Position numbers and translations under genes: made by a program
In this document: positions 1-64,000 of the stretch, in pieces
Layout of the letters: each line of letters opens with the position of its first letter
Numbering within the stretch: the stretch's first letter is position 1
The notes under the pieces: generated by a model
Databases searched by the model: none
What the model was told of the DNA's origin: nothing
Seen by the model: the letters and a program-made list of their open reading frames with translations, nothing else
Assembly: GCA_031213475.1 (NCBI GenBank)
Contig: JARUPZ010000002.1
Coordinates: forward strand, 6,767,049 to 6,831,048
Reading direction: 5' to 3'
DNA from: Nereocystis luetkeana
Lineage: Eukaryota > Sar > Phaeophyceae > Laminariales > Laminariaceae
Length of the DNA stretch: 64,000 nt

Positions 1-473
1 CACGACCTCTTTTCCTGACAGGTCATGTTGTTCACGCTTCGGTGAACGTCATCGACGACTCTGACGTTCGAGGGACCGGTCGCTCTACTGACCGCCGTGG
101 ACAGCCAGTGCACATCTGCGTAAGGGTGTTGGGCCTGATGTATGACCAACCTCTGCCGCACACACCACTCCACCGATCCAGTGGTTGCCGCCATTGAATA
201 ATCATTGACAGACGTGAGATCGGTCACCGTGGGCTCACCCGCTTGAACCGTGGCGCGGAGGTTGTTGGGGCGGTCCTCTAAACGTTCGCGGAGCCTGGCT
301 AGTCGCAGCTCGTCTCGGAAAGTAGTCACGCCCATGGCTAGAGGTAAGAGACGTTTCAGAAAGAGTCGCGGTCGGCCTCGCAGCTCAGAAAATGTAGACC
401 GCCGTGAATCACGCGGGTACAAGAGTACGCCGGCTACGTAGATGGGTTTGGCGTTTGGCGGGTCGGACGAATG
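1..473 (-). CDS. Partial exon, helicase-like protein (runs off left edge)
   Basis: Reading the minus strand from 473 to base 1 gives one frame open for 157 codons with no stop. It begins just after a good acceptor (run of T then ACAG at 474-476), or at an internal ATG at 335-333. Near the edge the translation contains HPYADVHWLSTAVSRATG followed by SNVRVVDD. This resembles the last conserved motif of superfamily 1 helicases (Pif1/RecD-like and virus-type helicases often have T-A-x-S-R-A-T, then a hydrophobic strand). Walker motifs would lie outside the window or on other exons. Any upstream exons must fit in 474-1050 or overlap the proteasome gene, so a short or intronless gene, or a fragment of a mobile or virus-like element, is possible. 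The open frame is solid; the helicase identity rests on one motif. Confidence 0.4.
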
Positions 474-1050
474 CTGTAAAAAAAACTGGTACGGAACAAC
501 GAGCGACCTAGCGGACAGGTAGCGACGCAGCACGAACTGCTGTAGCTCAAGATCTATCAGGTACAGCTCTGAAACTGTCGAGCAACGTCTACGAGTACCT
601 AATTTTTCATTCAGCCTTGTACAAAGGTGCGTGTGTCCTTGTTTCGTGCTTTGAGTGTCGAGTTGTATGTTCGATCTATTGTACTGATCCGGTCGTTTTG
701 TCGTCGTTTTGTCGTTTCGCGTTTCGTCATTTCGTTCGTGAAACCCAATGGGAATGCCCATTGGTGAAACCGTCACCAAAGCCCTCAAACTGGGTTTCAT
801 AAGACCAGGAAGGCCTTGTAAATTTCTCAAGCTCTCACGAAATCGGGGAATCGGCGTCGAAAACACGCAGCGAAGCCGGGTTGGAAGAGCTTGCACTAGT
901 GCTAGGGTCCACGAAGCTTGGCTCTCGGCTCGCATACCGCTCAGTGGAAGCAGTGCAAAAAAGCATACGAGCTATAATCCGGAAAGAAGAGGAAGAGCTT
1001 GCGGAGACAAGGCTTCCAGGCGTTGCTTTGATCTGCTGTTGTTCCTAAAC
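474..1050. other. Spacer upstream of the proteasome gene
   Basis: No convincing exon is seen here. It holds the presumed acceptor of the left-edge minus-strand exon (474-476) and, at its right end, the 5' untranslated region and promoter of the proteasome subunit gene. No TATA-like box is placed with confidence. Confidence 0.5.
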
Positions 1051-12028
<10,978 letters not shown>

Positions 12029-13720
12029 CACAAATTTCACTCAGTGTGTCGCGTGGTGGGGAGGGATGATCAGTAGGTACATCGTCTAGCGACGTCTCTG
12101 CGGCGGTTTATTTTTCGCGGGAGTTGCTGCGGCCTAGGATTTCCACGACGGAAGCGGTGGCGTTTCTGCGGTGGGTGAAGTAACAAGCGTTTTTCCGAGG
12201 GGAGGGGGGGTACAGTGAGATGTGTGCGTGCTGTGTGGGTCGACGCCTGAATTGGACCGGGTTGGTTGACGCTGATGGGGTGGCGAGTGTTTCTGAATCA
12301 ACAAAACGAGGGAGTGATGCGCACACTGGACCGACCTCTTTTTTTCCCCTGCGTCATTGGTGATTGACTGCGCTTTAGCCGCCTGCCTCTTCAGGCATTG
12401 AAAACTTTTCGAGCCTACATTTGAGTGTAGGCAGGCGGCTCTCGATCGACATGTATCAGAAATACAGGAACCTCCTCAAAAGAGATTTTACCTATCCGAT
12501 AACTGGAGCACGAAATGGCTTCCTCGTCACGTCGTTGAGCTTGAAGTGAGTAAATTGTGGAAAAGTGGAATCAGAAACCGGAAGCACGAAATACCTTCCT
12601 CGTCATATGTCGTCACGCTCCAAGTGAGTAAAACTGTAGACCCAGCACTTGGCATTCTGCCTATACGGGATAGATACAGTAGTCCGCTGTGCGGTGGAAA
12701 TCGGGCGTCACCTCTCGGCACCCGAAAAGAGAAGGAATAATCCACGGGCTGCAAAGTGTCCCACGAAGGGTAAGGTGCGTGCGTGCGTGTGAACTCGGTT
12801 CGTCTCGATCTCAAGATTTTGTCTCAAGATAAGTAGACTGAGATTGATCGCGCTCGGCACCGCGGTGCACTCTATACCTGATCAAAGAGCGAGGCAATCT
12901 ATCGTTGTCAATGCTGTCGTGAAGGTTACTCTTTTTAGGGTCGGACTCCGATTTCGGCGGCAAATTACGTGATACTACAGTAGACTTGGATATTTTTTTA
13001 CTGTGCGGTCCTACGCGGGTTAGGGTTTGCGTGCTACCCCTCAGGTGGAACAGCACGGTAGCGTCCGAGCTTTGTGATCCGAAACTTGTATTACATGTCC
13101 AACTTCTGTGGGTGCGCAGCGGTTTGCAAACCATTTTACGCGACCAGATCTTATCTAACGGGACAACAATGACGGCTAGATTAAGGAAGCGGGGCGCCGT
13201 CTGTCGTCGTACCCCGGGGCGAAATAATTACGCCGCCTGCAGTCTGTCCGGTCGGCAGTTTTTTTCAAAAAAAGAATGTCCAAGGAGTCTCGATTGTCCG
13301 ATGTTTGATTTGCCCTTTCTTTTGGGCGGCAACAACGACGGGGCGCGTCACTCGCCACTTCCGCACACTCCTGCTATGGTTCAAGCTTCAGAGGGCGGCT
13401 GAGGAACCACATCACGATGTGCGGGTGTGCGAGAAAAGTACTACAGCAGTAGCCACCGCGAAAAAGTCCTACAGACCTCTGCGCAGGAAGTGCAGCCGCA
13501 CGCGATGAAGGTTTCTGGCCAAGAGCGCAAAAAATTGTATAGATTGTCCCAGAGCTGCCGCGGTGCATCGAACTTCGTGACCACGGCTTGAATTCTTATT
13601 CGCGAGTGCAAATTTATTGTAAGATAACGACACGAGTAGTCACACTGATCGGTACACCCCGGTCCGCAGCACACACCAGCAGCCGCAGCATCTCGCTTGA
13701 CAAGGCTCTTAACTCTGACG
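12029..13720. other. Convergent spacer: proteasome gene and methyltransferase gene
   Basis: Two genes end towards each other here. Within the spacer are an inverted repeat AGCCGCCTGCCT / AGGCAGGCGGCT (about 12377-12441), which could form a hairpin just downstream of the proteasome gene, and a direct repeat of about 48 bp at 12507-12554 and 12583-12631 (AGCACGAAATxxCTTCCTCGTCA ... AAGTGAGTAAA). No supported coding region was seen. Confidence 0.6.
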
Positions 13721-16700
13721 TTAGGCAGCGAGCCGTTTGAAAAGCTTCTTGTCTCGAGCCAAGCTACCGTCTCGTGCGGCCGCCGGTCCAGCACGACTCG
13801 CAAGAAAAACGTGCCGCGCCTCCAAATTCGCTCGCCATATTTCGTCGTCGAGAGAGAGGCACCTCCCCGAGCAGTACGTGACGGCGCGCGTCAACCGACA
13901 GCGGCGGAGCTTTACCCCCTTCCCGCCACCCGCTCGACACCGTGAGCAGCGGTACATGGCCAAAGTAGGTCCCCAATCACCCCCATTTTCGGCGGCGGCA
14001 GCCCCCTCCCCCGACGCCGCGTTTGGCCTTTCTGCCGCAGCCACTTTCTCCGTACCAGACCTGCTGCTGCTGTGTTGACAATCTGCGAGCATTTTTCGCC
14101 CAGCCCGAAAGGAATGGGGAAATACGCCACATCTTCTGGTGAAAACCATTAGGCGATTGGCGGTCGAAGGAGAGCAGGGCAAGTCTACATCCTCTACCAA
14201 GTTCCACCCCGCCCGCAGAGCTGCCTCCAGTCGGGGACTGCCCGTATCGCCCCCCACCTCCCCGACGTACAGCAGAACTTTCCCGGAAAACATTTCCAGT
14301 GCGTCCGCGCCCATGCAGGCTGCCGCTCCGACGCCAGCGCCGCCGAGCGAGGGGGGAGGGTAGCACAGGAGAAGCACTGGGTAGGCCGAGGCGCTCATCG
14401 ACCGTAACCGTTCCGGGCCGCCCGCTTCCACCGCAGACCACGCGGGAGCCCCACCGTGGTACTCGTTGGATCGCACGGGGGGCCCTGCTTGATCTCTGCG
14501 TCGTCGAGCTCCTCCTTTCCCTCTCCCCCTCCCTCCTCTTCCCCCCCCCCTGCCACCCCCGCCGCCACGTCCTCGCGACCCCCGCTCTCGACCACCGGCG
14601 GCGGCAGCGGAGCCTTCCCACTCAATGGGCCCCGGAAGCTTCGGCGGATCCTTGTCAACAGCGAGCACCCTCAACGAGGGCACAACCGTACGCTTCGGCT
14701 GTCCAGCAGAGAGCTCCTGTCGCGGACTGCGGTTCGCCGCAGCAGCGGCAGGCGCGCCCCCGCCGAGCCGAGCACGGTTTGCAGGCCCGCCGTCGCTACT
14801 CTTTCCGACCCCCGCGCCCTCCAGAATCCACTTCCAGTACCCCAAGCCCGCGCCCACTTCGACGATTCCAGCCTCCTGTCCCCCGCACGCCTCCACCGCC
14901 CGCCTGCACGCGCGGACGGCTTGCCGGTTGGGTATAGCGAAGGCGAACAACCTCGCGGACCAGTCTCTCGTGGCATCGCATCGAACCCGGATCGGCACGG
15001 GCAACGCCGGGCAGGAGCCGCGCATCGTACCCTCGGAGTCGCCGAACACGGGGGGGAAGTGGGGGACCCAAGCTTTCGCGCACGCCGAGACTGCGGTTTC
15101 AAGCCAGGTCGATTGGGCGACCGCCAGAAGCGGGTTTGTCAGGACGGGGAAGCTGATCTCGCCATCCGTCTGCCCGCCGCTGTCTCCCGCCGAGCCTGAC
15201 GAACAACGATAACGAGGATTGGGGCCGATCGATGAGAAAGGGTGAGGCGAGAGCCGGCCGACGGAGCAAAAACGAAAGAGGGTGGAATGCCTCCTCAGCC
15301 GACGACACTGCCAACAAAAGCGTGGCTAACCTACCGCGCAATGCGGTAGAGCTCTGACAGCTTCCTTTCTTCTCTCAGCCAAAATATATCGGCGGGACGT
15401 ACTCGTTGACACTAGCCCAATGCGCATACTCTTTCGCCATGTACCAGGCATACTATACTAATAATAGTAGAAACATACAGTAGCTGCACACAACAACACT
15501 TTGAACAAAAGTGTCATGTATACCATACTACCAACAGTAGTGGCATGCTGTAGCGGGCAACAACAACGCTCCGAAACAAAAGCATCTGCATCCCCAATGC
15601 AGCATCAAAAACGCGAAAATATCTGCGCTGAATATAACCCTCCGGGCGCCTCGCAATATCGACGCCACCCGCCCTACAACCGGCCCGCACACGCACACAC
15701 ACCTGCAGATCCAAATTCTTCCGCATCTGCAGGAAGGTCGTAGACTCGCGACAACATCTCTCGAAGAGCAGGGTTAGCCATTCCCGGGCAAGCTCGCAGT
15801 TCCGCCAACGAGGGCGCGTGGAACGCGAGGCCCACGAAGTACACCTCGGGAGGAGGGACGACGGATGTCGCCGTGTCCGCCGTTACCCCACCGGCGTCGA
15901 ACAGCGAAGCGGCCGTGTAGTGCGCGTGCCAGTACGCTAGGTCCAGCTCGGACGCAAGCCCGGTGCCGAGCACCTATTTAGAATGGGTGTGCGCAGTAAA
16001 ACCTTCCGTTAGTTGATGCACTCCACGTCGGCGGCGGAAAATAGCGTCCTTCCATCATATATACCAGGTTCTCGGTACCGTATTATACCTAGCAAGTACA
16101 TATACTTGCGTTAGGGGTGTGTGCCGTGGGTCTCATACTGCTTCACCAATAGCTGGTATCATATATACCTCGCTGCCGAAAATCCAAGGTGAAGCCATGC
16201 ACAATCCATATATAATCCATACCAGTACATCGTAGGGGGGGAATTTCTCACTCGTGGCAAGCTACGTGCAACCTCCAGAAAATTGCCTCATTATTGTTTA
16301 CATCTCTCAAATATAGCCACACCCCCTCCTTGAACTCTGCAGCTTCAGATTTTGTCTTCCTCATCGTATTCGGACTGTATACCCTGCATGAGGCCACATA
16401 AAACCCCTGGCACGCGCGATCGAAGTACCACACACAGCTTGCAAAGATTAGTTTCGACAAAATCCTCGATCTCACAGCTGTTGATTTCAAATTTCATAAA
16501 TGTAGAGAGCGCGATCGCCATCGACGGAGAACGCTCGGTTGCACCTACTGCGGAGCGATCGAAAACGCAATCCGAGAAAAGAGGGGCCAGAGCAATTCGT
16601 TCACGGACAAACAGTTGTTTCGTCTGAGAATGAAGGGGGCAGGTGTTCGCGCTTGACCTACTTTTGCGCTCGGGGCAACAGCAAGCTGCGGCGTGTTGGA

Positions 16701-18184
16701 TCACTCACAGACTTCGCCATTCTACCGCCGTGCCAGGTGCATGGTGAGCTAGCTGTGCAGGACGCAACAAATGGTTACTGGTGCTTGAAGGGAGTTTTTT
16801 TTCCATCTTCCAGTACCTGATATGTCGAGGCGGACGGCAGCGAGACCGGCATAGCCCAGTGCCCGGAAGCATTGCCCGACAGAAGCTTCTCAGCGGCGGC
16901 CAGACAGCGCGCGACGGCGGGAGGGTCGTGCAAAGCGCCACCTAGTTCCGCTGCGGACACCCTCGCTCCCTGCAAATAGCTCCGGGCATGCCTGTCACGG
17001 GGGAGGAGCATCGAGCAAAAGGTGGAAATAACTTTGATTTGATCTTCCACGAACGAATGAGGATCTGGGTCTCGTTCCTAACAAAACAGCAAATGGCATG
17101 AATTCTTTATCGCGCGGTAGAAGCACGCGACGATGCGCAGCAACTCCCGATAACACCAAAGGTACTTCTTGCTGCTGCTGCCGTAATGCACATGCTGCTG
17201 TTGTCCAGCGTCCAATGCGTGCGCCTTCCTGTCCTCTCACCTGGACAAGAACCAACCCGCACCCCAGCCCTTTACACCCTCGGAATCCTCGAACAGGTCG
17301 CAGTGCCCCACCGCCCTGGCGTTGCGGATCGCTGAGAAGAAACGACGGAGCCTCACGCCCGTCTCTTTCGCCGTTGCCCCTGGTGCGGCGTGGCTTCCAC
17401 CGCTAGAGTATCGATAGCGAGAATATAGCGCCTTTTGTTGTTGCTGCTGTCGTTGCTGCTGCTGCTGCTGTTGTTCCTCTTCCTCTTCCGCGTCAACGAG
17501 TTCGTGGGCAACGGAACGGTGCCCACAAGAAGAGCACCGCATGGGGCCTGTCTCCGCCGCTGCTGCTGCTCCTACTGTGTCTGTCAGAGGTGGCCGAAAT
17601 GCTTCACAATGACAGTCTGACCCCCAGCACGATCCCAGCCGCCACCCGGTTGTGTGGAGCAGCCGCGCTAAGACGGCGCTGGGCGTCAGACCTGGCACTG
17701 CCGCTCGTGGCGTCGATTTTGGCTTGGGTTCTGGCGTCGCTCGTGGAGTGGCTTGTGGCGCTGCTTGTGGCGTCGCTGGTGGAATGGCATGTTGACTCGC
17801 TTCTGCTGCTGTTATTGTCTGGGTCTGGGATGTGCGGTGTTCGGCGGCATCATGATCTGACGCTGGGCTATTCGGTAGCACTGGCGGCAACAGCAGGCGC
17901 TGTACTGGACAAGAAGATGGAGGTGGCGCGGTGGAGGCTAAAGGGGTGATGCCGGGTGCGAGCAAGGGGCTTGTCGGTGCTGTTGTTGCACGTGGTGGCG
18001 CTGCCCTCTCCTGCCTCGCTCGTTTGCGCGATTTTTTGTACGTCGATGCGGTTGGATCGGTTTGCTGAGCCGTCTTTTTTGCTGGCGTTGTGCTCCTGGC
18101 CGATGGGTTTATAGGTCGTGCATGCCCAGAAAATGAGGGGAGGAGGGGGGGAGGGACAGCTCCTGCTTTGCGTTTGCGGCCCAT
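13721..18184 (-). CDS. Methyltransferase-like protein with Cys-rich N-part and MYND-like finger
   Basis: Four exons on the minus strand: 18184-17278, 17070 (or 17064)-16817, 15973-15703 and 15195-13721, 969 codons with the stop. The N-terminus (MGRKRKAG) is basic and Pro/Ala/Thr-rich. A Cys-rich patch follows (CWGSDCHCEAF, then MRCSSCGHRSVAHEL at about 200-245), then E and Q runs. Near residue 590 lies IVEVGAGLGYWKWIL, which fits motif I of class I SAM-dependent methyltransferases, followed by LRVLAVDKDPP (motif II-like acid) and VLLLCYPPP (motif IV-like, N/D-PPY position). KVLLYVGEVGGDTG and NRLMVFTRR complete the sheet. Near the C-terminus MYRCSRC, LRRCRLTRAVTYCSGRC and IWRANLEARHVF match a MYND zinc finger (CxxC...C...YCSxxC...W...H). 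A glycine/arginine-rich insert splits the domain. Substrate unknown. The intron 1 donor (GTGTAA) is the weakest junction: the better-looking GTGAGA at 17240 would break the frame. Confidence 0.8.
17434..17475 (-). repeat. (CAG)n coding poly-Gln in methyltransferase exon 1
   Basis: On the coding strand, CAG/CAA triplets encode a run of about 13 Gln with one Arg, directly after a Glu run (residues about 245-265 of the methyltransferase-like protein). It is likely variable in length between individuals. Confidence 0.85.
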
Positions 18185-21100
18185 GCTCCACAACCGTGCG
18201 CCCTACAGGTGTAGAAAGTGTCTGGCATCGGCACACGACAACAAAACTCGAAAGCTCTGATCCAAGGGGAGTTCATTATTCCTTCAGAGGCGGTTTGCAT
18301 ATGAAATTCCGGGGATGATGACGGTTTGCATGTGTTGCTTGTTTGCGCTTGCAGATCAGCCGGGATCGCAGCGAACGCACGGACCCGGTGAGACTAGATA
18401 TCCTTAATGACGTTAGTACAAGGTATCTTCTATATATGCGGATGTTCCTATATCGATAGTAACCTTGATACAAGAACAGGCACCATCTGCAACCTGAGCA
18501 GTCAACGTCCGATGCAATCCGAGTTTTCAAGTTCGAAATGAGAGCTACCTCAGGGTGCAGGGTACAGCAGTATCACATCATCAACCTCTCGCATCGTACA
18601 GCAGTGCGAGTACGAGTACTCCAGCCCACCCAACATAACCAGCACAAACGTCGGGCGGCTTGGGAAATACCCTGTAAGCAGATAAGGTGAATCCTCGTTC
18701 TCCTCTCTCTGATAGTCACCCTTGACTCGTGACTTTCTTCCAGGCCGGAGCACAGGCCGTGCGCTGGGTGCGCTGCGAGTGTGGGTGTTGTGCTGGATTG
18801 AACTCGAAATACTTCTGAAATATTCACTCGTTCGTAGGGTCATCTTGTTCACCCAATTGCTGTACGAGGTACAGAGTAACCAAGCCAACGTTTACAGGGC
18901 GCCCCATTCCTCGTTGTGGGCGTGGGCCATGGAGTAACGGACAGCTTTGGAGCACAGGGCACAGACAACCGAGGCCGAATGGAATGTCGACTTTACAGCT
19001 GCATAAAGCGCACACACAAGCAAATAACAATATTATTGTCGATTCAATGTTTCTGCGCCATATGAAGATGGACGAATATAATAAATGGGATGAGCAAAAA
19101 AATAAATAAAAATATACTGGTATGATGTTCTCACATTTTCTCACTCGTAGCTGACCATCGTATTAAATACCAAAAATACAAAAATATCTGGTACCCCAGG
19201 TATGTGCATAAACGTAAAGTTTCGGGAAAGACGAACACCGGTCAGGGCGTCAGGGCAGACCACAACACACTCTTGATTCCTGTACTCTGCACGTACTTCT
19301 ACGGGTATTCTGTAGTTGGTACCAGGATGCCGGTATAAGATCATACAGCTGTAATACTGTACGGCTGTCTGTACTGCTGTCTCCTGCTTTTTCGTGGTGG
19401 CAGTCCGCTCCAGAAAGCCCGGACGCTGCTGAGTCCCAAGTATCACCTATTTCTCAATACTTTGTATACCAATACTCCGCAGCAGTACGTTCATGTGAAC
19501 AATCACGTCAACCCATGATGCAACATTAGACTCTTCTGCCTTACAATTAACCAGGTGCACTCTTACCAGGTGCCAGATATACCAGGTATGCAGGAATGTG
19601 CCGCAGCAACATTACTGCTGTGCTTTTACAGGCACACAGGCACACGAGTACGACGACTCTTACGCTGTACGAATAACACGATCGTACGAGTACGAGTATT
19701 CATAGACCAGAATGGGGGCGGATGCTCGGTATCGGGGAGTGACTCGCCGCACCGCAGACAAGCAATCAATGTTGGAGTAAGGTTTTCTTTGTGTGCTCAA
19801 GTGCGACAGACGGCAAACAGCGAACAGCAGTAGTACGAGGAGTGCGGGATGTACTGGTCCTGGTGCTGTAATTTGGTGGTGGTGGTACTGGCGGTGGTGG
19901 TGATGCCCTACATGTCGCACCGGTTGTATCATAGCTGGCACAACACTTATATATATATATATATATGCTGGCGACCGAATGTATTCAGCATGCAGCACCA
20001 CGTTGAAAGTGAAACGAGTAAATACTTCCCACTTCCATCCGACGATAATTGACCAAAATGCGAGTGGAACACTACTCGTACTGCTGTACGGGAGCTTTAC
20101 TCCTGTACAGCAGTGTACAGCAGCAGTATGTATTACTACGATAGGAGCACTACTGTCGTAATGATACCGGAAATACACCACCGCCATCAGTCGTCTCATG
20201 ATACATAGTTTTGCACAACATATAGCTGCTTGTGCATAGCCAAGTAGAACTGTTTCGATGCTGCGGTAAGAGATTCTGTAAGTGTCCACGTACCCGATAT
20301 ACAGAGTGAGGTTGTCGATGTCGGGCAATCAGTCATCATCCCGACACGATTTACGCCAGCGGAAGCTTGTGAACACCTGTTTTTGCGACGGGCAACGGCC
20401 GGAAACGGTGCGTGCTTTTCTAGCTTGCCAATTCTTCAGCTGAAATAGATTAAGTGTCAGGGCCAGTTTCACGCGTTGTCTTGGTGCCGGTAACCGCAGC
20501 CCGGCACCTCCGTCCTTGAGAGCGTTTGCGTTACACGAAGGTAGAGCACTGTCAGGTAGATAGATGTATGGATGGCCGTGCTTTGCTGTGGTCTTCCTCC
20601 TCTTGCGTGCCGAGTTTTCAGATAATAGTGCCCCGTTCGCTCGATGCTCCTTGGCAGCGTCCACGGTTCAAGTGGTCCCCACAAAACTGCGCGGAAGGCA
20701 GAGAGGGAGAAAAGTTGGTTTCCACCGATCGATCGACTGTCAGGACGCTCGAGATCCGCCCGAACACCGGGAAAACTCGATTGCGTGTCTTCTTCTTGTT
20801 GCTCCTTTCGGTGGGGGGCATACCTTGTTTTCCGCGCTCTCTGGCGGCGCAGCCCCTTGTCCCGACCTCGTCTGGTTCCAGCACTGGAGGTGCAGTTTGC
20901 TGTTGTTGTTGGGCCATGTATAGCACGGTGTCACGTCTGTCTAGCACGGTGTCACGTCTATCTGTGGGTTAACGATTGGCTTTGTCGTGCCCATGAAATC
21001 CCTCTGTCTGCTGCATCTGCGTTAAACGGGGACGGCAAACATTCCGGGCACATCGCGCCCGAGAGAACGACGCCCTGTCGCATTCGTTTGTCCTGCCTGT

Positions 21101-21384
21101 GCGTGTGCACGACGAAAGCGCTAACATTAGACGCAGCTGTAGTAGAAGAGGCAGCGGAAGCAACAGCGGAAACAGTAGAGGCAGCAGTAGAAACATCCGT
21201 GGAAGCAGCAGCAGAACCAACAACAGCAGCAACAACCGTGTTAACCGACGGCAATTACCGTACAGCAGTTCCTCGATCGCCGTTAGATTTCCCGCTACCC
21301 TTCCCGACTTGAGGTTGACATGCCGCGTCGTGGATTTTTGTTTGGCGTCGAAAATCTCTTTTATTGGGCACACTGTGAAGATAC
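18185..21384. other. Divergent spacer between methyltransferase and channel genes
   Basis: 3.2 kb between two start codons pointing away from each other, so both promoters lie here. The content includes an (AT)n run at 19950-19965, hairpin-prone TACAGCAGT words near 20070-20130, a 20-base duplication CACGGTGTCACGTCT at 20925-20958, and a low-complexity GCAG/GCAGAA stretch at 21130-21240 open in one frame (Ala/Glu/Thr-rich). Long open frames at 19660-20328 (minus) and 20644-21312 (plus) show no recognisable domain and are not called as genes. Confidence 0.5.
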
Positions 21385-24300
21385 ATGGCAGAAACGGGCC
21401 AAGAGTCCAAGGCGAGGTGGGAGATGGAGGAAGGCAAGGATGATCGCGAGGAGGCTAGGGCCGCGATGTTGGGGGTGGGGGGGGGTGGGGAGGGGCATGG
21501 ATCGCGAGGATTGCTCCCCGGTGCGGGGGCGGCTCCTCTGCGGGATCGGGGAGACTCTAACGAGGACAGCGACAGCTCGGCGGTCAGCAGCGACGAGGAA
21601 AAGGTGAGGTGTGCGGAAAGGGCGTGCGTTGCCCAAGCGCGCGCGCGCGCGTACGTACATGTTTTTGTAGTGATCGCGTGACGCCGGTGTCGCGGCTTAT
21701 TCTTTGGTGGTTCGCACGGTGACAAGGTGGCGTGAACGCTATCTGTGTTCGCCCACGCCGTACTGCCGCAGTACGAAGCTCTATGACATCACCTTGACCA
21801 GACACCCGCCCGTCGGGGGCTTGGCCTACAATGTCGGGGCCAACGGACTCGACGCGTCAAAACTGGTATTTTGGTGTGTCACCAACGGGGCCGAGTTGGC
21901 GTGCACCTGGACTGCACACGCTCTCGACGGCAACAACTTGCGGCGTTAGTCCCAATACGCCGTCACCTTCGCTTCGATTGATATTACCTTAAAGTTTATG
22001 TGTAACATATACATACGGAAATTATATAATGAGCGTCCAACTGTTGGAGGTGTCTCTGTTTGGAGTAGGAGCGGTGCTCCGTCTCGAAAGGGATGCCTGG
22101 TCAATGGTCAAATGACTAAGGCAAGCAACAAATGTGTACCCGCCCCTTCTTGTCTAGAGAAGATTCGCCTCATGAGAAGTTAGTATTATAGTAGGGTGCA
22201 GCTCACCCTTCATGCGACTCACCGAACACCTCACGGCGCTTCGCGCTTGATGCAAGCAGTGCTTGCCTGGTCGGTCAAAACCCGACGTGCTTCGTCCCGA
22301 CGTTGTAGTAGGGCTGTGAGGGTTTGTGGTCACGCAACTACGGCCATGCATGACATGAGTACACCCCCCCTCTCCCCTTCCCGTGCAGCGCGATGGAGAG
22401 TACGAGTTCGACCCGGTGACGGAGTACATGATCAAGCACGGACGACAGAACGCCCAGCTGACAGCTGCGTGGGATTTTTACGCCAAGTATACCCTGCCCA
22501 AGTGAGACGAAGGGGCTCGCGCGCGGGCGCGTGGTTGAGGAAATAGCAGTGCGGTGCGGTGTGATGTGGTGCTATCGGGTGCTGTACCCGGCGGAAATGG
22601 GAAGACCCTGGGAAGAAAGACTGCAATACATTTTATCGGTGCATACACATAATTTATCTAGGGCAGGAGGGACGGCACTTGGGCAGTAGGGACGGCGCGT
22701 TACGTTCGCAGGTGATCTACTTGTCAGTCTTCACTCGTTCTGTCATCAGGAGCGAGTCGGTCGAAAACACAAGCACCGTACAAGATAGGGCAATACATAG
22801 AGGTGCAGCAGGAGTAGGATTCTGACGGGAGGGGGGGGGCGGGGAGCCGACCTTCGCGCCCTCTCTGGCTGAGTCGACGGGCCTCAAAGCTCGTCCTGTT
22901 TAGCGATACGTTTAGTCTATGCTCCCACCTGTTGATTCCTCATGCGCGACGCCTCCGCACGGCGTACTGAGGCTATCGATTAGCTGTCGACCGCACCAAG
23001 CGTCTTGTGTTTGGCTGCCGTCGCGCTGCCTCGCCTTTTCCCGGCAGGCGTGGAGGTTTTTTCTTGTTTCTAGACCGAACGGCACCGGTCGGGGCGACCG
23101 ACGGTGACGTACCGACGAGACGCGTCTGCCGGTCGGTCTCCCCCTCCCGTCCATTGCCAGCACACACATTGTGTGCGATATCTTGTTGTTGTCGACCCCC
23201 TTGCGGTGGCCGCCCCGACACCTCGAACGGGCTGCTCCCGTGTGCGCTCGCAAATCGCGTAATGTCGTAAACCGGTGCTGTTTCCCCTTGACCCGCTCGA
23301 CTGTTGGCCCTGGGATTTGGTCTGCTTTTCGGATCGCCGCCTTGGGACGAAAATAGGTTCGTTCGTGCCGAGGACGGGAGCGGAAGGGAATTCCGCCTCC
23401 AGGAGCAGGGGGAGGGTGGGGGGCAGTTCTACCACGTCTGGAAAACGCCTCTCAGCCAGCTCGGAGACTTCGGCCTGGGAATTGCGTGAGTATTTGACTC
23501 CTTTGTACCTTAAGGCCTGGCCTGGCCGAAAAAAAACGAGGCTTGCCGTCTGTTGCGCAGCGGCTGCTAGCTTTGTAGTCAACTGGTAGAGGTGGGGCTG
23601 ATACTCAAGGCATTCTCTGTGTCTCTGTGTGTAGTGCTCTCGAATGCGCAAGACCTGAGTAATTTGCGTAAAAGTTTGCTATTTAGGGGCGGTACTTCCC
23701 TCGCCTCCTTCCTCTCCCTCGTATTATTTTTGTCTGTTTGGACCGATGCTTTCTGTGGGTGTAGGCCGACCGCCGGTCTATGCGAGGTACCAAGCGGAAC
23801 GGAAAGTTCGCACCCCTTCGCACCTTCGCTTCGCCCATTGTTGTTGTTGATGTTGTTGTTAACGGGATGTCCACGCTCCACTTGGTTTCTTGCGGCGTGC
23901 CTCCGTCCGCCTCGCAGGTTGTACTTCCAGACCCTCGCTGTTATGGGCGTGGTGTTCCTCCTCGCGGGGCTGGCCAACATGTCGACCATCCTTCGCTTCC
24001 GCAGTAACGAGTACTCTGGCGGTCAGGATCTGGTCAACGAGGAGATGTAAGAGATGTTGTGAGGGACTCACTCTGGGTTCGGGGGGCTGCGTGGGGAGGC
24101 TGACTGAGTGCGTTCGTTGACCTGTAGACTACAGTAATTCGAGCTTCCTCCGATTGGGGCTAGTTGTCCGGAAGCTGATTCCTTGACGTGGGCTGGTTTT
24201 TGTTTTTGTTTTTTTAGCCCCCGAAGAATTGCCTTGGACCTACGTTTGTTTAGTACAGACTGCTTGAAATTAGCCTTGGATGCATTTTGCAGCATACATC

Positions 24301-27300
24301 GTGCAAGGGTTACACAGCTGCGTCCCGGCTTATGTATATGCATTTGTTTATATGTCTAGGTGTACGTTAGCCGCGCCGCGCATGCCTCTTGTCCACCCCC
24401 TCCGCCCCTTTTACTACTTTATTTAGGATCCTCTTGGCGCCCGTTTGTTTACGTTGTTCCGTGCCGAGCACCATTTCGCCACGCCCTGAGAACGGTACGT
24501 GGTTGCCGTCAAACTGCGAGATTAGAGGGGAGATGGGGTGGGGTCGCGGGGGGAGGGGGGTACTCGCTCTCGTGCATGGCAGTAGTCATATGGCCATAGA
24601 CCTTCGCATGCCTACAATACCGGGACGGAGAACGTCGGGTCATGCGAAAGACTGACGAATCGCTTGATTGTGTCGTTTTTCACGGTTGGGTGTCCCTTCC
24701 GCGGCAAACACGAAAGCACGTGTCTTTCGCTAATTTTTTGTGCTTTGTTGGTGCTTGTCGCTCCCCTGTCTCTTTTCTCGCCCAGCTCGAAGGGTTCGGC
24801 TGCGTGCACGCTGCGCCAAGTGGTCTGCCTGGACTCGTTCTGCGACACCTGGTCACAGTGAGTGGCGTCGCGTGCCTTCATGCTTCCCCATCGCGGTGTG
24901 GGCCTCGCCACGGGGGACGGACGGTCCTGTGCTTTTTATGCGAGAAAGACGGTTGATTGCCTCGTGCATGAGCTGGTTGGCCTCGCACCGTAAGACCGGC
25001 AGAGGCCGGGTATGTTGAGCACTGCTGTAGTGCGAAGCGCGAATTGCAGGTGCCGGTGGCGATGTGTTGCGCACGAGGCCGGGGACCAAAAAAATTCCTT
25101 GATTATGGGGCGCGTCTTGATCGTGTTATCGCGAGGCGGCGGTAGTATCGAGCAGAGTGCTATCGTTTTAGCTAACGGAGTTCTGTTGGGGTTCTGAAAC
25201 GAGCTGGCCTGGAGCGCGCTTCGTGAAGCGCAAGCATGCAATAGTAGAGCTTCCGTTTGTGTTCGGCTGGTGTATTGTTCTGCCCGCTTGGAGGAGCGGT
25301 ATGCCAGATAACGTGGAGCGAGGAAAATATATATCGGTACTCCCGGTCGCCCTCACAGTGCTCCGCCTCGTTCTGCCTCGCCCCGCCCCCCTCTCCTGTG
25401 TGCGCTGCCTGTTGTGACGGAACCCCCTTTTTTTTCGTGGCCGTGACCAGGGATCACCGCCCCTGTATGGTGGACCTCGAGTCTGGCTTGGTCGACTTTT
25501 TCACTACGTGAGTGTCGTATGCGACACAACCGGCACGCACAATGCGGCATTCGGTATTCCGTGCGTCGATTTGGGAGCGCCGTCAGCGCCTCGGGGGATG
25601 CCATGGTCTCATTTGTTGGGGAGGGGAGCGCGGGGGACTTGAAAGCTTCGCGCTAGCCGTTCACCCTCGGCTCTCTTGTTTTTTTCACCCGCACAGACAA
25701 TTGTCACCGGCAATTGCCGGCGTGTCTGGCTTGATGTACGTACAGTACTCCTTTTTTTCCTTTTGGGATGTCGCGTCGAGGCCACATGGTTTTCCATGCC
25801 GAGTCATGGGCTTTTGTTTGCCAGCAAGGTTGACTACCTCTACCAAGGTCGTCCTGCGGTGGTTTATAGGCGAGGAGAGCGAGCCCTTAAACAGCTCTTT
25901 AGACTCTCCTGATTTTGAGCCGGGTCTGATTGGCTCTCTGTCTGGCACGTCCCGTTTTTTTTATTGTGTGTTTCGGTACGACCCGTTGCTTTCGCTCCCC
26001 TCCCCCTGATTTTCCACCCTCACGACCGTGTTTCTGTTTTTTTTTCATGTTTGCTCGGGCACTTTCTGTATTGGTCCGTATTTTGCAACTGGACCTTGGT
26101 GCAGGGTTGGGCTGTTCATGGTGCTGATGTGCATGGGAAGACTGCAGAACGCGTGGGCGAAGAAGATGGACTTGGCAGAGCAGACGGCGTCGGTACGCAC
26201 GATACAAAAACAAAGAGCGCGGCGCTTTGTCCGCGCGCTCATTTAGTTTATCTCTCTACGCTATGGTGGCCCCAACCGAGGCTTGCGGACAGGCTGTATT
26301 TTGGTGTTTCTGGCTGCGCCGTTCATGTCGGCGGTTTTCCTCAACAGTCGCCGCGTAGACCGCTACGCTGTATTGCGCTGCCTTTTGGCGTGCTGGGCGC
26401 GTCGAACGTAACACCGAGAGGATGCCGTCACTTGGTTGGCTGTGTTTCTGACTGGTTGAAGTGATTGAGTGATTGATAGATTGATTGCATTGAGTCGACG
26501 CCGTTGTTGACGCCCTTGTTTGTCTTGCCTTCCCCCGCGCCTTGCTCCTTTGCTATGATGTTGGACGGGCAGAAAACTTACGCCTCCACCGTGCACGCGT
26601 ACATAGGGGCAACAGCAGTAGGAGGCATCGGTACACCATCTGCTGTGCCACGAGATCACACGATATCTGCTTCTCGTGATAATGCGGCGGGTTAGATATG
26701 GTTTCCACGGCACATTTGTGTAAGGGTTTTTCGGCTGATCAAGATCCCCCCTCACCTCGTGTCTCTCCCCGCCCGTCGCCCCTTCCGCCCGCTTCGGGCT
26801 GGTGAATTTCGCGTGAAGTCCCGTGAAGTCGCGTGCGCCGCTCGATTGTAGTTTGTCTCGTCGCGGCACACACGGGTTTCGTGCGTTGTTGTTATCCTGC
26901 GACCGCCTGCTGTCCCGCGGATGATGAGTGTGTCCTCGCGCATCCTGCCGTTTGGCGGCCTGCTGTAGGTGGGCGAAGGGGAACAACGCCCGTGTTTTCT
27001 GTGTTTTGGCACCCCTCCCGTCGCGTGTGTACGCGTGCGTCTGTTCGTCTGTTAGCTTGTTTTCACGGACTCTGGGCTAAACGCGCAGCGCGGATCTTCG
27101 TCCCGTGTCGTTCGCTGGTTTGCCGCAGGATTACTCCGTGATCGTTGAGGACCCCGACCCGACCAACACTCGCCCCGGAACTTGGCGGAAGTTCTTTGAG
27201 AGGTGCGTGCGTACTGCACCAGGGCAGGACGAAAACAGCGGTGAGCGTGTTCTGTTCCGGTCATTCGAAACAAGAAACATGCTCTATTGAGCGGGTAGGC

Positions 27301-30300
27301 TGGTTGTGCTGTGCTATCAGTTCGCAGCCGCGCCGCTCGGGAAGCCGCGGGAGTTTGGCCTATACAGGGCTTGTCTTGCAGCCGTAGCTCGGCACGTGGG
27401 TTATGTCTCTCCCCTGCGGTCTTACGCTTTCTGTTACGCTTTTTATGTAGGGGCTCTTGGAGAGATTGTAGAGGCTGTGCGATGTATTTTGCTAGGCAAG
27501 AGGGCACCTCGCTACTCGCCAGGCAGGAGCAATGCTGCCTCTGTTGTTGATTGAGTTTTTTTTCTCTTTTTCGCTGTGGCCACGCGTGCTGTTCCGTTTC
27601 TTTTCCGTGTTTTCCCGTGTGATCGTGGGCCCGCCTTGCACCGCTTGCGCTCGCGTTTCCGGTGCATACCCTCTACGCCCCACCATAGTTGCAACTTTTT
27701 GCCAGAAGCGCTTCGTCCACCCTGACGTAACATATACTTCTTAATGTATGCATGCAGACAGATACCAGATGTTCTCAGATAGTGCATTGTCTGATTCACC
27801 ACACCCCATCCCACCCCACCAAAGCCCGACCCAACCCAATCAAACCCAATTCCACCCCACCCCCGTCGTGCCCGGCCTCCCGCTTGCTCATTCCGCGTTC
27901 AGCCGTTTCGGCCACGTGACGTACGTGACGACCGCCGTCAACTGCGGCAAGCTCGTCGGCCTGCTCAGCAAGCGCTTCGAGATCTTGGAGAGGATCCGCG
28001 TGGAGGCGGAGGGGGGCCAGGAGGAGGAAGACATCGCCAGGGATCCTCATGCCGTCATGTCGAGAGAGAGCTGGCCGGCGCCGTGCTGGAAGGTGAGTAG
28101 TCTGCGGCGTTCTGTCTGTCGTGTCGTTTTGCGTCTGCGTCGGTTCCTTGAGGACGATTGTATGCGTGTTTTTTTTTCGGGTGTTGTGTTGCGTGTGGTC
28201 AGCTACTGCTGCTGCTGCTGCTGCTGCTGCGTTAACAAAAATCTTGGTGGACTCCACAGCGGTAAGTGCGCGCTGCTTGATTCTTGAAAACGAGGTTGTC
28301 GCAGGATGCTGCTATGTCGGTTTCGGGAGTTGATAGGCAGTAGGAGGGGGGGCAGGAGGGGCGGCGCTATGCTTGGGGGGCGAGGTGGGGGGCGGAGGGC
28401 ATGAACGGGCCGTGTTCCGCACGAAACGTTCGGGGTGCCTGTAGTACTTGTTTTGACTGCTTGGCTTATTATTTTTTTTCGTACGCCGTGGTGTTCCCTT
28501 GTTTTTTTACTATCGATCTTCGCCTCTGGAATTTTTACCGTTAACATGTGTATGTATGCCGTTACATCGGTGCTCGTCTGCGGTTACCTCGCTCGCCCGC
28601 GCGTCGCGACAGAGAGCGCTGATGAAGTTTGGCATCGCCACTGACATCGTCTACTGGCACGAGAAGCTCGTGGCGATCAGCCGAGAGATCAGCGCGGAGA
28701 ACGGCCGCAAGACCTGCGCGAAAGTCTTCATCACCTTCGAGACTGAAATCAGCCAGAGAGAGTGCCTGAAGGCTATGACCACGGGTGAGACGACGCTCTT
28801 GCGACTTGTACAATAAGACACACGCTGCTGTGTGGCGGGGTGGAGACGCTGGTGACACACCTCTTTTCCGCGCGCATCTTCGTCAGCAGGGCGGCTTCTT
28901 CACCGGTAGACCCTCAGCCTCGCGTTTCTCAGAGGCCCTTAGTCTCTCGGTTTTAACAGTATCGTGAGCATCGTACCGATAGGCTTGGGCTTGCTCCCGG
29001 GCGAGCATTTTTTGCGATGGCCATTTGGGGGGGCGGGGGAGGGCTGTTGGGGTGGGTATTTGGCCGAAGGCGCTGTGTATCGCACCCCTTCGTGTGTGTG
29101 GTGGTTCCAGCTAGGGTATCAGGCGGGGTCGACCTCATCGTGCTGGTGGTACGTTGTAGACGAGCGTTCAGTGGAGGATTGTTTTGCCTGGCGTGAAGTG
29201 GTACGTAGCGCAGTCCCGTGTTGTCAGTTCGCCGCCCCATGCCACTTATCTGCATCGCCGTACAGCTGACACGGACTTCTGCGAACCCCCCCCCCCCCCC
29301 CCCCCCCCACCCCTCCCTCCTCGCTTGTTGCGTTTCCCCGTCTGCGTGTGTGTGTCATCCTGCTTCGAAAAACGGACTTTGCGCCGCTGGTGTGACATTT
29401 CCTCAGGCTACCTCTCGTCTCAATCCAACCGACAGTTCTCGTCGTCTAAGAAAGACCTGTGAGTACTGTACTGTACACCCCCCCGTGCGCGCGCGTGCGT
29501 GTGTGCACTGCGTCTTTGTTGTCGCTGTTTTGTGCGCACAGCTATATTAGTAAAGGGTCGGACGTCAGCATTTGTTGCATCGCGGGCTACATATTGCGTC
29601 CCTCGCTGTTTTCTTCGCTGTGTTCTCGCCGTGTGCATGCTTGCCATTTCGATCCTGGTGTGCGATGTTCGGAGATAGAACTTGAGGTTGGCTGCTGTTA
29701 GCTTTAGGCACCACTCGCGTATCGCACAGCCCCGCGGATGTGGCATGGACCCGCGAGGCAGCTACAGTCCGAGCGCGTGATGGTCGCTGAGACGTATTCG
29801 ACATCTGTTTACGTACCACGCGGCTTATTATCCTCAGGATGACAATAACTGAAGCGCAAGATGCCGGACCGCCATGTCATCACCCCCCCCCCCCTCCCCC
29901 AACCGCGCGCACACCTGGTGAACACCGTTTGTTTTTTTGGGCGTTAGGGTGCTCAACGGTAACGTTCTGAGCGTCAACCCCGCGCCAGAGCCGGACGACA
30001 TCAAGTGGGAAAACCTGGAGTACGGCTTCGTGAGGTACAAGTGTAACCGTTGTCCGGCACCGCCGTTCGTGCCTCGTACCGCGTGAGTTGCGCCGTGCGC
30101 GCGGCAGTGATAAGCGAGCCTCCCGATGGCTGCGGTGGCCCCCAAGAAAAACGTTGTCGGTGGACCTCGTTACAACACCAGCACGACGCGGTCGTTTTAG
30201 TTGTTGGGGGTTGCTGTTATAGGGCACAGCTTGAAGGTATGCACGACGCACTCAAGCCTTTTGCTGGGTGTAGTGAGCGCTAGCGAGCAGCTTGAATGTA

Positions 30301-33300
30301 AGGCGCACTCAGCCGTGGCCTTGTTTTGTCTTTTGACGCGTCGCCCCGAAGGGTGCGGTGACTCCCCAAGTGGACCTTGTTTGCTCGAAACTCGTAACAA
30401 AAAATGCAGCAGTACGAACGACGGTCGTTTTTTTGTTTCTTGACGAGTGCTAACGCGCAGCTCGAAGGCAAATATGTACTCAGCCGTGGCCTTCGTGTTT
30501 AGGACGCGTCTTTCGGTTGTCGACTGTCGATAGCTACCGACTAGAGTTACACCCCTCTCCGCTCTTGCCACCCCCCCCGCCCGCCAGCTCGCCTACCCAC
30601 CGACCTTCTCACCGACCCAACAGAACACAAACAAAACCAGGCAACCCTTGGTTCTCACCGGCTATCGACGGGCGTTGCACCCACCCGCGCTCTCGCCACC
30701 TTCCTCCTCCCCCGCTCGCTCGCCCGCCCCGCCCAACGAAACGCAAATCTAATCGACCTATGCAGGAGGCTCTGCGATTTTTTGTCGCGGTTGCTGATGA
30801 CGGTGACGATCGTCGGCATATTCTCCTTCATCATCTACGCGATCTCCGAAGCCCAAGCCGCCGCCGCCGCGGCGTTCATCGCAATCAATAACGTCGCCCT
30901 CCCGAAGCTGATGAAATTCATCATGGACAAGCCATCCGGCGGAGAACACCACCACACGCATTCCACCTACCAGGTATATATAAACATATATACAATGATG
31001 TTGGGTCAACCCTAGCAAAAGCACGGTAAATAAATTTTATTTCGGGCCGGCGTCAGTATCGGAATCTCGGCACCTCAATATCTCGAGGGTTTTTTATTTC
31101 TCCGAGCGCTCTCCTGGAGGATCGGCTCCGACCCCCCTCGCCCTTCGTTCCCCCAGCTTGCCTCGCCGTCAGCGCGTTAGGGGGCAGAGAGATTCAAGCA
31201 CGTACGCAGACACGATCTTGGACTTTGGGCGGTATGCTCGAGCTTTTCTTTGAATCTAGACAGGGGAGCGGTAGTACGCAAACACAAAGGGACGAACTTT
31301 AAAATAAGTACAGCAGTAGCATCATATAGGAGCTACATTTTGTTACCCTTTGAAGGGTCGATGTCCGCGTATACCGCAGGACATTTTTACGGTGTAGGTG
31401 CACTCTGCATTATTTTACTAGAGCCATAGTTGTAAGATACCTGGTATGTACGCATGTAAGAGTTTCTTGAGTGGTGTCGCGTACTGTATGTACATGACGT
31501 GTCCTGGAACTTCAGAGACAAGGGACGAAAAAAAAATGGCGATTGGAGCTTCGGCCCCTTGGAGCAACCGATCGTGACTACTGCTGTAGGTTATATGGGG
31601 AGTGGTACGCTTAGTACCGGAACATTTTTGCAAAGAACTGTGGGAACACTCTCACAAGAATGATGCTGCTCGCGCTGCGCACCTTGCTTGGCAGTGCAAC
31701 ACTGCTGTGAGGTGCTCTTGTCCTTTTTTTTTTTTAATATCTCTGGAAATTTCGAAGTTTCGATTGGCGGCGCCTGTTGCGCTGTTGTCCCGCTGCTGTG
31801 TGCTGTCCCCAGCTGCGCTTCTGATAGGTGCCGCCGCGCGCACTCGGTTGGGCCTCGGGAGTAGTTTCAAGCGGCATCGCGGTGATAGAATGGACTAACG
31901 AAGCAGTTCCCCTCTCCTAGCTTGGCGAACGTTGGTTCGGTTGCGGGTGCGATACAGCACTACTCCCAGAGAAACAGGATTGTCGATACACACATCGTTT
32001 TTCCGGTGCTTGAGGATCTTTATTCGGAAGTTGCCGCAGTAGGATTGAGTGAGGCTGGACGAGAGAGGGATTCGCCGCACCTACGAACACGGCTTGCAAA
32101 TTCGCGCTCGACGTGTTTGCCCCTTCCGCGCCCCCTCTAAATGCTGTCACTCTCCCGCTCGCCCCCCCACACACGGACGTACGTGGGTTTGCATCGATGG
32201 CGTGTTTTCTCGTTATACCTGCATGGGGGGGGGGGGGGGGGCAGGCGTCCCTGATGCTCAAGATCGTGATCGTGCAGTGGATGAACACGGCCTTCATCAT
32301 ATACTTCATCAACAGCATCAGCGAGGCCCCCAACGAGGATTACATTAACCAGGTGAGGAGCCGACGAGTGGGCGTTTGGCGGGGCGTTTTTTTTACCGTT
32401 GAGAAGCGTCCCCTAGTGGGCCACGATCGTCTCGCTGTGTGTGTTTAGTGTTTCGTGATCATAACGCCGGAACGCCAGATCGCGTCACTACTGGTTATTT
32501 ACATTTCCTCTATTCTCGCAGCGTTCGTGGGTGTGTGACTCCCTTTAGTGCTGCCTGTAAGCACAGTGGTGCGTGCATCCGTAATTTTTCGGGTGGTAAG
32601 GGTTAGGGGTAGGGGTAGATCTGTTACGACTTGTTGTATCGTAGCTCGTACCACTCGGAGGCCCTGCGTGTACCCGATCTAGACGAAAGGTACGATGGCC
32701 ATGCTCACTGCTGTCGGTAGAAATAATACGCTGCGTTGTTATGCGCTACGATCATGCGGTGAGATACATGAAGAGTATGCCAATGCAGAACCCACGAAGA
32801 GACCTCGCTACCCCCCCCGTGCCCCCACTGCCTCCACGTACACCTTCTAAGCATTTTTTTTGGTGCTACGGGTGCTGCTCGCTGCGTAGACTTGTCACCG
32901 CGGCTTAGGCTAAGGGGACCACGCATGTAGTACCGGAAGCATTTTGCACGGAGTTGTGCAACACGGACGCAACGCGGTGCTATATACGTGCTCGCGCTGC
33001 GCGGCACTTTCGTGTACACTGCGACGCGACGATGGCTTGCTTCCTCACTTTCTTTTTTTTGGTGTCTTACCTGTGCAAAACTCGCTTCTTTTTTTCGGAG
33101 CAGATATCCAAGATTTTGTGGGCAGACGCTTTCACGCAACCCCTGGTGAAGGTGCTGGACATCCCCAACAGATTCAAGCAGTACTTCATCGCGCCGTTCG
33201 CCAAGACCCAGGCAAGGTTTTGGTAGAGTGCACGGGTCATTTACGGTTCTCCGCCGGCCTAGTTACTCTTGCGAGGGTAGGAGCGAGATGAAAAATAGGA

Positions 33301-34765
33301 GCGGTGCAGGTTGTACTACTCAGTACTGTGATCCAGGGGCTGTCCTATACGGGCTGGGGGTGCGTTTTACGGCGTGTCATCCCTGCGGGCGCTTGTCGCC
33401 CACTCGGCGGTGCCTCTCGTAGCGGCTAAGCTTGCGCGTTGCCGTATTATTCCGCATATTTTGTTTTTGCGAGTTTTTTTATATTGTGTTTTCCTCAGCA
33501 GTATGGTACGAGCGTCGACAACAGCGGTGTGCGTGCGTGCGTGCGTGCGTGCGCCGCTACCGTCCGTCGTTGGGATCGACGGGCTGGTTGTGACTGGTGT
33601 TTTTTTGTTTTCGGCCTGCTGGTATGGTTGATTGCGTGTTTTCGCGCCGAAACGGGCAAGAGAACGAGAGACGCGGAGATATGCGTGTACCACATGCATC
33701 ACCGAGCTTCCAAGTGAGGGCAGCGCAATTGACGGCGGGGAGAGTAGTCGTAGTCCCCACCTTTCGACCGAAAGTATTGCCGTCGTTCGGTCAAGGACAC
33801 GGACGCGCCCTGGTCCTGACGTCACGCTGCATGTTTTATTTTTTATTTCTCGCCGGGGGCACAGGCGAAGATGAACTCGTTCTTCATGGGGTCGAAGGTG
33901 TCCATGGCTGAGCGCTACGCCAGCCTCCTGAAGACGATGTTCGTGTGCCTCTTCTTCTCCGCCATCTTCCCCCAGGGGTACTTCGTGGCCTCCATGGCGA
34001 TGTTCATGACCTACTGGGTGAGCAGCCGAAGGCTCGGGTTTCACTTTGTTTCGTGCTGGTAGGTAATTTGATTCGTTGCCCCCATATTTCGTTCGTGGCT
34101 TTTATCCAGTCCTCTCCATGGGAATGTTCATGACCTGCTGGGTGAGCAGCCGAAGGCCCGGGTTTTATTTGGTTTGTTAGGATGTTTTGTTGCCCCCATC
34201 CTTTGTTTGTGGCCTTCATTCAGTCCGCTCTGCAGCTCTGGCTTTTGTTTTTACCGCCTGTCTCTGCTTCTGTCGAGTGGTGAATTTACCCCTCGTTTCT
34301 CGGCGTTGCTGTGAAGTGTTTTCACCTCGCGGTACGGGCTTTGTGCGTTTTTTTCAGCCAAGCCGCCAAGGCGTCGAGTCGTGGAGGCATCAACCGTGCA
34401 CAACTGGAGTGACAATCCAATGCGCCACCCGCGTCGTTCTCTTCCGAACGGTTGAACTCCGTGCTCCCCCTGTTCTGTCCCTACTCGCGTTCGTTAGTCT
34501 GTCTGTTCGTTTGCTGGCTTGTTTGTGTGTTTGTTCGCTTCGTTTATCTGTATGGTTTTGTTGTTTGCTTCGTGTGTTCGTTTGTTTTGCTTTTTCGTCG
34601 CTTCTTTGGTCGTTTGTTTGTTTGCCTGCTCATTTTTTTTGCTCTCTTATTTTTGTTGTTTCTTCGTTTTTGTCTGCTTCTGCATATCGTGCGCCCCGCC
34701 ATTTCGGACGTCGAATCTGAACGCTCAAACGACGGTCGCCCGACCCCCCCAATGTATCCATTATC

Positions 34766-34807
<42 letters not shown>

Positions 34808-37800
34808 TCATCAAAAACGCGCATTTGAAACGGGGGGACAGTCGAGCAAGTACTGCCTGTTCAACCGCTGGAAGAGGCACCCGCCCATCAACGACTCCCT
34901 CGCCATTCTGACCCGACGCTACCTGGCCATCGCCCTCGTCATTCACGTCATGGTTTCCCTTCAATTCTACGCGGGATGGCCGTTTGACGGGCTGTGCGAG
35001 ACGGACGAGGTGCGCGTTTTTCCTCCCTCCCACCCCCTATTGAAAACGCCTTTCGATCTCTGCATGCTTGCTGGTTTTTCCCAGTTGAGTTTATACTACC
35101 GTTGATTATTTACTGCCGTTGATTTTTTGCCGTTCTGTTGTTTTTTCCGCTCCGCTCGTGAGTGCACACCAGGCTGTTCAAGTTTTTTTTTCACTGTTGA
35201 TTTTTCAACGTTGTATTGTTTGGTGCGCTCATGAGTTGATTTTTCAATGTTGTATTGTTTGGTGCGCTCATGAGTTGATTTTTCAAATGTTGTATTGTTT
35301 GGTGCGCTCATGAGTTGATTTTTCAAATGTTGTATTGTTTGGTGCGCTCATGAGTTGATTTTTCAAATGTTGTATTGTTTGGTGCGCTCATGAGTTGATT
35401 TTTCAAATGTTGTATTGTTTGGTGCGCTCATGAGTTGATTTTTCAATGTTGTATTGTTTGGTGCGCTCAGGAGTTGATTTTTCAATGTTGTATTGTTTGG
35501 TGCGCTCATGAGTTGATTTTTCAAATGCTGTATTGTTTGGTGCGCTCATGAGTTGATTTTTCAATGTTGTATTGTTTGGTGCGCTCGTGAGCGCAACGAG
35601 TCGGCCGGTCCCAGGGGCGGGTCTGTGTAAGCTCGAGCGCGCTTTGATATGTTTCGTGATGGCTGATACGTTCTCAAGGACACCATTGGGGTTTATGAAG
35701 TATGTTGTGAAGCCTTTTTCAAGGATGGCGTTTGTTAGCGAGCGCCCTATTTTTCGGTGTGATCACAACTGCGGCTGTGTGTCTTTCTGTGCGATGACAC
35801 CGATCGAGGGCGAGTGAAGAGTTTTGGCTCGTGTTCATGGAAGCGAGGAGGGCGGGGTGGAATGGAAGGGTTGCCGCCTTCCTCGTAGCGGCTTTTCCCA
35901 CCTGCGCTCTTGTCTTGTTGCTCTCAAGCGCGATAGCTGTCGACCAGCGCGATTTCGATGAATCAAACATGGGGTCAAGACACCATTGCCGCTCGTCTAC
36001 ATACTTTATGTATTTGCTCTCGTGAGGCCTCTTCCCCGTTGGCTCCCCCGTTGTCGGCTTGCCACAGTGTCTTGGCTGCTATCGCTGCCCGCGTCTTCCC
36101 CTCTCTTATATGTATACGATTTGTACCCTGTCTGTCTGCTTTCCCTTCATCTGCGTGGCAGGACGTGGTCCTAGGCTTCCGGGACGAGGCGAGCCTCAAC
36201 GTGACCACGGGCGACTTCAACCTCTCTAGGCGAGCCTTCGTTCTCATCTCTGCTCGGTACCTGTATGATTGAAGTCGACGTAGTGTGGGAGACGGGGTGG
36301 GGGTGGGATGGGGTGGGAGTGGGATGGGGGTGTGTGGGTTTTGTGCGAGTGCGTTTTTTGCCGTTCGCCATCCCATCGAAAGAGATAGACGCGCGAGGCG
36401 TGGACGATTTGTTTCCGGTCCGTGCCGTTCGTTGTGTAGGTCCTCTTGGTTTTCTTTGTTCTATTGGCAGTGCCCGCTTTTTGTGGTGTGGTTTAGAAAC
36501 GATCGACTTTTTCCCGCCGTTTTTGCGTGAGCGCAACGGTTGCTACTTGAAAGCAAAGGCTTCCACCCTGTGTGGTGCGTTGCAAGTTGCAAGTGTTGAC
36601 GTGACTGCTCCGACCACAATTGACTGTGAAAGCGGGGATGGCCGGTGGATTCTTTTTTGCTGGAGCTGCAAACAACCGCAAGGGCTCCTTACCGGTAGTA
36701 GTGGCTTTTGAGGTGCCGAGTCAGTTTTGTCGTGTACGTCGGCACCAACACGTAGACCCCCGTCGCGCGTCCCGGACGCTTGACCGCTTGCGCACGCTCG
36801 CAACGTGCAAGGCGCGTTGGAGCCCCATGCAGGTGCTCTGTTTCGCGTTCCGCCCGCAGGGTTATAGCCTTTTTTTGCGGCTGCAAAACGTATCCCACAC
36901 TACTGCTGTACGTAGTTCAAAGTACTTTTCCCCCCCGATGCATGCGTGCAGCAGCTCTGAAGGGGGTGTGACTATTTTAGGGCAAACCGCAGTCTCGTTA
37001 AGGGGAGAAACCACTCTTAATACATATTTAATTAGTCCCCAAAACGGGACTGCAGTCCAAAAGGGGGTTGAAGGTGGACGCGCACCACTCACCGCAATCT
37101 CTATTCTATTCCCAGATTGGTGCACGAGGGATTACTGGAGTCTTTAAAGGGCCCTTCCTTCTCCGCGCCGTCAGGGACAGATGGTCGACGATCTGGCAAC
37201 TGCCATCTCGTGGGTGTGTTCTACTCTTAATATGTACCAGGTATTCGACATGAGCCTTCCCTCTTTCCCCCTCATTGCCGGCCGTGCTGTAACCCGCAGC
37301 ATCTATCCGCGGGCTGGGGATGCGGTGTACGAGAGCTGCGACCAGGACTCGCCCCTGGTCTGGGGCGAGTTGCCGCAGGACTGGATGCCGGACGATCAGC
37401 TGATTACGGTCTGGGTGTTCAGGTGACAACGGAGGGAGGGAGGCAGGGAGGGAGGGAGCGAGGGCGAGAAGAGGGTGGGGAGGGGGGATAATTTGTGTAT
37501 TTGGGTTTTTTGCACGCATCAGGTGTGCCTCGGGCGGTTTTCGCTCGTTGAGCGCTCGTTTGGCGCCCATGTGCTGAATGGAGACAGGTATGCGGGGTAA
37601 CTGGAGGTGCGCGTGGAAAGAGTATGCATGTTTCACGCGGCGAGTCATACGTTCCGATTACGAGAGGTATCATGTGCTACAGCACTCACAGTAGGTATGC
37701 GTTGGAGCGGAAGGCTAACCCTCGTGGGAGTTCAGAGGGGGAAACAAAATGACGATAAAAAGTGACGATGATTACAGCGACGACCACCGAACCGCTGCGT

Positions 37801-40800
37801 GATTGGGGGATGATATTCTTCAAGATGGTGTCCGAGTTACAATGCGAGGAGTCGTGCGGCACGGGGCGCAACATGGTCCTGCACGTACTTCTGGGCCCTC
37901 ACGCTGCTTGCTCGTAGACGGTTAACATCACATTTTTTTTGCCTTGTTTGAGTCGCTATCTTCAACACGTAAAGGGCCTATCCCGCCTTTTTCACAACGA
38001 ACTCACCTCCTCCCCCCCTCCCGCCCCCCCCTCCTGCCCTCCCCTCACTCCACCGCGCGTCGTACAAACAGTATGTTCGGCATTGCGTCCACGGCTATGG
38101 TGGCCTTCGTGCTGTTCGGCAGCTCGACCTGCGAGAGCATTAGGCGGCTGTGTGCCGGGGTCAATCGTCCCGTGGGACACGCGACATCGGTTCGGTTCAC
38201 CGAAGTGGAGCAGATCAACGCATACGTGCCTGAGGTGCGTCATTCGCACAATAGACACCTCGCCGTGCGCGCGCGCAGTTGGTAATCACAACGCGGTGGA
38301 ACAATAAGTCTGTGTCGTTTTGTGTCGTCGTGTCATGGGAACTGTCGTCGTCGGATCGATGGTGGTTGCATGTTTACGAGAAGGCGGAAGCATAGATGGC
38401 GCCCGCCGAGCGAATTGACTTGATTGCCGACCGAACGCTTACCGTTTTTTTGGTCACGCTCTTTTTAGCGCGCGGCGTACTGCACTCTCAACGTAAAGCG
38501 GGGGGGGGTTGTCGTGGATTCAGGTAGCCGGGGTTCGTCGAGCAGCTTTTGTTGTTGTGGTTGTTGACCTATTCGCTCATTGAGTTATGTTGCGGGGGGG
38601 GGGGGCTGACATGGGCCAATGTATTCAGCGGAGGGAGCGCCTAGTTGCTTGGCGCTCATGTCCCTGTCGTCGTCCTTGCCACGGTGTTAGGTCGACCCGA
38701 CAGTGCATGAACCAGCGTGGGTCGACCGCGGTGCGGTCATTCACGCCCTATGGGCAGCTGTTCCCGATGAGCCTCTTCTGCTGGCTCTTTGATCATACAT
38801 AGCGACAGACGCGCCGTCTGTTTGTTGTAATAGCTGAGATTCGATGCCGCCTTAGCTAAACCGTTCCTGCTGTTCCGCTATCCTGAGAGCGCGTTGATGA
38901 TTCTTTTCGATGCGGTGGAAGGCATTGCACTGGTTTTGCACGAACACGAACGGTTGATGCCGAACGGTTACATCCCCGCCCCCGGGTAACGAGACCTCGA
39001 TGGCATTGCCATCCCCCCCCCCCTCGCAACGACGCCGGTGCCTCACGGAACCCAAATTTGCGCAGGTTCCATACAAGAAGAGCGTCCACCCTCTACTCAC
39101 GTGTGACATGGGCAACCTCAACAAACATCATATCAGGTGCGGAGAGGTGGTTCGGCGGGCCGCTTGTGCGTCCATGCGTGTGCATGTGTTGGCGATAAAA
39201 CCCCCAGCTTTGATTGCCCGTGCAGGCTCCCCCCCTCCCCCCTCACCGTCTGAACCGCAAAACGAATCAGCTAATTCGACGCTGTCATCGGATGCAAGAG
39301 AGTGCGCGTCACAAGCGATCCTTCGTAGGATGCAGCTCACCCTTTACGCGACTCGCCCAACTCCTCACGGCGCTTCGCGCTTGGTGTAGGCAATGTCTGC
39401 CTGGTCGATGAAAACCCGCTGTGCTCCGTCCCGGTATTGTACGTAATAGGGATGCGAGGGTCTATGGCCATATGACAACAGCCATGCACGGTGTCGAGAG
39501 TACCCTCCCCCACTCTGAACTTGCCGTGCAGTTGCTGAGCTCCTCGTCTAGTGCGTTTCTCGGGTGTTGGAGTGAATAGCAAATGCTGCCTTGTGCGTAC
39601 CGCGGAGACTTTCGACTTGCTGACGCTGCCACGATAATCGCTCCTCATCGTGTACGCCGCAGAGAACAGCTGTCTGGAAACCACGACGATGTTTTGTCTC
39701 TTTAGTTGGGTTATGTTATGTCTCCCTTTTCGGTACTATTAGCTGTTTTTTTTTGTTCTGTTTTATCTTGACTCTTTTTTTGCGATCGTGAGCGCATGGA
39801 GTCGACGTACGCTCGCACTAAACGACCGTAGTGTGCGGTCGTCCCCTCGCTGCTTCGCGTTGGTGGGCCTCCGTTGCCTGCTGTTTATCGTTTGGTCACA
39901 CCTTGCTTGTCGATAGTCTCTGCCTCGCTATGCGCTGGTCCCTGGTCGTTGCCCGCTCTCAATGTGTTCGACAATTGCTGGTGGCGTCACTTTGGAATGC
40001 TCTGCGTTCTGCGTTCCCTTCTCGACACCGGTCGATGATCCGCTTCCCCGTGACACGACCATTTTATTTTGTTTTTTGTTGCCATCGTTTTCTACACACG
40101 TCAGCTGGACCGGAGACTATCACGCGTACAACCTCTGCAACCCGAATGCGTTTCCCGGGTTGACGCGCAAGGAGAGGGCCAACCAACTCAGCCGCGTCGT
40201 GTACTACCCCCCGTCCGACAAGCGTAATAGAGGGGCGCGCATGCCTCTAACGAGAGCCGAGCCGTTGGTGAGTGGCAAGCGGGGAGTGGGGAAGGTCGGG
40301 GGCGCTGACTGTTGTCGTATACCAGGTGCCAGGTGCCTTGAAGGTGGCAAGGATAAGTAGTGCGGGGAGAGAGAAAGCTGGAGGGAGAGCGGAGCTGCAG
40401 CTCTTTTTTTTTAACGACGGCAACAGTCTCTACGCGTTTTTTTTATTTATTTTTTTTTGGTCTTGTCTGTACTTATCGTTTATAATTTCGCGTATAACCT
40501 TGCGGGGGAGTATTCCCTGCGTCATTGACGTTATTTGTGCCCCCTCGACGTGTTGCCTTGTACGACGCACTCGATGGGTACGTGCGGGGTATCGGAGGGG
40601 GGAGGCTGTTGTTGGCAAGGTTTCGGATGAGGTGGCATGCAACGGCAGTAGGCAGCGCAAGACGAGGAGGAGAGGGAATGGCGCGGGGTTTTTCGCGCGC
40701 TTTTCTTTGAGCTGGCATTGCTCCTTGCGCACTATTTCCAGCAAAGGCTCGTCAGCTGTTCGAAGCAGAGAAAGGCTTGGTATGTACTGCTTCGTCTCTC

Positions 40801-41218
40801 CCCCCGTCGGGCCTGCGGTGCCCGGCACCCAACGGGTGGTACTTGTACCTGCCGCTGATATTACAGTAGTATTACCTGTAGTGTGTTTGATCTCCCGTTC
40901 CGTCCTTGCCCCACTCGCGCCCTATGCCCCGCAGCCTTGACCGTCTCTCGTGGAGTGAGCGAGATTCGAGTGGCGATGCGGCAACGAAGAGGCGTCTAGC
41001 CCAACCGCAACCCGCGGGATACCGACCCTTCGCAAGCAAGCCAACGTGCGGAAAGACGTCTAGACGGAGGCAGGCCACGCGTCAAACTTGTTTCGGAGCG
41101 TTTTATATATTCCCCTCGGATATTACAAAGGGCGCGCGCGCTCGACTTTCATGCGGGAGAGAAGCCACGAAAAAAAGACGAGGTCTACCCCAGCGGTGCT
41201 GAGCTGGACCAAGACTTG
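21385..41218 (+). CDS. CSC1/OSCA/TMEM63-family mechanosensitive cation channel (3' end uncertain)
   Basis: Multi-pass membrane protein of the DUF221 (RSN1_7TM) family, osmo- or mechanosensitive cation channels. Exons: 21385-21603, 21779-21865, 22389-22501, 23357-23485, 23918-24046, 24786-24857, 25451-25507, 25697-25735, 26105-26192, 27129-27202, 27903-28092, 28613-28784, 29407-29458, 29948-30034, 30766-30973, 32245-32352, 33104-33211, 33865-34017, 34842-35009, 36162-36256, 37300-37422, 38072-38234, 39066-39136, 40105-40267, 40747-40779 and 41162-41218. The 2958 bases keep one frame (986 aa). The N-terminus is acidic and Ser-rich. TM helices lie near 176-200 and 270-290. The cytosolic RNP-like domain spans 312-500 (DYSVIVEDPDP, AKVFITFETE). 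The hallmark PAPEPDDIKWENLEYGF is at about 487-503, and the pore bundle about 505-845. Intron 17 has a GC donor. The last two exons are the least certain. Confidence 0.92.
22160..22388 (+). repeat. Dispersed repeat R1, copy 2, abutting a splice acceptor
   Basis: Shares GTGCAGCTCACCCTTCATG, CACGGCGCTTCGCGCTTG, AAAACCCGACGTGCTTCGTC and ACGGCCATGCATGA with copy 1. It ends in CCCCCCCTCTCCCCTTCCCGTGCAG, whose AG is the acceptor of channel exon 3 (22389). Confidence 0.8.
29285..29310 (+). repeat. Poly-C tract in channel intron 12
   Basis: About 22 C in a row upstream of exon 13, extending a pyrimidine-rich region. It is non-coding. Confidence 0.9.
32224..32244 (+). promoter_or_regulatory. 3' splice site with a poly-G run
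   Basis: The acceptor of channel exon 16 reads TGTTTTCTCGTTATACCTGCAT, then about 17 G, then CAG. The exon is certain from its membrane-segment coding (MLKIVIVQWMNTAFIIYFIN) and its frame, so the G run replaces the usual pyrimidines next to the AG. Confidence 0.85.
33212..33864 (+). other. GC-AG intron of the channel gene
   Basis: Exon 17 ends AAGACCCAG and is followed by GCAAGG. Joining at this GC donor to the acceptor at 33864 gives FAKTQAKMNSFFMGSK in frame. The nearby GTTTTG at 33216 would create a frame with an early stop, so the GC donor is favoured. Confidence 0.75.
33985..34217 (+). repeat. Tandem duplication of the end of channel exon 18 and its donor
   Basis: The block from TTCGTGGCCTCCATGGCGAT through GTGAGCAGCCGAAGG to the following TTGCCCCCAT (33985-34098) recurs at 34099-34217 (CTCCATGGGAATGTTCATGA, GTGAGCAGCCGAAGG, TTGCCCCCATC). 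The second copy has its own TTTTATCCAG acceptor and GTGAGC donor, enclosing 32 bases. Inclusion would shift the frame, so it looks like a dead copy. Confidence 0.85.
34767..34808 (+). repeat. (CAA)n microsatellite just before channel exon 19
   Basis: About 13 CAA triplets between a long T/C-rich tract (34500-34690) and the acceptor at 34841. It contains no AG, which keeps the downstream AG as the first one available. Confidence 0.9.
35194..35590 (+). repeat. Minisatellite, unit of about 41 bp, about 10 copies
   Basis: The units read TTGATTTTTCAA(A)TGTTGT, then ATTGTTTGGTGCGCTCATGAG. Copies differ by one A and a few substitutions (CAGGAG, TCGTGAG), and the last is partial. It lies in channel intron 19. 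Confidence 0.95.
36977..37071. repeat. Decayed relative of the TTAA-flanked foldback
   Basis: The right half, CCCCAAAACGGGACTGCAGT, then CCAAAAGGGGGTTGAA, matches the element at 1900-1989. The left half (GGGCAAACCGCAGTCTCG) is more eroded. It lies in channel intron 20. Confidence 0.6.
39260..39515 (+). repeat. Dispersed repeat R1, copy 3
   Basis: In channel intron 23. It shares GCTGTCATC, GCGTCACAAGCG, GGATGCAGCTCACCC, CACGGCGCTTCGCGCTTGG, GCTCCGTCCCGG and GGGATGCGAGGGTCTATGG with copy 1. Confidence 0.8.
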
Positions 41219-41313
41219 GTAAAACGGGCTGCGAGTTGGCAACCCGAGCGTTAGGTGACGCTTCTTGTGAGAAACACGATTGAGCGCGAACATTAGTTTT
41301 GCTGGGGCTTTAG

Positions 41314-42870
41314 GGGGCCGAGGTGGAAGTTGTGGGCACCGTGGAAGAAATAGCGTTCAACGTGCCTCTGCATTTGTTCTACCTGTCTCTGTTTACCATT
41401 TACGTTGCTTTTCAAACCAGACCCCCCTTCTCAGGGGTTTTGTTTTGCGTTAAACCCGGATCCTTTTACCGCGTCTGCCGATTTTAAGCGATGGAACTCC
41501 CGGTCGCTTTTCAGTATCGAGTGAGTGCCGTGCCATCGCCCCGCCATCGCACGCCGAAGGCGGGTCCATGACAATATATGTTTATAGGAAAGTGTCGACT
41601 TCCGTGGTGTCTTTTTTTTGTGTGTATTTTAGCCGCGCGTGTGGCCTGGTTAGTCTTACTATTTGGTATGTACCTGGTATGCAGCAATGTTTACGTAAAG
41701 TAGTACGTGTGCCATATATTCTCCGCAAGGTTACAGGACAGTCTCGCCAATTTTGTGTTGTTGTTTACGAGTTGAACGCGGGTCGTCCGCATTTCTTGTG
41801 CGAGATCCCTCAGTGTAAGCGGTACGACTGCCTCACAGCAGGCAAACGATCGCTTTCGACTATTCACAGCCGTGTGGAAGACTGGTTGGTGGGTTGTTGG
41901 TTGGTCGGACCGCACGTACACACGAACGTCGGTTTTGAAGCAGAACATTATTTGTCTGCAACTCAAGCAATCAGTGCTGTCGTGGGAGACAACAGCAGCA
42001 AAACAAAAACAACAACAGCAACAGCAACAACAACAACAACAACAACAACAACAACGACGACACGTTATGTAGCTATAGAGCGGGTAGCACAGGGGGGTGT
42101 GGGCGGATTATTCCATGTCACGCTGACTCCAATGCGTTGGCTTAGATGGGGTAGGCTGTATTCTGGTGGCTGCAAGTCGCGGCGTGGTAGATGATGCCAC
42201 GGGTGGGGGGAGGGCGGTTGTCTCGGAAGGTATAAACCTTTTTGTTGTGAAGACTGCTGTTATGTTAACACCGTTTCGGGATCGGGGTGAGTAGGCCCGC
42301 CCGCCGTATTCTGTTTCGCGAACGTTGCATTTTTGGTCCTCCACAAGCCGTGAGTTGCTTGGTTGCTGGTAGGGGAGCGGGGGGTGAGGAGCGTGTCTCC
42401 ATCGCGTCCGATTCGAGGTATTTTAAGGGGTTTCATCGGCCTTTTTCGGGTCTGCTACGGGGAAACAATTGGCTCCGGACTAGACGGAACCACCCTGGTT
42501 TGCTTTCGAGAGCGGGGAGGGGAGACGGGGGTTGGCTGGTACCCCCTGCCAAAATTGTTTTCGAGGGTATGTAGTCAGCACGCGTGGGATTGGCCCGGGT
42601 GACTGACGGACGGATGGGGGGAGGCGCGGTGCCTGAAACTGAAACATGCAAGGCCCCCTTTTCTGTCCGTGCCACCCAGGTTCGTTTGCTCTTTTTTTTT
42701 GTTTACCGTGTGGTATCATCAATTTTGTGAGATTCGTCGCAGAAGTTGGTTGTACACAGTGCTCTTGACTTGCAAGGGATCTGGTTAAGGGGGCCGGTGC
42801 TTTAGGTGGCCTTATCGGATGTTATTACGTCTACTACGACGAGTACGTTTGGCCGTGGCAATACGAGTGA
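41314..42870 (+). CDS. Candidate 3'-terminal exons of the channel gene
   Basis: Three blocks fit the frame left open after 41218. A block from 41314 reads GAEVEVVGTVEEIAFNVPLH, then LFYLSLF, but lacks a strong donor before its stop near 41485. A 32-base block at 41489-41520 ends at a good GTGAGT. A final block, 42777-42870, reads DLVKGAGALGGLIGCYYVYY, then DEYVWPWQYE and a stop (42868-42870). Phases 0, 0 and 2 are mutually compatible if the first block ends at a weak phase-0 donor. The last block looks like real protein (a Gly-rich membrane segment and an aromatic tail), but it could belong to a separate small gene. Confidence 0.3.
42000..42056 (+). repeat. (CAA)n microsatellite
   Basis: A run of CAA/CAG triplets in the region between candidate terminal exons of the channel gene. 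It reads as poly-Gln or poly-Thr in open frames but carries no other coding signal. Confidence 0.9.
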
Positions 42871-45800
42871 GAGGCCGAGATGGTGCGCGAATACTTCGAA
42901 GTATATAGGAATTCACCCATGTGAATCTGCAATCTGCATTTTTTTTTCTTTCTCGTTTCTTGACGTTTCAGTCAAGTCTCATTATTGTGCAGGGATCGAA
43001 ATGGCTACAGTATCCGATTGAGAAAAAAGACCTTTCGTGCCCCCAGTTCGTTTATGAACGGGTCGTGTGCTTGAACTTGAAAAAAACTCGTGGCTATGTA
43101 ATCAGATCTGGACGCGTGGTTTGAAGCCCCCATCATCCAATCGATGCGCTGCAGCATTGCAGAGCTCGCCATATGAGATTGCCATAAGCAGGGGTATTTT
43201 CCGTCTTGGAAGGAGCACATCGTTCTGCACCATATGGTTCAATCCACGGGCTCACTTTTTGTTTGTTTTCTTGGGGTCTACGCTGTGCTGTGTCAAACAA
43301 CGAACAAATAAATGTCGTTGACGATGCTGCCACAAAATTGAGAGGATAAAAACGGCCCTTCTTACCTTCCGTATACCCTGGTATATAGCTAATGCGGCGT
43401 TTATTTGTGGGGATGGTGTGGTTGTTGTTTTGCTCGTGTCATGTAGTTGTGACGGGCTCCAGATTACAGTGCGTTTTTGCCTCTGGTATGATAGGAAGTA
43501 CTATGCTGTAGTTCGGGTTGATTTCATGCCTGGTGGGTTTTGGTGATCCGGTTTCGTTTGTCGATACAGAACAATCGACCGGCAGTCAGTCGCTCCATCC
43601 AGTCAGTGGTCGTGGCCTTCCCGCGTCGGTAAAGTTAAGTTAGTTTCGTGAACATGTTATGATCAAGGTCGGGACACTTTGTATCCCTGGACAGGTTTGC
43701 TATTTAAGCCGATACTCGTTGGTACTCACATGTGATGTTTGCTTAGAGATGGAAGAATAGCAGCTTTATTTTTTCCCTTCGTGCACGCGGAGACTGAGAG
43801 CTAAGCTCGCGCCTCACAGGGAAAATCCCTGATTTTTCATCTAAGATACGCCTCCCAAGTACTACAAATACGATCCCAAAACTTGAACCCAGGTAATTAC
43901 CGGGCTTTCAGCCTCATTCAAGGCATTATCATAACACTAGCCCACTCTGATGAGCCGTATATACAGAATTATGGGAAAATTCATGGAAACCCCGATTCCA
44001 CGAACTAGAATATGAGCCGAAGATGCAGCTCCTCGAAACCCACTCCTACACCTCTGAACGGCGAGGCAACGAAGTCGACGAGGTACGTCAAAAAAAGAGA
44101 AAGAAAAGAAGGCCCAGTCCTAAGGGGCAGGAATAAGTCGTCAACGAGAGCCATCGCCATGCCACCCGCAAAACGGGGGGGGGGGGGGCGAGGAACTGTC
44201 TATGGAAAAGCGAAAAGTGAATACCAATAACGAGAAGAAAAATAACGCGGAGCACGCCAAGAACCACCTAAACCCCAGCCCACAACTCTGGAAACGTGTC
44301 ATGTGCCACAAATGAGTGGCCCGATTACCCAGACCAGCAGGTTTAGGCTGTCGTCCCTAATTGCGGGGCTTTCAGCCTCATTCAAGGCAGTAAAATAGGA
44401 AACAGCTGCCATCACATCAATCACCGCAACTGAAGCTCAAGTTTTTACTCTTAATCATAGACTTATCAACCCGCTCCGAATGTTTCTTCGTTACGATTGG
44501 TTTCACATGCTTCCCCTTGTTTTATTTTTCTGACATCACCTTTCCTTTCTTCCAGCTCAACGACAGTAAGTAACAGTGGGAGGCTTTGTCCCCTTACTTA
44601 CATTACTGGTGGTACGACCGCTGCTGCGCCAGCGGGGCCCTTCTTATACGCACCCACGTACACCCACCCACGCCCACCCATAATCCATGAGCCACCTGTC
44701 GACCTCTCCCCACCCACCCACCCACCTACCAACCCACCCACCCACGAACACACCCACGATATACAGCAGCCGCAGCAGCCACTACTTGCAGCAACGACGG
44801 GTATGTGTTACCCACATACACACCACCCGCACCCACGTGCCGACACGAGTCAACGAGAGAAGAAAGGGCTGATTAAGTCTTCTCACGATAAAAAAATAAG
44901 CCACGAGCCGTATTGGAGAGGGGGAGGTGAACCTGAATGCTTTGTAGCCCCGGATCTGAGTTACGACTATTAATGCTATAATAACATGTACCAGGGTATA
45001 ATACATACCTGGTAGGAGGGAGAGAGAAAATACGGGCGAAACTTTTTTTTTCTTCTCGATCATCACTTTTACGTTCCAGCCTATAACTCGCAAAGGTTTA
45101 CCCTGAGTGGTCTTCTGGGCGAGCCGTGGTCACAGGTGTCGTCCCTCCCCCCCCCCCGGTACGTGCCTATTCTGTGAGAAGAAACAACAAGAAAAAACGC
45201 CCGTACTTTTTATAGGTGCTTGCCTCTGTTGTTGTGGTATCCCCTCATCAACATGGAGGAGGCGGCGTTGTTGTAGCTCATTACCACTATTATTAGTATT
45301 AATAATACTATGTCCGGGTACATGCCATGTCCTCGTCGGTCTGAGTCTTGCAGAATACACCAGTCAGGGTGATCAGGCAAGCGACAAATCGTAATGATGC
45401 CAAACGCCCGCCCAAACCCCGAAACTTTTTGAGCATATTCCGTGTAGCAGCAGCAATTTCTGGGAAACTCAACTCCAGGACCTTTTGAGTGTGGCCCTGC
45501 CCTGCATGGTGCATGGCCTTCAAAATCAACTTGAACAATTACTTCAAATTCAACCTCAAATCTCTGGTTCTTCGTTCTCCTGTGGCAGCGAAGAGGCCTG
45601 GGTGTGTGTGTTTTCGACCAATCTTTTTCTCGTGTGGTGGGAATGTCAGCGGAAAGTGATGAATGAACGCGGGACAAAATGAACGAGCGCGCCACACGCT
45701 GTCAATTGTGACGGGTAGGTAGCGGCATCTGATTGCTGCAGGGGCGGGTTTTGGGCAAGCGACTCGCGCGCCAGGGCTGAACAGCAGTATGCATTGCCGT

Positions 45801-46339
45801 GCTGCTGTTGTCTTCACCGCTCGTTTTTGGGTTGGATAGCTTTTTTAGATATTTTTTACCCGTAAAAACGGTAGAAGAATCGAAAAAAATCTGTGTGAAA
45901 GAAAGAACAATGAGTGACCAGCGCACACGACACAGCTTGTATCCAAGGCAACAACGACAGTTATTGACATGATTTTTCGTTGAACAGCTGGCACGTACCG
46001 TCTCGAGCCCTCAAGAGGGGAGTGCCGCGCACTACACGCGCACACCCTTGTAGCCAGCTGGCCAAACGACGAAACGACGAAACCAATGATGATATAAACT
46101 ACCAGAGCAATGGGAATGACATTCCCATTGTACCAGAGGTATAAACTACCAGGTACCTGGTACCTGGTATAAACTTACCGGAGTACAACCAACATGGAGA
46201 GGCATTATCATATCGGGGTAATAGTATCCATCCTGTTCGTTGAAGTGGCAGCGCTGCTTCCTGCTTGCTGCTGCTTGCTGCCTGCTCCCTACTGCCCCAG
46301 CCCGGCTTACCTGACCACCTCGTTATCTACCCACAACAA
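42871..46339. other. Spacer between channel and lipocalin-like genes
   Basis: About 3.5 kb. It holds the SINE-like repeat near 43.9 kb and its second piece near 44.37 kb, a (CCCA)n-rich stretch at 44650-44760, and a C run at 45149-45158. A CCAGGTACCTGG palindrome cluster (46140-46175) lies about 170 bases before the start of the lipocalin-like gene. No supported gene was found. The open frame at 44497-44973 is low-complexity Pro/Thr/His and is not called. Confidence 0.55.
43858..43960 (-). repeat. tRNA-derived SINE-like repeat
   Basis: On the minus strand the sequence reads GTGGGCTAGTGTTATGATAA, then GCCTTGAATGAGGC, and GGGTTCAAGTTTTGGG. The first and last resemble Pol III A and B boxes, and the middle forms an anticodon-like hairpin. 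The hairpin part (GGGCTTTCAGCCTCATTCAA on the plus strand) recurs at about 44366-44389. It does not fold as a functional tRNA. Confidence 0.45.
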
Positions 46340-49300
46340 ATGTGGTGGTATTCCAAGGTCGTAGTGGGTCTCATATTTCACGCTGCCGTTGCGAACGCCT
46401 TCTCGCGATGCCTCGGTCGACTGCCACGATCGCCTTCTGACGGCACTGGAACTGCTTCTCGACGTCGGTCGACCAACATGATGAGCGCTCCTCTGCCCGG
46501 GTTGTTCGGAAGGAAAGCGCCGCTCGGACTGGGCTCGTGGCGAGTCGAGTCAGTGGTGGATAGCCAGGAGCCGAATAGCATGTTCGTTTTCCTGTTTGAC
46601 GACGGATCTGGTGAGGGGTGGGAGGTGTTCCCAGCAGGCAGAATATCATTGATTGTTTTTGTGTTTGGTTGTGCCTTCTTTCTTCCGCGTCTCCTCGGGT
46701 TCTGCTCCGAGAACGCGACTTCGCCTCTTGTGATACACGACAGACGACGTACGGTAGATATGTACGAGTATACTGGTGCTTTGTACCAGATACCTGGTGG
46801 TACAAGTTACGAATTCAATCGAGTACACATACGTACATTGTTCGCATTGTATGAGCTACAGCAACAGCAATATTGCCGTACGCTGGCGCGAAGATAACAC
46901 ACACCACAACGGATAACGTTTGGAGGTTATTTTGCGTACCTCAATAAAAATAGCAGCACCGGGTATGCTGTCGCGCGAGGGAGGTAACGACTCCCCGGTG
47001 ACAGGAGCTTCACGCACGGGAGCCTCGCAAGCTTGGGGGGTGAACGTGGGGGTGTGGTAACAAGGGGGAGCGGTCACGGGGGTGCGTGATACCTAAATCT
47101 CGCTTAGGATAAGGATCGTGCACAGACACCATCAGGGGGTATTATACTGGCACATACCGAAACACACCGACACGAACTCATCCGCAGCAACACCGTCAAG
47201 GTCAAGTCAAGCGCGGTCGTAGGTGCTTGAGGTGCGGCATGACAGTATCAGCAGGAGCAGCAGAAGACGTACAACCGTTCTCTATATTTGTTTGCTGTTG
47301 ATATCAATAGTGGTTTGCGCAATGTCTTCAGATACCATGGTACCTGGTATGATCATAGAACTACTTACGGATAATTCACTCTCTGAGCGTGCTCGGTTGG
47401 TACATCCCTGGCCTCTCAGTGCTCCCGCTTCGAAACCGCCTCCCTTCATTACTTGCCGGACCTTTCCAGCGGGTCGTTGTTTTTTCCATCTCTCTTGGCA
47501 CTCTGGGTCCTTTCTTCTTCTGTCGTTACGTGCACACCGAGCACGGCACCGCGGGTGAGCCCGGCGCCGTCGCGGGTGTCAGCGGGTGCTGGCGGGTAGA
47601 GGGGGGGTTGCAAGGAGCGCGGTCGCCGCTTTCGTGCCTAGGCGTCGCGTGTGCCTCGAGACACGAGGGATGCATGAACGGGCTCTGTCTGGCCTCCATT
47701 TGTGATTTTTGATAGAGTATGCACGGGTTATAAGAGTCGTTCGGGATTGCAAGATAATATTCAAGCGGTGCTTATTTTTGCGACCATGCTGAAGTTGAAA
47801 GAGGGAGCTGCGCAGTTTGAGCACCAACGTTATCGAGCTGGCGAACGACGGCCACGGTGAGCACCGGGCTTCACGCGAGGCGGGCGACGGGGCTGATTGT
47901 GGCAGAGAGTGAGAAAAGCTTTAACCGGACCGGAGCGGTAGCGAGGGGCGGGCGGCGTACGAGGCTGAGAGAGAAGCTCTTCTTCGATTTTTTAATTTTC
48001 TTCTTTTTGACCGGATGTAAGGTGTTCCGATCAGGCAGAAAACTATTACACGAGAGGGGACGGGTTGTTTTTTCTTTCCGAATTTTTCGGCTTCATTTTC
48101 TTTGTTTTTGCTGTGTTGCTGCGCCGTGCTGTGCTTTCTCTTTCTTCGTACATACGAGTACAGACACAGCATATCAAAAGAAGAAAATAAGTACCGTACC
48201 TGGGGTATGTACGTACGTACGACATCCGCGACGCGAAGCGTATGTGGCGTCCGAGCTGTTTCTTCCTGAAGCATGGCGGCGGGGCTCTTGACATTATCAA
48301 GTCACCAGTTTGCAACTACAACAATCATAAAACAAACTTAATTTAATCATGGACCTCTGTCCGCTTCGCATCATTTGATGTACTTTTTTCCTTCCTGAGC
48401 GAGCGTAGCGGGCGGCGTAGGCCGCCCGCGGAGCGAAGCTCCTTGTAGATTCACACCAGGGTGGACGTTGTGGTCGCTTGAATGCCTTGTCTAACTTCCG
48501 AATATTGTTGCATATTGCGCGCAAGGCTGACGCCTACTCGTCTGTCTTGCACACCCCACCCGCCGCCGCCGCCGCCGCCGCCATTGCCGCCGCGGCTCCA
48601 TAGTGCACACCGCGGTGAGCGGAGCAGACACCGCCGAGGGCCAGCACGACGACAAGGCTGGGCGATGGCGCGTGTCGGGCGACGAATTCTCCCTCACGGT
48701 GGACAGACGTTCCAAGTCCAGATTGCTCGAAGATCTGAGGTGCGCCGCTGTGTATGTGCACGGCTGGTGGAACAGCAGGGAGATCAGACGAGGCGTCAAA
48801 CAAAGTGGAAGATCACGCGGGAGAGATTGCGACTATTAAGGCACAGATAATGCCACCATAGTATTGAAAACCCTGGGGGTGGGTCATATTGTACCACCGT
48901 GTCTGTATCTACCGTGGTAGGCCAACAATGATGTTTACGCTGAATACAAGAACGAAAAAGGATGCACGCCTGGTCCTAATTATTACTTTTTTTGCGTGTT
49001 TGGGGCTAACTCTCAAACTAAAAATTGGGAGACGCATGCCATATGTACATTCACAATATCGAGTGCGCGTTTCCGCGCAAGAAAGTATGGAAAATAACGT
49101 ATTTCTTGTCTGTACGTATAACCATCGTGTGTCTTACGCACAAAGGCAAGAAGTAAAGTTGGGTGCGTGGAGTGGAGACTAAACGCGTGTATACGCTCGT
49201 CCGGCGTTATCGCCATATGTTGTCTTTCCCCACCATCCGTTCACCCCCACTTGTTTTTTTGCGCCCTCCGGCGAACCGGTAAACATGGAAGCTTGAGCTT

Positions 49301-49986
49301 TTACCACAATTCCAAATAAAAAAATCCCCCCCCCCCCCCCCCCCCCCCCTCCCCCCGCCCGTTCTGGCCAGGTACGTCGGCGTGCTGAAAAAGTTCAGCT
49401 CGTTCATCGAGGGGAGCGTGATCGAGGGGCAAATGGATCCCGCTGTCGTGGGAAAGTTCAAGATGACGCCTGTCGTCTCGTCGATGGCGTCGGAGCTGAA
49501 GAAAGCCGCCGAGGCTAATGATTCGGTCAGTATTTTTTTGTACGCCCTGGTCTTCCAGGAGAGTTTTGCGCGTGTTTTTCCACCCCCCCCCCCCCCCCCC
49601 CCCTCCCGGTCGGGTGAAATGTTGACGTTTAGCACCTCTCGGACAGATAGATGATCGATCCCTAGTTGATGGTATAGGTATTTTAGGGGGGATTTTATTC
49701 TTGATGTGCATGCTCTGGCTCAAGTCGCTGGGGTGGGAGCCGTGTGCAACCCGCATTGATCTGCTGCCGAAGGACGTGTTTCCTCTGGGTTGGATCTATG
49801 GGATGACAGTACAAATTCCTACGACACGACAATATCGTAACGGCAGGTTAGTGAGGATCTGTAGATGATCTATCTGTAGACGTATAGATTTGACATGATC
49901 TGTCCGGCGCGTGCATTGTTTTTGTTCGTGAGATGCTCCTGTCCGTGCTCTCTCATAGCAGTTTGTTGTTGGTGTTGGTGGTGTCG

Positions 49987-50021
<35 letters not shown>

Positions 50022-53000
50022 GCTTGTTGTTGTTGCTTGTTGTTGTTGTTGTGGTTGTTGTTGTTGTTGTTGCTGCTGTTGTTGTTGTCGTCGTTGTTGT
50101 TGTTCTCACGTTGACTCATGTCCAACATATTGAGCCCATGGTCACAAGACAGCTCCAGCCGTAATTCGTCCTGTGTGACGCCCGTATATATCGCGATTCA
50201 GTGGACCGTCGATTGTGTATTTTGGCGGGTCTTGTGCCTGGTGTTTTTCGTTCCGAGGAGACGTCAAAGCTTTTTTGCTATTTTTCAAATGAAAGCTGCA
50301 ATACAGCAGCAGTTGATTAGCTAGCAGTCTCATTTCAAGTGTTTTTTTCCCCCCAAAGCGGAGGGCAGTTCGCTACTTGATGCAAAAAGTACCCTGGTCT
50401 CCTTTTAGGTTTGTTTTATTTTGTCCCTGAAAACGTGATTTTGCGAAACTTATTGTAGTCTATTTTCAAGTAGTTTGTTTCTCAAAACGTGATTTTGAGC
50501 GGTGCAGTTATAATCGCTGTCAGAAGGGGCTAATGGAGATGTTAACAACCTCAGGAGTATCCTGCTTGCGTTGTGTGTATTTGGTCGTCCGACAGCCCCC
50601 CCGTCCGTTTCTCGAGCGACTTTCTGAATCCTAACCATAACCCTGCACGCATATATAGGACAGATCATGATCTATAAATCATCGTCTAGATCATCATTTA
50701 GATCATCTAGGTCCCAAGTTTTGCGTATAGGGAGTTAGTTATGCAAGAACCGTGTGAAGTACAGATCCATCCCACCTAACGCAAACATTTGCGCAAGAGC
50801 GGTATTTTGTACATGTATCCCCTCCCGACAAAACATCGTATTATAACTCAATCGCACAGATCGTTGTGTGAGGTACGTACATATCACGGATATATCTGCG
50901 CTCGGAAAGATTTGTTCATAGGTCACTCATAGATCATGCATAGATCATTCATAGACCATTCACAGATCATTCATAGACCCTTCATACCTGGTATAGATTA
51001 TTCAATGAGGATTCTGACCTGCCCGCTGTGTGTGTAAATTTAACCCTGGCCTTGGCATCTGCAGAGCAAATACATCGTCCCCAAGTACCCGAAGTCGGCG
51101 ATCGCGGGGCAGTGGGTGCTGATGTGGCAGGACACGGGGGCTGTGTTCCGACTGAATCTCACAGACGACGGCCAGTTCGAGAGCGTCGAAGGGCTGGGCT
51201 CCGGCCAGCTGGGGGGGAGATGGAACACCTGGGATGCTGACAGGTTTGTTGGTTTGTTTCTGACGAGATGTTCGGGGGCTTACGGTTGTTGTTATTGGTG
51301 GTGGTGTGTCGGTATTGTTGTTGGTGTGCTGGTGTTGCTGTTGTTCGTGTTGTTTGGTGCTGATTTCTGTATTTTACAGCGTGCTGCACCCCACCTGCGC
51401 GAGCGTCTGGGGTTTGTACGTACTGAGTGGCGTGTCTTCTCGCCAAGCCAAACGTTGCACGCGCAATATGTCTTCTCGCCAAGCCAAACGTTGCACGCGC
51501 AGTATCACGTCTACGAGACACAGCCACTCGCCCACTGTTTGCCGTGGCAGCAGGTTCGTAGAAAGTAACGCCACCCACGCGTTTCACTCCTATTTTTGTA
51601 GTTGCAGTATATATATATATGGTATTTGTTTCGTGTCGCTGGTTTTAAATTGTTTTTATTAACAGTACCAGGTATTGTTTTTTTTTGTCCCCTGTCCACC
51701 CTCGCCTTGCCTTTTCAGGATGTACATGACGGTGGTGCGTACCAAGAGCCATGGCGTGCAGATGAACGGGGATACTATGTTTTGGGGCACCGAGATAGTC
51801 GGGGAGCCTGATGCGGAGGTGAGACTGGGACGCTATATACGGTCTGCGGTCTTGGTAATGCAGCAGGGATGGAGCTCCCCCCCATTCCCCCCCCCCCCCC
51901 ATGCGCTGATCGCGTTGATTCCGGTGATAACGTCCAGGTGTCACTGGTAGTCGTGTGTGTAGGTATGATCAACTGCTGCGGGTATTATTCTTAATAGTGA
52001 CATGGTGCTCGTGGTGTCTTCTCTCAGGCGGCGGCGGCGCAACTGCATCGTGCACGCCGACGGGCTTGTTTCAAATCTATAACGCCTGCAACCACAAACA
52101 AACCCTAAAGTATTTGTCCTCTGCAGTAACGGTTCCCTGCCCCCCCCCCCCCTCCCTTCCCCCCCCCCCCCCCCCCCTTCTTTCCTGTTCTTCAAAACGT
52201 ATCCTTCCTCCCCGTCCCTCCCGCGGGCAGATCCCCCTGAAAATCAGCGGCTACGTCATGTATGGTTTCCTTGAGGTAAGCGATGCCACGGGCTTATGAC
52301 GCCCCCCTCCCCCCCCTTCCCCCCCCGCCCTCTCCCCCCCTGGACAGATTCCCGTGAAAATAAGTGGGTACGTCATGTATGGCTTTCATGAGGTAAGCGA
52401 TGCCACGTTCTCATGCCGTAAAATCCGGCTGGTGCTGTATACGGTCGGATACGGCCGACGGCAGCTGCCCGTCTTCATTCAGTTCGTTCGTGCCCAGCAT
52501 TGATTTTTTTCAGGCTCTTCGTATTCTGACTATTACGGGAGACCATATTAATAGTAAGTAGGACCCAATAGTGTTACTAAAAAAACGTAAATACATACCT
52601 GGTAGGTTTTTGTGTGTACCGTGGGTCCTATATATAATATGGTCCCCCCGCAATAGAAAAGGTACTCTGTGCTGTGTGCTTGGAGTGAGGAGGTTCTTCG
52701 AGTCGAGTGCCCCGTGGTTTGGGCATGAATAGCTGAAACGTATGTGTGAATTATGCCTGAGAAGGCAGCGGAGCGATCACAGATAGGGTATACCAGGTAT
52801 TTCAACTATTAATACGAGTCCGGACGCTAAAAAAAAATGGGTTCGTATGTCTTGGGGTGTTCTTGCGCACTTCAATCGAAATGTCTCGGAGGAGAGTCGG
52901 GAGCTGCCATTGCCGCACCAAAAGCTCTGCTCATATCACCCGGGCGCCGTCATTCCAGTGGCCACGCAACTCAGCCGCTCCACGTACGTACGCATGTATG

Positions 53001-53168
53001 TAAACCATACCTACCAGCCTTGTTTATAAGCATGTACACCCCACGTGAATGAACACTGCTCCTTGTCCCTTGTCCTTTGTGCGCTTTTGTACCGAGCAGC
53101 CGACATGCATCGGGCGCTTCATCATGCGACGCAGCCAGGAACGGAATGAGGGCGATGGTACGGCTTGA
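46340..53168 (+). CDS. Plastid-targeted protein with two lipocalin-like domains
   Basis: Exons: 46340-46610, 48604-48739, 49372-49525, 51065-51243, 51719-51818, 52231-52275 or 52348-52392, and 53100-53168. With one of the duplicate exons the CDS is 954 bases (317 aa plus stop). Residues 1-20, MWWYSKVVVGLIFHAAVANA, form a signal peptide. F21 after A-N-A and the following Ser/Arg/Thr-rich stretch match the bipartite plastid presequence of heterokonts. Domain 1 (about 66-175) reads GSWRVESVVD, FVFLFDDGS, KAGRWRVSGDEFSLTVDRR and a helical segment. Domain 2 (about 197-317) reads AIAGQWVLMWQDTGAVFRLN, LGGRWNTWDADRMYMTVVRT, DTMFWGTEIVG, KISGYVMYGF and GRFIMRR. A repeated order G-x-W, D-D-G, G-R-W-x and a strand suggests tandem lipocalin/calycin-type barrels binding a small lipophilic ligand or pigment. 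That function is inferred. The last acceptor is a tandem AG (53096 and 53099). Confidence 0.85.
47440..48446 (+). repeat. Repeat R2 of about 1 kb, copy 1
   Basis: It fills much of intron 1 of the lipocalin-like gene. Its sequence from GGTCCTTTCTTCTTC through GAGCACGGCACCGCGGG, GCGAGCCCGG-like words, TTCCGATCAGGCAGAAAA and CTCTTGACATTATCAAGT to a strong palindrome GGGCGGCGTAGGCCGCCC, ending CCTTGT, reappears inverted at 59998-61030. No conserved frame is seen. A hairpin near one end recalls Helitron 3' ends, but the terminal bases do not clearly fit, so the class is open. Confidence 0.8.
48560..48592 (+). repeat. (CCG)n tract in a 3' splice region
   Basis: About ten CCG/GCC triplets lie between the C-rich tract and the TAG acceptor (48601-48603) of lipocalin exon 2. 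Confidence 0.85.
49327..49350 (+). repeat. Poly-C tract before lipocalin exon 3
   Basis: About 23 C in a row, a pure pyrimidine tract shortly upstream of the acceptor at 49371. Another C run of about 20 lies just after this exon (49583-49602). Confidence 0.9.
49966..50103 (+). repeat. (GTT)n microsatellite
   Basis: About 140 bases of GTT/GCT triplets with a few interruptions in intron 3 of the lipocalin-like gene. On the other strand it is (AAC)n, like the CAA runs elsewhere. Confidence 0.9.
51446..51508 (+). repeat. Tandem duplication of a 35-bp word
   Basis: CTTCTCGCCAAGCCAAACGT, then TGCACGCGCA, occurs twice head to tail in intron 4 of the lipocalin-like gene. Confidence 0.9.
52231..52275 (+). 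other. Duplicate exon 6a of the lipocalin-like gene
   Basis: 45 bases, phase 0 at both ends, coding IPLKISGYVMYGFLE. Acceptor GCGGGCAG and donor GTAAGC. It encodes the same strand as exon 6b 72 bases downstream. Confidence 0.85.
52348..52392 (+). other. Duplicate exon 6b of the lipocalin-like gene
   Basis: 45 bases, phase 0 at both ends, coding IPVKISGYVMYGFHE. Acceptor CTGGACAG after a C-rich tract and donor GTAAGC. Codon-level differences from exon 6a are mostly silent (ATC/ATT, AAA-ATC/AAA-ATA, GGC/GGG, GGT/GGC), with L to V and L to H as the amino-acid changes. This pattern suggests both copies were kept under selection. Confidence 0.85.
52531..52655 (+). mobile_element. MITE copy B, TATTACGGGGG-ended family
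   Basis: Begins TATTACGGGAGACCATATTA and ends ATGGTCCCCCCGCAATA. The core has GTAGGACCCAATAGTGTTAC and TTTTTGTGTGTACCGTGGGT. It lies in intron 6 of the lipocalin-like gene. Confidence 0.75.
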
Positions 53169-56074
53169 TCCACACAGATGGCGCGAGGGCAGCTTGCTGG
53201 CCGCGGAGAGCACTGGGCCGCCCTTGGGCCTCACGCACGCAATGCGCGCGAGTACCGTGGGGTGTCCCTCAGTTTTTGCGGGACGGGCCGGCTTTTGTAC
53301 GGGACGGTTTTGCGGGACGAGGTTCGGGTCGTATATTTGCGTTGACCCGACTCCCGTTGGAGGGTATGTACTGTGCTCGCATACTGCTGGGGCAGGGAGT
53401 TGACTCAGAAGGCGGAGGTGGAGCGGGAAGAAGGCCCCTCTGAGGGCACCATGTGAATATAAGGCTTTTTGGCACGGGGGCTGGGGGGGCGGGGCGAAGT
53501 GGGTTGTACAGAGTGGAGGCAATGGTATGAGTAACAAGTAAATGCAGACAGATACCGTCGTTGCGGCTATTCGAAGTCGGAAGGGGTAGCCAGACAGACA
53601 AGACATTCTTGGCAGTTCGCAGTGAGGCTTCTCGACGTTTTTTGTTGTTGCTCCTCTGGGGCGTGTGATAAATGTCGCCGAGTACGATTGGCAGTTTCTC
53701 GAACACGAGTTACTTACAATGGCACCGGATGCCCAGGTAGAATACAGCTACTATTGCTGCCGCTATCAGTGTGGCGCCAATCGCTTCCCTCGAGTATAAT
53801 CCAGCTATCGTACGAGATCGAAGCATCACACCGAGCTTGCAACGATGGGTTTTGAAAAAAAAAAACGAGCTGTCATCTCCGTTTTTGTGTTTTTTCAAAT
53901 ATGGGCAAGGGTCATACCTGGTGTGTGATTTCATCGGCCAGACGGGCGGAAGGGCAGACAGGAAGTGACCGTCCGACGTAGATACCCCCGCTGGCCCTAG
54001 GAATTGCACGTCGTGCTTGTTTCGGTTACATACAGATGGGAACGAGATTGTCGAGACCGATCGGTGTACATTTTTGGGAAGTCGGTGGAGAGGGGGAGAC
54101 CCGTTGCTTTATTGACGAAAAATCGCGTCACTTTTGCCGACGACGGAGAAGTAAATGTTATCTGCGCGTGTACTGCTGCATGATCGTACCGAGGTGCAAT
54201 AATACTACTGTAGGTGTATCTATCCATGAGTATCCATGATCATAGGGGTGTGTGAGGTGGGCAGTGGATTTTAATTTGATGCCCCCCAACCCCAACCGTT
54301 CCCGCCCGCATGTTACGTAGAAGGAAGTGTCCAGGATTTTTGCCAAACGCTGAGAGTTGAGCGTGCTTTGACGTGATGGGCCGTTGTAGATGAGTGCAGG
54401 AGTGATGTGATAGCAGGCCATGCCAAAAGCGGGCGGGAGTAATGATTTTATTAATAAGAGACAAGATATAGGGAGATGAATTTTCCAGGATTTTTCGGTC
54501 GGCAAGCTTTTTTTGTTTTCATACCGGTACGTACTTCGAAGTATAATACTGTTAGGGCTGGGCACTGGCTGAGCCAGTCAATATCAATTATACTGTCGTC
54601 AAAATCAATGGATGTACTGGATTGCCGCAGCTTGCTGGCCGAGCGAAGCGAGTAACGCCAAGCGAAGCGAGGCAGCGGAGATTAGCTCGGCCAATCGCCC
54701 CCCCCCCGGCTGGAGAGTGAGGGCCCCCCGCTAGAGGCGCCGCCGAAGGCCAAAAAAAAAACGCGCTACCGCTTTATTTGCTATCGTAGACGGGGCTCAA
54801 AACTGCATCGGCCGTGGGTGATTACGGCCATCGACACCGGAAAAAATCGACCATAAAATTGAGAGCAATGCACCCCCCGAAACGCATTTCGGTGGGTTCC
54901 GTACTATACTATGGCGTATCTCTTGGACGTACGTGATATAAAACTACTCGCGAATACGCACTATACTGGCCGGGGCTGTCAGTGGATTGCTACTGCCAGT
55001 AAATACTGTGCCAGTGCCCTGCCTTACAGTTTATAATATGGTGACAGGGATTGCTGAGGAGTGAAGACACGCACGTACGTATGCGAGTCTTCACAGAGAA
55101 ACTGAATGCCTCGTGCACAGGGGCCGCTGCGAATCCAGGGAAGGCATTATTTAAGGCGTGCGTTAGGCGCCATATAGTGCTTTTACTGCGAATGGAGGGA
55201 AGGCAGATCGCTCACGTTGAGAAATGCTTGCTGGGCAGGGATGGGCTGAATTGCTTCAAATTATGGCTGTGTCGGTGCATCTCCACGCGTAGGCACGAAC
55301 TATATTATGTATATCATCAGTGACTCCGCTGAGGGCGGCTATTGCAGTGTGACGCCCTTCAACAGTGCGCCAAAACGTTAGCACTTCAAGCGGCACGAGC
55401 AAATAGTGATGTGTAAATTCTGCAAGCCTACTTACTGGCCTGTCTCGTGTGTGGCTGTTCCACACCTACCTCGTTAAGTTCCCTTTTCCCGTTGTTCCAG
55501 CTTTGAACGGAGCAAGCAGTGGCTTGATTCACAACTGCATCGTTTGGCGGACGCATGTGTAACCTACTTTATTTTCAGACTGCAGCGCGTGGTCCCTGAC
55601 AGAGCGAAGCGTTGCCCCGCCTCAGGCCACACCGAGCAACCACTGATCGCCAGGACTTACTTCAAACTAAACCCCCTTTACATGCGCATCCGTCATTCTG
55701 AGGGTGATATTCGTAAGCTCAGGGCCATGAGCCAAGATAGCAAGGATGCACATGCATGTGATGCACATACATGTGTATCCGGTTTTTTGTTAGTGGCCTT
55801 CCAACAGGAGAGAGACAGGACAGAGTGACCATATGAGAGCAGCCCAGGCGCCACGTATAAACACAAACGTCAAGAGTCGAAACACTCAAGAAAATGTCAA
55901 TAGCCCGAACCGACACGTAACGTCAAATGCTGAATAGCCACCTTCGAATAGATAGACGAAAAAAAAAAAAAAAAAAAGAGTAGTTGGCATTGCATTTGAC
56001 ACGAACTACTTGAAAATACGTTTTTTTGCAGTACATGGAGTAGTTAAAAGAGGGTTTCTTGAAAAAAAGAAGGT
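53169..56074. other. Convergent spacer: lipocalin-like and MTHFR-like genes
   Basis: 2.9 kb between two stop codons. No recognisable gene. It contains a GC-rich stretch open on both strands (53080-53440), C and A runs (54701-54708, 55959-55976) and an imperfect palindrome around GAGCGAAGCGAG/GCGAAGCGAGGC at 54636-54690. The open frame 54158-54565 (minus) shows no domain. Confidence 0.5.
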
Positions 56075-59000
56075 TCATTCTCGTCGTTCCCCGAACACGC
56101 CGGTGTCAAGAAGCGCTCCCGCTCGCTCCCTGGGCCCCGAGCCGGGCGCCATAACGTGCACCCCCGCCACCGGTGAACCATCGCCACCGAGATCTTTCAA
56201 CCTCGACATGGTCGTCTCGAACCACGCCTGTCCAAACGGCTCGTCTTTGTCTTGATCCAACAACAATGTCGACGACACCCCCCCGCCCCCCCCGCTAGCT
56301 AAGCCTCGGTCCGCATCGACAATACTGCCACCACTATTTACACTCCGGAGACCGCTCCCCCGCTGGCACGGCGAGCCGCTTTTAACACCGTCCTTGTCTT
56401 TGGTGGCGCCTTCTCTTGTTCCTTTCTTCAACCCCAGTGGTGTTGATGACACGATATCGTCCTTTCTGTCTCGGCTGTTCGCAGGCTCCACCTCTGCCAC
56501 CGCTGCCTCTGCTGATGCTGCTGCGGCTGCTGCTGCGGCTGCTGCTGCTGCCGCCGCCGGACCCTCCAACTCGTTTAATGCCTCCTCTCGGAGCCCTCGG
56601 TCGCTCACCCCGCACAAATCGAGCCAAAACTGGAGCCCTCTCCTAGAGGTTATGACTGGCATCCCGACCAGGAGAGTGGCTCGTGCGGCGGGGCGGTTCC
56701 CCGAGCCGTCTGATCGGGTCGAGTTCCGACTCCGCGAAGTAGGCGTTTCTGTGCCCCCACTCCCACCCCCGCCCTCGCTGGCGTCCCCGGAGTCCGATGC
56801 TGTGCCTTCCAGAGCCCCGCTTGCGATAACGCCTTGCAGCCACCTTACATGTTGCGAAACATTGTACATACTGCGTGTAAGAATAAAAAATATCGGGGGC
56901 TGTGGCCATCCAATCATCGCTCGCGTGAACCAAACCATGGAACAACAAAAAAACGAAAACAAATGAACCACAAAATTACGGCTCGCTTGCTGGCTACGTA
57001 CCATGAATATACCTTATAGACTGCACGCTTTAGAAAAGGGCAAAGCCGTTATTAGAAGTCAAATAATCGCTGAAGTAATGAAACAAGTAGACAAGAGTTG
57101 CGGACCGTGAACATGGACAATCGAGATGGAGTAGGGAGGGGGAGACCCTTCAGGGTGGAAGCCGTGCCGGCAGCGGTTGACAACTTTCTCGGATGTACGA
57201 TGTTCACCAAACAACTGTTCATCGTAAATCGGTCATTCGCCGCGCCGCGCCCCGACCTTAGAGCAGAGCAGCTCTCTCCCCGGGACGGAGCATGTCGGGT
57301 TGTCACGGACCAGGCAGACATTGCTTGCGCCAAGCGAGAAGCGCCGTGAGGTGTTCGGCGAGTCGCATGGAGGGTGAGCTGTATATCCCATTAGGACCCC
57401 GCTTGTGAGGCGGACTTGCATATGGATGACAGCTTACCGACTTACCAGGTAAATTATTTTCCGGTGTGGCCACTTCCAGGCTGCAATCGGTTCTTATGTA
57501 ACTGCCTCGTGGGTGCCTTATCATAAACAACACCTACGTGATGCGGTCAATACCCCTTGCGCGGAGTAAAGGATCTCCACCTCGCATAAATGATCTATAG
57601 CTCGATCGCCAGCTGTGACTGACCGGGGGGGGGGGGGGGGGGAAGAGAGAAGCAGGGGGGGAGGAGGGCCACGCATGAGCTCGAGTGCATCTCTCCTATC
57701 GGGTACCCCTCCCCCCCCCCCCCCATCTCTCCCTCCCCCTCTCCCTCTCACCGCTCGAATGGCTTCCACGCGAGGGGGGGCTGCGTGAGAATGACTTCTG
57801 CCCCCAGGTTCACTTTCCGTCGGATCCGATCGACGCCCGCGTCGTCCGCCTCGGTTAAAGGGTTCGCCACGACCCAGAACGCCAACCCTTTCGGCAAATG
57901 ACCGCTGATGCGTTTGATACGTTCACAGCAGTCAGCAGAAAGAAGCAACGCCAGCGCAGAGGGGCGAGAGGCGAGAGGCGAGGCAAGGCCAGACGCGGGT
58001 AATAAAGTCAATTGATTTATATAGTAAATATGGACACACGATACACCTGGCTGGCTGCGGAAGGTATACATAGCAGAGCTCGATCTCTATTTTTTTATTG
58101 ACACTTACCGGTATGTCTTACTACTCCGCCGGAGGCTATGTGTATGCAGCCTGAAAAAATAATGCAAGCGAGCAAAAAAAAGACAACTTATCTATACCAA
58201 ATAAAGTGAGGCCGCAAAAAAAAGGCGCGGAGGCCGCAAAAGAGGGCGTTTTTCATTTTTTTTTTCAACAGTACAACGAATACTTGTGGGACCAAAACAC
58301 GTTGGGCATCACGGGTGGCTGGGTCGGATCCACTAACGGCACCACAACATCACTGCTTACGCTCGGTTGGATTGGGCTGGGGTGCGGAGCACAAGGGTGG
58401 ATGGGTGGGTGGGTGGGTGGGTGGTAGTGAGTAGGTACGAGCGCCAAGGAGCCAAAAAGAGGGCACGATGATTGCCACAGAAGCCGCCTGCACAAAGCGA
58501 CATATACAGCAAACACACCGAGTCCAACCGCTGTGCCTTCAAGCGGCAGCGGAACACCAACACACACTCGATAAAAAGGATGAAGAGTAGAGGACAGACG
58601 ATCGGCAGCATAGCACAACCGCCTTCGAGAGCCCACCAACCAGCACGCCGCGACTTCACACACGCTCACGGACGACCGCTCCCAACAGCAGCGCACGTGC
58701 TGCGAATCCACCATTTTGGACGACGACACCGCGGTCGATCCGCAAACTGCTGCGGTTGCTCCTCGGTACACCGACCACCCGCGCTATCCCTTTTCCACGA
58801 TATACAGATTAGCAAAGCAGGCGCACGCACTGCTGGGAACGACCGTCTTGAAGGTGTTTCAAATCGAACCACTTGCTCCGAGGGGCACACGTAGTTGTAC
58901 GACTGCGCGGCCATAATCCGAGACGCTGTCGCCTTCACTGCTGTCCCGATGAGGTACATACATGCCGCGGGTTCGACTCCTGTACCACTGTACACCTCCA

Positions 59001-62000
59001 GCTCACGGCCGCCGCCCGCGCAGGCACTCGTCCCAGTAGACACTCCCGAACCCAATACATTCCCAGTCGATACGGGAGGTCACCGCGACGGTGGTGGCCG
59101 GCAGGGTAGTCGACGCTGACGAGGGGGGGGGGGGGGGGGGGGGGGGACCAGAGGTCGGAGAGCGCGGACCCGAAGGAAGTCAAGCGACGAAGACACACCT
59201 CCTGTGGTGCGTCGCACGCAAAGAGGGGCAGGACTTTTTTGCGGGGATTCCGTCGTAGATTCCGACGACGAGGCCGTGCGCGGGGCGCGAGCACCGCCGA
59301 GCGGGCGGATTCGCGCGTTGACCACACTTTGTTCCTGCGTTTGCAACGTATTTTAGTATATCTGCTGTGCCGTAGTTTTGTGGCCTTGGAGCTTGTACCT
59401 ACCTCTCTCTCGTATGAAGAATCGGCACGGAGACTGGGTGCGCTGGAAGTCGACGGGTAGAAATAACGGTTTACTGTGAAAACACATACACACACCGAGC
59501 AGAAACCTGCAGGATTGATTGGCAGAGACCGGCTGTCCAGCACTTGGGGTTTCATGATTCAGACATCTCTGAACGATCGTATTACTTTACACGCCCCTCG
59601 ATCGTCTCTCTCTCTCTCTTTACTTCCTCTCGCCGTATCACACGTATGTGTGGTGCTTCTAAAAAAAAGGAGAAAAAAACCGGCTCGTCGGCACTCAAAA
59701 GAAGCCGAAAAAACAGGCGTTTTTTTCTTCAGGTGGGAGCTCTGAGAGGCAAGAGAAATGCCCAGGAATGTCTCTTAAAACAGAAAACCGGATAGAAGTA
59801 TGTACGAGCATCATTGGCCTCGCTTGGCATCTAAAACCACTGCTTGTTTTGCACAACATGGGGCGGATGACGATCTACCAAATCTAACTCCCGTAAGTTT
59901 TGTCCGGTATGCCACGTTGCGCGTCATACAGATCTCATCCGGCCTCCCGACTTTTATAAATCAGGCATGGATACTTTATGTACAACGTGTAATTTACACA
60001 AGGCGCTTCGCTCCGCGGGCGGCCTACGCCGCCCGCTACGCTCGCTCAGGAAGGAAAACTATATCAAATTATTCGAAGCGGACAGGTCCATGATTAAATA
60101 TGTTTTTTTTCTGACCGTAGTTGCAAACTGGCGACTTGATAATGTCAAGAGTCCCGCCGCCATGCTTCAAGAGGAAACAGCTCGGACGCCACATACGCTT
60201 CGCGTCGCGGGCGGTTCCGCCCGCTGCGCTCGGTCACATGCCGCACGTACGTACACACCCCAACTAGGGTCCTTATTTCCTTCTTTTGATGTGCCGTATG
60301 TGCCTGGTACGTACGAAAGAGAAAGCACAGCACGGCACAGCAGCAGCACCGCAAAAACAATGAAAATGAAACCGAAACATTCGGAAAGAAAAAAATCCCC
60401 GTCCCCTCTCAAATAACATTTTTCTGCCTGATTGGAACACCTTGCACCAGTCCAAAAAGGAAAAAAACGAACAGCAGAGCTCCTCTCTCAGCCTCGTACA
60501 CCGCCCGCCCCTCTCGCGACCACCTCGCCACCGATTCGGTCCGGGTAAAGCTTTCCTCCCTCTGTCACAGTGAGCTCCGTCGCCCGCCCCGCGTGAAGCC
60601 CGGTGCTCACCGTGACCCTCGTTCGCCAGCTCGACAATGTTGGTGCTCAGACCGCGTACGTTTCTCGGTGAACTGCAGCTTGGTACGCAAAAAAAAGCAC
60701 CGCTTGAATCTTATCGTACAATCCCGAACGCCCTTATGGACTCGTACATACTCGAACTATTTTTGCAGATGGAGGCCAGACAGAAACCATTCATGCTTCC
60801 CTCGTGTCTCGAGGCACACACGACGCCTAGCCACCTACACGACGACCGCGCTCCTTGCAACCCCCCCTCTGCCCGCCAGCATCCGCTGAAACCCGCGACG
60901 GCGCCGGGCTCGCCCGCGGTGCCGTGCTCCGAGCACACGCACGCACACGAGACGAAAGCAGAAAAAGGAAGAAAGGACCAAAGGACTGAAAGTGCAAAGG
61001 AATTTTCAACGAGCCGGTGAAAAATAGCGAAAGAGAGCCTGCCAAACCGCTGAAGAAACAAAATCGACTTTTTCTTTTTATCTTTTTTCTGGGCAAACAA
61101 GTGTGGCACGATATGCAAGCACGGAAAAAAAAAAAAAAACGCGAAGAAAACGAAGATCGTAGAATCGACGACAAATCGTGGTGGATTCGCTGAGCGCGAG
61201 GCAGGTGCTTACAACCAAGTAATTAGGGCCGGTCTTAACGAGGGCAAAAAAAACGAAAAAAAAACCGACATAAAACGAACAGACTTTCGTTTTTCGCAAA
61301 AAACAGCAGGTTGAGTCCTAACGAGGGTAAAAAAAACGGAAAAAAAACGAAACAAAAATAAGAAGCCGAGCCGAATTTTTACGCGGTGCATTTTTTCGGA
61401 ACTCAACCGCCACAGCACGTGGTTCCCGGCGATAGCGCTCGACAGCGACTGTGAATAGACACGACTCGCACACGTAAGGCACCCTCCACAGTAGGCGGTT
61501 CTCGTGGTCCAACCCGCTCCCTACGGAGGGCTCTAGAACTTGTGTATCGGCCATCGTTGTTCGATGGCAGACGTTTGAATGTTGAGTGGGACTCTGTCGA
61601 AAAATATACCGCCACAGCCACTTCCTGATCCCCCGGTTTCTTGCGAGGGCACCCCTTGATGATTCCCTACCCATATGTGCTCGCGCCGTCAGCAGACAAG
61701 CCGCGTGGCAACCACATGCACTACCTCGGCCATCGTGCGCTTGCCAATCGGTCGTAGAAACTTTATCGGAACTTCATCCCAACGCTTCGAGCTCCTCCTA
61801 TGTTCTTCTTCGACCCTGGGTATCCCATATTTCGTTTATTTGGCACCCATTTCGTTTTTTTTCAAGTCCTCTGGGACTTAAAAAGAACGAAATGTGAAAA
61901 CGGAGGTATCGGGATCTCTACTTTCAATTTTTATAATTTGACCAATAAAAATCACGTACTCTTCAGTTCTGTTTTTCGTGTTTTCATTTCGTTTTTTTTT

Positions 62001-62749
62001 TCGTTTATTTTGCCCTCGATAAGACCGGCCCTTAAAAAAAGGATAAACGCAAGCATGTTTATACCATAAATGCCTCGAAATATATAAATCATTAACTCGG
62101 GATCCGACACGTGCCACCAAACCTGTACCTTCCGAAACTTTCGCAACTTCGTGGCGCTGGAGTAAGAAAAAAAGAAACCTTAAGCATGTGCAGAGGATAG
62201 AAGAGGTATCCAATAGTAACCCCACACCCGGCAAACGAAATGGTAGCTCACGTAGCTCTCACAAAATATCGATTGATCTACGTGCCCCAAAGTGAGCGAC
62301 TGAAATATTATCAGCTCCCGAGCTACCCGGGTACGAAACGCGGTGAGCTGACCGATCTGTCCGTGATACCTTGTACCTTGTCGTGTACCGGTATGATACG
62401 TTTGATAATACAAAACTCGTACCGGTATGCATCATATGTACCGATATAATGCTATGTTATACCTTGTGTTCAAACAAAAAAACAAAAACAAAAAACATGC
62501 ACACGCTGCAATTGCACCTTACCTACTTCTCATGCTCGTTGCCAAGCGCAGCTCGTCGTACACGTCCGGGAGAAACCGTCTCGCGAACGGTAGGCGTCGC
62601 GCGGGGTGGCTCCCCGATAGCAGCAACAGCGCGTCGGCGGTTTGACCCGTACCGCTACCGCCACCGCCACCGCCACCGCCACCGCCACCGGCGAGCACTT
62701 CCCCTTGCGAGTCCACGCCCGCCGCAGCCGCGAGGCGATGCCGGAGGTC
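56075..62749 (-). CDS. Methylenetetrahydrofolate reductase-family protein (5' end missing)
   Basis: Minus-strand exons 62749-62523, 57904-57752 and 56843-56075 join in frame: 1149 bases, 382 aa and a stop at 56075-56077. The order of motifs follows the MTHFR (MetF) barrel: DLRHRLAAAAGV; DALLLLSGSHPARR (the G-D-P-like loop); AFWVVANPLTEADD; DRIRRKVNLGAEVILTQPPL (MetF: K-R-K-V-D-A-G-A-D-x-x-x-T-Q); FERWLQGVI; TLLVGMPVITSRRGLQFWLD; and SPVAGVHVMAPGSG (MetF: G-x-H-F-Y-T). The family reduces methylene-THF to methyl-THF with FAD; members with TQPP in place of TQ-F/L may act on other substrates. Two low-complexity inserts occur: poly-Gly (residues 21-31, from a GCC/ACC run) and an Ala-rich linker of about 150 aa before the last strand. 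The N-terminal strands, including the usual catalytic Glu, are not visible here. The large intron (62522-57905) holds R2 and an 806-bp DNA element. Confidence 0.8.
57252..57600 (-). repeat. Dispersed repeat R1, copy 4
   Basis: Inverted relative to the other copies. It shares TTTACTCCGCGCAAGG, GAGGCAGTTACATA, AGCTGTCATCCATA, GCAAGTCCGCCTCACAAGCG, CACGGCGCTTCTCGCTTGG and ACATGCTCCGTCCCGG. A further piece in the opposite orientation (GCATGAGCTCGAGTGCATCT) lies at 57669-57705. It sits in the last intron of the MTHFR-like gene. Confidence 0.8.
59119..59147 (+). repeat. Poly-G tract
   Basis: About 27 G in a row inside the large intron of the MTHFR-like gene (poly-C on the sense strand of that gene). 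Confidence 0.9.
59998..61030 (-). repeat. Repeat R2 of about 1 kb, copy 2
   Basis: Inverted counterpart of 47440-48446. It begins ACAAGGCGCTTCGC, then the palindrome GGGCGGCCTACGCCGCCC, and continues through GACTTGATAATGTCAAGAG, TTTTTCTGCCTGATTGGAAC, GTGAAGCCCGGTGCTCACCG, GTGTCTCGAGGCACACACG and CGCGGTGCCGTGCTC. It lies in the large intron of the MTHFR-like gene. Confidence 0.8.
61226..62031. mobile_element. 806-bp DNA element with inverted ends and TTA duplication (PIF/Harbinger-like)
   Basis: The left end GGGCCGGTCTTAACGAGGGC and the right end GCCCTCGATAAGACCGGCCC are inverted repeats continuing into A/T-rich runs (CAAAAAAAACG). TTA stands at 61223-61225 and 62032-62034. A 3-base TTA target and GG/CC-rich ends are typical of PIF/Harbinger. 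No transposase is recognisable in the short open frames inside, so it looks non-autonomous. A second internal copy of the end motif (CCTAACGAGGGTAAAAAAAA) is at 61316-61336. Confidence 0.75.
62643..62690 (-). repeat. (GGC/GGT)n coding poly-Gly
   Basis: Within the first visible exon of the MTHFR-like gene a (GGTGGC)n run encodes 11 Gly before SGTGQTADALLLL. Confidence 0.85.
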
Positions 62750-63127
62750 CTACGGGAGGGAATGAGGGGCGAGGCGCGGTGCAGTGCCGGCTGATTGATA
62801 CCTTTGTCGGATGTACCCTCCATATTCACAGATTGGTCGGTCGATACTACACTTTTCGCATACATCATGTTTCTCACATGAACCAAAAAACATTTTCGGC
62901 AGTTTTAATTATCAAAACAAGCTGCGTGTTGTTTATCTCTTCATCTACACGGTTTCAAAAAGAGTGGTCCAGCTGCTGCTGTCGTTGTTCGTTGTTAACC
63001 AACTTGCGTCATATATCAAAAACAGTCGCCGGAGGATAAAAAAGAAAAGAAGAAAAAAAGACAATGTTTTGTCACTATTACTATTGGTGTTGATACGTAA
63101 AACATACCAAGCACGGCGGTACGGTGG
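62750..63127. other. Upstream region of the first visible MTHFR-like exon
   Basis: It contains the acceptor (pyrimidine tract CCCCTCATTCCCTCCCGTAG on the minus strand) for the exon starting at 62749. No earlier exon of that gene could be recognised here or up to the window end. Confidence 0.5.
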
Positions 63128-63237
63128 TATTACGGGGGGGCATAGTAAATAGGACCAAATATTGGTAGTAAAAATAGAGAAACATATAGATTTATGTGCG
63201 CATCATAGGTCCTGTTTACTGTGGTCCCCCGTAAGAG
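63128..63237 (+). mobile_element. MITE copy C, TATTACGGGGG-ended family
   Basis: Starts TATTACGGGGGGGCATAGTA and ends GTGGTCCCCCGTAAGA. The core AATAGGACCAAATATTGGTA is shared with copy D, which follows 9 bases later in the same orientation. Confidence 0.8.
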
Positions 63238-63246
63238 GAAAATTAA

Positions 63247-63355
63247 TATTACGGGGGGCCATAGTAATTAGGACCAAATATTGTTAGTAAAAATAGCGAA
63301 ATATATAGGTTTTTGTGTGCACCGTAGGTCCTATTTAATATGGTCCCCCGTAATA
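63247..63355 (+). mobile_element. MITE copy D, TATTACGGGGG-ended family
   Basis: 109 bp. Starts TATTACGGGGGGCCATAGTA and ends TATGGTCCCCCGTAATA, which is a near-perfect inverted end. It is the best-preserved copy of the four. Confidence 0.85.
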
Positions 63356-63604
63356 GTAGCATCGACAATAAAACTCGTTCGAGGACCAAGGGGGGGGAGC
63401 AAACCTCGAAGACGGCAATGACTATCGCATCACATATAGCTTTACCCGGTATTAACAGCTCGTTATCCAAAAACGTCATTGCCGCCAAAAAGGCATTGCT
63501 TACGTACGTACTACAACTCCATCTTTTTATTACATCAACAAAATAGCGGCTGAGTACAAGCCTCCCTGGTCGGCAATACCGGCACTATACGAGTCACTAT
63601 TGAA

Positions 63605-63945
63605 CTATGAGGTGAAAATCGAACGGGAGTTTCAAGGACAACATAGGCTCATTCTTATGAGAGAGCTTTGTATCCAGAATTTCCAAAGTATGGAAATACT
63701 TGGGAGATGTGGTATCAAGATACGGAGGCGTTCTGTCACTATTCGTTAAATTCTCCAGCAGCAAAAGAATCAGGTTTGTTAAATTTCACGGATATTATGG
63801 GGAAAAAAAAAAAATCGGTAAAAATCTGGAAGATGAAAAAAAAATGCACGAAAAAAACGTGGAAATTATGGGGAAAAAAGCTCTCTCCGATAGGATAAGA
63901 ATGACCCATAGTCACCGTTGAATTCTGGAGTGAAAATCAAAAATG
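63605..63945. mobile_element. Possible foldback element at the right edge
   Basis: The left flank GAGTTTCAAGGACAACATAG, then GCTCATTCTTATGAGAGAGC, corresponds to the reverse complement of 63870-63930 (GAATTCAACGGTGACTATGG, then GTCATTCTTATCC and GGAGAGAGCTT). The inverted arms are imperfect, about 60-70 bases, around an A-rich core with repeated GGGGAAAAAA and AAATTTC words. Confidence 0.45.
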
Positions 63946-64000
63946 GGGCTTGTTGTTCGTTGTTGCTGTTCTCACAATAATTATGCATCCGGCCAGGATG

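Follow-up and report, generated by a model that had tools for sequence, protein, structure and literature searches.

On contig JARUPZ010000002.1 of the brown alga Nereocystis luetkeana (assembly GCA_031213475.1), a predicted gene carries two near-identical exons of 45 nt in direct succession, here called 6a and 6b, and the question raised by this locus is how they are used: as alternatives of which each transcript takes one, as two units included together, as dispensable cassettes, or as one working exon with a spent copy beside it. An earlier note on the window (the whole stretch of 64,000 nt that was analysed, contig positions 6,767,049 to 6,831,048) had proposed mutually exclusive use. We suggest that 6a and 6b are indeed tandem-duplicated mutually exclusive exons of a single-copy gene, with exclusion probably brought about by a distant branch point, a reading drawn from the genome sequence to which we assign a probability of about 0.65.

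The gene model (Table 1) was built from open reading frames and splice dinucleotides. All of its joins preserve the frame, its introns run from GT to AG, and the predicted protein has 317 residues if a single exon 6 is used. At the N-terminus, a hydrophobic stretch (46340-46420) followed by ANAF/SR is taken by us to resemble the secondary-plastid targeting signal of algae; the remainder consists of two related halves that share 28% identity (MAFFT). Other features of the gene are a tandem acceptor at 53094-53099 (gagcag/CCG) before exon 7, where use of 53097 could add a glutamine; a 36-nt tandem duplication (97% identical) at 51433-51504 in the intron between exons 4 and 5; and an intron after 6b that has no in-frame stop over some 35 codons (52393-52500) and would, if retained, give a different C-terminus.

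Table 1. Predicted features of the twin-exon gene in window coordinates (a slash in a sequence marks an exon border)
Feature	Position	Strand	Basis or remark
Gene model, whole coding region	46340..53168	+	open frames, GT..AG borders, phase
Exon e1	46340-46610	+	open frame and splice dinucleotides (predicted)
Exon e2	48604-48739	+	open frame and splice dinucleotides (predicted)
Exon e3	49372-49525	+	open frame and splice dinucleotides (predicted)
Exon e4	51065-51243	+	open frame and splice dinucleotides (predicted)
Exon 5, upstream partner of 6a/6b	51719-51818	+	phase 0 end, GCGGAG/gtgaga
Candidate 6a branch points, adenines -37 to -34 and -30	52194..52201	+	weak consensus, best score 4.5
Exon 6a, IPLKISGYVMYGFLE	52231-52275	+	cag/ATC..GAG/gtaagc
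Intron 6a-6b, 72 nt	52276..52347	+	adenines at +3, 4, 8, 13, 21, 24, 69, 71 only; 3' half a C-rich tract
A+21 and A+24 (TTATGAC), candidate distant 6b branch point	52296..52299	+	inferred
Exon 6b, IPVKISGYVMYGFHE	52348-52392	+	cag/ATT..GAG/gtaagc
Exon 7, last coding exon, PTCIGRFIMRR..., common to both forms	53100-53168	+	

The coordinates, equal length (45 + 45 nt) and shared phase (0) that the earlier note gave to the two exons are correct, as are its claims that each copy has its own acceptor and GTAAGC donor (CAG precedes and GTAAGC follows both) and that the intron between them measures 72 nt. Among the 45 bases there are 8 differences, 13 of 15 residues agree, the replacements being L/V and L/H, and a repeat finder reports an 85-nt direct repeat at this place (81% identical, period 117). 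They are adjacent internal exons of like length, the same phase and homologous sequence, and similar length, shared phase, homology and adjacent internal position are the criteria for such pairs given in PMC3228551. A degenerate DNA pattern for GYVMYGF found exactly two matches in the genome (465 Mb, 1987 contigs), namely 6a and 6b, while its reversed control found none in the same 465 Mb; no third copy of the exon was found within 45001-56000.

The pair was further compared with what the window yields by chance, using a scan of both strands for tandem pairs bordered by AG..GT or by one of three control dinucleotide borders. At more than 10% divergence there were 22 hits, and amino-acid identity exceeded base identity in three, all of them at this locus (AG..GT borders at two lengths, and a control frame shifted by one base). 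Under a looser criterion, which asked for less than 97% identity and for more amino-acid than base identity, six plus-strand AG..GT hits passed, two of them this pair and four of them near-identical repeats near 35275-35550, against one control hit on the plus strand (GA..TG) and five on the minus strand (AC..GA). Since amino-acid identity above base identity at more than 10% divergence occurs solely at this locus, the twin exons are more than a chance resemblance. Near-identical tandem copies of a unit of about 40 nt (LIFQMLYCL...) lie between AG and GT at 35236-35550, an array which looks like a young tandem repeat.

From the predominance of silent differences the earlier note had argued that both copies were conserved. 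Six of the 8 base differences are silent, as claimed, and the divergence of 6a and 6b amounts to dN 0.058 and dS 1.55, the latter saturated and imprecise. Simulations were started from exon 6a and run to 8 differences under three transition biases, with 6000 runs each. When both copies evolved neutrally, a silent pattern as strong as the observed one arose in 0.07-0.15% of runs; the figure was 0.9-1.5% when one copy was neutral and the other took silent changes only, at a quarter of the rate. The tandem repeat 63153/63272 (63153-63349, 78 nt, 86% identical), a neutral-looking contrast, has 1 silent and 9 replacement codons. Given the rarity of the silent bias in simulation, the argument of the note holds up, and both exon copies look intact and selected, in a small test of 15 codons only. 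These figures bear on the reading in which a single exon is meaningfully used and its twin is left over from an old duplication, as a relic or as a copy that is seldom spliced. It draws some strength from the distant branch point that 6b would require (see below) and from the first half of the protein, which has M at the site of the L/H replacement; the L of 6a is closer to this, and 6b is possibly drifting. Against it stand the rarity of the silent bias when one copy is neutral and the donors, acceptors and frames, which are intact in both copies, and we consider this reading unlikely.

Kinesin introns served as a local yardstick for the intron between the twin exons. A search of the genome for the kinesin family gave 132 matches, 126 of which were used and yielded 46 adjacent exon pairs with a smallest estimated intron of 150 nt; 40 of these 46 introns were retrieved, borders were found for 39 of the 40, and 34 of the 39 lay above a score cut-off of our own choosing. 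The shortest of the 34 well-bounded introns has 198 nt, against 72 nt here, and the five below the cut-off were assigned lengths of 135, 219, 336, 566 and 1594 nt. Introns elsewhere in the twin-exon gene measure 412-1993 nt. Kinesin matches longer than the profile span might conceal short introns; five of them, a set without L020-L022, were inspected and look like in-frame insertions. The kinesin motor domains L018 and L023 have long glycine-rich in-frame insertions, and one kinesin exon is found twice with the same score, on a large contig and on a small one (G000, C12:2427651-2427749 and C435:2654-2752), which may reflect a haplotig or a duplication in the assembly. The kinesin donor consensus is GTRAG, and the GTAAG of both twin-exon donors is close to it.

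Branch points are nearly always adenines, and beyond +24 the 72-nt intron has adenines only at +69 and +71, at the acceptor. With no usable adenine past +24, an ordinary branch point for 6b would therefore lie at most 24 nt from the 6a donor; a branch point other than adenine is conceivable. Among the adenines, A+24 within TTATGAC is the strongest candidate, with a score of 6.0 on a consensus scale with weights chosen by us. In 16 of the 34 kinesin introns the best site does as well or better. The candidates of 6a itself score 4.5 or less, and the branch motifs tested are weak in kinesin introns (yTnAy is present in 18 of 34). At the corresponding position +24, the intron after 6b has a C. The distance from A+24 to the 6b acceptor is 49 nt, and in the kinesin introns, if adenines closer than 15 nt to the acceptor are disregarded, the nearest one lies 15-69 nt away from it (49 nt or more in 4 of 34). 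Because 49 nt is within the range of this genome, 6b should be usable from exon 5. Judged from the adenine positions, the predicted 6b branch point falls inside the distance of about 50 nt from the upstream donor that marks exclusion of the OGDH type.

We propose the following mechanism for this geometry. The branch point of 6b would be A+24 (or A+21), and U1 on the 6a donor together with U2 on so close a branch point would be unable to build one spliceosome; the joining of 6a to 6b would be barred because the two sites are only about 24 nt apart. Transcripts could then run from exon 5 to 6a, by way of a branch point near -34 to -37, and on to exon 7, or from exon 5 to 6b by way of the distant branch point, and the resulting proteins would differ at just two sites, L/V and L/H, in a 15-residue segment of the second half. 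The argument that a short intron sterically prevents double inclusion thereby becomes a specific branch-point mechanism, while the steric limit itself comes from animals and is applied to this genome by analogy.

The same geometry weighs against the reading in which both exons are included together and the protein carries a 15-residue duplication. Double inclusion would preserve the frame, and because the frame is kept, nothing downstream would police it; moreover, PMC11378527 describes tandem LRR exons in the ROCO genes of brown algae that are joined in this manner. However, it would have to remove a 72-nt intron with no adenine from +25 to +68, in a genome where the 34 kinesin introns have at least 198 nt, and the first half of the protein contains this kind of segment only once: local scores against this half are 49 for the form that skips exon 6, 47 for the 6a form, 43 for the 6b form and 39 for the double form, which aligns worse. 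As the skipped form scores like the 6a form, this comparison counts against the double form only, and we regard joint inclusion as improbable.

The score of the skipped form, 49 against 47 for the 6a form, could also be cited in favor of ordinary cassette exons, with skipping, single and occasional double inclusion but no strict exclusion, as could the fact that every junction is in phase 0. The best BLASTP stretch between the two halves of the protein (ISGYVMYGFLEPTCIGRFIM against IEGSVIEGQMDPAVVGKFKM, E 6e-4) nevertheless crosses the junction of 6a and exon 7, and for this reason the exon 6 segment seems to be part of the domain; the local score of the 6a form against the first half was equalled by 2 of 500 shuffles. 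The closeness of the GTAAG donors to the kinesin consensus likewise speaks against cassette use, which we consider quite improbable. Competing RNA pairing between a docking site and selectors, the latter being the identical 15 nt that follow the donors (GTAAGCGATGCCACG after both exons, with just these two matches in the genome), is hardly credible as the means of exclusion, since in eight duplex tests over introns 4 to 7 no selector pairing better than shuffles was found (at least 10% of shuffled elements pair equally well, lowest value 0.10) and the bases past GTAAG agree at 17 of 21 positions, which is not significantly more than third codon positions do (9 of 15; p 0.16). An incompatibility of U2 and U12 splice sites was rejected as well: compared by eye with the U12 consensus, the donors gtgaga, gtaagc and gtaagc and their AG acceptors are of the ordinary U2 type.

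Mutually exclusive use is thus the reading we prefer, favored by the silent-biased divergence, the 72-nt intron and the layout of adenines within it; exclusivity itself is likely yet unproven. The base rate is modest: PMC5740500 reports that exclusive use was verified for 1,399 of 6,541 comparable candidate exons in humans, and it notes that many similar neighboring exons are not exclusive. A wider proposal, which we put forward only tentatively, is that brown algae share the branch-point-proximity switch of vertebrate OGDH, and that the locus holds an old, selected exon pair providing a regulated leucine/histidine swap in a protein that is probably plastid-targeted.

The earlier note had also placed the alternative segment in a β-strand of a barrel, and this part of its account was not confirmed. 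No Pfam model reached its cut-off for the protein (the lipocalin-like GH43_C scored 14.8 against 23.4 bits, and DUF1894 15.1 against 25), the PDB search gave one match, to a synthetic construct (E 0.62), and a two-row profile had no PDB match at E 1 or less. With Pfam below cut-off and no related PDB structure found, the barrel is a guess, and a lipocalin-like fold is possible. No further gene resembling this one emerged from the genome search. Outside the window's own exons it returned two weak hits on C1, L012 (E 0.004) and L014 (E 0.74), which were rejected as paralogs and are regarded as chance because the open frames there read as what we take to be copia-type reverse transcriptase. Relatives were confirmed neither in viral contigs (3 pattern matches, 0 confirmed) nor in prokaryote genomes (46 pattern matches, 0 confirmed), collections that are presumably not meant for algal nuclear genomes, so that little is said by these null results. 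As for other families, the EsV-1-7 cysteine family is greatly expanded in this genome, as is typical for brown algae: it was matched by 150 of 150 scored candidates here (1713 candidates) and by none in 14 control genomes.

Pairs of exclusive exons are familiar from animals, and reports from other lineages seem to be few. The closest likeness is to vertebrate OGDH, as presented in the relevant passages of PMC7969005: human exons 4a and 4b are exclusive by virtue of branch points 25-41 nt from the donor, with a proposed limit of about 50 nt. Both loci have tandem exons with downstream branch points near the upstream donor (25-41 nt in human, 24 or 21 nt predicted here) and, ahead of the acceptor, a long pyrimidine tract free of AG. 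They differ in that the OGDH mechanism was shown by lariat mapping and mutation, whereas the one proposed here is inferred; in the tract, which is U-rich in mammalian OGDH and C-rich here; and in gene, protein and lineage, both exons having 45 bases in the alga. In a human survey, such proximity of branch point and donor was seen in 57 (9%) of 629 clusters (PMC5740500).

The multicellular alga Volvox carteri has equal-length tandem exons in cyn23, two exons of 106 nt that are exclusive, but this is a green alga and a cyclophilin-like gene, exclusive use was verified by RT-PCR, the isoforms differ at 13 residues, and 106 nt, unlike 45, is not a multiple of three (details as given in the passages of PMC4378016 on this gene). 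Within the brown algae, the LRR exons of ROCO genes are likewise tandem, homologous and of the same phase, and they are alternatively spliced; they differ in being many repeat-unit exons used in varied combinations, and the term 'mutually exclusive' has no occurrence in the main text of PMC11378527. Full-length transcriptomes of a diatom and of a dinoflagellate did not detect mutually exclusive exons, as far as the splicing results quoted from these reports go (PMC8307304, PMC9618608), and the passages returned by the open-access full-text literature held no report of such exons from a brown alga.

The mechanism class considered here, exclusive exons of the OGDH type, is known; none was found described for this lineage. 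If confirmed, the pair would show that a lineage which became multicellular independently can keep exons exclusive through branch-point proximity, and it would offer a compact test piece of 162 bases for the smallest distance between donor and branch point that a stramenopile spliceosome accepts.
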